Virus record (IMG/VR): IMGVR_UViG_3300035660_000030
Location: 1 to 41,782 of that record
DNA from: a virus
Reading direction: 5' to 3' (one strand)
DNA length: 41,782 nucleotides
Under the pieces are notes generated by a model that saw nothing but the letters and a program-made list of their open reading frames with translations, was not told where the DNA came from and searched no databases. A program made the translations under genes and the position numbers. This document shows positions 1 through 41,782 of the stretch, piece by piece (positions within the stretch are counted from its first letter, which is position 1; the number at the start of each line of letters is the position of its first letter).

Positions 1-190
1 GCGTATGGCGTTAGCCCACTCGCTGGTTATCTTGTCTCCCGCATATTTGGTTTCTGGTTCAATCATCAAAATCACCATACACAAAATGATAATTGCTTGG
101 CATACAAGAATCGCCTCAATTACTCTATTGCCCAATAACTCACCGTCAACGTGCCCGCGGCGCTGTGGTGGACCGTGATGTTGGTCGCGT
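1..190. repeat. Terminal direct repeat, left copy
   Basis: The first 190 bases match the last 190 bases of the window, with one difference (T at 63, C at 41655). This is what a circular contig, or a terminally redundant linear genome, looks like when cut open. The late operon reads through the junction without a break: the fibre gene ending at 120 is followed by the spike gene, whose start codon lies at 66 in this copy and at 41658 in the other. Confidence 0.95.
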
Positions 191-767
191 TCACCTCGTA
201 CGCGAGGGCGTAGGGCTGGACAGCGTTGGCCGTGATGAACACTGTGCTGGGCGTTAAGCCGAGTCCGTGCGCGATGGTCCCATTATTCGCTACGGTGGCG
301 GTTCCCCTCTTACTCTTCTTCTGCGCCCAATGGTCCGTCACATACTGTAGCAAGCTGCCGTTGACTCCCGCCGTGACCGCCGTGTCAGAGTGCGTTGTAC
401 TCAAAACGTTGTGGGCTCCCGCTGGGGCTGTGGCGTCGATTTGCACGGTGACTTTCTCGTTGGGGGCGCTGTCCGCCACGGTCAAACTTATTCCTGCTCC
501 CGGAACAAAATCGAGGGTTCTTCTGGTGCCGACGACCGTGCCGCTTTTGGCGACGTTTACTCGGGCGACGGCATCCAACAGATCCGTCACAAGAAAGGCG
601 TCCGTGCCGCCCGTCTTGTGCGTATCCTTATGGTTTGATAGGGGCAAAGGTTCTAATCCTCCTACAAGAGACTCCATTTTTTTCGTGATTAAATCAAACA
701 GGGGAAGATATGAGTCAAACCTAGAGCAATCGAATCGGGCGCTGTCAAAGAAGGCTTTATCCGTCAC
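120..767 (-). CDS. Tail fibre-like protein
   Basis: This 215-residue protein is part of the virion adhesion apparatus. A central HKDTHKTGGTDAF stretch and a following GAGISLTVADSAPNEKVTVQID segment type are common in phage fibres. The C-terminal 60 residues (from GTATVANNGTIAHGLGLTP) form a small beta domain that recurs, divergently, at the end of the exported protein at 20102-22582. It lies in the late operon between a connector candidate and the beta-helix spike whose start is 54 bp further on. The fibre role is inferred from composition and position; no enzymatic motif is visible. Confidence 0.7.
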   Translation of the reverse strand: MTDKAFFDSARFDCSRFDSYLPLFDLITKKMESLVGGLEPLPLSNHKDTHKTGGTDAFLVTDLLDAVARVNVAKSGTVVGTRRTLDFVPGAGISLTVADSAPNEKVTVQIDATAPAGAHNVLSTTHSDTAVTAGVNGSLLQYVTDHWAQKKSKRGTATVANNGTIAHGLGLTPSTVFITANAVQPYALAYEVNATNITVHHSAAGTLTVSYWAIE

Positions 768-777
768 TTCTGGTTCC

Positions 778-1164
778 TCAGACCTGGGTTACGAGGAAGG
801 CTCTGGCCGTGGCGCCTGACGTCGAACTTCCCGTTAGGCTAAGGATTCCCGCTTCGATCATGGCGCTGTAAAGGTTATACTGCGGGTCGGTGATGACGCT
901 GTTCACGCTCATTCCGCCTAAGCCAGTGTTGGGACCACGATCCAAGTACGCGCGCAGCATGAGTGTTGAAAGCAGTTTCACTACGACGGATTGGTTGCCT
1001 GTTAACGTCGCTGAACCGCCCACAGTAGTAGCCATTGAGAGGCCAGCGCGCAGGTTCACGTAGTTGATTGCGTTGTCGATGAGCGCGGCTAGGTTCGTTA
1101 GACTGATGTCCGCTACCGTGTAGTTGTTCTCGTCCAAAATATTCTGAGCCGTTATGGTTGCCAT
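778..1164 (-). CDS. Possible head-tail connector protein
   Basis: A 128-residue mainly helical protein with an alanine- and leucine-rich middle. Its pattern (a short N-terminal helix, then LAALIDNAINYVNL, then LMLRAYLDRG) and size resemble gp6-like head-tail adaptors, which fits its place after the capsid genes. It starts in a TAATG overlap with the stop of the preceding gene, so the two are translationally coupled. The family assignment is an inference from shape and position. Confidence 0.45.
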   Translation of the reverse strand: MATITAQNILDENNYTVADISLTNLAALIDNAINYVNLRAGLSMATTVGGSATLTGNQSVVVKLLSTLMLRAYLDRGPNTGLGGMSVNSVITDPQYNLYSAMIEAGILSLTGSSTSGATARAFLVTQV

Positions 1165-1379
1165 TAAGCTGCCTCCACTGCCCGCGTTAATTCAGCGAGC
1201 CATTCACTGTAGAGCCAAGCGTTATGTTGAACTTTAACCAAGGAGGGGGCGCGGGTCAAGACCTCTTTTATCAAGTCACTTTTGGTAGGTTGCGGCTGGA
1301 CGGGCTTCTCGGCGACGGCCTGTGGCTTCTTCTCCAACGTTGGCTTCCTGTAGACACGATTTTGTTCTGGTTCACTCAT
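1164..1379 (-). CDS. Small hypothetical protein of the late operon
   Basis: A 71-residue protein with a charged, proline- and lysine-rich N-terminal half and a helical C-terminal half (KSDLIKEVLTRAP...WLYSEWLAELTRAVEAA). Its ATG is preceded by GGTGATT at a spacing of about 6 bases, a good archaeal ribosome site. It is not recognised. Its place between zinc proteins and the connector candidate suggests a virion or assembly accessory role. Confidence 0.6.
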   Translation of the reverse strand: MSEPEQNRVYRKPTLEKKPQAVAEKPVQPQPTKSDLIKEVLTRAPSLVKVQHNAWLYSEWLAELTRAVEAA

Positions 1380-1391
1380 GATTTAATCACC

Positions 1392-1706
1392 TCACCATTG
1401 CCCGACGAACTCGGCTAAACTGAACAGTCGCTTCACAATAGCGTTCTTCAACGCCCAAATCGGTTTCGTGCTGTCATCCATGTTGATGACGGTGAAGTAA
1501 GCAAAGTAATGCTTTGGAAACGGAATGCCTTCTTCACGCACTGATTCCAGATGCACGATTAGTTTTTTTGCTCTCATGAAACCTCGATTCTCCAATTTAC
1601 CATAATGATACCGCCTGATCCAACATGTTAGGCACGTCAAATGCGGTCGCCGCAGTTGCCCGTAGAAGTCGCCGTTAGTGTACTTGCAGAGGGGGTGGCA
1701 GTTCAT
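1392..1706 (-). CDS. Cysteine-rich late protein
   Basis: A 104-residue protein beginning MNCHPLCKY. This start is chosen because its ATG overlaps the previous stop as ATGA; an upstream ATG adding 7 residues is possible. Cysteines at the N terminus (C-x3-C) and a later CLTCW pair could bind zinc. The C-terminal half is basic and hydrophobic with no motif I recognise. It is the third of three consecutive cysteine-rich genes after the capsid paralogue. Confidence 0.6.
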   Translation of the reverse strand: MNCHPLCKYTNGDFYGQLRRPHLTCLTCWIRRYHYGKLENRGFMRAKKLIVHLESVREEGIPFPKHYFAYFTVINMDDSTKPIWALKNAIVKRLFSLAEFVGQW

Positions 1707-1915
1707 GCGGGGCGCATCACCATGCAAGTCGCGCCTTCAAAATCTGTTTTCGTGAGTCTCCCAGGATAGTGGCAACCGAAGTTTTTGGGTGGAGTCTCCT
1801 TCATGGTCCAGTAAACGCAGTTGCCGCATTGTTTTGCCATGTTGGCTTGGCCGCCGTAGTATCGGCGGATTTTGGCCTTCCTTTTCTCTTCTCTGTACTT
1901 TTCCAGAAAGTCCAT
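1703..1915 (-). CDS. Small zinc-binding protein, late operon
   Basis: A 70-residue protein with a basic N-terminal helix (about 25 residues) followed by CGNCVYWT, then FGCHYPGR and a final ATC. The four cysteines are spaced as in a compact zinc knuckle. Similar CxNCxYW-containing microproteins are common in archaeal mobile elements. Its ATG overlaps the preceding stop (TGATG). The function is unknown. Confidence 0.65.
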   Translation of the reverse strand: MDFLEKYREEKRKAKIRRYYGGQANMAKQCGNCVYWTMKETPPKNFGCHYPGRLTKTDFEGATCMVMRPA

Positions 1916-2250
1916 CAGGTCACTCCTAACTCCCTATATTGCGGTGAAGCCCTGAAAGGCAGTTTTGGCCAATCAAATTCGATTATCATGGCTTTCTTGT
2001 CGCTGTACCTTTCATGAACGGTGCAGCGGTACTCGTGTTTTGGTCGGTCAGCGTCCAATTCTGAATCGCTGTTAACGTGCATTCCGCGGGGGTAACCAAA
2101 CTTGCCAGTGTACGTAACCGCCTCCATTGCGCAGTCTGAAGGCTTCGACCCTTCACTGCAGTATAGGTGGCAGGTGCATTCCACTTCTGATTCGCCCGGA
2201 CTCGCGTAGAGTATGTTTCCGCAGCGGGGGCACTTCACCATTAGACTCAC
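1915..2250 (-). CDS. Zinc-ribbon protein, late operon
   Basis: A 111-residue protein. The N-terminal MVKCPRCGNILYAS is a classic zinc-ribbon knuckle, followed by CTCHLYC and further single cysteines. It probably binds zinc, perhaps also nucleic acid or protein. The GTG start is preceded by GGAGGATT at a suitable distance. It follows a poly-T terminator behind the second capsid gene, so it may have its own promoter or depend on readthrough. Confidence 0.65.
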   Translation of the reverse strand: MSLMVKCPRCGNILYASPGESEVECTCHLYCSEGSKPSDCAMEAVTYTGKFGYPRGMHVNSDSELDADRPKHEYRCTVHERYSDKKAMIIEFDWPKLPFRASPQYRELGVT

Positions 2251-2279
2251 GTTGAATCCTCCTTGTTTTCTAATTGACT

Positions 2280-2286
2280 AAAAAAA
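2280..2286 (-). terminator. Poly-T terminator after second capsid gene
   Basis: On the minus strand, 30 bases after the capsid paralogue stop, CCC is followed by seven T residues. Archaeal intrinsic termination is driven by such T tracts without needing a strong hairpin. It would allow partial termination, giving more capsid than connector mRNA. Confidence 0.5.
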
Positions 2287-2315
2287 GGGTGAATTGTGGA
2301 ATAGATCGAATATGT

Positions 2316-3473
2316 TTATGATTCAGTCAGTTTGCCGATGGCGTCTTTGTACACGGTAATGCTGTCTTGACGGAATGACACTACTGCACCGCTTAGGTCG
2401 CTTATGGGGTCGCTGTAGTTTTCTACACGTAGCCAACGTTTGCGTCCTGTAATCAACGCATTGTTTTTGTCGAATACAACCGTCTTGCAAGTGGTGAAAG
2501 CCTTGTTTGTGCTTAACGCGTTTACGTCGGCGTAGATTACGTTCATGCCCGCCCAACCTATTGGGAAACCGCTTTTTATGAAGTCTCGCAAGGTGTCAAC
2601 TTGCGCGTTGGTAGCTCCTGCCGTGTCTATGATGCTGTGGATCATTGCGTGGTGTGTTACGACTATCGTGTTTGGCAGGAATCCATCGATCAAGCAGTCG
2701 CTGAAAACGTCGCGTAAACCTGTAACGCCCGTGTCTATCCATTTGCTTGTGTTCGCCGTTGTGCTTGACACTGAGTTCAGCGTGCCATCACCGTCAGGCG
2801 GCGTTGCCAAAATGGTTAAAGCCAAGTCACTGGATTTTTCGCCGCATTGTTTGCCTGCTTCCTGAACCGAAAGTTGCAGTATGTCCCAGTTCGCGTCCTC
2901 GCGCAAGTCGCCAGCTACGCTGAACGCGCATTTGTAAACCTTGGTGAAGTCGAGTGTTGCCTGCAGTGTTTCGACGTTGTTCAACGGGGCTGATGCGCCG
3001 CTGGGGCTGTCGCTTACCGATACGCTGCCGTCTTTGAGAATGTCAACTTTCGTGGTTGTGCCAGGTGATACTTCGTCGGGTCCGAACAGTCGTTTGCTTA
3101 TTGCGCTTACTATGTCGGCTTGCGCAGCGCACGTTTGTATCTCGGTCCAGAGTTTCACTGGGATCAGGTAGTAGGCGCCTTGGATGCCCGTGGTGCCACT
3201 CGAAGCTAGGAACTCTTTGATTTTGCCGTTTTCCTTGTCGAAGAACTGTCGGAAGGGGATCGCTCTGATGTTCGCCATGAAGTTTTCGGCTTGCGGTCCA
3301 AGATTTTGGAATGCTTCAATCAGTTTGGGTTCGTACATGTCGAAGTGCGGTTTTGGGCCTTCAAGTTGCTCGCGGATTACGCCTGCTATGCTTTGGCGCA
3401 CGTCCTTTGTTTCGGACGCTGATGCGATTTCGCCTAGTTTCTGGAAACCTAATACCTCAGTCAGTTTCTCCAT
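2316..3473 (-). CDS. Second HK97-like major capsid protein paralogue
   Basis: A 385-residue protein homologous to the product of 4051-5157. The shared segments are a SVAGDLREDANWD / SIAGDLNEDTETA block, a GEKSSDLALTIL / GKKATGLALAVL helix, and an almost collinear C-terminal 45 residues built round LITGRKRWLRVE and SFRQDSITVYKDAIG. The C-terminal pattern (GRKRW..., then RQD, then AIG near the end) is typical of HK97-fold capsid proteins of archaeal and bacterial viruses. It is full length with no sign of decay, so both paralogues are probably made. One may form hexamers and the other pentamers, or it may replace the first under some condition. Confidence 0.8.
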   Translation of the reverse strand: MEKLTEVLGFQKLGEIASASETKDVRQSIAGVIREQLEGPKPHFDMYEPKLIEAFQNLGPQAENFMANIRAIPFRQFFDKENGKIKEFLASSGTTGIQGAYYLIPVKLWTEIQTCAAQADIVSAISKRLFGPDEVSPGTTTKVDILKDGSVSVSDSPSGASAPLNNVETLQATLDFTKVYKCAFSVAGDLREDANWDILQLSVQEAGKQCGEKSSDLALTILATPPDGDGTLNSVSSTTANTSKWIDTGVTGLRDVFSDCLIDGFLPNTIVVTHHAMIHSIIDTAGATNAQVDTLRDFIKSGFPIGWAGMNVIYADVNALSTNKAFTTCKTVVFDKNNALITGRKRWLRVENYSDPISDLSGAVVSFRQDSITVYKDAIGKLTES

Positions 3474-3484
3474 TGTGAGTCACC

Positions 3485-3937
3485 CTAGATGCACTTGCCG
3501 ACAAGAATTGGTATTTCCTCTGTTCCGCCCGTGCTGCCTTTACATAGTGCCATTCCCAGAATGTAACTTGTTCCGCCGAACGCGATTGACTGTGCTACGC
3601 CCCATGTGCCGCAGTCCTTAACTGCCGCTACCGTTGTAGTGATGCTGTTCATGACCATACTGCCCATTAGGATGCTGTTTGCTGTGCCCGCGACCATCAT
3701 TTTGTAAACTCCGTAGAACAGCACCGGAATCGTGTCGCCGTCTGCAGCCGCCGCTCTTGTGGCAACTCCTATTCCGTCGCCTAGAACGGTGCTTGGCGCA
3801 ACCTCGATTTCGCCGTCTGTCTGCGTTGTCGTCACGGTGACGCATGACCCTTCAAGGATCACGGTTGACGCCGTGCATGGAAGTATGCATTTGAAGTCGA
3901 ATAATACTCCGTCTTTCTTGTTCCATCTATCAGTCAT
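3485..3937 (-). CDS. Capsid decoration protein (DUF2190-like)
   Basis: A 150-residue, mostly beta protein rich in G, T, V and A, with repeated short strands (GDGIGVATRAAAADGD, then VLFYGVYKM). It looks like the DUF2190 family of capsid spike or decoration proteins and lies between the two capsid paralogues. It would coat the outside of the shell. Family recognition comes from overall composition and the GVA...G motif, not from a search. Confidence 0.6.
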   Translation of the reverse strand: MTDRWNKKDGVLFDFKCILPCTASTVILEGSCVTVTTTQTDGEIEVAPSTVLGDGIGVATRAAAADGDTIPVLFYGVYKMMVAGTANSILMGSMVMNSITTTVAAVKDCGTWGVAQSIAFGGTSYILGMALCKGSTGGTEEIPILVGKCI

Positions 3938-3971
3938 TTTTCTTGTCCTCCATTGATTCGTTTTCTGTTTT

Positions 3972-4008
3972 ACGCCTCTCGGCGTGTAATAGGGCGTACC
4001 CTAGTTAC
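3972..4008 (-). promoter_or_regulatory. Two intercistronic RNA hairpins between capsid and decoration genes
   Basis: The 113-bp gap after the first capsid gene encodes two hairpins in the mRNA. One is ACGCC-GAGA-GGCGT (3972-3985), five pairs closed by a GNRA tetraloop. The other is TAGGG-TACG-CCCTA (3990-4003), extended by TTAC/GTAA with one bulged base. Such paired stems between highly expressed genes often set mRNA 3' ends or stability. No T tract follows directly. Confidence 0.45.
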
Positions 4009-4050
4009 CTTTAGAATTGAGAAGTGAAATGGGAAAGAAGGGGGGGGCGT

Positions 4051-5157
4051 TTAGGTTTCTGTGATTACGCCGATTGCATCGTCGTAACATGTTACGCTAT
4101 CTTGCCTGCAACTGATGATCATGTTCGCCAAATCTTCTATGGGGTGCGCGTACTTGTCTATTTGCATCCAACGCTTGCGTCCCGTTAGCATCGCAACTGT
4201 TCTGTTGAAGAGGATGGTTACGCAATTCGTCATCGCCGTGCCAGTTGGTTCAAGGTTGCACATTACTGGACTATCCCAGAAGATGCAGTCTAACGGTGGC
4301 GGCGTTTTGATTTTGAAGTCGAATCCTTCCGCCATCGGTTTAGTGTCGTACGCGAGGTTTATGTTGTTTGCCAAAGCATCCAACGTAACGTGCATACTGT
4401 GTTCCCAGGCTTCAGTCGTCATCACCAGTGTGTCAGGAACCCAGCGATCCACTGTCAACTGAGACATGAGGCTTTTAGCCGCTGTAGTGTTGTGGATGCT
4501 AAAGGTTGTTGCGCCCGCCCATTTGGTTTCGTCCGCGTCGCCGCTTGCGCCTCCGTTTACTGTGCCCCAGCCGTCCGTCGCCATCTTCAAAACTGCTAAT
4601 GCGAGGCCTGTGGCTTTTTTGCCCATTGCCAACGCTGCACGCTGTAGACACCAGGGGATCAACGCGGTTTCAGTGTCCTCGTTTAAATCGCCCGCAATGG
4701 ATGGTGCAAGAGTGAATGTGATTGGCGATAGGGTTGCTACTGCCGTGCCCACGGTTGCTGTGGGCGCTGATGCGCCGCCTACCCAAACGTTAGGCTGGAA
4801 GCTTTCGTCGTCTGCTACGGTTACCTTGAGGTCTGCGCCTTCCCAACCGTCTATGACCCAACCGCTGATTAGCGGAACCTTGTCTGTCGGCTGACTGTAC
4901 GTGAGCAAGTCGCTGTGAACCTTGTCCGCTACCAAGTAGTTGCCGAGGGTCGTGCCTTTCTGGATGAACTCTGTCAGTGGAATGTTCCGCAGTGTCTCTT
5001 TTATGAGGTAGTAGTCTTCGCTTTTCTGGTTGTCGAGGATGCTTGCGTCTGACGGGTGGAAACTGCCCAGTTCATCCATAGAGTCCTTCACGGCGCGGCG
5101 TTGCTTCTCGGTTTTGTCAATCATTTCCTGAATACTTAGATATGGTTTGTTCAGCAT
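4051..5157 (-). CDS. HK97-like major capsid protein
   Basis: A 368-residue capsid protein directly after the protease-scaffold gene, the standard position. The conserved C-terminal segment contains LTGRKRWMQID and CRQDSVTCYDDAIG, shared with the paralogue at 2316-3473. The N-terminal 100 residues are helical and charged and could be a delta domain removed by the protease. The start is taken at the second ATG (MLNKPYLS) because GGTGA lies 6 bases before it; the first ATG directly abuts that site. Confidence 0.85.
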   Translation of the reverse strand: MLNKPYLSIQEMIDKTEKQRRAVKDSMDELGSFHPSDASILDNQKSEDYYLIKETLRNIPLTEFIQKGTTLGNYLVADKVHSDLLTYSQPTDKVPLISGWVIDGWEGADLKVTVADDESFQPNVWVGGASAPTATVGTAVATLSPITFTLAPSIAGDLNEDTETALIPWCLQRAALAMGKKATGLALAVLKMATDGWGTVNGGASGDADETKWAGATTFSIHNTTAAKSLMSQLTVDRWVPDTLVMTTEAWEHSMHVTLDALANNINLAYDTKPMAEGFDFKIKTPPPLDCIFWDSPVMCNLEPTGTAMTNCVTILFNRTVAMLTGRKRWMQIDKYAHPIEDLANMIISCRQDSVTCYDDAIGVITET

Positions 5158-5168
5158 CGTCATTCACC

Positions 5169-7073
5169 TTACTGAGGTTTCCACGTTAGGTCCGGCTCTT
5201 TCTTGGCGGTTTGCTCCTTGGCTTGCCCCTTGAACTGGGGCTTCAGCTTATCCTTGAGATTGTCCGTGTCCGTTTTGAGAGAGTCCACTTTAGCGTTTAA
5301 GTCTGCGGTTTCCTTCACTTTGTTTGTTTCTTGCTCCTTCTGTTTCGCCTCGAATGCCTCTGCTTTCTTGCGGTATTCCTCGCCGCTTTGGGTTACTTCT
5401 ACAACTTTTTTATCCGCTACGTCCAAGAGACCTCGAAACTCTTTGGTTTCTGCTAGGAACATTTCCTTCAGTTTTCCGAACTCCGCATTCAAAACTTCAA
5501 GTTCCTTCGTTTTTGTCGCATTGGTTTCTTCTAATTTCTTGTTGTTTTCAGTCAAGATTTTAACGGTGTCCTTTAAAGCAAGGATGTCTTTGTTGAGGGG
5601 CTCCAAGTCGGGCATCTTGATCTCGCTTACCCTCTTCTCTAGTGGGGCAATGTCTGGGATCTTAATTTCAGCAACTTTCTTTTCGAGTGGTGCTATGTCG
5701 GGGATCTTCAGTTCCTCAAACTTCTGCTTCCATGAAGTGTCGTCTTGTGGATGCTTTTCCAGATGCTCTTTCCATCCTAAGTCATCTTTGATTTCTCTCC
5801 ATCCTAAGTCGTCTTTAGGCACCGCCTCAATCTTTCCCAATGCGTCGCCGTGAATGATGCTACTATTTTGTGCAAGTACCTTCAGGGCTTCAGTGATTTG
5901 GTTGAGGGTCTTCTCGATTTTCTGGTTGTTCTCGTTTGAGATCCTGTTTTCCTTTATTTGGAGAGCGCTAGTTTCCTCTGTGAGTCCTTCCTTCCGCAAC
6001 TCTTCGAACGTTGGCGTCTGCTGTGTAGTCAGTTGCACCTTTTCGGGTGGAGAGACGGTTCCCAACTTTGTTTCGCCCAGTTTGCTCCTGCAGATTGCCC
6101 ATGCTGAGGCGTCAGGATGACCCGCAGCAATTAAATCGTCTACGCAGGCTTTCAATGCTGGCGAACACGGTTCACCAAGTTTCATTTCAACGTTAGCTGG
6201 TTTCTCTTGTCCTGCGGGTTCACGTTTAGGATGGATTTTTCCGTTTTGGATAGCTAAACAATATTCTTGCGGTGATGAGGATGCTCCGTCGTTTGAACTT
6301 ATGCAATCCTGCAAATCCGTGTATCCTGCTTTTGCCCAGTCAAATGCTTCTTTTACTTCCTGTTTTCCGTCTGTGATTACGCCTGTTTTGCCTACTGCAA
6401 CATGTCCTTCCTTCCTTATTCCAATGTTGCTCATTCTTTCTTTTTCCTCTCTGTATTGTATTACTGTTTCCAGTAACCGTGAAAGCCCATGTTGCTCGGT
6501 CTCCATCAACTCGATGGTTGTTCCCTCTACCCCGGGAACCTCTGGGGCGACGACTAGGCTCAGCGCTTGGCCCACGATGCCGTGCGGCTCGCTGGTCAAA
6601 TTGGTCTTGATGAAGTGTTCGCCGTGCATATGCGCGTGGAACTCTTCCTCGCTATAGAATCGTTTCTCGACTCCACGTTTCTTGCATTCGGGGCAGACGT
6701 TATGTAGAAAGTTTGCTTCGACACTGATTCCCCTGATACTAGATTCTTGGGGGTTGCGCCCGTACATGCGGATCATGTCAACGTAGGGTTGCTTGTTGAC
6801 CACGGCGACATACTCTAGGTTTCCGTCGGCGTCGTGCTCCATCCACTCGACCGTGCCTGCCTTCTTGTTCATGTCGTGGTTGATGGTGACGGGTTTCCCT
6901 ATCCAAGTGCGAGCTGACTTCTGGAGTTCCTCGTCAACATATTTTCTTCCGTTCTTGCTTATGGCGTTGCTCCGCAGGGCTACGCCCTTGATTTTGACGC
7001 TGTTCCTTCCGGAGTCAACGACCTTGAGTTCCGGGGTGAGCCAGTTGAAGCTCTCGATTATGGGTTGATTCAA
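5169..7073 (-). CDS. Prohead protease fused to scaffold
   Basis: This 634-residue protein has three parts. Residues 1-180 form an HK97 (S78)-type prohead protease: catalytic His in TINHD (about 66) and Ser in RGISVE (about 117). It carries an inserted C2H2-like finger (C127, C130 and histidines 146-153). Residues 240-350 hold a C...C...WAICRSKLG module. Residues 380-634 are a long charged coiled-coil scaffold. The scaffold includes three 15-residue repeats (KIPDIAPLEKKVAEI type) and duplicated DDLGW units. Protease-scaffold fusions are normal for the family; the finger insertion is unusual. The TTG start overlaps the previous stop, with GGAGACG upstream. Confidence 0.88.
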   Translation of the reverse strand: MNQPIIESFNWLTPELKVVDSGRNSVKIKGVALRSNAISKNGRKYVDEELQKSARTWIGKPVTINHDMNKKAGTVEWMEHDADGNLEYVAVVNKQPYVDMIRMYGRNPQESSIRGISVEANFLHNVCPECKKRGVEKRFYSEEEFHAHMHGEHFIKTNLTSEPHGIVGQALSLVVAPEVPGVEGTTIELMETEQHGLSRLLETVIQYREEKERMSNIGIRKEGHVAVGKTGVITDGKQEVKEAFDWAKAGYTDLQDCISSNDGASSSPQEYCLAIQNGKIHPKREPAGQEKPANVEMKLGEPCSPALKACVDDLIAAGHPDASAWAICRSKLGETKLGTVSPPEKVQLTTQQTPTFEELRKEGLTEETSALQIKENRISNENNQKIEKTLNQITEALKVLAQNSSIIHGDALGKIEAVPKDDLGWREIKDDLGWKEHLEKHPQDDTSWKQKFEELKIPDIAPLEKKVAEIKIPDIAPLEKRVSEIKMPDLEPLNKDILALKDTVKILTENNKKLEETNATKTKELEVLNAEFGKLKEMFLAETKEFRGLLDVADKKVVEVTQSGEEYRKKAEAFEAKQKEQETNKVKETADLNAKVDSLKTDTDNLKDKLKPQFKGQAKEQTAKKEPDLTWKPQ

Positions 7074-7822
7074 TTTCTTCGTCTCCTCATTCTTCTGATT
7101 AACACTGTTAGTAGCCCGTACTCCTCGGTTGTGAAGTCTAAGGGTCTCCTGACTCTTGGCTTGAAGGCTGAAGGCCGAACTTCGGGAACCGTGACAACTG
7201 GAGGCGGGATTCCCAATGTCTTGTTGAAGGCGTCGGATAATCCTAGCGTTTCCAAGATTGTCCTGAAAAGTGACTTTGCCCTAGTCTTTGCGTCTAAGAC
7301 GCCAAATTTCTCTGTTAGAGTTCTGTGTATCGTTTTGGCTCGACTTTTACCATCTAATGACCCTAGAATCTCGGTTAAGGTTCTGTGAGTTGTCTTGACA
7401 CGGGTTTTGCCGTCCAACGCCCCAAAGACCTCGGCGAACGTTGCGGAGTGCGCGACAAAAGCCGAGTAATCCACTTTCCGAGTGAGCCGCCTAACACGGC
7501 AAGTGCCAGTCAAATCCTTGCTATAGAGAACGTAAACTTCTGCGCCGTTGATTTTTGCCCACGTATTCAGAATTGCGGAAACGTCTATTTCACGCCAAGC
7601 ATACGAGGAATAATTAGGGCTGTAACTTGCTGCAAGCACCCATGCAGTTCCATTCCAAACGTAAACCTCAAGCGATCCACAGTCAGCGACAGTTAGCAGC
7701 GCTTCGAGCCTAAGTTTGATGCTGGTGATCGTGCCTGAACCCGCCGACGCTGCAAAAGTCCAGTCGCCCTCCTCTTTCGCGTCCAAGGCAACGCTAATGT
7801 AGTTAGCGTCTGAATCGTTCAA
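7070..7822 (-). CDS. Repeat-containing structural protein, N-terminus apparently frameshifted
   Basis: The protein has an N-terminal beta-sandwich (WTFAASAGSGTITSIKLRLEAL), then four tandem repeats of about 19 residues of the type RTLTEILGSLDGKSRAKT, and a basic tail. Repeats of this kind are familiar in archaeal and phage surface proteins. The only usual in-frame start is TTG 7822. Protein-like sequence continues upstream (ETLTVEEVYTNAFDARIVDW) to 7912. An ATG overlapping the previous stop (7929, MTLRRESV) is in another frame, so a one-base shift near 7905 would join them. This is a real frameshift, a sequencing error or an unusual start. Confidence 0.65.
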   Translation of the reverse strand: MNDSDANYISVALDAKEEGDWTFAASAGSGTITSIKLRLEALLTVADCGSLEVYVWNGTAWVLAASYSPNYSSYAWREIDVSAILNTWAKINGAEVYVLYSKDLTGTCRVRRLTRKVDYSAFVAHSATFAEVFGALDGKTRVKTTHRTLTEILGSLDGKSRAKTIHRTLTEKFGVLDAKTRAKSLFRTILETLGLSDAFNKTLGIPPPVVTVPEVRPSAFKPRVRRPLDFTTEEYGLLTVLIRRMRRRRN

Positions 7823-7925
7823 GTACGGACTCGCGCCCGTCTCTATCCAATCTACTATTCTAGCGTCGAAGGCGTTCGTGTAAACCTCTTCAACAGTCAG
7901 GGTCTCACCGACTCACGCCTTAGGG

Positions 7926-8480
7926 TCATGAACCCTGCTTCATCTGCACCGTCATAGTCAGCGTGAGGGTGTCGCCAGCGTCCCAGTTGATGCTTTCAGC
8001 CGCCTGCACTTGCCGACACAACATCGAAACCGTAGTACCCGCCGCATCATAGAATATGCCTTGCTCAGTCCAAGCATCCGTCCCCGTCAACGTCGCATCT
8101 ATGGCCTGACTGAAAACCGCCACTAGTTGAGCCGTGTTATTCGTGATCCCGCCAGTCGTCACTCTTGTGCCAGTCGCGTGTTGCCTAACGCCTTTCTGAG
8201 TCTCCAATTGAGTGTCTGCGTGGCCTGCCGCCGTGGTTCCCGTCCCGATGGCAACGTAATCGTAAGCCGTCCCTCCAACATCAGTCAGCAGTAGTCCAGC
8301 CATGTTCGCCATTCCAACGTCAGCTATGGCCCTGTGCTTCTTCAAGTGAAGTCTTATCAGAAACCTATTCCATCGAGTGTTAGAACGGCTTTGGTTTATG
8401 ATTTTTCCGTTCTTGTCCCTGTGAACCCAGCTAATCTCATCGATTATTCCGAAACTGTCCTTCTTTTCAAACAAGTTCAT
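7926..8480 (-). CDS. Structural protein, beta-rich C-terminal domain
   Basis: A 184-residue protein. After a basic N-terminal 50 residues (LIRLHLKKHRAIADVG), a beta-rich region carries YVAIGTGTTAAGHADTQL, then TARLVAVF-like strands, TEQGIFYDAAGTT and a final DAGDTLTLTMTVQM. This pattern recurs in phage proteins encoded near portals and fibres and is usually annotated as a structural protein. Its exact virion location is not known. Its stop overlaps the out-of-frame ATG of the next gene. Confidence 0.6.
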   Translation of the reverse strand: MNLFEKKDSFGIIDEISWVHRDKNGKIINQSRSNTRWNRFLIRLHLKKHRAIADVGMANMAGLLLTDVGGTAYDYVAIGTGTTAAGHADTQLETQKGVRQHATGTRVTTGGITNNTAQLVAVFSQAIDATLTGTDAWTEQGIFYDAAGTTVSMLCRQVQAAESINWDAGDTLTLTMTVQMKQGS

Positions 8481-8486
8481 GCGCCT

Positions 8487-8738
8487 TCAACCGAGTCTCT
8501 TCAACTTCGCAATCAAGAGTTCCAAGGCTTCCTTCTCTAGGGCATTTAACTCCTGTTCTGTCTGGTTGATCTGGTCAATGGTTAAGGTGATTTCGCTGAT
8601 GGTTTGGCGGCGTTCGCTTTGGATTTTCTGGAGTTCCGATATTTTCTGTCGTAGACTTTCAAGGTTTTCTGGAGCCTCAACAATTTGGGGAATCGCCGGT
8701 TTAATTGATTTCTTGACGAGGCTTGGGTGCTCCGTCAT
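8487..8738 (-). CDS. Small coiled-coil protein after portal
   Basis: An 83-residue protein. Residues 25-80 form one long heptad-like coiled coil (LRQKISELQKIQSERRQTI...). It overlaps the portal stop as ATGA. The position and shape suggest an assembly cofactor or a minor scaffold. No family is recognised. Confidence 0.65.
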   Translation of the reverse strand: MTEHPSLVKKSIKPAIPQIVEAPENLESLRQKISELQKIQSERRQTISEITLTIDQINQTEQELNALEKEALELLIAKLKRLG

Positions 8739-10042
8739 GTGGGTGCGCCCTCCCTCTTCTGGAACGGCTTAGTCTGTTGAGTTTGCGCCTGCTGTTGTGG
8801 TTGCTCCGTCTTCTGCGTAAAGATTTTCTCCTGTTGCTTCTGCTTCTCCAGTTGCCAAGCGTCATACATTTCTTCGGGGATGCCGAGTTCCTGTGCAGCG
8901 AACCGAGGGGGCATGATGTTGGCTGACGTGAGTTTAAGGTAGTAGTCGGCCATGTCCACTCTATGCGCCTCTGCACTCTCGAAGTGAAGCGTCGGAGTGT
9001 CCTTGACGCTGAAACCGCGGCTCTCTAGGAAGGGCTTGTAGACTTCTGTCTCGATCTTCCGCTTGAACAGCCGCTGCATGGGCACGACGAGGTTCGCTCT
9101 TTGCTGAACCATCATCTCCTTGCTCGAAGCGTACGTGCTACTGTACTGGAAACTGACGGGCGGCGTCATTAATCCGTCTACGAGTTGACATTTGAGGAAA
9201 GTGAGTACGTCGTTCAGGTTGCGTACTTCGCTGTCCCCCGTGCCGCCGCTCTTGTGCTCGATGGGGTAGCTGGTGACGATGTACTCGCCCGGCTCCCAGT
9301 CCTCGATTCGGCTCTTGATGACTTCCATGTCGTCGCCGCTTGGCACGAACTGGCCGTCGCCGATTTGGTACATTTCGCGTGGGAAGGCGGTTCGGTGCAT
9401 GAACTCTTTAATGTCAATCTCTAACTGCTCAAGGATCTCGAACTCCGTTTCTAAACCAACCAGTAACGACGTGCCGTAGGGCCAAGTTGCCGACGTAATG
9501 TCCCAGGGAACGTGAACAATTTCCTCCGCATCCCATAGTGTGGGAGTAGACTCCCACGTTTTCTGTCTCCACTGGGTAACGTTGCCTTTACCGTCAGTCA
9601 CGGCTGGATCAATGAGTTCTTGGGATGGAACGATGCGTACATTAAATGAGTCAAGATCCTTCTCCCAGAAGACGCTGCCGAATTTGGCTAAAGTAACGGA
9701 ACTCTCATACAGCATTGTGTCTAATCCTATCTTCGCGTTTAACTCGTCGCAGGCGTCTTTCGCGTCGCTCGTGCGCGGGTAAGGCTTCCCCGCGTCGTCA
9801 GTGACTGGCGTCAGGAAAAGCCCTTGAGCCATGACTTGACCGGCAATAGTTCTGATACATGCCTTTGCGAGGGGGTGCCTCTGGTCGATGTTGCTGTAGT
9901 ACCTGCATCTGCCCTCCCAGCTTAGTTCGCCAACGTTGATTCTGTGCGGTTTAGGCGACTGGCCCGACGCCACGTAGCCGCCTTTGAACGTTTCTTTTGC
10001 CTTGCCTTTTGAACGGCTGATTTCTAGTCCAAGCAACTTCAT
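8735..10042 (-). CDS. Portal protein
   Basis: This 435-residue protein forms the dodecameric DNA gate at one capsid vertex. Typical portal features in order are: KACIRTIAGQVMAQGL near residue 65, SSVTLAKFGSVFWEKD, AEEIVHVPWD, the long helix before SGDDMEVIKSRIEDW, a DVLTFLKCQLVDGLMTPP stem region, and a SSKEMMVQQRANLVVPMQRLFKRKIE helix. The C-terminal 40 residues are Gln/Lys rich and disordered. It follows the large terminase by 4 bp and precedes the protease module, the canonical order. Confidence 0.88.
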   Translation of the reverse strand: MKLLGLEISRSKGKAKETFKGGYVASGQSPKPHRINVGELSWEGRCRYYSNIDQRHPLAKACIRTIAGQVMAQGLFLTPVTDDAGKPYPRTSDAKDACDELNAKIGLDTMLYESSVTLAKFGSVFWEKDLDSFNVRIVPSQELIDPAVTDGKGNVTQWRQKTWESTPTLWDAEEIVHVPWDITSATWPYGTSLLVGLETEFEILEQLEIDIKEFMHRTAFPREMYQIGDGQFVPSGDDMEVIKSRIEDWEPGEYIVTSYPIEHKSGGTGDSEVRNLNDVLTFLKCQLVDGLMTPPVSFQYSSTYASSKEMMVQQRANLVVPMQRLFKRKIETEVYKPFLESRGFSVKDTPTLHFESAEAHRVDMADYYLKLTSANIMPPRFAAQELGIPEEMYDAWQLEKQKQQEKIFTQKTEQPQQQAQTQQTKPFQKREGAPT

Positions 10043-10046
10043 GGTT

Positions 10047-11426
10047 TTACTTTCCTGCTAAGACAAAACCCTGGCGATGTTTCCCCACTGTTTCTCTGGT
10101 AACTATCTCCACCGAATCCAAGGCGTCGTCGTGCTGGCCCCTTGGGAACTGGACCCACTCCATCCAGAACTCGCTCCTCATGTTCAGCAACGGGTTAACC
10201 AGAATGCGCTTCGACTCAAAATGTGAACTCATTGGAATAAACCGTTCCTCCTTGTTCTTCACGGTCTGCGACGTCACCATCGGCAAACCCGACAGCTCCT
10301 GCAGGAAGGTCAGGACCTTCTGGAACGCGTTGGCCTCAATGAATATCTTCGCGTAGTCGTGGAGGACGTGCAGGTGCTGGATCTTCTTCAGAAACTCTGG
10401 GAAACTGGTTCGCTCCGCGTAAACGTCCTCTAGGTAGGCTTGCCCCGTCTGTTTGTCAACGCATAGGGTGGCTACGCTTTGCAAGTCTCCTTCGCCAAGG
10501 GCTGGATCTACACCAGCGTATCGGATGCAACTTGAGTTAGGGGCAACGGTCCACTCGTGAAGCCACTCGCTCTTGAGGAGGTCTCCCTCCATTCCTGTAG
10601 GATCGTTTTGATATTGGCAATTGAATATGATGCTTCCAACTTGGTTTCTTCTGTCTTCAAGTTTCTCCCTCGTCCAATATTCAGGCCACAGTGGTTCGCC
10701 TTTATCATTTAAAGCTTTCTTGACGTCGTGCGGCCAAGTAACCAGCAGATCATTATATAGGTCATCATAACTCCAGCGAGTGCCAACAATAATGATGCCG
10801 CCCCAAGGATAGAGGGTGGGGTACAGGACCTTGTTGAACCAGAGCCGCGCCTTCTCCACCTGAAGCGGGGTTCGCACGTTCTCCTCGTCGATGATGTCGT
10901 CGCCGACGATGAGGTCGTTTCTGCCCCCCGTGATGGGACCCAACAACCCCGTGGCTTTAATTGTTGCATTCTTAGATATTTCCCTTCTTTTCACGATTAA
11001 TTCGTAGCTAGTCCACTTCTTCGGGATTTTTGGCTTTAACTCGCCGAAAATGTCGATGTACCGTTCATCTGATTCGAAGCGGGTGATGATTGCCGTCAGG
11101 ATTTCTTCGGCGAGCGACGCCGTCTTCGTGACGATGTTAACGTGCACGTCTGGGTAACAGCCGACGAGCCACGTGACGTAGTTGATGGTGGTGCATTCCG
11201 TCTTTGCGTGTCCTCTAGGCCACAGCAGCAGGAACCGCTTGACACTATCACTCGCCCCAGTCTTCAGCGGGCTAAACCTGTGCTGCAGAAACTCGTACCA
11301 CTCGCTCTGGAACCCAGCGTTAACGTACCCCATCAGTTCAGTGAAGACTACTAGGCTGTTCCTTGCCACCAATCTGTCCATTGACGACTTTTCTTGCCCT
11401 GTTAACGAGATCGAAGTCTGACTCAT
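10047..11426 (-). CDS. terL: Terminase large subunit
   Basis: A 459-residue DNA-packaging motor with ATPase and nuclease domains. Walker A is WPRGHAKT (69-76), Walker B is LIVGDD (about 170), and the coupling motif is GTRW (about 217). The RNase H-like nuclease has GVDPALGEGD, FIEAN and the final HDDALDS acidic pairs. The start is supported by GGAGGTGA 6 bases upstream, although this gives an 89-bp overlap with the small subunit gene. All catalytic residues are present. Confidence 0.93.
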   Translation of the reverse strand: MSQTSISLTGQEKSSMDRLVARNSLVVFTELMGYVNAGFQSEWYEFLQHRFSPLKTGASDSVKRFLLLWPRGHAKTECTTINYVTWLVGCYPDVHVNIVTKTASLAEEILTAIITRFESDERYIDIFGELKPKIPKKWTSYELIVKRREISKNATIKATGLLGPITGGRNDLIVGDDIIDEENVRTPLQVEKARLWFNKVLYPTLYPWGGIIIVGTRWSYDDLYNDLLVTWPHDVKKALNDKGEPLWPEYWTREKLEDRRNQVGSIIFNCQYQNDPTGMEGDLLKSEWLHEWTVAPNSSCIRYAGVDPALGEGDLQSVATLCVDKQTGQAYLEDVYAERTSFPEFLKKIQHLHVLHDYAKIFIEANAFQKVLTFLQELSGLPMVTSQTVKNKEERFIPMSSHFESKRILVNPLLNMRSEFWMEWVQFPRGQHDDALDSVEIVTRETVGKHRQGFVLAGK

Positions 11427-11865
11427 CCAACTTCACCTCCAAAACCTCGCTCTTGCTATCAACCCTGTACTCAACCGCCGCCTTCGGCAAAACCCCAAGG
11501 CTCTGCAGAAACTCGCCCCTACTCACAACCGCCTCACGAAGATTCTTAACGGCCCCATTATAGCAGTGCCAACTCTCAGCCGCCTTCATCCGCTCCACGC
11601 CCTCCCAGCACTCGCGAAGAACCGCGTCAAACTCGCCAACAAGCGAAGCCTTCAACAACGGCACATCACTCAAGTCAACCAAGCCAGGTAGCCAACGCCC
11701 CCGAACCTTCCAATCCTCAATTAAACCCCACGACGACACCCCGTACTCTTCCGCCAACAAAGCCACATTCTTACAAATATCCAAACCCCTACGATGAACC
11801 TCAACAAGCCTCAACCTACGCTCACGTAAACTCTCATTCTCTATGTCAACTATCTGTTCGCTCAA
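11338..11865 (-). CDS. terS: Terminase small subunit (probable)
   Basis: A 175-residue protein directly before the large terminase. An N-terminal helix-turn-helix (CKNVALLAEEYGVSSWGLIEDWKVRGRW) would bind the packaging site, and a helical middle region would oligomerise. The TTG start lies in the stop of the preceding gene with GGTGAT 6-8 bases upstream. The identity rests on HTH, size and position; sequence conservation in this family is low. Confidence 0.7.
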   Translation of the reverse strand: MSEQIVDIENESLRERRLRLVEVHRRGLDICKNVALLAEEYGVSSWGLIEDWKVRGRWLPGLVDLSDVPLLKASLVGEFDAVLRECWEGVERMKAAESWHCYNGAVKNLREAVVSRGEFLQSLGVLPKAAVEYRVDSKSEVLEVKLDESDFDLVNRARKVVNGQIGGKEQPSSLH

Positions 11866-12527
11866 GAATCAATCACCTTGCTCGTGAAAGGCATGATAAC
11901 AACATGGGTTAAAGTGGCGATTGTAAATTCAGGAACATAGTCACCTTTCTTAAGAAGGTCTACAATACCGTCTTTCCACTGGGTAAACTTGGTTCTACGT
12001 TCATTGTGGTCGGTCTGAGTTTCTGGATTCGCAGTATCACAGCAATAGAAACCTAGTTTTGATGTTTCATTTGAAATCCATTCAGGCTCATCATAATCAC
12101 AAACAGTACAGTAAGAGCGCCCCATGCCTCTGGAAATGTAGCCGTCTTCACAGACAGGACATCTGGAATCAGGAAACTCTTGTCGCATCCATCTAGCATA
12201 ATGATCCAGACACCAATTCTGTTCCTTGCTCTGGTGAGGCGCTTCAACACGTTTGCCCTCCAAAAGACACTGATTGCAATAGTGAAACGGATACTCATCA
12301 ATATGACATTTCTTTATTATGATGGAGATTCCTTTTGTCTCTTCGAAATGGGTAAAGGATTCACTTTCTCCTTCACGTTCAACCACAAACTCATCAATAC
12401 TCAAAAACCTGTGACGATCCTTCAATGGATCTCTAGGGTGAATCTTAGGCGGGAAAGAGCAGCCATGAACCCAAATCCGCAAGGGAATGTTTAGACAAGG
12501 AACCAGTTTGAATTTCACTTTAACCAT
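11862..12527 (-). CDS. Multi-zinc-finger protein heading the late operon
   Basis: A 221-residue protein with several cysteine pairs: YCNQC, WCLDHY, CPVCEDGY, YCTVCDYDEPEW and YCCD. The centre resembles paired zinc ribbons (CPVC...CTVC). It is the first gene of the leftward late operon, with GGAGG 9 bases before the ATG. It may regulate late transcription or assist packaging; neither is shown. No family is recognised. Confidence 0.65.
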   Translation of the reverse strand: MVKVKFKLVPCLNIPLRIWVHGCSFPPKIHPRDPLKDRHRFLSIDEFVVEREGESESFTHFEETKGISIIIKKCHIDEYPFHYCNQCLLEGKRVEAPHQSKEQNWCLDHYARWMRQEFPDSRCPVCEDGYISRGMGRSYCTVCDYDEPEWISNETSKLGFYCCDTANPETQTDHNERRTKFTQWKDGIVDLLKKGDYVPEFTIATLTHVVIMPFTSKVIDS

Positions 12528-12671
12528 AAGCTGAAACCTCCAGTGCTTTCTTTATCCCTCTACCTTCAAGAGTTCACTCACAGTTTAACCTCAATCCTCA
12601 ATTTTCCATAAGCCCCCCAAAGCACCTTTACGCGCCAACTTTTTTCGAATGTGAAGGTTTCTGATGAGACT

Positions 12672-12709
12672 CTACCCAGTAATGGGTTGCTACCCAAGTT
12701 TGGGTAAGC
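12672..12709. repeat. Tandem inverted repeats (TACCCA/TGGGT)
   Basis: CTACCCA-GTAA-TGGGTTG is followed immediately by GCTACCCAA-GT-TTGGGTAAGC. Two adjacent dyads with the same half-site suggest a protein-binding site (operator or origin-binding) upstream of the late operon. Confidence 0.45.
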
Positions 12710-13424
12710 CACTACTATGTACATGTCAATCGCACATAATAAGGATAGCATGATCATGCACTACACTACTGTACTACATCATGCGCTACTACACTAGGCA
12801 GGGCATACACTAACTGACAGGTGACAGTTTCTGCTGCACTAGCGCACCAAACTATTAAGACTCAAGACACAGCGTATGTACATGCACGCACAGCACTACG
12901 ATAAGCGTATATGCGCGCACAGAAGACCATCAAAGCACAATTCTGCGAGGACGCCGAAACGCTATGTTGAAAGACCATCACTATTTCTACGACGACGTAA
13001 ACACGGCTCTGATGATAGTTCAGTGACTCTGTAACCAAGACCACGAACAGCAACATCAACAAAGAAACAGATACACCACCCCTGATCCCGACAACACCAC
13101 TATCCGTAGTCGTACACACACAGGTAGATGGCCTTACCGTTGTTGAGGGTTAGGGCTGTTGTGGGTTTTCTGTGTTGTTGGTGTTGATGTTGCGGCGTTA
13201 GTGTGATGGTACGTTGTCATGGCGTTTGATGAGTGAGTGATGGTATGCTATTTGTTGTTGCTGTCTTTCTTTTTGTGTTGCCTAGTTAGGTTGATGCTTT
13301 CAGGCACCGGTGAAAGTGTTCACATGTTGTGGCGCATGATGGGTGCTTAGTGCAGTTCTTATTCTTTTTCTTTGAATGCCTGTTTCTCGTTGCTTCTATC
13401 CTCTTGTATTGTTATAGCGATATG

Positions 13425-13433
13425 TTTATAAGT
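13425..13433 (+). promoter_or_regulatory. TATA-box promoter of early rightward genes
   Basis: TTTATAAGT lies about 43 bases before the first early ATG (13472), consistent with a transcript start near 13453 and a short leader. Confidence 0.6.
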
Positions 13434-13471
13434 ATGTTGTGTATATAGTGTTGTTATAGGAATATGAGAAC

Positions 13472-13657
13472 ATGACAAGAAAATACGTGTACCATGAAGT
13501 CCTCACGTTCGTTCCAAACGAGAACCCCGTTGAGGCTGAAAGACCGAAATGCGATATATGCCAGGAGCCACCGTTTCAAGATGCTGACTTCAGCGAGAAC
13601 GGCGTTAACTTCTGTGCTAGGCACTATGCTGCTTATAGAAACCTGAAAGTGAGGTGA
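13472..13657 (+). CDS. Small zinc-finger protein, first early gene
   Basis: A 61-residue protein. CDICQEPPF and FCARHYAAYRN form a C2-CH-type zinc module in its second half. It is the first gene after the early promoter, so it may be a transcriptional or host-directed regulator. It is followed within 8 bp by the next gene. No family name can be given. Confidence 0.7.
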   Translation: MTRKYVYHEVLTFVPNENPVEAERPKCDICQEPPFQDADFSENGVNFCARHYAAYRNLKVR

Positions 13658-13664
13658 AAAAGAC

Positions 13665-14114
13665 ATGAATATGGAAGAGCTTAAGCAACAATGGAACGCT
13701 CAAGTTCACGTGTGGAGTCCTGATAAAGAAGAGAGGAAAAAGGAACGCTTGAAACTTAGACAGATAGAGCAACAGATGATCCAATTAATTTCGCTTAAAG
13801 CTGGAATGATATTCTATGAAAGCTGGGGTTATGATCAGACACAGAATGATTTTGCGGTGATCGTGGAAGTTAGCCCAACAAAGAAGACTGCCCTATGCAG
13901 AACGGTGGGTAAGGATAGAGTGGGTGATAACAGCGTTAAGCCAAATGTGGATTGGAAAGATGGAAAACTCTTTCGCCTAGTGGTAGGATGTTTTCACGGT
14001 GAGGCAACATTACGCGGAACTTACCCTTTTTGTGATGGTGGAACAAGGGAAGGTAGTTTCAGGCTTTATGAGAACTGCCCTGTCTATGAAACCCCTGAAG
14101 GCATGGGTCACTAA
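13665..14114 (+). CDS. Hypothetical protein with SWGYDQT motif
   Basis: A 149-residue protein. Residues 1-50 are a charged helix. The middle contains GMIFYESWGYDQTQNDFAVIVEV, close to the GDxxYxSWGYDQTNxDFYxV motif that I recall from many bacterial mobile-element proteins of unknown function. The C-terminal 50 residues have two cysteines in a CDGG/ENC context. The last codons and the stop codon form one side of stem I of the hammerhead ribozyme that follows, so translation and ribozyme folding compete for the same RNA. Confidence 0.7.
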   Translation: MNMEELKQQWNAQVHVWSPDKEERKKERLKLRQIEQQMIQLISLKAGMIFYESWGYDQTQNDFAVIVEVSPTKKTALCRTVGKDRVGDNSVKPNVDWKDGKLFRLVVGCFHGEATLRGTYPFCDGGTREGSFRLYENCPVYETPEGMGH

Positions 14115-14182
14115 ACCCCTGATGAGCCTATGGAACTTAGGCGAAACCACATAGTTTTTTTGTGGTCGGGTCCAAGAGGTGA
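14108..14182 (+). ncRNA. Hammerhead ribozyme (type I)
   Basis: Every conserved hammerhead core element is present. CUGAUGA is at 14119-14125. Stem II is GCCTA/TAGGC (14126-14130 with 14138-14142). GAAA is at 14143-14146, its last A pairing with U14166. Stem III is CCACA/TGTGG (14147-14151 with 14161-14165). UC is at 14166-14167, with cleavage expected after C14167. Stem I is ACCC/GGGT (14115-14118 with 14168-14171). After an internal loop it continues as TCAC/GTGA (14108-14111 with 14179-14182). The internal loop could make the tertiary contact with loop II needed for fast cleavage. It is open at stem I. It overlaps the upstream stop codon at 14112-14114. Confidence 0.9.
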
Positions 14183-14674
14183 AAGAAAGAGATTAAGAAC
14201 GTATGTGCAGAGAGTTTGAGAGCTCCAGTACGAAACCGTGCGGCAGCTTCTCGCTTAAACGCTAATGCAAGCCAGTGTTGCTAATGTACTAATGTTCGTA
14301 TGCGCACATCCGTGCAACTGTACGATTTTGGCTCTGTCTTCTGGTATCTTGGGCCTTCTCAAGGGCTTAACCGCGCCAGAAACTTTGCTGAAATCCCGAC
14401 TTTGAATAAATGCATCTGTATGTAAGAGTATATTGAGCAAAGTTCAGGTGTCAAGGATTCTTTCAGCGTTTCGGCGACGGGTTTTTCTTTCGTGCCGCAT
14501 GGGTGGCCTCTGGGGTTGTATGCAGGATCGCAAGGCGGTTAGGTTGCCATCTTAACTGTACTGCTCTAAGCCGAATGATCTTTGGCGTTTGAACGTAGCT
14601 TAGGCGTTTAGGCGACTAGGATGGCCTCTCTGCACGCCTCAAGGAACCCAAACAAAAACTTGGAGGTTGAAGAA
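14183..14674 (+). other. Non-coding stretch downstream of the ribozyme
   Basis: About 490 bp have no convincing ORF on either strand. It would be the 5' part of the RNA released by ribozyme cleavage. It contains several GC-balanced short complementary segments but no RNA family that I can name. It ends at the ribosome site of the zinc microprotein gene. It could be a long structured leader or a stable non-coding RNA. Confidence 0.35.
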
Positions 14675-14824
14675 ATGACTGAAGAAAAGATGGAGTGTTC
14701 TCATTGTGGCATATGTGTAACCAACAAAGCGTATGTACGGTTCTCAAAGGAAAGTAAATTATGCTGGCCATGCTACGAACTTAAATTTCCCAAGAAGGTT
14801 GAAGAGGGAGAAACGAAATTATGA
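14675..14824 (+). CDS. Zinc microprotein
   Basis: A 49-residue protein, MTEEKMECSHCGICV...LCWPCYELKF, with two CxxC pairs forming one zinc site. The start is fixed by GGAGGT at 14662-14667. An upstream in-frame ATG (14621) lacks such a site. The stop overlaps the next start (ATGA). Confidence 0.7.
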   Translation: MTEEKMECSHCGICVTNKAYVRFSKESKLCWPCYELKFPKKVEEGETKL

Positions 14825-14946
14825 GCAAAACGAAAAGCCTAGAATGTTTTGGTGATGCAAACACGAGTGATGCTTGTTGCCAATGCCCTGATAACTCAGA
14901 ATGTTGTGAAGAAACGATTAGAGGTAGGAAGGGAAGGAAAGTATGA
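14821..14946 (+). CDS. Cysteine-rich 41-residue microprotein
   Basis: Starts in the ATGA overlap with the previous gene and ends in an ATGA overlap with the next. The sequence has CFGDANTSDACCQCPDNSECC, seven... six cysteines clustered in 20 residues, resembling the C-FG-x-C-x2-C type zinc-binding region seen in archaeal element proteins. The overlap at both ends is good evidence that it is translated. Confidence 0.65.
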   Translation: MSKTKSLECFGDANTSDACCQCPDNSECCEETIRGRKGRKV

Positions 14947-15497
14947 GTGTTTTTCTGTCTATCCGAGGAAGCTACAACGTAACTTTCGAGTGCAAACGTG
15001 AGGATAGGGAACTATGGAAGCAAGCGGCTCTGAGGATAATGCGGGACCCTGAGATCAAGGATAAAGATCCGTGCTGCAAGGTGGACTTAGGCGACTATCA
15101 GGATGTGTGCGGTAAACGTGGAGCCAGAGCCTTAAGACAGCTAGTAGCTAAACCAGAGGCATTCATTTCTGTAGAGCAATTCATGCAGTCCATCGAAAGC
15201 GGTTCTTGGAAAGAGCTAGAGTGCCAGCGCGAGCAGTTCAAGTGGTGTGTCAAGCAGATATGGCGTTACGCCAAGCCCAAGCTAGAGCTAGAGCGCCAAG
15301 TTCTTGAGGCGCTGTTAGAGGATGACAATGGCGGCTTGAGTCCCGAGTGCGTGACGGAGCGGCTATTCAAGAAAGGCGTGCTATGCGGTTTCGGCAAGGT
15401 GCGGACAACTCTGGGCCACTTGTGCAAACTGTATGTGGTTGAGCATCAGCATGGCCAATTCAGCGTGAGGTATGGGCTGATAGATTTTGAGGCATAA
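14943..15497 (+). CDS. Probable winged-helix DNA-binding protein
   Basis: A 184-residue protein. The C-terminal 65 residues (LERQVLEALLEDDNGGLSPECVTERLFKKGVLCGFGKVRTTLGHLCKLYVVEH...) read as a winged helix: helices, recognition helix, beta wing. The N-terminal half is helical with a CCKVDLGDYQDVCGKRG segment. It probably regulates viral or host transcription. It is coupled to two zinc microproteins upstream. Confidence 0.6.
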   Translation: MSVFLSIRGSYNVTFECKREDRELWKQAALRIMRDPEIKDKDPCCKVDLGDYQDVCGKRGARALRQLVAKPEAFISVEQFMQSIESGSWKELECQREQFKWCVKQIWRYAKPKLELERQVLEALLEDDNGGLSPECVTERLFKKGVLCGFGKVRTTLGHLCKLYVVEHQHGQFSVRYGLIDFEA

Positions 15498-15543
15498 CCT
15501 TTTATCTATCTATGTTTTTATGTTGTTGTGAGGTAAGGAATAT

Positions 15544-15789
15544 ATGGGTGAAGGCGAACTCAAAAAATGTCTTGCGTCACTTCATACAGAAATGTTGTGG
15601 AGAAGATACGCTAACAACCATAGAAAACAAAATGGTTCCTTTCCCCATCAGAACGAATATATTACTGAAATTTTGGATGAGGCTCGCAAAGAATTTCCTA
15701 AAAAATCATTAGATTCTGATTCAAATTATATTATGTATGAGACTGAAGAAATTGATGTATGGCTTTTGAAGTGGTTCGGAGGTGAATGA
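15544..15789 (+). CDS. Small hypothetical protein
   Basis: An 81-residue acidic, helical protein with no cysteine motif and no recognised family. It has GAGGTAAGGA before the ATG and a CTTTTATC T-rich promoter-like stretch around 15500, so it may have its own promoter. The ribosome site of the following RHH gene overlaps its end. Confidence 0.6.
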   Translation: MGEGELKKCLASLHTEMLWRRYANNHRKQNGSFPHQNEYITEILDEARKEFPKKSLDSDSNYIMYETEEIDVWLLKWFGGE

Positions 15790-15793
15790 ACAT

Positions 15794-15982
15794 ATGGCTT
15801 TACCTGAGGAAGTCAAGAAGCGGAGACAGAAAATAGTTATAACCTTAAGTCCAAGGGCTGAGGATTTGCTACGGGCGCAGAACAGGCGCAAGGGCGACAT
15901 GAGCCGAATAGTTGAGGAACTGATCCTGGAGAAGTATGGCAGGGTTCTCCAGCCAGAGCCTGCGGCTTCGAGTCCGGCCTAG
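15794..15982 (+). CDS. Ribbon-helix-helix regulator
   Basis: A 62-residue protein: a basic N-terminus, beta strand KIVITLS, then helices PRAEDLLRAQNRRKG and MSRIVEELILEKYG, the complete ribbon-helix-helix fold. It would bind DNA as a dimer. The start ATG is 8 bases after GGAGGTGA (15778-15785); the GTG at 15782 lies inside that site. It is convergent with the leftward operon at 16.0-20.0 kb and is a candidate regulator of it or of the early genes. Confidence 0.75.
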   Translation: MALPEEVKKRRQKIVITLSPRAEDLLRAQNRRKGDMSRIVEELILEKYGRVLQPEPAASSPA

Positions 15983-16000
15983 AGCTAGAGTTGTATAGCG

Positions 16001-16165
16001 TTATATTGCCGTGTTGAGGCACTCGATAACCTGATGCTCTACCAAGTCGGCGGCTTGCTCCAGAGCCTCAGCCTTCTTCTTGTCACCCGTTTTTCGGAGT
16101 ACCTGTAGAATGCCATAGTCTAGTAGCATGGCTTGCTTCTTCAGTTCCTCAACGTCACTACTCAT
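16001..16165 (-). CDS. Small helical protein ending the GTPase operon
   Basis: A 54-residue protein, MSSDVEELKKQAMLL...KAEALEQAADLVEHQVIECL, two amphipathic helices and no cysteine pair. It is the last gene of the leftward operon, 9 bp after the previous stop, and only 18 bp from the convergent RHH gene. The ribosome site is weak. Function unknown. Confidence 0.5.
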   Translation of the reverse strand: MSSDVEELKKQAMLLDYGILQVLRKTGDKKKAEALEQAADLVEHQVIECLNTAI

Positions 16166-16174
16166 CTGTTTAGC

Positions 16175-16384
16175 CTACTGTGCTTCTATTTTGTCACTGA
16201 CATCTTCCCAGTACAGCCATTCTTTGAAGACTGCAATTACTGGACCAGCATATTCTCTGATTACCAGTAAACCCTCATCCGTGTTATCTGCTAACAAACC
16301 TTTTTCTCTTTCAAATAGTTTCTGTCCAAGCGTGCCTTTATCGTCTGGAAACGGAAAGAAAACAACAACTTTCTTCAACAACAA
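16175..16384 (-). CDS. Small hypothetical protein
   Basis: About 65-69 residues. The start is one of three consecutive TTG codons after GGAGGTGG. It has a short hydrophobic strand (KKVVVFFPFP) and a C-terminal amphipathic helix (VIAVFKEWLYWEDVSDKIEAQ). It is not recognised. It lies directly after the exported beta-sandwich gene in the same operon. Confidence 0.5.
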   Translation of the reverse strand: MLLKKVVVFFPFPDDKGTLGQKLFEREKGLLADNTDEGLLVIREYAGPVIAVFKEWLYWEDVSDKIEAQ

Positions 16385-16393
16385 CCACCTCCA

Positions 16394-16765
16394 TTAACCA
16401 GATGTCACGATTTGGTGTTGCCAGTCATAACGTTTGCTCGCCGCGTTAGCTGGAACCGTTAGAACCAGCGGCATACTGACTTTCGCGTAGGGCAGGAGAA
16501 GCGTGTTGTTTCCGAGCCAAGTCTGACCCCACCCGCTAGGCAAGCTAATGATTATCAGCGAGACAGTGAAGTTCTGGGTGCTATTGTTGAGAACCGTGAA
16601 GTTAAACTCGTAGGCGCTTCCAGCGTAGATCGTGCCCCAGTCAATCGTCCCATTAACCGGTATTGCCTCGCTATCCATGTAAGTGACTATCTGAGGAGCC
16701 TCCACGAAGGCGGTCTGGTAGTACTGGTCCACGGTTGCGGCTACCGCTGCGCCTACAACCAGCAT
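16394..16765 (-). CDS. Exported beta-sandwich protein (NEW3/Ig-like)
   Basis: At least 123 residues. An N-terminal hydrophobic segment (MLVVGAAVAATV) is preceded in frame by another 11 hydrophobic or basic codons with no standard start, so the true start may be a CTG after AGGTGAT. The mature part has the alternation GTIYAGSAYEFNFTVLNN, then LPSGWGQT, then a P-x-A strand, typical of NEW3/DUF11-like surface domains, with four N-X-S/T sequons. It probably sits on the host cell or virion surface. The post-signal YYQTAFV matches FWQTAFV in the 826-residue exported protein. Confidence 0.6.
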   Translation of the reverse strand: MLVVGAAVAATVDQYYQTAFVEAPQIVTYMDSEAIPVNGTIDWGTIYAGSAYEFNFTVLNNSTQNFTVSLIIISLPSGWGQTWLGNNTLLLPYAKVSMPLVLTVPANAASKRYDWQHQIVTSG

Positions 16766-16797
16766 ACCAAAAAGTGCTAGGATCGACGCTTTATTTA

Positions 16798-17319
16798 TCA
16801 GTGCACTATCACCTGTGGCGTGGCTTTAATCTCTGCCATGAGCCTCTGCAGCGCGTTATAGTCGCTCCTAAGCCTTTCGAGTTCGCTGCTTTTCTGTATG
16901 ACTAGGTTCTGACTCTCCATGAGGGCTAAATCGTCTGGTTTCTCTGCTGTAAGCTCCGATATCTGAGCCTGCAACGCCGCTATAGTCTGTTCCGAGCTGG
17001 ATTGAGCCTTATTTGACTGGAAAAGCTGGTTGCTTAGGCTACTGAGTTGCGTTTGGCTCTGGGTTGTCACGGCTTTAACCGCCGTCTCCTTCTGATCCGT
17101 GTACACACTCTTAGCTACAGCCAGCGTTGAGCCGCTTGCGAGTCCGCCCAAGAGCGTTGAGGCGAGAGGATCCCCTTTCAGGAAGGCTAGGAAGCTGGTG
17201 ACGCGCGGCATTATCGCTGTTTGGAACAGTGCGACGGCTGGGTTGAGCCAACCAGTATGGTAAATGAGGGCGCCTACTCCGAGGCCCAGTGCGCCTAGTA
17301 GCAACGTTGTTTTATTCAT
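16798..17319 (-). CDS. Membrane-anchored coiled-coil protein
   Basis: A 173-residue protein: an N-terminal transmembrane helix (TTLLLGALGLGVGALIYH), a second weakly hydrophobic glycine-rich segment (LASTLLGGLASGSTLAVA), then a coiled coil over residues 85-165. The topology suggests a membrane-tethered rod. It overlaps the preceding membrane protein gene by ATGA, implying co-translation and perhaps complex formation with it. Confidence 0.65.
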   Translation of the reverse strand: MNKTTLLLGALGLGVGALIYHTGWLNPAVALFQTAIMPRVTSFLAFLKGDPLASTLLGGLASGSTLAVAKSVYTDQKETAVKAVTTQSQTQLSSLSNQLFQSNKAQSSSEQTIAALQAQISELTAEKPDDLALMESQNLVIQKSSELERLRSDYNALQRLMAEIKATPQVIVH

Positions 17320-17618
17320 TGAATCACCATTGGAACGTTAACGGTTTTCCGCCTGCGCCCGTGCCTGTCGACCTTGATTCCCACGTAGATGATGAGGCAC
17401 CCGAACACGAGGGCGCCAGCGGTCACGTATGGGTAAGCGGAGACGAACGCTCCCAGCGCGGCTAGAATGCCATGGTAAATCGTGGTGTACGCGCCTATGG
17501 CGAAGAAGACGAGTCCACTTAGAACGCCCGCGACCCACGAGATGCACATGAACTTGACGAACTTGATCCACGTGAGCTCCGCCCAAGCGTGGTCGCCTCT
17601 GTCTCCCCGCCTCTCCAC
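17316..17618 (-). CDS. Small multi-span membrane protein
   Basis: A 100-residue protein with about three hydrophobic spans (MCISWVAGVLSGLVFFAIGAY; YHGILAALGAFVSAYP; VTAGALVFGCLIIYVGI) and a basic C-terminus (DRHGRRRK). GTG start 1 bp after the upstream stop. No family is recognised. The context (GTPase, anchored coiled coil, exported protein) points to a membrane complex. Confidence 0.65.
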   Translation of the reverse strand: MERRGDRGDHAWAELTWIKFVKFMCISWVAGVLSGLVFFAIGAYTTIYHGILAALGAFVSAYPYVTAGALVFGCLIIYVGIKVDRHGRRRKTVNVPMVIQ

Positions 17619-17619
17619 G

Positions 17620-17997
17620 TCAGACGCTTGGCTTCACCTCAAGGGGCTTAAGTGGGGTTTTAGGCGCTTCAGAAAATGGCGAAAGGAGAAGGTGCGCCAG
17701 TAGACCCCCCGGCTTAGCTAGTTGGAAGTAGTCCTCGACCTTCATCAGTACGGTGTGGTTCCATACGCCTTTTCGATTGTATTGATCCAGTTGCATTGGC
17801 ACGATGTTGCTTACGGTGATGACGTGCTCCGTCGGCCACCACATCTGTATTACGGCGTTGCCCTGAAGTTTGTCTCCTATGTGGCAAAGCTGGTAAACGC
17901 TTTTCGTGTTCAGCAGTTTATCGACTAATGGGCTTTTGTATAGTTTGTAGCCGCCTTTGTCGAAGAGGGCGTAGATGAACTGTTCAGCGGTTATCAT
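17620..17997 (-). CDS. Cytosolic protein, possible GTPase-associated (GAP1-N-like)
   Basis: A 125-residue protein. Its pattern (YKLYKSPLVDKLLN, later QGNAVIQMWWPTEHVI, then QYNRKGVWNHTVLMKVEDYF) resembles the N-terminal domain of GTPase-associated protein 1, described beside DO-GTPases in bacterial conflict operons: an opening strand, a G-x-x-x-N type turn and a terminal H-x-x-L/V strand. The resemblance is weak and a search is needed. It overlaps the 39-residue zinc microprotein gene and follows the GTPase. Confidence 0.5.
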   Translation of the reverse strand: MITAEQFIYALFDKGGYKLYKSPLVDKLLNTKSVYQLCHIGDKLQGNAVIQMWWPTEHVITVSNIVPMQLDQYNRKGVWNHTVLMKVEDYFQLAKPGGLLAHLLLSPFSEAPKTPLKPLEVKPSV

Positions 17998-18103
17998 TGA
18001 TTATTCTCACATCATATGCTGCCCAATTATATCCACATTTATGACATAATCCATCTTCAGCGATTCCAAGCGTTTTACATTTTGGACAGCGAATGAAATG
18101 CAA
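17984..18103 (-). CDS. Zinc-ribbon microprotein
   Basis: A 39-residue protein starting at TTG with GGTGAT 5 bases upstream: MHFIRCPKCKTLGIAEDGLCHKCGYNW. Two CxxC knuckles make a complete minimal zinc ribbon. It lies between the GTPase and the possible GAP1-like gene, overlapping the latter by 14 bp. Confidence 0.65.
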   Translation of the reverse strand: MHFIRCPKCKTLGIAEDGLCHKCGYNWAAYDVRIINDNR

Positions 18104-18114
18104 TAATTATCACC

Positions 18115-19095
18115 TTACGCTGCAAACGTCTTCAAATAATCAATTAATTGAACGTAACTTCCTTCCGCATACTTGGGGATGCGCTTCGGATTCGGCTCCT
18201 CCATGTCCGTCTTGATCCTGTAGCTGCCGTCACCCCACTTTCGGAGGTCACCGTTGCCGTCCCGCTCAACCGTCACGTAGCTCGGGAAGAACTTGACCTT
18301 GCTGAGCCCGTAGTTCTTGAGCAACTGGCTGGTGGCTGGGAAACAGGTTTCCATGAAGTTCTTGATGCCGAAGTTAGTTGGATCATACAAATCCATTCCT
18401 TTCTGCACGGCGTAGGGTGCAAGCAGATCCCATTTGGTGATGACTACGGCTATTCCCTTGATTGGTTTACCGTGACACTGTTCTTTATGACTTATTACAG
18501 CGTCGAGGATATGCGTCACGTTAACGTCCGGGTCCGCGCTCACATCCTCGTTCTCCTTCTCCATCTGAAAATCGTCCGCGAAGATCAGCGCTCTCGAAGC
18601 GGGGATAACCACGATGAAGCCGTCACTGTCTTTGACGTAGTTGATGAGGTTGACGGCTGCCGAGTAAGCCTGGTTCCCCGGCACGTACATGTTTGCGCCG
18701 AACCGCGCTATCATGCCTTGGATGTCCTCGCCTGCGACGTCGCAGATGGGGACGTGAACGGTTTTTCCGCCCTTCCACTCCGTCCACTTCATGAGTAGGC
18801 CTGATTCAAAGGCGGCTGGCGCGTCTGGCGGCGTCTTCGGCGGGAATCTTCCGCGTCTAAGGTCGCTTGCGGCTTGAAGAATGCTGCTTGAGCCTTCTAG
18901 TGTTCTGCACGTGAAGTTGGGAAGATTGTTACTGAGTGTCTGGGTGGTTAAAACAGTGAGTGCCGCGACGGTGGTTTTCCCGCTTCCAACCGTGCCAAGG
19001 ATGCTGAAGCGAGTCTTGTACTTGAACATCTGGCTGGGAAGCTGGCCCTGCTCCCGCTTCTTGTCGCTGAATATGCTACGGAAGACGTGACTCAC
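18115..19095 (-). CDS. DO-GTPase-like P-loop GTPase
   Basis: A 326-residue cytosolic GTPase. G1 is GTVGSGKTT (about 34-42), G3 is DVAGED (about 119-124) following an insert GRFPPKTPP typical of the group, and G4 is TKWD (about 220-223). The intact NKxD-type G4 means guanine specificity, so it is not a packaging or pilus ATPase. The order fits the DO-GTPase (double-GTPase) class known from multi-gene conflict or signalling operons in prokaryotes. The GTG start overlaps the zinc microprotein stop. It would switch a membrane complex encoded by the same operon. The partner is not known. Confidence 0.75.
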   Translation of the reverse strand: MSHVFRSIFSDKKREQGQLPSQMFKYKTRFSILGTVGSGKTTVAALTVLTTQTLSNNLPNFTCRTLEGSSSILQAASDLRRGRFPPKTPPDAPAAFESGLLMKWTEWKGGKTVHVPICDVAGEDIQGMIARFGANMYVPGNQAYSAAVNLINYVKDSDGFIVVIPASRALIFADDFQMEKENEDVSADPDVNVTHILDAVISHKEQCHGKPIKGIAVVITKWDLLAPYAVQKGMDLYDPTNFGIKNFMETCFPATSQLLKNYGLSKVKFFPSYVTVERDGNGDLRKWGDGSYRIKTDMEEPNPKRIPKYAEGSYVQLIDYLKTFAA

Positions 19096-19250
19096 CAAGT
19101 CACCTGTGTTGTCACTGTATTAGTGGAGCCTGTAATAGTAGAATATGCGAAATCGAATTTAGTATTGCAGACTGAGCACTGCATAACAATCGAATCCTTT
19201 TCATGTTTTGGATGCGTGTAGTCTTTACATTTTAAGCAGTAGATTTTCAT
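19092..19250 (-). CDS. Zinc microprotein before the GTPase
   Basis: A 52-residue protein: MKIYCLKCKDYTH...MQCSVCNTKFDFAY, two CxxC pairs of a zinc ribbon, then a Thr/Ser-rich tail. Its ATG overlaps the stop of the membrane protein gene (ATGA), and its stop overlaps the GTPase start. Overlap on both sides indicates strict co-expression. Confidence 0.7.
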   Translation of the reverse strand: MKIYCLKCKDYTHPKHEKDSIVMQCSVCNTKFDFAYSTITGSTNTVTTQVTW

Positions 19251-19660
19251 GCCGCTACTGCCTCAAGCTTCTTTTCTTCTGGTTTAGGCTGAACTACTGG
19301 CACGGGTTGAGCCGCTATCTGCTGGGGAGGCTGATAATTCGGTTGGCCTTGGTATGACTGTAGCGTAACTTTCTTCTGCAGTATTTCGGGTCGCCTCGCC
19401 CACAGCTTCTTCACGCCTATCCAGAGTACGCCTCCCGTGATGAGTATGGCGCAGGTGTATATTGTGAAGTTGGTCACGTTCTCTGAGACGATGAGCGCTA
19501 GGCCCTGCATTGCTCCGCCCAGTCCCATGAGTATGCCTCCTCCAACGCCGTTCAACGTTGAGGAAACAGCCTGTTTGAATGGGTCGTTGACTGCGCAGGC
19601 TACGGCTACGGCTAGGATTGTGCTGAATACCGCCATTATGAACCAAGCTAGTTTTCTCAT
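19247..19660 (-). CDS. Two-span membrane protein
   Basis: A 137-residue protein: signal or first membrane helix (LAWFIMAVFSTILAVAVACAV), a glycine-rich hydrophobic loop (NGVGGGILMGLGGAMQGLALIV), a second membrane helix (FTIYTCAILITGGVLWIGV), and a Pro/Gln-rich cytosolic tail. Two helices around a small glycine-rich loop recall pilin-like or spindle-virus coat proteins, but a tail of this type is not diagnostic. It is the second gene of the GTPase operon. Confidence 0.65.
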   Translation of the reverse strand: MRKLAWFIMAVFSTILAVAVACAVNDPFKQAVSSTLNGVGGGILMGLGGAMQGLALIVSENVTNFTIYTCAILITGGVLWIGVKKLWARRPEILQKKVTLQSYQGQPNYQPPQQIAAQPVPVVQPKPEEKKLEAVAA

Positions 19661-19989
19661 TGTTTTTGGTCACCTCTTTGCTTTTGATATGTGCCACGTC
19701 CCCTAGAGTCCGCGAGGACTTCGCCTTTGAGTATGTCAGCGGCTTCTGGCAGCACGAACTCGAATTTCTTGCCGAGGAAAGTTAGGACCGCGTGAAAGTC
19801 CGTGCGGCTCACGGTTTCCGCCATTATCGGATCACGAAAACTAGCGTCAAGAATGAACTGTTGTGCTTCCCGCCTTTGAAGGCTAACCAAACTTCGAGTG
19901 TGATGAGCTATTCTAAGGTCACCAATCCTTGTCTGGAGAGGCGAAGTTCGCAACTCAGCCGCAGAGATGAATGAACCTATAGTTGACAT
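19657..19989 (-). CDS. First gene of the GTPase operon, hypothetical
   Basis: A 110-residue protein with no membrane span, basic at both ends, containing FHAVLTFLGKKFEFVLPEAADILKGEVLADSRGRG. It might be a small regulatory or adaptor protein. It overlaps the next gene by ATGA. No homologue is recognised. Confidence 0.55.
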   Translation of the reverse strand: MSTIGSFISAAELRTSPLQTRIGDLRIAHHTRSLVSLQRREAQQFILDASFRDPIMAETVSRTDFHAVLTFLGKKFEFVLPEAADILKGEVLADSRGRGTYQKQRGDQKQ

Positions 19990-20101
19990 TCGCTTATAAA
20001 ATCTTTGCTGTTTGTAAACTTTTCAGAGTTTTTATCCATACAAATGACAAGGTTTAGGTTTACAAACGTAAAGTTTTTTATAGCCAAACGTAAACATTAG
20101 T
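19990..20101. promoter_or_regulatory. Divergent promoter with operator repeats
   Basis: A rightward TATA (TTTTTTATAG, 20074-20083) lies 20-25 bases before GTG 20102, so the beta-helix mRNA is probably leaderless. A leftward TATA-like GGATAAAAA lies at 20029-20037. CAAACGTAAA occurs at 20063-20072 and 20085-20094, 22 bp apart on either side of the TATA. An exact inverted pair TTTGTAAAC / GTTTACAAA lies at 20011-20019 and 20058-20066. This looks like an operator shared by both transcription units. Confidence 0.6.
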
Positions 20102-22582
20102 GTGAGGCATGTGAACGTGCGCAAAAGCCTACTGTTATTTGCCGTTTTAATCCTAAGCATCGGACTCGTTTCGGGATCAATGATTCAGAGTTTCTGGCAG
20201 ACCGCGTTTGTTAAGACAAGCGGAGACTTGGAAGACCCGCTGGAAGCATGGAGCGAAACAAGCATCATCGTTTGGAAGTACAACAGCACGTTCTATGCCT
20301 CGCGCAACATGAGCACTCTAATGGTTATGGAGCTCAGGGACAACGCTTCGGCGGTCATACAGAATGCCGCAGGCAACTTATCGTCGATTGGCGGAACCGT
20401 GTTTGTGAAGACTGGAACGTACTATATTGACAGCACGATTTACCTCAACTACAGCGGCGTGACGGTACAGGGTGAGGGATGGGGGATAAGTGGGTGCGGA
20501 ACTTGGCTGATTCTAACCACGGCGGGCATCCCCATATTCTACATTGGGGGAACTGCGCCGGCGCACACTTGGTTCATCACCGTAAAGGACATTGAGCTGG
20601 ACGGGAACCATTTAGCCGGAACCAATGGAGTGAAAATCGGCGGGGACACGTACATCAGCGACGTGTGGTTCCAGAACGTGTTCTTCTACCAGTTCGGAGA
20701 ATCAGGCTTAAAGGTGCAGGCGCACATGTACAAGGTTTGGAACGTCTGGGTTCGGCAATGTCTGCTGGAGGAGAACGGGCTGTACGGTGTCTATTTGACG
20801 GACGCTACGGATGTCACCACCCTGAACATTGACAGGGTCAGCGTCGAGAACTGCCACTTCTATGGTAACTTGAATAGTTTAAGATGCGACTCGCCATGCG
20901 TCTATGACTCGACGTTCTCGCAGAACACTGTAGAGCAAGAAAGACAGAGTTCTGTAAACTGCACTGGCGGAAGAAGCTGGAAGATACAGGGTAACCGCAT
21001 CTTCGACTGTGGGACGGAGACCGCGAATACCTATGGCGCGGTCTACGTGAATGGGACTGGCGCGCTTGGGTACGGCGGGAACCCCGAATCATGGGTTATC
21101 ACTGACAATCAACTTCAGGACCAGTTTGCCGTGCACATGAATTATAGTGTTTGGCTGACTGGCAACATCACGGACTTCCAAGTGAAGGACAACACGTTTG
21201 CTTCCCTCTCAACGGCGTACAGGGGCGACGGCTTAACTGTCTATTCCTCTAACATAGTTGTTGAGGGCAACAGCGTCGCGGTGCCTTACGAGGACGCTTC
21301 AGGCTACAGCTACATTGTCTTCACTGATGGTTCTAGCTACTTTATGCGTAACGGCTCGACGGGAAGAATAGACTTCAGCAGCACGAACGCGAGCCAAGTC
21401 GCAAACTTCGCCGTAGGCAACCTCACGGGCACGAATAAGGCTGGCATAGTTTTCGTTAAAGATGGAACCTATGAAGATGTCCATATTACGCTTGGAAAAA
21501 GCACTCGGTTGATAGGCGAAAGCATGTACGGCGTCATCTTTAACGTCACAACCGCAGGTAACTGCATTACACTGTCAAGTGAAACAGCGTATGCCGCTGG
21601 TTTCTCAGTTGAAAATATCAATATTGACATGAACGAAGTTGCAGGGCACGGCATTTACTCTGCGCACGCTTCAAACAGTGGTGATTGGGGTGGCGGAAGA
21701 ATCGAAAATGTGTACGTTGATGCTGTCGGGGTTGGGAAGGCTGGAATCTACCTGATGGATCCGTTTCGCATGGTGGTACGCAACGTTTTTATTGGCACGA
21801 AGGGGACAGGCATATACCTTGGTGTTGATCCAGCCCTAAGCGTCCATTATGGTAACAGCCTCTTTGAGCAAATAACCATTTACCTCTTAGGAAATGACAC
21901 GATAGGAATAAACGCTGAAGCAGATGCTACATATGTGCTTTGCCTGATGGAGTTTAACAGGATTGACCTTCTAGTCGAATACGGTTTGGGTTATACTAAC
22001 ACCACAGGGATGAGGCTGAGCGGGGTGCAGAACAGCCGATTCATAATGGTAAACGCTGAACATGTTTCATTAGCATTTAATTTGGCGCCGACAGAGGCAG
22101 TTCCTCAAACTCAATGGAACGATTTTATCAGTTGCCGCGCAGGCGACACAGTTAAATGTATATTACTTGGTAACGGCGCATATGACAACAACTTTGCAGG
22201 CGGCGAGTACTGGAGCGATGCTCCTGACCATTACATACTGTGGGATGACAATGGTCTTGCTTCAAACTTCAACAAGTTCACGGGCGTCACTTTCGGGCAA
22301 GGCGTGTTTGAACTTGGGTTAGCAACCAAAATGTACGGATGCACTATCAACAACAAACTTATGGAGAACATCGTCCTAAACGTTGCGAACACCACGGCAA
22401 CGACCTTCGTGTTCAACCACGGACTCGCATCAACGGCGAACTCGGTTCAGGTGAGCTTCAACTTCACGGGCTGGACAAGCTGGACGTGGACAAGCACCAC
22501 GACACAGGTCACAGTAACAATCACGGGGACGCTCCCAGCCGCAATGAAGATTCTCGCGGCGGACGTCAAGTACATTCCTTGA
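20102..22582 (+). CDS. Large exported double beta-helix protein
   Basis: An 826-residue protein with a signal peptide (RKSLLLFAVLILSIGLVSG), then two pectate-lyase-like right-handed beta-helices. The first begins near residue 85 (IGGTVFVKTGTYYIDSTI), the second near 445 (AGIVFVKDGTYEDVHITL). The last 65 residues form a beta domain related to the end of the virion fibre at 120-767. It has many N-X-S/T sequons. No catalytic residues are evident. It is probably displayed outside the host cell, or is an exported relative of the virion spike. Starts at GTG 20111 and 20117 are possible. It is divergent from the GTPase operon. Confidence 0.75.
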   Translation: MRHVNVRKSLLLFAVLILSIGLVSGSMIQSFWQTAFVKTSGDLEDPLEAWSETSIIVWKYNSTFYASRNMSTLMVMELRDNASAVIQNAAGNLSSIGGTVFVKTGTYYIDSTIYLNYSGVTVQGEGWGISGCGTWLILTTAGIPIFYIGGTAPAHTWFITVKDIELDGNHLAGTNGVKIGGDTYISDVWFQNVFFYQFGESGLKVQAHMYKVWNVWVRQCLLEENGLYGVYLTDATDVTTLNIDRVSVENCHFYGNLNSLRCDSPCVYDSTFSQNTVEQERQSSVNCTGGRSWKIQGNRIFDCGTETANTYGAVYVNGTGALGYGGNPESWVITDNQLQDQFAVHMNYSVWLTGNITDFQVKDNTFASLSTAYRGDGLTVYSSNIVVEGNSVAVPYEDASGYSYIVFTDGSSYFMRNGSTGRIDFSSTNASQVANFAVGNLTGTNKAGIVFVKDGTYEDVHITLGKSTRLIGESMYGVIFNVTTAGNCITLSSETAYAAGFSVENINIDMNEVAGHGIYSAHASNSGDWGGGRIENVYVDAVGVGKAGIYLMDPFRMVVRNVFIGTKGTGIYLGVDPALSVHYGNSLFEQITIYLLGNDTIGINAEADATYVLCLMEFNRIDLLVEYGLGYTNTTGMRLSGVQNSRFIMVNAEHVSLAFNLAPTEAVPQTQWNDFISCRAGDTVKCILLGNGAYDNNFAGGEYWSDAPDHYILWDDNGLASNFNKFTGVTFGQGVFELGLATKMYGCTINNKLMENIVLNVANTTATTFVFNHGLASTANSVQVSFNFTGWTSWTWTSTTTQVTVTITGTLPAAMKILAADVKYIP

Positions 22583-22662
22583 GGTTGATGGAGAATGGGA
22601 ATCAAGCATCACACCGCGGGGCCGAATGAATGACTGAGGGAACCGCAAGCGAGGATTGAACA

Positions 22663-22800
22663 GTGAAAGAAGAGCAAATAACAATAGATCCTAAGAAACT
22701 GGAGCCTAACACTTTCTATTTGTTCTCTTGTAGAGACGAAAAATACGTTGCTAGAAGAACTGACAGAGACGTTGTTGAAATATATGAAGTGACAGAATGA
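22663..22800 (+). CDS. Small hypothetical protein
   Basis: A 45-residue protein, MKEEQITIDPKKLEPNTFYLFSCRDEKY..., alternating strands with acidic ends and no cysteine pair. GTG start and an ATGA overlap with the next gene. The 80 bp before it contain only two peptides shorter than 15 residues. Confidence 0.5.
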   Translation: MKEEQITIDPKKLEPNTFYLFSCRDEKYVARRTDRDVVEIYEVTE

Positions 22801-23306
22801 CGGAAAAGCTACCCCTTTCTCTTCATTATGGAACCGAAAAAATGAAGAATGAAGAGGGTTTCGCCGATCCAGCTCGTTCATTGATATTACCAGTCAATTC
22901 CGAGAAAATCAATGAAATTCAGGAAACCCTAGACGAAATGGCTGAGTTACAGAAACGGGCGTTATCAACACTTGAACAACAACACCGATTCTTATTTAGC
23001 AACAAACCAATGTTGCAACAAATGTGGGAGCTTACAAACCTATCATACAATATGGCCCAATGGACTACAGTAGAAAAGTATGCAATAGACGCGATTGGGA
23101 AAAGATTAACTAACCTTGAGAGGATTGTGGAAGAAATCACTCAGAAACTCAACATTGATTTATCGAACGTAAAATCAGAAATGGAGAATCTCAAAAAGAC
23201 ACTAAATTCAGAAGACATCGCGAGTGTTAACCAATTTGTCAAACAGATACAAGACAACATTGAAAAGTACAAGAGCAAAATGGAGGAAAACGACCTTGCC
23301 GAATGA
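22797..23306 (+). CDS. Coiled-coil protein
   Basis: A 169-residue protein, helical throughout, with heptad runs at residues 35-65 and 100-165 (LTNLERIVEEITQKLNIDL...). It is similar in style to the 95-residue product that follows, and the two overlap by 11 bp, so they may form a complex. Function unknown. Confidence 0.6.
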   Translation: MTEKLPLSLHYGTEKMKNEEGFADPARSLILPVNSEKINEIQETLDEMAELQKRALSTLEQQHRFLFSNKPMLQQMWELTNLSYNMAQWTTVEKYAIDAIGKRLTNLERIVEEITQKLNIDLSNVKSEMENLKKTLNSEDIASVNQFVKQIQDNIEKYKSKMEENDLAE

Positions 23307-23583
23307 TATACTCCCAGAAATCATCAATACACTTACGGAATTGAGAAGAATGCATCAGCTAAACTTTGAGTTGTTGGAGCAACTAAGCATATCTTGCGGT
23401 TGGTTGATAGAGCACAGAGTTTCCATACCGAACGCAAACACATTAGCTTCATTACTATCAAAAGCAATGGTCCTACTCACTGAAATCCAAGGAAAAGACC
23501 CCAAGATTATACAATACCAAGAACTGTCCGACGAGTTTTTACAGCGTAAGAAATCCGACGGAGACTTGACAGAACCTTATTAG
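23296..23583 (+). CDS. Helical protein coupled to the coiled-coil gene
   Basis: A 95-residue protein beginning MPNDILPEIINTLTELRRMHQ. The start is TTG because GGAGG lies 9 bases upstream; an earlier in-frame start would lie deep in the previous gene. It is predominantly helical with one cysteine and no recognised domain. Confidence 0.5.
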   Translation: MPNDILPEIINTLTELRRMHQLNFELLEQLSISCGWLIEHRVSIPNANTLASLLSKAMVLLTEIQGKDPKIIQYQELSDEFLQRKKSDGDLTEPY

Positions 23584-23588
23584 CGCAA

Positions 23589-23597
23589 GTTTTAAAT
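23589..23597 (+). promoter_or_regulatory. TATA-box promoter for the small-gene chain
   Basis: A TTTTAAATA-type element just after the previous stop, about 55 bases before the GTG of the RHH gene. It fits an archaeal promoter with a leader of about 30 bases. Confidence 0.5.
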
Positions 23598-23649
23598 ATT
23601 AGTAGGGCATTTATGCTCTAACTATAAAGCAAAAACTGGTGAGAAAAAG

Positions 23650-23811
23650 GTGAAGGAAAAAGCTGAGTTCAGAAGCATAAGCGTCAAAGCCGACTTGATT
23701 GAAGAAGTCGAGCGAGTGATGAAGGAAAGTGGCAGATACCGGAGTCTTGCCGAGTTTTTCAGTGAAGCAGCCCGTTTGAAGCTTGAGTCCTTGGAGGCGA
23801 ACAAGGCATGA
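23650..23811 (+). CDS. Ribbon-helix-helix protein
   Basis: A 53-residue protein: strand EFRSISVKA, then helices DLIEEVERVMKESG and SLAEFFSEAARLKLESLEA, the CopG/Arc-like ribbon-helix-helix fold. It is first in the long chain of coupled small genes and follows a TATA box, so it is a candidate autoregulator. The GTG start is followed by an ATGA overlap with the next gene. Confidence 0.7.
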   Translation: MKEKAEFRSISVKADLIEEVERVMKESGRYRSLAEFFSEAARLKLESLEANKA

Positions 23812-23951
23812 GCGTTATTGAGAAGAACAGGAAAACCGACGAGGAATCCGCGCGGCTCAGAGCGGAACTCAAGGGCGCGTGGGGCGACCCGTGGGAGCAA
23901 GCCAGGAAGGAGAGGCAAGAGGAACGGGAAAACGAGAAGGCGAAACCATGA
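23808..23951 (+). CDS. Charged small protein
   Basis: A 47-residue protein of mostly E, K and R, with a GAWGDPWEQARKER core. Small charged helices of this type often accompany RHH proteins in archaeal plasmids. It starts and ends in ATGA overlaps. Confidence 0.55.
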   Translation: MSVIEKNRKTDEESARLRAELKGAWGDPWEQARKERQEERENEKAKP

Positions 23952-24631
23952 ACAAGAAAATGATTGTTAGCGTATTTGGCTTGGGTCTACTCGTTGGAAT
24001 GTTACTTTTAGTCGCAACAAACTTCCTTATCCAGAATTTTACTGACCATAACTCCGCTGTTCCACAGGGTTACTTGTATTTGCAGACTCAGACGTTTCAT
24101 GTTTTAGAGGTCTGGCAGAACAATGAGACAAGAGTCAACGATACAACCACAATTCTAAACGTGTGGTATAACGTCACCTACAACGGGGCAAACGACAAGA
24201 TTGAGATGAGTGTTTGGAAGTCCGTTACAGTCAACGTAACCACTTTCGAGGCTTACCATTCATTCAACACTTCGCAAGCAATCCAGTGGGCCATAGACAA
24301 CACTGACGAAGTAGTGCAGTTCCACAGGGGCTACTACAATCTGACTCATAGCATATTCTTGAAGCCCAACATTTCTCTTTACGGGATGGGAAGCGTTTTC
24401 ACATACGACACAAGGATGGGACTGTTCTCTGCTAATTCAAACGTAACGGACATTGTTATCAGCGGCTTTTGTTTAGGAGAGCTGAAAAATGAAAGTGGAA
24501 ATCATGGCGGACCTACAGAAGGAGACGAAACAATGAAGTGCCCATGTTCATGCACGCCTCCCGTAAAAATGGAACTTAGCCAAGATGTCATGAACGACCA
24601 ATGGATTCCAAAGGAGAAAAGCAAACCATGA
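23948..24631 (+). CDS. Membrane-anchored glycoprotein with truncated beta-helix, fused to a zinc tail
   Basis: A 227-residue protein. The N-terminal membrane helix (MIVSVFGLGLLVGMLLLVATNFLI) is followed by an exported beta region with nine or more N-X-S/T sequons. The start of a pectate-lyase-like helix follows (SQAIQWAIDNTDEVVQFHRGYYNLT...NISLYGMGS) and stops after a few rungs. The last 32 residues (from M at 24533) form an unrelated MKCPCSCTPP microprotein with its own ribosome site in the same frame. It appears to be a shortened relative of the 826-residue protein joined to a small zinc gene. Confidence 0.6.
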   Translation: MNKKMIVSVFGLGLLVGMLLLVATNFLIQNFTDHNSAVPQGYLYLQTQTFHVLEVWQNNETRVNDTTTILNVWYNVTYNGANDKIEMSVWKSVTVNVTTFEAYHSFNTSQAIQWAIDNTDEVVQFHRGYYNLTHSIFLKPNISLYGMGSVFTYDTRMGLFSANSNVTDIVISGFCLGELKNESGNHGGPTEGDETMKCPCSCTPPVKMELSQDVMNDQWIPKEKSKP

Positions 24632-24744
24632 AAACATGTGTAGAATGCGATTATTTCCGTGTTGAACAATGGTGCGAAAAACGGAAAGGCACAACACATG
24701 AAAAAACGCCCGTGTGTCAAGACTTTGAGGAAGTTAAACCATGA
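24628..24744 (+). CDS. Zinc microprotein
   Basis: A 38-residue protein: MKTCVECDYFRVEQWCEKRKG...PVCQDFEE. The C-x2-C...C...C arrangement with DYF resembles the CxxCxYF microproteins of archaeal elements. ATGA overlaps at both ends. Confidence 0.6.
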   Translation: MKTCVECDYFRVEQWCEKRKGTTHEKTPVCQDFEEVKP

Positions 24745-24827
24745 AGGACAAGTGCCGAAACTGCCGACGCCCATGCTTCAGTCTCACCGCCGACTATGAA
24801 CCTGATGATTGTGGGGCGAGACAATGA
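24741..24827 (+). CDS. Zinc microprotein of 28 residues
   Basis: MKDKCRNCRRPCF...DDCGARQ has four cysteines that could hold one zinc. It is coupled by ATGA on both sides, which is the main reason to call it. It is among the shortest genes in the chain. Confidence 0.5.
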   Translation: MKDKCRNCRRPCFSLTADYEPDDCGARQ

Positions 24828-24961
24828 TCTGTTGGAAGTGTACGCTTCTATCCCTTCTCTTCAGATTCGTTAGAACCAACAAGGGCTATTGGAGATTCAC
24901 GAATTTGTTCATGGTGTTTCATGGTGGAAAAGACTATTGCTACCCAAAGGTGGAGAAATAA
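24824..24961 (+). CDS. Small basic protein with CxxC start
   Basis: A 45-residue protein opening MICWKCTLLSLLFRF, then an aromatic-rich basic region. It fills the space between two well-supported zinc genes, with ATGA before it and TAATG after it. Function unknown, and it is weaker than its neighbours. Confidence 0.45.
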   Translation: MICWKCTLLSLLFRFVRTNKGYWRFTNLFMVFHGGKDYCYPKVEK

Positions 24962-25134
24962 TGCGTTGTCCGAATTGCCACAGTTTAGAAACCGAAACCA
25001 ACGGAGTCCTAGACGTGATCGACAGCGACGCGGAAGGCGAACTCGTAACGATGGATGCGTATTGTCTCAAGTGCGGTTTCAGGTTTAGCTTTGACGATTT
25101 CGTGCCGAGGCCAGAAAAGGAGACAGTACAATGA
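24961..25134 (+). CDS. Zinc-ribbon protein
   Basis: A 57-residue protein: MRCPNCHSLETET...DAYCLKCGFRFSFDDF, a complete zinc ribbon with an acidic linker. The ATG at 24961 overlaps the previous stop. It closes with AAGGAGACAGTACA, the ribosome site of the next gene. Confidence 0.7.
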   Translation: MRCPNCHSLETETNGVLDVIDSDAEGELVTMDAYCLKCGFRFSFDDFVPRPEKETVQ

Positions 25135-25316
25135 CGAAGGTTTGGATTGAAATCAGATTCGACAACTGCCAAGACTACAATGCAAACATAAAACTGAAAG
25201 GCATTGAATTGGCGGAACTGAAGATCAATGTTGCCCCCTTCATTCATAACTTGGAGAGATTACAAGAGGCGATAAACAAAATGGTCCAGAACTCGGAAAA
25301 GGAGACGGAACAATGA
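25131..25316 (+). CDS. Small hypothetical protein
   Basis: A 61-residue protein: two beta strands (KVWIEIRFDNC, NANIKLKGIELA) then a helix. It may be a small beta-alpha fold. It is coupled by ATGA to both neighbours and lies immediately before the ParB-nuclease gene. Confidence 0.6.
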   Translation: MTKVWIEIRFDNCQDYNANIKLKGIELAELKINVAPFIHNLERLQEAINKMVQNSEKETEQ

Positions 25317-26377
25317 GCGAAGACATCAACCGAGAATCTCTCAGTAAAAGTGTGAAGGTTGTTGGCGAACTGCATGCTATAATAGTGAATCAAAATGGAA
25401 AAGTGCTGGATGGGAACCACAGGATAGAATCTAACCCATTGTGGCATACGCAAACGGTCAACACCAAGAACCGCGCTGAAGAGATCCTAGTGCGTTTGCA
25501 CGCTCATCATAGGCGACAGATTCCTCAAGAAGAAACCAAGGCCATGCTTATTGAACTGGCTAAGGAACTTGAGAAAGATGGGGTTCTAGCGGAAAATGTG
25601 ACTGCAGAACTGTACAAACTCGTTCCTTACTCTGAGAGTTATGTTAGACGATTGTTGCCCGAGATATATAAGCAACCTGAGAAGGTTGAAGCTGGCAAAG
25701 TTTCTGCGGAACTAGTAGCGCAGAAATCTGCTGAACTAGCGCACCAAACTGTTAAGACTCAAGATACGGCTCTTGAGGACGCTTCGCTCCACAAGGCTGC
25801 GCCTAAGGCTTTCGACGCGGCTGAGGTAAAGAAGTGCGAACGTTGCCATGTGGATACGACGGTTCCTAAGACTTGGCATGGTCACACGCTTTGCAGTCAT
25901 TGCGAGACGAAGGCCAACTTCAACCCAGAAGCCTATGACGGCTACTTCAGGTACTTGGAACGCGGAAAAGCCACAGCGACAACGACCCGGGTTCAAGTCC
26001 CGGCGGCCACGCCTTCATCGGTTGAATCCTACGCTGACAAGGACGCTCGGATGCACACGCCGCATTCAAGGATGGAAGAGAAAATCGTCAACAAGCTAAG
26101 GGCTAAGGGCTACACGGTTGAGACTGACGTCAAGTTTGTCGTCAAGGAAATCGTCACGATACCCGACTTCAACATCGCTTTAGGGCAAAGGGCAATCCAC
26201 GGCTACATTGACGGCGTGGTTCACAATGGCAAGCGGAGGGACAAGGACGAGGAACTGAGGCTTCTGCTGAAGAAGCGCTACCCGAACGACTTGATAATTC
26301 CTGTTGACGTGAAGGGCGACTCGGACAAGGAGGCAGACGAGAAGATTGCCGAGATTGAGGAGGCGATGAAATGGTAG
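25313..26377 (+). CDS. ParB-like protein fused to zinc finger and Vsr/DUF559-like nuclease domain
   Basis: A 354-residue protein. Residues 10-60 carry the ParB signature GKVLDGNHRIE, followed by a helix-turn-helix type region (VPYSESYVRRLLPEIY, near 105). Residues 170-200 hold a zinc finger (CERCHVD...LCSHCE). Residues 235-354 look like a PD-(D/E)XK fold of the Vsr/DUF559 sort: IPDFNIA, HGYIDGVVH, KRRDKDEELRLLLKKRYP, then IPVDVKG. It may bind and nick DNA for replication, partition or attack on host DNA. A tRNA T-arm-like sequence lies in the linker between finger and nuclease (25987-26013). Confidence 0.7.
   Translation: MSEDINRESLSKSVKVVGELHAIIVNQNGKVLDGNHRIESNPLWHTQTVNTKNRAEEILVRLHAHHRRQIPQEETKAMLIELAKELEKDGVLAENVTAELYKLVPYSESYVRRLLPEIYKQPEKVEAGKVSAELVAQKSAELAHQTVKTQDTALEDASLHKAAPKAFDAAEVKKCERCHVDTTVPKTWHGHTLCSHCETKANFNPEAYDGYFRYLERGKATATTTRVQVPAATPSSVESYADKDARMHTPHSRMEEKIVNKLRAKGYTVETDVKFVVKEIVTIPDFNIALGQRAIHGYIDGVVHNGKRRDKDEELRLLLKKRYPNDLIIPVDVKGDSDKEADEKIAEIEEAMKW
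25987..26013 (+). other. tRNA T-arm and acceptor 3' end-like sequence, possible attachment site
   Basis: CCGGG-TTCAAGT-CCCGG forms a perfect five-pair stem with a canonical TTCRANY seven-base loop. It is followed by seven bases (CGGCCAC) in acceptor-strand position, a G discriminator and CC. No 5' half of a tRNA precedes it, so it is not a tRNA gene. Archaeal elements commonly carry the 3' end of a tRNA as attP, sometimes inside a gene. No integrase was found. Confidence 0.45.
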
Positions 26378-26622
26378 AATTAAAGACATACCGTTGTGAC
26401 CGTTGCCAAAAGCAATTCTCTAAACCACTCGGTGAAAAACCCAGTTCCATAGTTCGCCATGATGAAAACTACATTCCAGACGAAGATGAAGAAGGGAAGA
26501 CCTTCGAACTTTGTGATGACTGCATCATGCAATTCTGGAATTGGGAAATTCACGATGAAGATTTCGACAAGTTTGCAACTTCAATGACGGAAAAGTGGGA
26601 GAAAGAAGCGAAGGAAGATTAG
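26371..26622 (+). CDS. Zinc-binding acidic protein
   Basis: An 83-residue protein: YRCDRCQKQFSKPLG at the N-terminus and ELCDDCIMQFWNW in the middle form one zinc site. The rest is acidic. It overlaps the ParB-nuclease stop by 7 bp. Paired CxxC with F/W nearby is a common phage-type zinc fold. Confidence 0.65.
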   Translation: MVELKTYRCDRCQKQFSKPLGEKPSSIVRHDENYIPDEDEEGKTFELCDDCIMQFWNWEIHDEDFDKFATSMTEKWEKEAKED

Positions 26623-26623
26623 C

Positions 26624-26725
26624 ATGAGTGACCGCGACTACCTTGTTGCTGGCGTGATCCACGAGTTGGCCGTTGAGATTCGGAAGGCGATGCCAAAAGA
26701 GGATAAGAAGGAGACGAAGCAGTGA
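26624..26725 (+). CDS. Small helical protein, 33 residues
   Basis: MSDRDYLVAGVIHELAVEIRKAMP... is a single amphipathic helix, then a lysine-rich tail. It ends with the AAGGAGACGAAGCA ribosome site and a GTGA overlap with the next gene. It may serve mainly to couple translation. Confidence 0.45.
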   Translation: MSDRDYLVAGVIHELAVEIRKAMPKEDKKETKQ

Positions 26726-26967
26726 CGGCTAATCATGAGACCAAGCGGCACTGCCTAGATTGCGGGAAGCCGCTGCCGTACAGGCGGACGCGCAAGACAC
26801 TCCTCTGCCAACGGTGCAATGGCAAGCGGGTCGGGCGAAGAGCCTACGGGGACGCGGGTTTGGCTTGCGTCCGCTGGCTCATGCGGGTCGCCCACTGGAC
26901 CGACGACTTGGACTTGGCTGTGCGCCTAATCTATCAGGCTTCGCGTGTCGTGCAGGGGGCGCGTTAG
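26722..26967 (+). CDS. Zinc-ribbon basic protein
   Basis: An 81-residue protein: HCLDCGKPLPYRRTRKTLLCQRCNGKRVG is a clear zinc ribbon with basic residues between the pairs. A C-terminal helical part follows (WLMRVAHWTDDLDLAVRLIYQAS). Starts at GTG in a GTGA overlap. It could bind nucleic acid. Confidence 0.65.
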   Translation: MTANHETKRHCLDCGKPLPYRRTRKTLLCQRCNGKRVGRRAYGDAGLACVRWLMRVAHWTDDLDLAVRLIYQASRVVQGAR

Positions 26968-27234
26968 TTGCGCGTTGCCGAATACAGGTGGACAAGCGCG
27001 CTGGCCTACGGGCAAGTGAACTTGGGCGAAATGCAGGAGCTAGTCCTAGACTGCATTAGGCTTAATCCCTGTTTGACTGACCGCGAAGTCGCCGCTAAAC
27101 TGTGCCTCAGGGACCCGAATGCCGTTAGACCCAGACGGTTCGAGTTGATGGAGGCGGGACTAATCACGGAGGCGCCTAAACGGGTTTGCAGTGTCAGTGG
27201 AAGACTGGCCTTGACTTGGAAGGTGAAACCGTGA
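26968..27234 (+). CDS. Winged-helix DNA-binding protein
   Basis: An 88-residue protein: LVLDCIRLNPCLTDREVAAKLCLRDPNAVRPRRFELMEAGLITEAPKRVC... is a MarR-like winged helix (helix, turn, recognition helix with RPRR, wing GRLALTW). It is the type found in phage replication or regulation genes. The TTG start immediately follows the previous stop. It may regulate the small-gene chain. Confidence 0.7.
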   Translation: MRVAEYRWTSALAYGQVNLGEMQELVLDCIRLNPCLTDREVAAKLCLRDPNAVRPRRFELMEAGLITEAPKRVCSVSGRLALTWKVKP

Positions 27235-27485
27235 GCGAGAACTTTGGTAAATGCGTCGTTTGCGGTAGCAGGGCGAATGTTGTGACGGGCTACGCCTTCA
27301 TGGAGGACGGGTCGGAGCTTGTCGGCGTCGGATTCTGCGACTTTCACCTCAGGGGGGCTGGGCTCGCCTTCGCTAACCCCGTGTTCCAGAACCGGAAAGC
27401 GCTTGAGCTTTTCCGTGAGAGGCACCCGCAACTCTATATTCGGAACGTGAAGGGCAAGCGAATCGTCTTCTTGGAGGTGAGTTGA
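27231..27485 (+). CDS. Zinc-finger protein
   Basis: An 84-residue protein: KCVVCGSRANVVTGYAF and GFCDFHLRG form a C2-CH zinc site, followed by a C-terminal alpha-beta tail. It starts at GTG in a GTGA overlap and ends with GGAGGTGAG, the ribosome site of the following membrane protein. Confidence 0.65.
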   Translation: MSENFGKCVVCGSRANVVTGYAFMEDGSELVGVGFCDFHLRGAGLAFANPVFQNRKALELFRERHPQLYIRNVKGKRIVFLEVS

Positions 27486-27674
27486 ATGGAGTTCTTACAA
27501 GCTTACAAAGCAATCGTGGCTTCGCTGCTTGTCGCGCTTCTCATGACCTCTGGCGCCCTGTGCATGTTCGCGCTCCTGCAGGGCCAACTTGCCGTATTCT
27601 GGATTGCGCTGTGCGTCTCAGGCGTTCCGCTTGCTGGCACACTATACTTTGCAGTCAGGGGGCTAAGCGAGTGA
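27486..27674 (+). CDS. Two-span membrane protein
   Basis: A 62-residue protein with two membrane helices (IVASLLVALLMTSGALCMFALL and LAVFWIALCVSGVPLAGTLYFAV) joined by a short loop. It could be a holin-like or other small pore protein. There is no endolysin nearby, so that is only a possibility. Good ribosome site, and GTGA overlap with the next gene. Confidence 0.6.
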   Translation: MEFLQAYKAIVASLLVALLMTSGALCMFALLQGQLAVFWIALCVSGVPLAGTLYFAVRGLSE

Positions 27675-27853
27675 GCGAGTTCACGGTAGACTGCGGGTTG
27701 GTCGGCGGAACCACGACCTTCGCCTTCCAGCCCGCCTACAAAGCGCTGCCGTTGGCTCCGCGGGGGTTTTCACCGACCCCTTTCGGACGTTTCTCCCATG
27801 TTTACGGGGTCTTCGGCAACGCCAACAAAACTCAGGGAACGCTGAAGCCATGA
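27671..27853 (+). CDS. Small hypothetical protein
   Basis: A 60-residue protein, MSEFTVDCGLVGG..., Pro/Gly/Phe-rich with no predicted helix. A longer ORF in the same frame starts at 27482 but lies on the membrane protein gene. The GTGA overlap at 27671 and the ATGA overlap with the radical-SAM gene favour this short form. Not recognised. Confidence 0.45.
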   Translation: MSEFTVDCGLVGGTTTFAFQPAYKALPLAPRGFSPTPFGRFSHVYGVFGNANKTQGTLKP

Positions 27854-28530
27854 CAGAACTTAAAGAGCCTTCGCTAAGAAAACTGTCCAAGATGTTTCAC
27901 TTCATCACTCGGACTTGGAATCCTGTCGGTGGAGAATGTTTACACAAGTGTTCTTACTGTTGGGCTAGAAAGTTAGCTAAAAAATACAACATGAAAAGGT
28001 ACGTTGGAAAGCCTACCCTACTTGAGAAAGAATTGCTTAAACCCTTCAAGGAAACCGATTTCGTGTTTGTCTGCGACATGATAGACCTTTTTGGGCACTG
28101 GGTACCTAAATGGATAATTGACACAGTTCTGAATCGAATCAGAACAAGCAATGCCACCTTCCTACTTCTCACAAAAAATCCAGCGAGATACAGCGAATTT
28201 GAGATCCCCGTTAACTGTGTTTGTGGTGCCACAATAGAAAGCGACATTGACCACGAATTAACGGGTCCACCCGAAACGTTGCGGTTAACTGCTATGAGTA
28301 ATCTGAAGCATTCACGAAAGATGGTTTCGATTGAACCGATCATGTGGTTTTCGCCTAATTTCATCCGTCACTTACTTCCAATTCAGCCCGAGTTTATTGC
28401 TGTTGGGTACGACAATTACGGATGCGACCTAGATGAACCGAGTTTGGAGATTACGGAGATTCTGATTTCAGGGTTGGAAGTTCATGGAATCAAGGTTTAC
28501 CGCAAGTCAATCAGGGAGGCAAATCCATGA
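27850..28530 (+). CDS. Radical SAM protein, phage Gp37/Gp68 (DUF5131) family
   Basis: A 226-residue protein: TWNPVGGECLHKCSYCWARKL carries an intact CX3CX2C iron-sulphur motif at about residues 30-37, in the form typical of DUF5131. FVFVCDMIDLFGHWVP and FLLLTKNPARY follow as expected of the barrel. These proteins are widespread in phages and archaeal elements. Their substrate is not established; nucleotide or DNA modification is often suggested. It is slightly shorter than most family members. It starts in an ATGA overlap. Confidence 0.85.
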   Translation: MTELKEPSLRKLSKMFHFITRTWNPVGGECLHKCSYCWARKLAKKYNMKRYVGKPTLLEKELLKPFKETDFVFVCDMIDLFGHWVPKWIIDTVLNRIRTSNATFLLLTKNPARYSEFEIPVNCVCGATIESDIDHELTGPPETLRLTAMSNLKHSRKMVSIEPIMWFSPNFIRHLLPIQPEFIAVGYDNYGCDLDEPSLEITEILISGLEVHGIKVYRKSIREANP

Positions 28531-28628
28531 GTGACCACGCTTCCACTGGAGAATCGGGTGTAGTGTAGTGTGTAGTAGTGTGTATGTGTAAAGATGTAAA
28601 GATAAAGATAAGATAAGAGAGAAATCAA
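28531..28628 (+). repeat. Low-complexity GTGTAG/AAGATA leader before second radical-SAM gene
   Basis: About 65 bp (28557-28623) consist of degenerate GTGTAGT repeats running into AAGATAAAGATAAGATAAG. A 13-codon ORF (28527-28568) is embedded. The AAGATAAGAGAG part may act as a ribosome site. CACTAC repeats, the complement of the GTAGTG unit, also occur in the intergenic region near 12760. Confidence 0.5.
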
Positions 28629-29327
28629 ATGCAGAAAACATTGACTCCAAAGATTCTAACAACATATGGAAAACCTCAGTATAACTATGTGCGGGGAGAT
28701 AGACAAAGGATAGAACTGCACCGTGGTTGTCCTTGGCAACATGAATACTGCTATGAACCCAAGATTGACGAGGACTTTCCTATTCCGGCGATAGCCAAGA
28801 ATTATGTTGAGATCTTGGACATGAACTTGCTTGCACGAAAAGACGCTGAAGGAATCATTAAGAGTTTACCGAGAAAGTTGCATGGGAGGAAAATCGTCTA
28901 TGAAGCTGTTTGCGGGTTTGATTTCAGGTTTCTCACGCAATTCATAGCTTTAGTCTTGAAACAGGCAAATTTTGTGAAGCCGCGACTCGCTTGGGACGGA
29001 TCCTTCTCTGACCAATACAAACTAAAAGACGTTGTTGAAAGACTTGTCCGAGTTGGTTACAAACCAAAAGAAATTTCGCTATTCATGATTGTCAACTGGA
29101 AGATTCCTTATTCCGAGTGCCTTAGAAAGCTCGATTTGATGAAGGTCTGGAATGTCAAGGTTTGCGACTGCTGTTATGACGGTGGATACGCTCACGCAAC
29201 ACCCGATTTATGGACGAGAGAACAACTAACAAAGTTCCGAAGGGTCTGTCGAAAGCATAACCAACTTGTTCTTTTTGGGATTGATCCACAACCTAGTATC
29301 GACGTTTTCGCGGAGAGGTGGAACTAG
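28629..29327 (+). CDS. Radical SAM-like protein with altered cysteine motif
   Basis: A 232-residue protein with the layout of a radical SAM barrel (LHRGCPWQHEYCYEP; YEAVCGFDFRFLTQ; KPRLAWDGS; EISLFMIVNWKIPYSECLRKL; DCCYDGGYAHATPD). The cluster motif reads C-x3-H-x2-C, so the middle cysteine is a histidine (codon CAT, two changes from TGT). It is therefore either an inactive derivative or a protein with a His-ligated cluster. It follows the intact radical SAM gene. Confidence 0.65.
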   Translation: MQKTLTPKILTTYGKPQYNYVRGDRQRIELHRGCPWQHEYCYEPKIDEDFPIPAIAKNYVEILDMNLLARKDAEGIIKSLPRKLHGRKIVYEAVCGFDFRFLTQFIALVLKQANFVKPRLAWDGSFSDQYKLKDVVERLVRVGYKPKEISLFMIVNWKIPYSECLRKLDLMKVWNVKVCDCCYDGGYAHATPDLWTREQLTKFRRVCRKHNQLVLFGIDPQPSIDVFAERWN

Positions 29328-29329
29328 GC

Positions 29330-29677
29330 TTGCAGAAAACATGGGAAATGCACAATTTCAGGGTTGACGAGTCATTCATGCCAATATGGGATGAGTTCCG
29401 ACAGATATGCTTCCAAGAGGGCGAGTCAGCGAGCGAGAAGATCAGAGAGTTCATTATGCGCTACGTCATGGTTCACAGTGAAGGAAACCCTCAGCTTCTC
29501 TTGTCAAAGTTCATGGACGACTTGCCTAAGAGCGAGTGCTTCTATTGTCACGGCCACTTCGAGAAACTCAAGAAAGTCAAGTACAAGTCGGGTTTGGTGG
29601 CTCCAACGTGCGAGGTTTGCCTATCTTTGCCGGCGCAGAAGAACTGTATGGTCAGGGTTTTGGGTGACGTGGTTTGA
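29330..29677 (+). CDS. RHH-type N-terminus with C-terminal zinc finger
   Basis: A 115-residue protein: MHNFRVDESFMPIWDEFRQICFQEGESASEKIREFIMRYV fits a ribbon-helix-helix domain, and CFYCHGHFEKLKKV...PTCEVCLSL is a zinc finger. RHH-zinc fusions occur in archaeal viruses as DNA-binding regulators. TTG start with GAGGTG 9 bases upstream. Confidence 0.6.
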   Translation: MQKTWEMHNFRVDESFMPIWDEFRQICFQEGESASEKIREFIMRYVMVHSEGNPQLLLSKFMDDLPKSECFYCHGHFEKLKKVKYKSGLVAPTCEVCLSLPAQKNCMVRVLGDVV

Positions 29678-29808
29678 TGGTTGAGGTTTGTACTAGGCCG
29701 CGGATCTGGCGTTGCCCGTTCCTGTCCATCTTTGTTGATGAACTCTTTAGGGCTGGGGATGCTAGGCGGTTTAGGCGGCTGTGTCTTGGGGAGGCACCAT
29801 GTAAATGA
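29677..29808 (+). CDS. Small basic cysteine protein
   Basis: A 43-residue protein, arginine-rich with four cysteines (VCTRPRIWRCPFLSIF...RLCLGEAPCK). Starts in TGATG and ends in ATGA, both overlaps. Function unknown. Confidence 0.45.
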   Translation: MVEVCTRPRIWRCPFLSIFVDELFRAGDARRFRRLCLGEAPCK

Positions 29809-29891
29809 ACATTGAGTTGGAGAAGAGTGCATGTTTGAGAGCGAAGAACGCGAGGATGATGAAAGGAATGAGTGATGATTTTTCGGAATGA
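29805..29891 (+). CDS. Very small coupled ORF, 28 residues
   Basis: MNIELEKSACLRAKNARMMKGMSDDFSE. It is supported only by ATGA overlaps on both sides and by the absence of any other gene in the gap. It may be a coupling ORF without a separate function. Confidence 0.35.
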   Translation: MNIELEKSACLRAKNARMMKGMSDDFSE

Positions 29892-30091
29892 AAAAACAAC
29901 AAAAGACTCAAAAGACTAAACCGAAAGGCGTTCTCTACATCGCAAAAGACAGAGACTCTTTCCTGAAATTCTATGAAGCTGTCCGAGATGAGATTTTCCT
30001 CCCCTCATTGAAGTATATGCCATCAAAAAAAGAATTGAAAGAACGAATGGAAAAAGGTCTAAACGAGAAAAAAAGTGAGGTCTTGAAATGA
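29888..30091 (+). CDS. Basic hypothetical protein
   Basis: A 67-residue, lysine-rich protein (MKKQQKTQKTKPKGVLYIAKDRDSFLKFYEAVRDEIFLP...) with one helix and no cysteine. It could bind nucleic acid. ATGA overlaps before and after. Confidence 0.5.
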   Translation: MKKQQKTQKTKPKGVLYIAKDRDSFLKFYEAVRDEIFLPSLKYMPSKKELKERMEKGLNEKKSEVLK

Positions 30092-30222
30092 CTGATGAAA
30101 TGGGTATTGGTCATTGCGGGGTATACTGTAAGAACTGGGTGTGTGATGAGTGTAAGCTTGATGATTTGTGTCAAGGTTGCCCATGCAACGACGAAGAAGA
30201 TTGTGAGGATGATGAGGAATGA
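30088..30222 (+). CDS. Cysteine-rich microprotein
   Basis: A 44-residue protein with eight cysteines (HCGVYCKNWVCDECKLDDLCQGCPCNDEEDC) and an acidic tail. It could bind two metal ions. It is coupled to the next small ORF by ATGA. Confidence 0.6.
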   Translation: MTDEMGIGHCGVYCKNWVCDECKLDDLCQGCPCNDEEDCEDDEE

Positions 30223-30311
30223 GTGAAATTAAGGAAGGTTGGGGCTTTCCGTCAAGAAGCAACAAGGCACATTTCCTCTTGAGAAAGAGGGTGAGACCGT
30301 ATGCGAAGTAG
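30219..30311 (+). pseudogene. Remnant of GWGFP/KAHYF small zinc gene, frameshifted
   Basis: The 30-residue ORF MSEIKEGWGFPSRSNKAHFLL... matches the start of a small family that I recall as GWGFPxxSxKAHYF...SLC. The expected continuation (LEKEGETVCE) is found in the overlapping frame that runs into the transposase. A one-base slip near 30280 separates the halves. The gene is therefore probably broken, or fused by frameshift to the transposase N-terminus. Confidence 0.5.
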
Positions 30312-31207
30312 AATCACCAGTTTCGGTTTGCAAGTTCTGTGGCTCAGACAACATAGTTAAGAGAGGATTCCGAAACACTCAGAACGGAAAGGTTCAACGG
30401 TTCTTCTGCAATGACTGTAAGAGAAAATTCATTGTTGACGAAGGGTTTGAGAGAATGAAGGCCACTCCTGAAACCGTGACAGTAGCACTAGACCTATATT
30501 TCAAGGGAATAAGCATGAGAGCAATAGTTGACCACATAAAGCAGTTTTACGGAGTAGAGGTTAGCCATGTGGCGATTTACAAGTGGATAAGAAAGTACGT
30601 TGCAATGATGAAGAAATACTGTGACCAGCTAGTTCCGAAAGTAAGCGGAATATGGCACACAGACGAGATGGCATTGAACATACGCAACTTGGACAACCAT
30701 GAGAATCTGAGATGGGCTTGGAACGTGATAGACAACCAAAGCCGATATTGGTTAGCTACTCAGATAACCGAGAAACGAGAAATCGCGGATGCTAGAAAGG
30801 TTTTGGCTCAAGCCTCAAGCATCTCGCAAACAAGACCAATGGCCGTAGTGACTGATGGACTAAGAGCGTACCAAGACGCAATAACAAAAGAGTTCTACAC
30901 ACAGAAAGCCCCAAAAACACAGCATGTCAGAATCCCCAACATACGAGATAGATCAAATAACAACATGGTTGAAAGGTTGCATGGAACGATTAGACAGAGA
31001 AACAAGGTTATGCGAGGGCTAGATGATGAAGCGACAGCACAGACAATGATGGATGGTCTGAGAATCTACTACAATTTCATAAGACCGCACACAGCACTAA
31101 ACGGAAAAACGCCTGCACAAAAGGCGAATATCGAATCTGATGAAGCAAAGTGGATGTCTCTAATCAAGAAGGCAAGTGAACATCAGAGGTTTGAGACAAG
31201 TTCTTAA
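30239..31207 (+). mobile_element. tnp: DDE transposase with N-terminal zinc ribbon (IS6/IS240-like)
   Basis: A 322-residue protein: zinc ribbon (CKFCGSDNIVKRG...FFCNDCKRKF), helix-turn-helix (MRAIVDHIKQFYGVEVSHVAIYKWIRKY), then the DDE catalytic core with D in WHTDEM, D in VVTDGLRAY and E in NNMVERLHGTIRQRNKVMRG, ending YYNFIRPHTAL. All three acidic residues are present, so it may be active. The only available start is TTG 30239, inside the broken small gene. I did not find convincing terminal inverted repeats. It borders the defence segment downstream. Confidence 0.8.
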
Positions 31208-31216
31208 GGCGTAATA

Positions 31217-31246
31217 GGGCTCTTAATCAAGTATGGCTAAGAGCCC
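31217..31246 (+). promoter_or_regulatory. Hairpin over the methyltransferase start codon
   Basis: GGGCTCTTA (31217-31225) and TAAGAGCCC (31238-31246) are perfect complements with a 12-base loop that contains the ATG (31233). In DNA it may be an operator; in RNA it would hide the start. Either suits autoregulated expression of a DNA methyltransferase. Confidence 0.6.
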
Positions 31247-32822
31247 CTTCGAGTCTAACGTACTCTATTATGGAGATAATCTTGAGGTTCTCAGAAAACA
31301 CTTTCCAAATGAATGCGTCGATCTGATTTATCTAGACCCGCCTTTCAATAGCAAGGCAGACTATAACATTCTTTTCAAAGAATCAAGTGGCGAGGAATCA
31401 GCAGCTCAGATTCAAGCCTTTAGCGATTTTTGGCATTGGGACAAAACAGCAGAGAAAACTTATCTGGAAATACAAGAAGACCCGAATCTTGTAGAGATGA
31501 TTCAGTTTCTCAAGGCCCATCTGGGTAGAAATGACATGATGGCCTATCTTGTAATGATGACGATAAGACTTAGAGAACTCCACAGAGTTTTGAAGCACAC
31601 TGGCTCGCTTTATCTTCATTGTGACCCAACAGCAAGCCACTACTTGAAAATAATCTTGGACAAGATTTTTGGTTCAAAGAACTTTAGAAACGAAATAGTC
31701 TGGCAACGGTTTACTTTTCATGCAGATGCTCATAGATTTGGAAGAGTTCATGATGTACTGTTATTCTACACAAAAACAGATGATCATATTTGGAATACAC
31801 AATTCTCCATTTTTAAGGATTCCTACATTAAAAGTCATTTCACACACTCAGATAAAGATGGTCGAAAATACCAACTTGATAACCCAGTGGCACGTGGACA
31901 AGGACCACCAAGATACTTCAATGGAAGACTACTCGAACCACCACTCGGAACGCATTGGCGATGGTCTCAAGAAAACATTGACCGCTTAATAAAAGAAGGG
32001 GTCATTGTTTTCACTCGGACAGAAAGACCACGTGTAAAGCGCTATCTCGATGAAGCAAGAGGGCACGCCGCTCATTCTGTATGGACTGACATTCCGCCTA
32101 TTAACTCAATGGCAAAAGAAAGAGTAGGTTTTGAAACACAGAAACCAATGAAATTACTTGAACGTATTATCGTCGCTAGTAGTAATGAGGGCGATCTAGT
32201 TCTTGACCCTTTTTGTGGTTGTGGAACAACCATCATTGCAGCTCAAGGATTGAAGGAAAAGAGAAGATGGATAGGAATAGACATTACTCACCTGGCTATT
32301 TCGCTGATAAGGTCACGACTCAAAGAAATCCACGTTTTAGCTAACAAAGATTACAAAATTGTCGGTGAACCTGCTGATCTTGCTAGTGCGGTTGAATTAA
32401 TGAAGGTTGACCCAACAGGATACCAGTTTCAGTGGTGGGCTCTTTCATTGATAGATGCTAAACCTGCGGGGCAATCTGCTACAAGTCCACAGGGAAAGAA
32501 AGGTGCAGACAGAGGTGTTGACGGATGGTTAACTTTCAAAGAAAGCGATAGTCTGGATTTAAAGAGAATAGTTGTTCAAGTCAAAGGCGGTCATGTCGGG
32601 GCTCAGACTATTAGAGACTTGCTCGGAACAGTGGAATCAACGAAATCCGCAATGGGCATACTCATAACCCTGAACGAGTCTACAGAACAAATGAGGCAAG
32701 CAGCGATGGAAGCAGAATACTACGAATCACCTACATGGGGTCAAAAATACCCAAAAATCCAAATCTTAATCATTCCAGAACTGCTAAAGGGTTCTAAACC
32801 AATTCTGCCACATACACATTGA
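31233..32822 (+). CDS. DNA methyltransferase fused to Mrr-like restriction domain
   Basis: A 529-residue protein. Residues 1-390 form an amino-methyltransferase (N6-adenine or N4-cytosine): catalytic LDPPFNS (about 34-40) precedes the SAM-binding VLDPFCGCGTT (about 330), giving beta-class order. Residues 400-520 contain GADRGVDGWLTF...IVVQVKGGHVG, the D...QxK core of Mrr-type PD-(D/E)XK nucleases. It could be a self-contained restriction-modification enzyme, protecting the virus DNA and attacking rivals. A-rich codon use and lower GC than the structural genes suggest recent arrival. Confidence 0.85.
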   Translation: MAKSPFESNVLYYGDNLEVLRKHFPNECVDLIYLDPPFNSKADYNILFKESSGEESAAQIQAFSDFWHWDKTAEKTYLEIQEDPNLVEMIQFLKAHLGRNDMMAYLVMMTIRLRELHRVLKHTGSLYLHCDPTASHYLKIILDKIFGSKNFRNEIVWQRFTFHADAHRFGRVHDVLLFYTKTDDHIWNTQFSIFKDSYIKSHFTHSDKDGRKYQLDNPVARGQGPPRYFNGRLLEPPLGTHWRWSQENIDRLIKEGVIVFTRTERPRVKRYLDEARGHAAHSVWTDIPPINSMAKERVGFETQKPMKLLERIIVASSNEGDLVLDPFCGCGTTIIAAQGLKEKRRWIGIDITHLAISLIRSRLKEIHVLANKDYKIVGEPADLASAVELMKVDPTGYQFQWWALSLIDAKPAGQSATSPQGKKGADRGVDGWLTFKESDSLDLKRIVVQVKGGHVGAQTIRDLLGTVESTKSAMGILITLNESTEQMRQAAMEAEYYESPTWGQKYPKIQILIIPELLKGSKPILPHTH

Positions 32823-32922
32823 AAAGCTGTACGTACGCATTGAGTACTAGTCCAAAAAGCTTAAGCTGTCATGCGTCCATATGTTATATGACACTTGTAA
32901 AATAATCTTCAAATAGTCGTAT
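32823..32922 (+). promoter_or_regulatory. Promoter and palindromes before the YwgA/HicBA genes
   Basis: The gap contains a GTACGTAC palindrome (about 32830), a perfect AGCTTAAGCT palindrome (32857-32866), and an inverted pair GTCAT...ATGAC (32868-32872, 32888-32892). A TAAAATAA TATA-like element follows about 25 bases before ATG 32923. This is consistent with a leaderless, repressible transcript. Confidence 0.45.
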
Positions 32923-33468
32923 ATGTACTGTATGAATCCAAAATGGAATGTAGCGGATGAAAAAAGAATGAGTGCAAGTGACAAGGAAAAGATGCTGGCA
33001 CTCGGAGGCATACTGCGCAGAATAGGAAACTTTGGGTCATCATGTTTTCCTTCTTCCTTTGACATGCATTTGACTTTACAGAAGACTGTCTACCTGATGC
33101 AAGCTTTCGGTTTGTATATAGGTTTCGACTTTTCATGGTATCTTAGGGGACCGTATTCTCCAATGTTGGCTCATCTTGGGTATGAAATCGCCAAAATGGA
33201 AAATTCAGTGCCCTTGGCGAAATTCTCCAATCCAGAGTCGGAAAAAAGGTTTGAAGAATTTCTGGAGTTTTTGGGTCCAGAAAAAGACAATGTTGAATGG
33301 CTTGAAATTCTCGCCTCGATTCATATGCAAAAGAAATTGCATCCTTGGAAACACAAGAGCGATATTTTGGAGATTGTTGTTCACAAACAATCTTACTTTA
33401 CTATTGAAGAATGCAGAGAAGCATGGATCTATCTGGCACGACATGGTTTGATAGGAGACGAGGAATAG
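32923..33468 (+). CDS. YwgA-like / DUF4065-type protein
   Basis: A 181-residue protein: LQKTVYLMQAFGLYIGFDFSWYLRGPYSPMLAHLGYEI strongly resembles the conserved core of YwgA-like or Panacea-type proteins (K-x-x-YL-x-Q, Y-F-x-WY-x-GPYS). These often accompany toxin-antitoxin or restriction genes. It directly precedes HicBA and may act as an antitoxin chaperone or regulator. The real start may be a later methionine. Confidence 0.65.
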   Translation: MYCMNPKWNVADEKRMSASDKEKMLALGGILRRIGNFGSSCFPSSFDMHLTLQKTVYLMQAFGLYIGFDFSWYLRGPYSPMLAHLGYEIAKMENSVPLAKFSNPESEKRFEEFLEFLGPEKDNVEWLEILASIHMQKKLHPWKHKSDILEIVVHKQSYFTIEECREAWIYLARHGLIGDEE

Positions 33469-33469
33469 C

Positions 33470-33904
33470 TTGAAAAAAGAATTGGTATTATTGGAAAGAG
33501 GAAAACCCACATTTCAAGGAGACATCACCAAAATTGCTACTGAGATTCAAACTGATAAAATGGGTCTCTTTCATGTACTCTATGACTTTCTCCAGTTTTG
33601 TCAATCCAAGAAAAGGCGAAATGCAAGTGTTTCAATAGTTTTTGAAGACATTTTTAAGAATATGAAGATGGAACGCATTCAACCAATACCTGAAATTGTG
33701 CAAATCCTAGGAACTCCAAAGACTGTACACACAGTATGTGGTTATAACGCGTTTTTCTTTGAAGAGGAGGAAGGTTTCACAGTAGTTTGTCCCGAATTGC
33801 CTGGGTGTCTGACTCAGGGAAATACTGAAGAAGAAGCAAAGCATAATGCAGAAGAGGCTATTGCCGCATATTTAGAATGTTCTGCCAAGGTTCAAAGAAA
33901 GTGA
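33470..33904 (+). CDS. hicB: HicB antitoxin with N-terminal extension
   Basis: A 144-residue protein. Residues 90-135 (NAFFFEEEEGFTVVCPELPGCLTQGNTEEEAKHNAEEAIAAYLE) are the HicB fold: partly RNase H-like, with the P-E-L-P-G-C turn and the following helix. The first 65 residues are extra and unrecognised. An internal ATG at about 33664 would give a standard 80-residue HicB. It neutralises HicA and normally represses the operon. TTG start 1 bp after the previous stop. Confidence 0.8.
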   Translation: MKKELVLLERGKPTFQGDITKIATEIQTDKMGLFHVLYDFLQFCQSKKRRNASVSIVFEDIFKNMKMERIQPIPEIVQILGTPKTVHTVCGYNAFFFEEEEGFTVVCPELPGCLTQGNTEEEAKHNAEEAIAAYLECSAKVQRK

Positions 33905-33919
33905 ACTTCCAGTGATTTA

Positions 33920-34153
33920 ATGTCTAAGCTTCCGACGAATTGCCATTGGAAAGACTTAGTTAAAGTGCTGGAGAAATTCGGTTTCAAGTTTTTCAATATC
34001 AGAGGTAGTCACTATGTCATGGCAAAGACAGATTGTAGACCTCCAAAAATAATAACGGTTATTATGCAGAACCCCCTAAAAGTGGGTAATCTGCAAAGCA
34101 CATTGGTCGAAGCAGAAATATCTCGCGAAGACTTTTTCAAATACTACAAATAG
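33920..34153 (+). CDS. hicA: HicA toxin
   Basis: A 77-residue mRNA interferase of the double-stranded RNA-binding fold. LVKVLEKFGFKFFNIRGSHYVMAK contains the GSH catalytic histidine, and the tail (VIMQNPLKVGNLQSTLVEAEISREDF) has the usual HicA form. Here the antitoxin precedes the toxin, a known arrangement. Together they would stabilise the element or act against competitor infection. Confidence 0.85.
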   Translation: MSKLPTNCHWKDLVKVLEKFGFKFFNIRGSHYVMAKTDCRPPKIITVIMQNPLKVGNLQSTLVEAEISREDFFKYYK

Positions 34154-34240
34154 TAGTATAAGCCCCTCTGGTTAACAGACCTCCCCAAAAACTGCTTAAG
34201 ACCCTAAGAGTTAACAGAACCGTGGGTTCCTAAGTCTGAG

Positions 34241-34438
34241 GTGCTGAGATTGCAAGAACAGTTACGACAAATAATAGAAGCTTTTCCTAAACCTTCCCAC
34301 GGAATTGACGTTCAACATCCTTTAACTTTCAACGGTTTAATGAAAGAAGTCGAAGACATTGAGGAGTGGCTTGAGGGGTTGAGAGAGGTTTTTGGTGCGG
34401 GTTCAGGCGAGAAGAAGGAAGAGGTTTTGGACAAATGA
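34241..34438 (+). CDS. Small acidic hypothetical protein
   Basis: A 65-residue helical protein (LQEQLRQIIEAFPKPSHGIDVQHPLTFNGLMKEVEDIEEWLEGL...). The start is GTG 34241, or TTG 34250 with GAGGTG upstream. Its ATGA overlap with the next gene supports expression. The 87 bp before it hold short GTTAACAG repeats (34172, 34211). Confidence 0.5.
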   Translation: MLRLQEQLRQIIEAFPKPSHGIDVQHPLTFNGLMKEVEDIEEWLEGLREVFGAGSGEKKEEVLDK

Positions 34439-34578
34439 AAACAGATGAAGAATTAATGAAACTGATAGAAGAATGCCTCCAAATAGGATGCGAGAGATTA
34501 TGGGATAAACTTACTCCTAAAGAACGAAAGAAAGTTTTCTCTGAATTGGTGCGTGAATGGATTGAAAGTAACTACTGA
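34435..34578 (+). CDS. Small hypothetical protein
   Basis: A 47-residue protein: MKTDEELMKLIEECLQIGCERLWDKLTPKERKKVFSEL..., two helices, no metal motif. Starts in ATGA. The 140 bp after it contain only weak short ORFs. Confidence 0.5.
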   Translation: MKTDEELMKLIEECLQIGCERLWDKLTPKERKKVFSELVREWIESNY

Positions 34579-34731
34579 GCTTTTCAGTGAAGCCTTTTCC
34601 AGCAATGGGCAAAAGGGTTCTGAGAAGAAGGGAGGCGACAAACCATAACTTCAAAATGGATGTTAGAACCCATTGATAGAGAAGGCAAATGAGAAGCTGA
34701 AAACGCTTCCACAAGGGAGGTGAAAAATAAA

Positions 34732-34968
34732 TTGACGTTGAAAGAGGATTTCCAATTAATAAGGGATAGAATGCGGATGCACGTCATTCTATTGAACGCA
34801 GAAATCAGTGAACGACAGAACACCATAAGATACATGGAAGCTAGTATACGGATACTCGAGACAGAAGAGAAGTTGCTCTCAGTAACCGAGGGAAAACTAA
34901 GGAAACTTGACGAGCTTGAGCGGTTGGATGCGCCCTTGCCACAGGAAAACAAACTGAAGCGGAGGTGA
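34732..34968 (+). CDS. Coiled-coil protein
   Basis: A 78-residue protein, one continuous helix (LKEDFQLIRDRMRMHVILLNAEISERQNTI...). GGGAGGTG lies 9 bases before TTG 34732, which I prefer to the GTG inside the ribosome site. It is followed closely by a membrane protein gene. Confidence 0.55.
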   Translation: MTLKEDFQLIRDRMRMHVILLNAEISERQNTIRYMEASIRILETEEKLLSVTEGKLRKLDELERLDAPLPQENKLKRR

Positions 34969-34972
34969 TAAG

Positions 34973-35170
34973 ATGAGGTGGAAAACGGGGACATGCTTGA
35001 TTCTCGCGGTCGCCGCTGCACTCTTTACTGTAGTATCTTTTCCTCTATTCACGTATTGTTTCGCTGATGTTACTTCGCTGAACATGGGTTATGTCTCAGG
35101 TCTTCTTCTCGGCTTCTGCGACTGCGCACTGTGGACAACGTTGATTGCTTGCGTGATGGGCGAGGATTAG
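34973..35170 (+). CDS. Two-span membrane protein
   Basis: A 65-residue protein with two hydrophobic helices (CLILAVAAALFTVVSFPLFTYCF and YVSGLLLGFCDCALWTTLIACVM). The ribosome site GGAGGTGAT matches the 16S tail perfectly, at 3 bases from the ATG. Holin-like size; last gene of the rightward block. Confidence 0.65.
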   Translation: MRWKTGTCLILAVAAALFTVVSFPLFTYCFADVTSLNMGYVSGLLLGFCDCALWTTLIACVMGED

Positions 35171-35178
35171 ACAGAAGA

Positions 35179-35218
35179 ATGGTGACGACTGTATGGGGCA
35201 TGGTCACGACTGAGGGGC
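35179..35218 (+). repeat. Imperfect tandem repeat of about 20 bp
   Basis: ATGGTGACGACTGTATGGGG and ATGGTCACGACTGAGGGG lie head to tail in the gap between the convergent rightward and leftward blocks. Function unknown. Confidence 0.45.
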
Positions 35219-35227
35219 ATTTGAATG

Positions 35228-35233
35228 AAAAAA
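35228..35233 (-). terminator. Poly-T terminator of the late operon
   Basis: On the minus strand six T residues follow ACC, about 105 bases after the last leftward gene and beyond any reading frame. Suitable for archaeal termination of the late transcript. Confidence 0.4.
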
Positions 35234-35337
35234 GGTAGGGTAACTAGCTCCGAAAGGGGTACTCACAAAATTAGTCCTGCGTCACGGCGGAGGATTGTAG
35301 TCATGCTTGTACACGGGTGCGTCTAAGTAGTTGAAGC

Positions 35338-35694
35338 CTATGAGTACGCCTTAACTAACACGGTTTGTTCAATGTCTATGTTCCCCGCTTTCAGTGACCC
35401 CCTATCTCGGTCTTGGAAGTCTGGGTTAGTCGCCTTCATTATAACGGAGTACAGGTCATTGGGACCCAATGGGTAACTGTTGGATAGGTCATCGGTCAAC
35501 GTGACGTCCATGACTGCACCCTTAACAGTGACTTGAGGTTTAAGCTCCGTGATCCTCAGATCCCCGTCAATTCTGAAGCCGCCCGCGATTTTGCCTGCGT
35601 GAATGTGAAATTGATATTGAAACAAAGATGGCAAACTATTCATGTCCACAATATGACCTACGAAAAGAGGGTTCTTTGGGTTCCAAGGAGACAC
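35338..35694 (-). CDS. Orphan C-terminal fragment of a tail hub paralogue
   Basis: A 118-residue ORF that aligns with the last 115 residues of the hub at 36124-37962. Shared points are FHIHAGK / VHIHAKK, ITELKPQVTVKGA / VTQLTHNISAKGA, and the ending PDFQDRDRGSLKAGNIDIEQ / PEWQDRQASSIKGAILALDI. DNA identity is low, so it is an old or foreign copy. It starts at GTG with no upstream part of the hub. It may be a separate small protein, an alternative C-terminus or a relic. Confidence 0.6.
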   Translation of the reverse strand: MSPWNPKNPLFVGHIVDMNSLPSLFQYQFHIHAGKIAGGFRIDGDLRITELKPQVTVKGAVMDVTLTDDLSNSYPLGPNDLYSVIMKATNPDFQDRDRGSLKAGNIDIEQTVLVKAYS

Positions 35695-35701
35695 GCTAGA
35701 A

Positions 35702-36049
35702 ATGAGTGTTAAAGTTGGGAAGACTCACTTAACCAAAGAAGAAATTGATGAATTTGAGAGACTACAACACTTGCCCAAGAAACGTTTTGAAGGAGACGAA
35801 ACAATGAAAAAGCCAGAGAGCCTCCAAACAATGTTCCGCCGCTTGGAGCTTCAGGACATGCGGAAGCAGCAGACGCCCCTAGAGAAAGACGACTTTGGAG
35901 TGTGCGGGCACGCCGTCAAGATGGACTCTTTCCTCAGGACCCTACGGCGCTGCGACGTCGACCACATAGTCTGCGAGCACTATAATAGTTTTGACTTGGT
36001 GCGTACTTGCTCCACGCTGAGAAGGTTGAATGCCGAAAAACAGGTGTGA
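35702..36049 (+). CDS. Inserted rightward gene inside the tail operon
   Basis: A 115-residue protein, or 81 residues from the internal ATG at 35804, which has the ribosome site GAAGGAGACGAAACA. It is basic, with GVCGHAVKMD and VDHIVCEH cysteines/histidines that might bind metal. It lies in opposite orientation between the hub and its orphan fragment, so it is probably a late insertion. Not recognised. Confidence 0.5.
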   Translation: MSVKVGKTHLTKEEIDEFERLQHLPKKRFEGDETMKKPESLQTMFRRLELQDMRKQQTPLEKDDFGVCGHAVKMDSFLRTLRRCDVDHIVCEHYNSFDLVRTCSTLRRLNAEKQV

Positions 36050-36123
36050 TGGGGACGAGTGGCATCTTTTGCGTCCCAAACCTAGCCTAAGTGGCTTAGA
36101 AACAGTGCCTCGTAAAAGTGCGT

Positions 36124-37962
36124 CTAGTAACTGTGTTCTAGGATCGGTATGTCAAGTGCCAAGATAGCGCCCTTAATGCTACTGGCCTGTCGGTCCTGCC
36201 ACTCGGGGCGCACAAGACTCAGAACCGTGTTGATGTCGTTTGTCGCAGTCCGCGCGAGAGCATTGGTGACGTCGCTGGTTACAGTCCAACTTGTCGTAGC
36301 TCCCTTGGCACTGATGTTATGGGTTAACTGCGTTACCCTGAAGTGCGTGGCTTCATTTATCGCAAACGAACCGTCGCTTTTCTTCTTCGCGTGAATGTGA
36401 ACCAGTTGACCCGGCATAAGGTCGGGGGCGATAGGAGTTACGAACGTGCCGATTATAGGCGTACTCTGGCACCTGAGCAGTTCAGCGTAAGCGAGACGTG
36501 CCAAAGAACCTGTTACGTCGCTGGCTAGGAGACTGTCATCTTTGGCCACGTCATCCGTTATCACCTTCATCTTCAAAGGGTTGGTTGCGGTGTAGGCCGC
36601 GGCTGATCGCGCGCCACGTAGAACCTTGACGCCGCCAAGGTGAAGTCCATCGAGATAGAATTTCTCGCCAATAGCGAAGTACGTGTAGAGATAAATGGCG
36701 ATCCAGTTGATGTGTTCCCAATCAGCGGGGTTGGTTATGGGAGACCACACGAATTTTTTCGTCTCGTCCGTAGTGGCATAGTGCGGACCTACTGGAAGCG
36801 AGAAGTGAAGCCATTTGTCGGCTACCGTGAGCATGTCCGTGATGTTGTAGGCGTAAACGTGAGTTGTGTCTGTTGAAAGGTTGATGGAGACGGCGAGTGC
36901 GGCGGGTGAACCTATGACGTTGATTGCCCCGTAAAAGTTGAGGAATGGCGGAGCGCCAGTTCTGCCCATGATCGTGAAGTCCCAGTCGGCTGCTTTGCCA
37001 GCGGGTGTGTAAGCGAAACCCCATTCTCCAAGAGGAACTGAATAACGATTGCATTGCTGCCCTACTGCGGGGCCGCCGGTGATGTCGGCTGAATCCAAGT
37101 CTATGGTTACGTTCGCGTCTTTACTCCAGTTGTCAGTTATCGTGTTCTCGGTCCAAGCGTCCCCGTTTCCTGGTCTGCGCCACATTCCCCCGTACAGAAT
37201 GTAGTTGGCTTCTTTGCTGAGCACCTCGAACTCGAAGTTTTCAAAGTCCAAACACTCTGTTAGAGTGGTTGGAACCGTGTCTGTCCTCCAGAATGTGGGC
37301 CAATGCGCCAGCGCAGGGGCGGCGTGGGCGCCTACCGTCGTCAGGAGGAAGTTGGCGTCTGGCGCGACTATCCAGTGTGGCCCAGCGGACGCGCCTTTAA
37401 TAGCCTGCAAGTAGTCGCAGATGTCGTTGATTGCCTTCATGTTCCACTTGTATGGGAAGGACACGTACCCTATGTCCCCTGCAATGTCCTCTATGTCTGC
37501 CGTGACCGTGTGCCCGCTGCCAACTGCGGTTCCGAGAATCTTCTCTACCCAGTTGTCTATGATGTCTTCCGTTATGGTCTTCACGGTTTTGTAACCGCAA
37601 TTCGAGTCTTTACCATACTCTTTGCCGCAGACCGTTACGCCTAAAGGATAACCTGCGCCGTCGCATTCTAGGCGCAACATGTTGCCTGCTCTGGATTTGG
37701 CGGGATGGCGTTCTCTTATGATTCCCGCAAAAAGTGTTGTGTACGACCCGTCGGCAACGTCTTTTTCCTTGATTATGATTGCATCGTCGTTCGCGCTTTT
37801 GTTAACATAAACGTCGGCATCCGTGTCAACAAGGAGAACCGTGGCCGTGTCGAAACCGTTTTCTCTTCTGCGGACGGCGGTAGTTGTCGCGTCAACCGTG
37901 TAGTCCACTGCAGAATGCGTGATCTTGACTTGGAGTTGCGGGGTTGTTTGCCATGTTACCAT
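36124..37962 (-). CDS. Tail hub / baseplate protein (gp27/late-control-D-like)
   Basis: A 612-residue protein. The N-terminal region (LQVKITHSAVDYTVDATTTAVRRRENGFDTATVLLVD...LFAGIIRERHP) and the C-terminal one (IIGTFVTPIAPDLMPGQLVHIHAKKK...) have the layout of gp27 / late control D-type hub proteins. A central insert (about 265-440) is a jelly-roll-like carbohydrate-binding type module. It forms the tail tip ring. GAGGT lies 9 bases before the ATG. Its C-terminal domain is duplicated at 35338-35694. Confidence 0.6.
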   Translation of the reverse strand: MVTWQTTPQLQVKITHSAVDYTVDATTTAVRRRENGFDTATVLLVDTDADVYVNKSANDDAIIIKEKDVADGSYTTLFAGIIRERHPAKSRAGNMLRLECDGAGYPLGVTVCGKEYGKDSNCGYKTVKTITEDIIDNWVEKILGTAVGSGHTVTADIEDIAGDIGYVSFPYKWNMKAINDICDYLQAIKGASAGPHWIVAPDANFLLTTVGAHAAPALAHWPTFWRTDTVPTTLTECLDFENFEFEVLSKEANYILYGGMWRRPGNGDAWTENTITDNWSKDANVTIDLDSADITGGPAVGQQCNRYSVPLGEWGFAYTPAGKAADWDFTIMGRTGAPPFLNFYGAINVIGSPAALAVSINLSTDTTHVYAYNITDMLTVADKWLHFSLPVGPHYATTDETKKFVWSPITNPADWEHINWIAIYLYTYFAIGEKFYLDGLHLGGVKVLRGARSAAAYTATNPLKMKVITDDVAKDDSLLASDVTGSLARLAYAELLRCQSTPIIGTFVTPIAPDLMPGQLVHIHAKKKSDGSFAINEATHFRVTQLTHNISAKGATTSWTVTSDVTNALARTATNDINTVLSLVRPEWQDRQASSIKGAILALDIPILEHSY

Positions 37963-37963
37963 T

Positions 37964-38329
37964 TTAGGAACCTCTTATTTCCTGTGGGATAGATTGCATC
38001 GAGATCAGCAAGCCTCCAGCGGTTACCGCCGCGAGTATCCAGCCGTAAGGCGTACTCATCTCCATCATCATTATGGTTGTGTGCAGCATCCTCGCAATCA
38101 ATATCATGCGTTGAAGTACATGAATCGCCCTATCTACTTCAGGAGGCAACCCCATTCTGCCCATGAGACCCGTCACGCGGTAGAAAACGTACTCTAACTC
38201 GCGCACCTCCCCCACAGCATGGACTGATTCCACTCGCAGCGTCTCTGTCTTTATCTGTATCTTGCTGATGAAAAGCTCGATCTCTTGGAGGTTAGAGTAT
38301 AGTTGCTGCACGTCTCCGAGACTACTCAT
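37964..38329 (-). CDS. Short coiled-coil membrane-type protein, candidate mini tape measure
   Basis: A 121-residue protein: a helical first 75 residues with heptads (LYSNLQEIELFISKIQIKTETL), then methionine-rich hydrophobic segments (RMILIARMLHTTIMMMEMS and GWILAAVTAGGLLISM). It sits directly upstream of the hub, where the tape measure gene is usual, and has the same architecture in miniature. The ATG 38329 start is preferred to an upstream TTG. If it is a tape measure, the tail must be very short. Confidence 0.5.
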   Translation of the reverse strand: MSSLGDVQQLYSNLQEIELFISKIQIKTETLRVESVHAVGEVRELEYVFYRVTGLMGRMGLPPEVDRAIHVLQRMILIARMLHTTIMMMEMSTPYGWILAAVTAGGLLISMQSIPQEIRGS

Positions 38330-38333
38330 GTTG

Positions 38334-38636
38334 TTACGATCCTTTGGGTTCTGGAATGAGTTGGAGAAGTACGTTGTGGATTTCTTCCACTTTCGCAATG
38401 ATGTCTTGAACGTTTATTACGTAGGTTAAACCGCATTGGCAACCGCCCTTGTGTCCGTGAGCCAAAGAGCCAGATGTAACATCCCATACTACACCGTGGC
38501 TTGGGTGTACGAGTTGCCCGTTCATCGCGTTCGCTCCAACCTCGAATATCCAAGTGTACCCGTCAATGTCTAAACAGATTGGACATATTTTATGGCCGTC
38601 GCGTAATACGTGCCATGTGACGCTGATGAAAGCCAC
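38334..38636 (-). CDS. Tail-module protein with CPIC zinc motif
   Basis: A 100-residue protein: ICPICLDIDGYTW near the N-terminus and GCQCGLTYVIN later, with HPSHGVVWD and AHGHKGG between, make a probable zinc site. The pattern (CPIC..DG....HP.H....CRC) is that of the C-terminal part of Mu F-like head morphogenesis proteins. Here it stands alone in the tail region. GTG start directly after the previous stop. Confidence 0.6.
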   Translation of the reverse strand: MAFISVTWHVLRDGHKICPICLDIDGYTWIFEVGANAMNGQLVHPSHGVVWDVTSGSLAHGHKGGCQCGLTYVINVQDIIAKVEEIHNVLLQLIPEPKGS

Positions 38637-39482
38637 TTAGACGCCCCAGAACTGCAGGTCATTCCACGTCGTCTGCTGACCGCCGCTCCTACTGAATTGC
38701 TTCAAGTCGAACCGCCATGTCCTCAGCGCCTCCCCATCCTGATCTAAACTTAAATGGCGGGGCGTGACTTTGCAGTTAACCATGTCCGAAGTGAACCACT
38801 GAAACGGGTCCGCACTCGCTTCCTGCATAATCAACATCAGGTACTCTCCGAGGGGTATGCCCCAGCCCGCGGTGGACACGTCTACTCTTCCATTCAGAAC
38901 TATGTCGGGGCAATTCATGCCCATGTACTGCGTCTCGTCTCCTATGCGACTGGGGATCGGCAAGTCGGCGTAAACATTATTCATCTCGAAGTGTAGACTG
39001 CCGCTGACGCTTGGAAACGTGAACCCGCCCCTGCAGATCAACGCGAAATCGTAGTAAACGTGATGCCCCGCGCCGCAGGCGCTGTCGCTGACGGCGTACA
39101 GCCTTATCTTGTCGATAATTTTGCCCGCCGTAACCGCAACAGCCTTAATTGCCCACGCGCTACTGAACGCCGTACCAAGTACCGTCTGGGTTCCGTCGGT
39201 GAAGACTAACTCAACCTTCGCGGCCAGCCCCGCGCTCGCGTCGCTCGTCTTGTACCGCACAACGATCCACGCGTAGACGTCGCTACTCAGGTTGGCCAAG
39301 TCGCACTCCCAGTACGTGTGCTGCGCCGCGGCTGATGCCGTGCCCGTGATGTCGAAGACGTCGTCGTCTGCCACCGTGTTGCTCGTGGCCGTCAGCGTCT
39401 TCGCTGACTCCTCCGTCCAACCCGTCTTCGAGTTGCAGTCCGCGAGGAACCCTTGGCCATGCGTGATGGTTGGCGCGGTCAA
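38637..39482 (-). CDS. Tail protein with jelly-roll N-terminal domain
   Basis: A 281-residue protein. Residues 1-150 look like a beta jelly-roll (TYWECDLANLSSDVYAWIVVRYKT...HHVYYDFALI), similar in style to carbohydrate-binding modules. Residues 155-281 (FTFPSVSGSLHFEMNNVYADLPIP...) may be a tail-tube or distal tail domain. The TTG start overlaps the previous stop (TTGA). The exact role is inferred from order. Confidence 0.5.
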   Translation of the reverse strand: MTAPTITHGQGFLADCNSKTGWTEESAKTLTATSNTVADDDVFDITGTASAAAQHTYWECDLANLSSDVYAWIVVRYKTSDASAGLAAKVELVFTDGTQTVLGTAFSSAWAIKAVAVTAGKIIDKIRLYAVSDSACGAGHHVYYDFALICRGGFTFPSVSGSLHFEMNNVYADLPIPSRIGDETQYMGMNCPDIVLNGRVDVSTAGWGIPLGEYLMLIMQEASADPFQWFTSDMVNCKVTPRHLSLDQDGEALRTWRFDLKQFSRSGGQQTTWNDLQFWGV

Positions 39483-40285
39483 GTCGTGTCCCTCAAATAC
39501 GTTACCTTGTACTCTGTGCCATATAGGATGCTGGAACCCATGGTCTTCGTGCCCTCGCTTGTCCTCTCGAACCCGCGCAGGCTACCCAGCGGGTGATCCT
39601 CAAGGATTCTGCGCAGTTCCACCTCGCCCTGCTGAACCGCCTTCACTGCCGTCACGTTCGCCTTGTCCATCGCCCAGATGCCGACGGGCACGGTTTCCTC
39701 GTAGCCGTAAGGCGTAAAGTCGTGGCCCTTCAGAGGCTTACTCTCCGGCTTGGCGACGGTGATTACCAAGTCGATGGCGCTGGGACTCTCCAATTCGAGT
39801 CTCAACGGGTAATCGGGATCCGCGTACATGACCACTCGACCCAAGTTCTGGCCCGCGTCGTCCTCGCAGTGGCTGTTGCTCCAGTACGCGTCCAAATACG
39901 CTTTTTGCCTGTGACGGGCGTCATCCACCAGAAACGTGCCCGCGTAGGCGCTGTAGTCAACGTCGGCGTGCAGGGGCAGAAACGTGAGGTCGCATTCCCT
40001 GTGGCTGAAGCTGTCGCCGACGAAGATTTCCCTTGCGGCGTGAACCTCGAAGTACTGGTTCGTCGCCGACTTGACTTCGTCGCCCTCGCCCAGCACGTCC
40101 ATCGTCATGAACAACGCGTCCGTCCTAACGTACGTGCCGACCGAGGTGGCGAGGCGCTGGCTGCCCTTGGGCAGAAGCAGGCCCCCAACGGTTTTCTCGG
40201 CCCATGTCTTGGCCCTCCAGCCCGTCGTGTCGTCGCGGGCTCCGAGTTCGAGTCGCCTGCGGGTGACGGCGCACGTTGCTCCCAT
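39479..40285 (-). CDS. Hypothetical tail-region structural protein
   Basis: A 268-residue, beta-rich protein (LFMTMDVLGEGDEVKSATNQYFEVHAAREIFVGDSFSHRECDLTFLPLH...) with a C-terminal helix-strand tail. High GC like its neighbours. No family recognised. It lies between the spike and the jelly-roll tail protein, with AAGGA before the ATG. Probably part of the tail or neck. Confidence 0.5.
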   Translation of the reverse strand: MGATCAVTRRRLELGARDDTTGWRAKTWAEKTVGGLLLPKGSQRLATSVGTYVRTDALFMTMDVLGEGDEVKSATNQYFEVHAAREIFVGDSFSHRECDLTFLPLHADVDYSAYAGTFLVDDARHRQKAYLDAYWSNSHCEDDAGQNLGRVVMYADPDYPLRLELESPSAIDLVITVAKPESKPLKGHDFTPYGYEETVPVGIWAMDKANVTAVKAVQQGEVELRRILEDHPLGSLRGFERTSEGTKTMGSSILYGTEYKVTYLRDTT

Positions 40286-40302
40286 GCTGAGTCCTTAGCC
40301 TC

Positions 40303-41658
40303 CTAGTCGTCGTAATGGTACTTTTCGGCGCTTATGCCCCGCCAGTTCCAGGTGCAGGCTCCACCAGCCAAGTATATCTGGATCGTGTCTCCTGGGCGTA
40401 GAAGAAACGTGCCGAAACCGTTGCTTAACGTTATTCTTACGGCGTTGTTAATTTTTATGCTAGTTATCGTTGTCCAAGTAGCCCAAACTTCTACAGTTTG
40501 CATCTGGTTGTTTTTGTAGTAGGTGCCATCCCCGAAGGCGGGTGTGGCGCAGTCGGGGAACAACGTGCTATTCACTGCGACGACGTTTTCGAACCAGATC
40601 TTGCATTTGGCGTCGCCTGCCGTGTTTATGTCCCATAGCATAGTGCTTACGCTGGAATCCACGCTTACGCCCTTGATGTGCAGCATCCCGTGGAAGCCTA
40701 CGTCCATGTACCATTTCTCCATTGTCTCATCGTCGACGTCTTCAAGGTACAAGCCGTCTATCGTGGCGTAGCCGTAGGTTGTGAAGCCGCCGTAGACCTT
40801 CAGGAACTTGTCGGTTCTGAAGAAGTGCACGCCGTACAGGTGATTGTATAGGCACACGTCCCAGTTCATCGCCAAGTCGCAGTCGGTTACGTCGAGTTGA
40901 TGCGATTCCCAGTGGTCTATGCGGGCGCGGATGCCCGTGGTGAATCCTTGTACCTGAACCTGAGTCCACATGGTGGGTCCGCCGGCGTCGTCGCCGCCCA
41001 CGTTCTGGAGGCACTGGATGCCCGTGCCCGTGAGGCGAACGTCGGAACCGTAGTCCCTGACGACCTGCACGTTATCAAGGCTCCCCTGAGCCATGCCGTC
41101 CAAGTCTAGGACAGGCGTCGCCGCGGAAGCCAAGTTTATTTTCTGCACGAACTCTATGTTCTTCAGGATTAGCACCGTCCCGGTGGAGGTGACTGCGCCC
41201 TTTGTTGATAGGCACTTGAATGCGGTACCGGTTTGGTCGTTGAAGATCTGTGTCCCGCCTTCCACGCCGTTCCGGATCATCTGCTGTGTTGTTCCCTCTG
41301 CCTCAACGATTAATCTGCAGCCCAAGGGAACTTCGAGTGCGCTTGTGATTGTCGGCGCAACGCCTTTTATCGCGATTCTGCCAGTGTACGCTGTCACGAC
41401 GCTGGCGACGGCGTTCGGCAACTTCACGGATATTGCTGGCAGGCCGAGAACGGCTGCGTTGAAGACGGTTTCGAAGTGGGCGTCGCTGATGTCTACTCCG
41501 CCGGGGAAGTTGCATACGGCGTGGTAGGCGGCTCCGTCCCCCCAGATCGTGTAACTTGGGACGTGCCCGTTTCTTTCTCCGGCGATTTGGGTGCGTATGG
41601 CGTTAGCCCACTCGCTGGTTATCTTGTCTCCCGCATATTTGGTTTCTGGTTCAACCAT
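40303..41658 (-). CDS. Beta-helix tail spike
   Basis: A 451-residue protein. The N-terminal part (MVEPETKYAGDKITSEWANAIRTQIAGE) would attach to the virion. From about residue 60 a right-handed beta-helix of pectate-lyase type runs to about residue 400 (AIKGVAPTITSALEVPLGCRLIVEAEG..., then MLHIKGVSVDSS). The C-terminal 50 residues form a beta cap. The start is taken at ATG 41658 (GGTGAT upstream). A TTG at 41727 would add a hydrophobic 23-residue N-terminus without a ribosome site. The gene crosses the repeated end, where codon 2 is Val here and Ile in the left copy. Confidence 0.75.
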   Translation of the reverse strand: MVEPETKYAGDKITSEWANAIRTQIAGERNGHVPSYTIWGDGAAYHAVCNFPGGVDISDAHFETVFNAAVLGLPAISVKLPNAVASVVTAYTGRIAIKGVAPTITSALEVPLGCRLIVEAEGTTQQMIRNGVEGGTQIFNDQTGTAFKCLSTKGAVTSTGTVLILKNIEFVQKINLASAATPVLDLDGMAQGSLDNVQVVRDYGSDVRLTGTGIQCLQNVGGDDAGGPTMWTQVQVQGFTTGIRARIDHWESHQLDVTDCDLAMNWDVCLYNHLYGVHFFRTDKFLKVYGGFTTYGYATIDGLYLEDVDDETMEKWYMDVGFHGMLHIKGVSVDSSVSTMLWDINTAGDAKCKIWFENVVAVNSTLFPDCATPAFGDGTYYKNNQMQTVEVWATWTTITSIKINNAVRITLSNGFGTFLLRPGDTIQIYLAGGACTWNWRGISAEKYHYDD

Positions 41659-41782
41659 CAAAATCACCATACACAAAATGATAATTGCTTGGCATACAAG
41701 AATCGCCTCAATTACTCTATTGCCCAATAACTCACCGTCAACGTGCCCGCGGCGCTGTGGTGGACCGTGATGTTGGTCGCGT
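41593..41782. repeat. Terminal direct repeat, right copy
   Basis: Matches bases 1-190 apart from C at 41655 against T at 63. It includes the start of the spike gene and the end of the fibre gene. Confidence 0.95.

Follow-up and report, generated by a model that had tools for sequence, protein, structure and literature searches.

A type I hammerhead ribozyme adjoining a stop codon and a candidate structured RNA family in a probable archaeal virus

Introduction

Hammerhead ribozymes (HHRs) of type I have been described in bacteria and phages, and tandem hammerheads are known in bacteria (Perreault et al. 2011, PMC3088659). The same study reported HHRs in the archaeal viruses HF1 and HF2. In this variant, HHphage, the core carries insertions near C3, and a helicase start codon follows 13 nt downstream. 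There is indirect evidence for its cleavage in vivo, and in HF2 a transcript 5′ end was located within three nt of the hammerhead cleavage site (PMC3088659). The term "stop codon" is absent from that publication. GOLLD and ROOL are large, ornate phage-borne RNAs that are highly structured, non-coding, and several hundred nucleotides in length (PMC12286853).

The HHR analyzed here is encoded in the IMG/VR virus record IMGVR_UViG_3300035660_000030, the whole of which (positions 1–41,782, one strand) is called the window. It resembles the bacterial and phage type I hammerheads in its core, its three stems and its open stem I, and tandem copies in operons are a further likeness, but the HHR of the window is joined to a stop codon, and downstream of it lies a conserved structured RNA of about 430 nt. 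Both HHphage and the HHR of the window belong to early operons of tailed viruses, archaeal in the former case and probably archaeal in the latter. The HHR of the window differs from HHphage in that its core matches the consensus and lacks the insertion close to C3 and stem I, a stop codon forms its 5′ edge, and a structured RNA follows. The structured RNA is similar to GOLLD and ROOL in size and character, but it matches no Rfam family at the gathering threshold, belongs to a probable archaeal virus, and is preceded by a hammerhead. Hammerheads of Bathyarchaeia (L237–L244) are of the same class, and most of them also have a stop codon adjoining stem I and a T-run in loop III, but they are associated with cellular genes and lack the structured RNA.

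Results

The virus record and its relatives

The window encodes a terminase and a portal protein. In GTDB genomes, relatives of the terminase were found in Bathyarchaeota MAGs (49–66% identity) and in one Planctomycetota MAG (35%). The closest relatives in genomes are thus in agreement with the original prediction of an archaeal virus, and the host is probably of the Bathyarchaeota type. A host search with the downstream protein in genome contigs yielded no match. BLAST of the region against phage and plasmid records yielded no relevant match either. A 96% match in G084 comprised only 24 nt and was attributed to chance. Elsewhere in the window, one ORF (31233–32822) encodes both a DNA methyltransferase (PF01555) and, at the C-terminus, an Mrr-type nuclease domain (PF04471), and a DDE transposase-like ORF (PF13610) is present at 30239–31207.

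An HHR was found at the syntenic place in 3 of 59 terminase-related viral loci (L007, L008, and L030). None was found in 47 other loci with terminase relatives, many of which are fragments.

The hammerhead of the window

The features of the region are compiled in Table 1.

Table 1. Features of the region around the hammerhead (positions in the window)
Feature	Position	Strand	Basis
TATA-like element TTTATAAG, a candidate promoter for the ribozyme-bearing transcript	13425–13432	+	motif conserved in L007
Small ORF, 61 aa, homologous in L007	13472–13657	+	comparison with L007
Gene for the SWGYDQT protein (149 aa), which ends naturally in G-x-GH before UAA	13665–14114	+	PHROG 37844, E 1e-8
Possible distal stem I, UCACU/GGUGA, one U-G wobble	14108–14112/14178–14182	+	sequence
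Stop codon UAA, directly adjoining stem I; the block common to the window and L007 begins here	14112–14114	+	sequence; blastn
Type I hammerhead ribozyme	14115–14171	+	sequence, three-stem descriptor, fold, covariance model
Stem I, 4 bp	14115–14118/14168–14171	+	sequence and fold
Core CUGAUGA	14119–14125	+	sequence
Stem II, 5 bp	14126–14130/14138–14142	+	sequence and fold
GAAA	14143–14146	+	sequence
Stem III, 6 bp, 9-nt loop running into the U7 tract	14146–14151/14161–14166	+	sequence and fold
U7 tract, loop III; possible archaeal terminator	14155–14161	+	conserved run
U16.1	14166	+	sequence
C17	14167	+	sequence
Predicted cleavage site C14167/G14168	14167–14168	+	hammerhead anatomy
Conserved structured RNA of 431 nt with closing stem P1 (14205–14214 with 14626–14635)	14205–14635	+	alignment, covariation, alifold
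Best conserved hairpin domain, UUARCCGCGC motif	14324–14395	+	alignment and domain model
SD-like GGAGGUUGA, downstream of P1 and ahead of the following start codon	14662–14670	+	about 25–30 nt from P1 in all four viruses
Small ORF rich in cysteine, with two CxxC pairs, following the structured RNA; place not conserved	14675–14824	+	L007 and L008 have another gene
184-aa gene, which has homologues after the structured RNA in L007, L008, and L030	14943–15497	+	sequence comparison

A strict three-stem descriptor detected one HHR in the 41.8 kb window. Judged by its sequence, it is genuine and of type I: the core is complete, and of the three stems, II and III are closed by loops and I is open. 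All conserved core bases are present where they had been predicted. The three predicted stems pair as well; the distal part of stem I is possible, but its sequence is not kept in the relatives. At positions 14108–14182 the HHR fold has the lowest energy (-19.1 kcal/mol), and for the longer stretch 14104–14186 an alternative fold is better than the HHR fold by 0.7 kcal/mol. A candidate internal loop is present in stem I, as for a possible contact of loops I and II. A type III reading, following Rfam Hammerhead_3, was ruled out because positions 14110–14118 contain no complementary stem I hairpin. An alternative hairpin that includes the stop codon (GGGU/ACCC) is absent in L007 and not conserved, and it was discarded.

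Covariance models, which the original prediction had named as a check, did not yield uniform results. At the Rfam (release 15) gathering thresholds no hammerhead family was reached in the window; the best score was 22.6 bits for Hammerhead_3 (RF00008), compared to a cut-off of 48.5. This miss is uninformative, because Rfam at the same cut-offs also reported no hammerhead in viral loci with many descriptor-perfect HHRs. In contrast, an independent model was built from 12 hammerheads of other, unrelated phage and viral contigs, leaving out the window's own family, and gave 47.5 bits (E 7e-14) for the element. This was the sole significant match in the window, and the next-best match had an E value of 2.1. 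The single descriptor match in 41.8 kb and the low E value argue that the HHR is not a chance sequence.

The upstream gene ends directly at the ribozyme. Relatives of the SWGYDQT protein in L002 and L005 have the same G-x-GH-stop ending without an HHR, and therefore, the protein has its natural end here. The stop codon had been predicted to lie in the internal loop of stem I. Its fusion to stem I was confirmed, whereas the internal-loop placement holds only if the distal helix forms, in which case the first base, U14112, would be part of the wobble pair. Further upstream, TATA-like sites are present at 13425 and 13442, and a scan of 13465–14700 revealed no such site.

Hammerhead evolution in the related viruses

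The sequences of stem II differ in both arms between the window (GCCUA/UAGGC), L007 (GUCCC/GGGAC), L008 (GCUAAG/CUUAGC), and L030 (GACC/GGUC). Stem III is likewise altered in both arms among the four viruses, with the core kept. Loss of pairing or of core bases in close relatives, which had been named as evidence against a ribozyme, was not observed in L007 and L008, where compensatory changes in stems II and III are accompanied by an intact core. The results for L030 were mixed. The pairing of the stems is kept, but one copy has a core insertion, an extra U after A9, and the core of the other copy is broken. This second, degenerate hammerhead (L030:6810–6863, - strand; CU-UUGA, GACA) retains all three stems in a three-way junction and scores 30.5 bits. 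An HHR lies 240 nt ahead of it, and the structured RNA follows directly.

The U7 tract in loop III has counterparts in L007 (T7), L008 (T6), and L030 (T5). Runs of T5–T7 in stem-loop III were found in 9 of 11 viral and Bathyarchaeia HHRs compared to 4 of 81 phage HHRs, and they are missing from L253–L256 (see below). As the independent lineages are few, the tract is only a lead.

Stop codons at other hammerheads

The survey comprised two pattern scans of IMG/VR, both blind to the upstream sequence, and all other fetched loci. Among the matches listed there were 149 hammerheads, 137 of which have a closed stem III and an open stem I (tail-shuffled control: 8), and one stem II pattern alone was found in at least 120 IMG/VR stretches. 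The original prediction regarded hammerheads of type I as rare outside eukaryotic retroelements, which these numbers contradict.

Among the matches listed, 42 of 92 non-redundant viral HHRs (46%) have the end of an ORF of 50 codons or more at -12 to -6 from C3, and in 30 of these 42 the stop is at -8/-7. The control, CTGANGAG sites that are not hammerheads, had an ORF end in register in 6 of 145 cases (4%). In another 15 of the 92 listed HHRs the stop falls within the core or immediately beside it (-3, +1, +12, or +14). The adjoining stops among the matches listed are TAA (31), TAG (9), and TGA (2); TGA is the commonest stop in the heuristic ORF set of the window genome. TAR is also present in 17 of 35 listed HHRs without a long ORF ending there. 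The recurrence in 46% of the listed viral HHRs, compared to 4% in the control, and at gene ends in Bathyarchaeia (see below) shows that the stop codon register is real but not unique to the virus of the window.

Terminal hammerheads at gene after gene were found in L111 (seven), L140 (six), and L120 (five). Most HHRs in L111 (1–5000, - strand), L140 (1300–6200), and L120 (6000–8000) are at gene 3′ ends and overlap the stop. L066, L070, and L080 each contain one type III-like HHR with a closed stem I (near 3506, 1092, and 4645, respectively) beside several type I copies.

In Bathyarchaeia, 12 of 257 genomes had an HHR match. An in-frame TAA or TAG at -7 to -9, ending an ORF of 154–172 aa, was found in 6 of the 8 loci L237–L244; L242 has a TAA at -15, and in L243 no ORF of at least 30 codons ends at the HHR. 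Six loci (L237, L238, L240, L241, L242, and L244) constitute one family, in which the HHR lies between the gene for a small protein with a hydrophobic N-terminus and a second ORF, identified as a PF04185 phosphoesterase in the two cases tested. A different layout was found in four genomes of the phylum Thermoproteota (L253–L256), where the HHR lies 17–27 nt after a TGA stop and 21–31 nt before the next start (ORF of 209–230 aa), and the A-rich loop is kept without a stop codon. Thus, there is more than one HHR layout in archaea.

The conserved structured RNA

A non-coding stretch had been predicted downstream of the hammerhead. It was found to hold a conserved structured RNA, which in L007, L008, and L030 is 433, 426, and 426 nt long (range in the four viruses, 426–433). 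The arms of P1 are GUGCAGAGAG/CUCUCUGCAC in the window, UUGCAGAGAG/CUCUCUGCAA in L007, ACACGGGGAA/UUCCCCGUGU in L008, and UUUGCAGGUGC/GCACCUGCAAA in L030. In a three-sequence alignment, both-sided changes occurred in 47 of 140 pairs, compared to 21.8 +/- 3.3 in shuffles and 4–7 with slid partners, controls that flatter the structure because it was derived from the same three sequences. The alifold energy was -233.7 versus -151.8 +/- 7.4 for 60 column-shuffled alignments (z about -11). The reverse strand folded less well (-197.2), which points to an RNA that is read from the + strand. ORFs inside the structured RNA are short and not common to the relatives.

No family matched the structured RNA in an Rfam search at gathering thresholds, which included GOLLD, ROOL, group I and II introns, and RNase P, nor did the L030 and L008 copies have a match in a looser E-value search. 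Matches of the window RNA to mir-87 were far below the cut-off, occurred on both strands, and were attributed to chance. Among the loci searched, a model of the best domain matched the four viruses and no others. In 257 Bathyarchaeia genomes no homologue was accepted: the best distant match (L246) is inside a 567-aa ORF and was rejected, and the second (L247) scored 26 bits. At the 3′ end of the structured RNA neither a processing signal nor a terminator was found, and a second HHR bounding this side, as in tandem arrays, was detected in the window neither by the descriptor nor by the covariance model. Taken together, the sequence comparisons make the RNA of about 430 nt a candidate for a new structured RNA family in archaeal viruses.

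The block from stop to start

A blastn comparison of the window with L007 yielded a single block (14112–14678, 71%), which extends from the first base of the stop codon to just inside the next start. The 149-aa gene to its left has no similarity to the 150-aa gene of L007, and the gene to its right also differs. Further upstream, region 13362–13652 is again homologous to L007 (78%). The zinc microprotein genes, which had been predicted to follow the non-coding RNA, are not a conserved part of the unit, as L007 and L008 carry another gene there.

Discussion

We infer that the hammerhead is catalytically intact and predict self-cleavage after C17. The best explanation, which we consider probable, is that the region is co-transcribed and that cleavage after C14167 detaches the upstream mRNA from a downstream message that has the structured RNA at its head. 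One RNA would be transcribed across the region from a promoter near 13425, and the intact core and the covariation suggest that the hammerhead would cut it after C14167. The 5′ product would be the mRNA of two small genes, ending 53 nt past the stop in two hairpins and a 2′,3′-cyclic phosphate. The 3′ product would start with a 5′-OH, enter the closed structured RNA of about 430 nt about 37 nt further on, and continue with the SD motif and the next start codon. The ribozyme would thus split the operon and give the structured RNA a defined 5′ end, and the latter may serve as a leader for the downstream message or be released as a non-coding RNA. With the stop codon directly before stem I, a terminating ribosome would, by geometry and general knowledge, cover the core, and cutting should therefore follow translation. 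In favor of this explanation are the E value of the independent model, the compensatory changes in stems II and III of L007 and L008, the covariation and alifold energy of the structured RNA, the homology block bounded by stop and start codons amid unrelated genes, the lack of TATA-like sites within 13465–14700, the SD-like motif after P1 in all four viruses, and the transcript 5′ end in HF2. Three points speak against it, namely, the structured RNA, for which no 3′ processing signal was found, the core insertion and the broken second copy in L030, and the UAR, which may be loop I material and not a ribosome sensor, because TAR also occurs at HHRs where no long ORF ends.

The latter point leads to a reading in which the register has no regulatory meaning: tertiary contact would need an A-rich, UAR-like loop, which compact genomes reuse as a stop. 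The dominance of TAA and TAG over TGA at the listed HHRs, in spite of the frequency of TGA in the genome's ORF set, their TAR triplets without a long ORF end, and the stop-less A-rich loops of L253–L256 all agree with it. Taken alone, it does not explain why 46% of the listed viral HHRs are exactly at gene ends, or why there are arrays with one HHR per gene. We judge its chances to be just short of even and about as good as those of true gating; both can hold, and it is compatible with the best explanation. The structured RNA might also be free-standing, e.g., a scaffold or a host-targeting RNA, with the HHR only trimming its 5′ end and the downstream gene incidental. Its near-constant length and P1 closure in four divergent viruses and the varying gene after it are in line with this possibility, which we nevertheless regard as rather unlikely, since its 3′ end has no terminator or second ribozyme and the SD-like motif at a similar distance from P1 in all four viruses is expected of a leader.

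Three further possibilities concern the element as such. The U-tract in loop III might end most transcripts before the ribozyme forms, so that the HHR would cut only read-through RNA. The enrichment of T-runs in viral and Bathyarchaeia HHRs and the retention of the tract in L008 despite changes in both arms of stem III fit such a role, which is unlikely given the few independent lineages and the absence of the tract in L253–L256. A main role of the block in gene shuffling, as a mobile or recombination module, would account for the sharp homology edges at the stop and start codons and the unrelated flanking genes in L007; it is quite improbable, because the block is single-copy in the records searched, is tied to no integrase or end repeats, and is syntenic in all four viruses. 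A chance or decayed, functionless sequence is hardly credible. The missed Rfam threshold and the degenerate copy in L030 are outweighed by the E value of the independent model, the compensatory evolution in syntenic relatives, and the intact core in the window, L007, and L008.

A wider model, doubtful as a whole, can be based on the same comparisons. Stop codon, hammerhead, and U-tract would be a composite gene-end element common to Bathyarchaeal viruses and the hosts they infect; cutting would be gated by the release of the ribosome, and the U-tract would end those transcripts that are not read through; here, the element would launch a new class of RNAs of about 430 nt with a function of its own. 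In a literature search that covered few subscription journals, no report on the register or on the structured RNA was found, and the novelty of both is provisional.

The recurrent fusion to stop codons, found in 42 of 92 non-redundant viral HHRs among the matches listed, bears on the biological purpose of prokaryotic hammerheads. Such fusions, with up to seven in one run of genes, lead to the testable idea that self-cleavage may be a translation-linked processing of gene ends.
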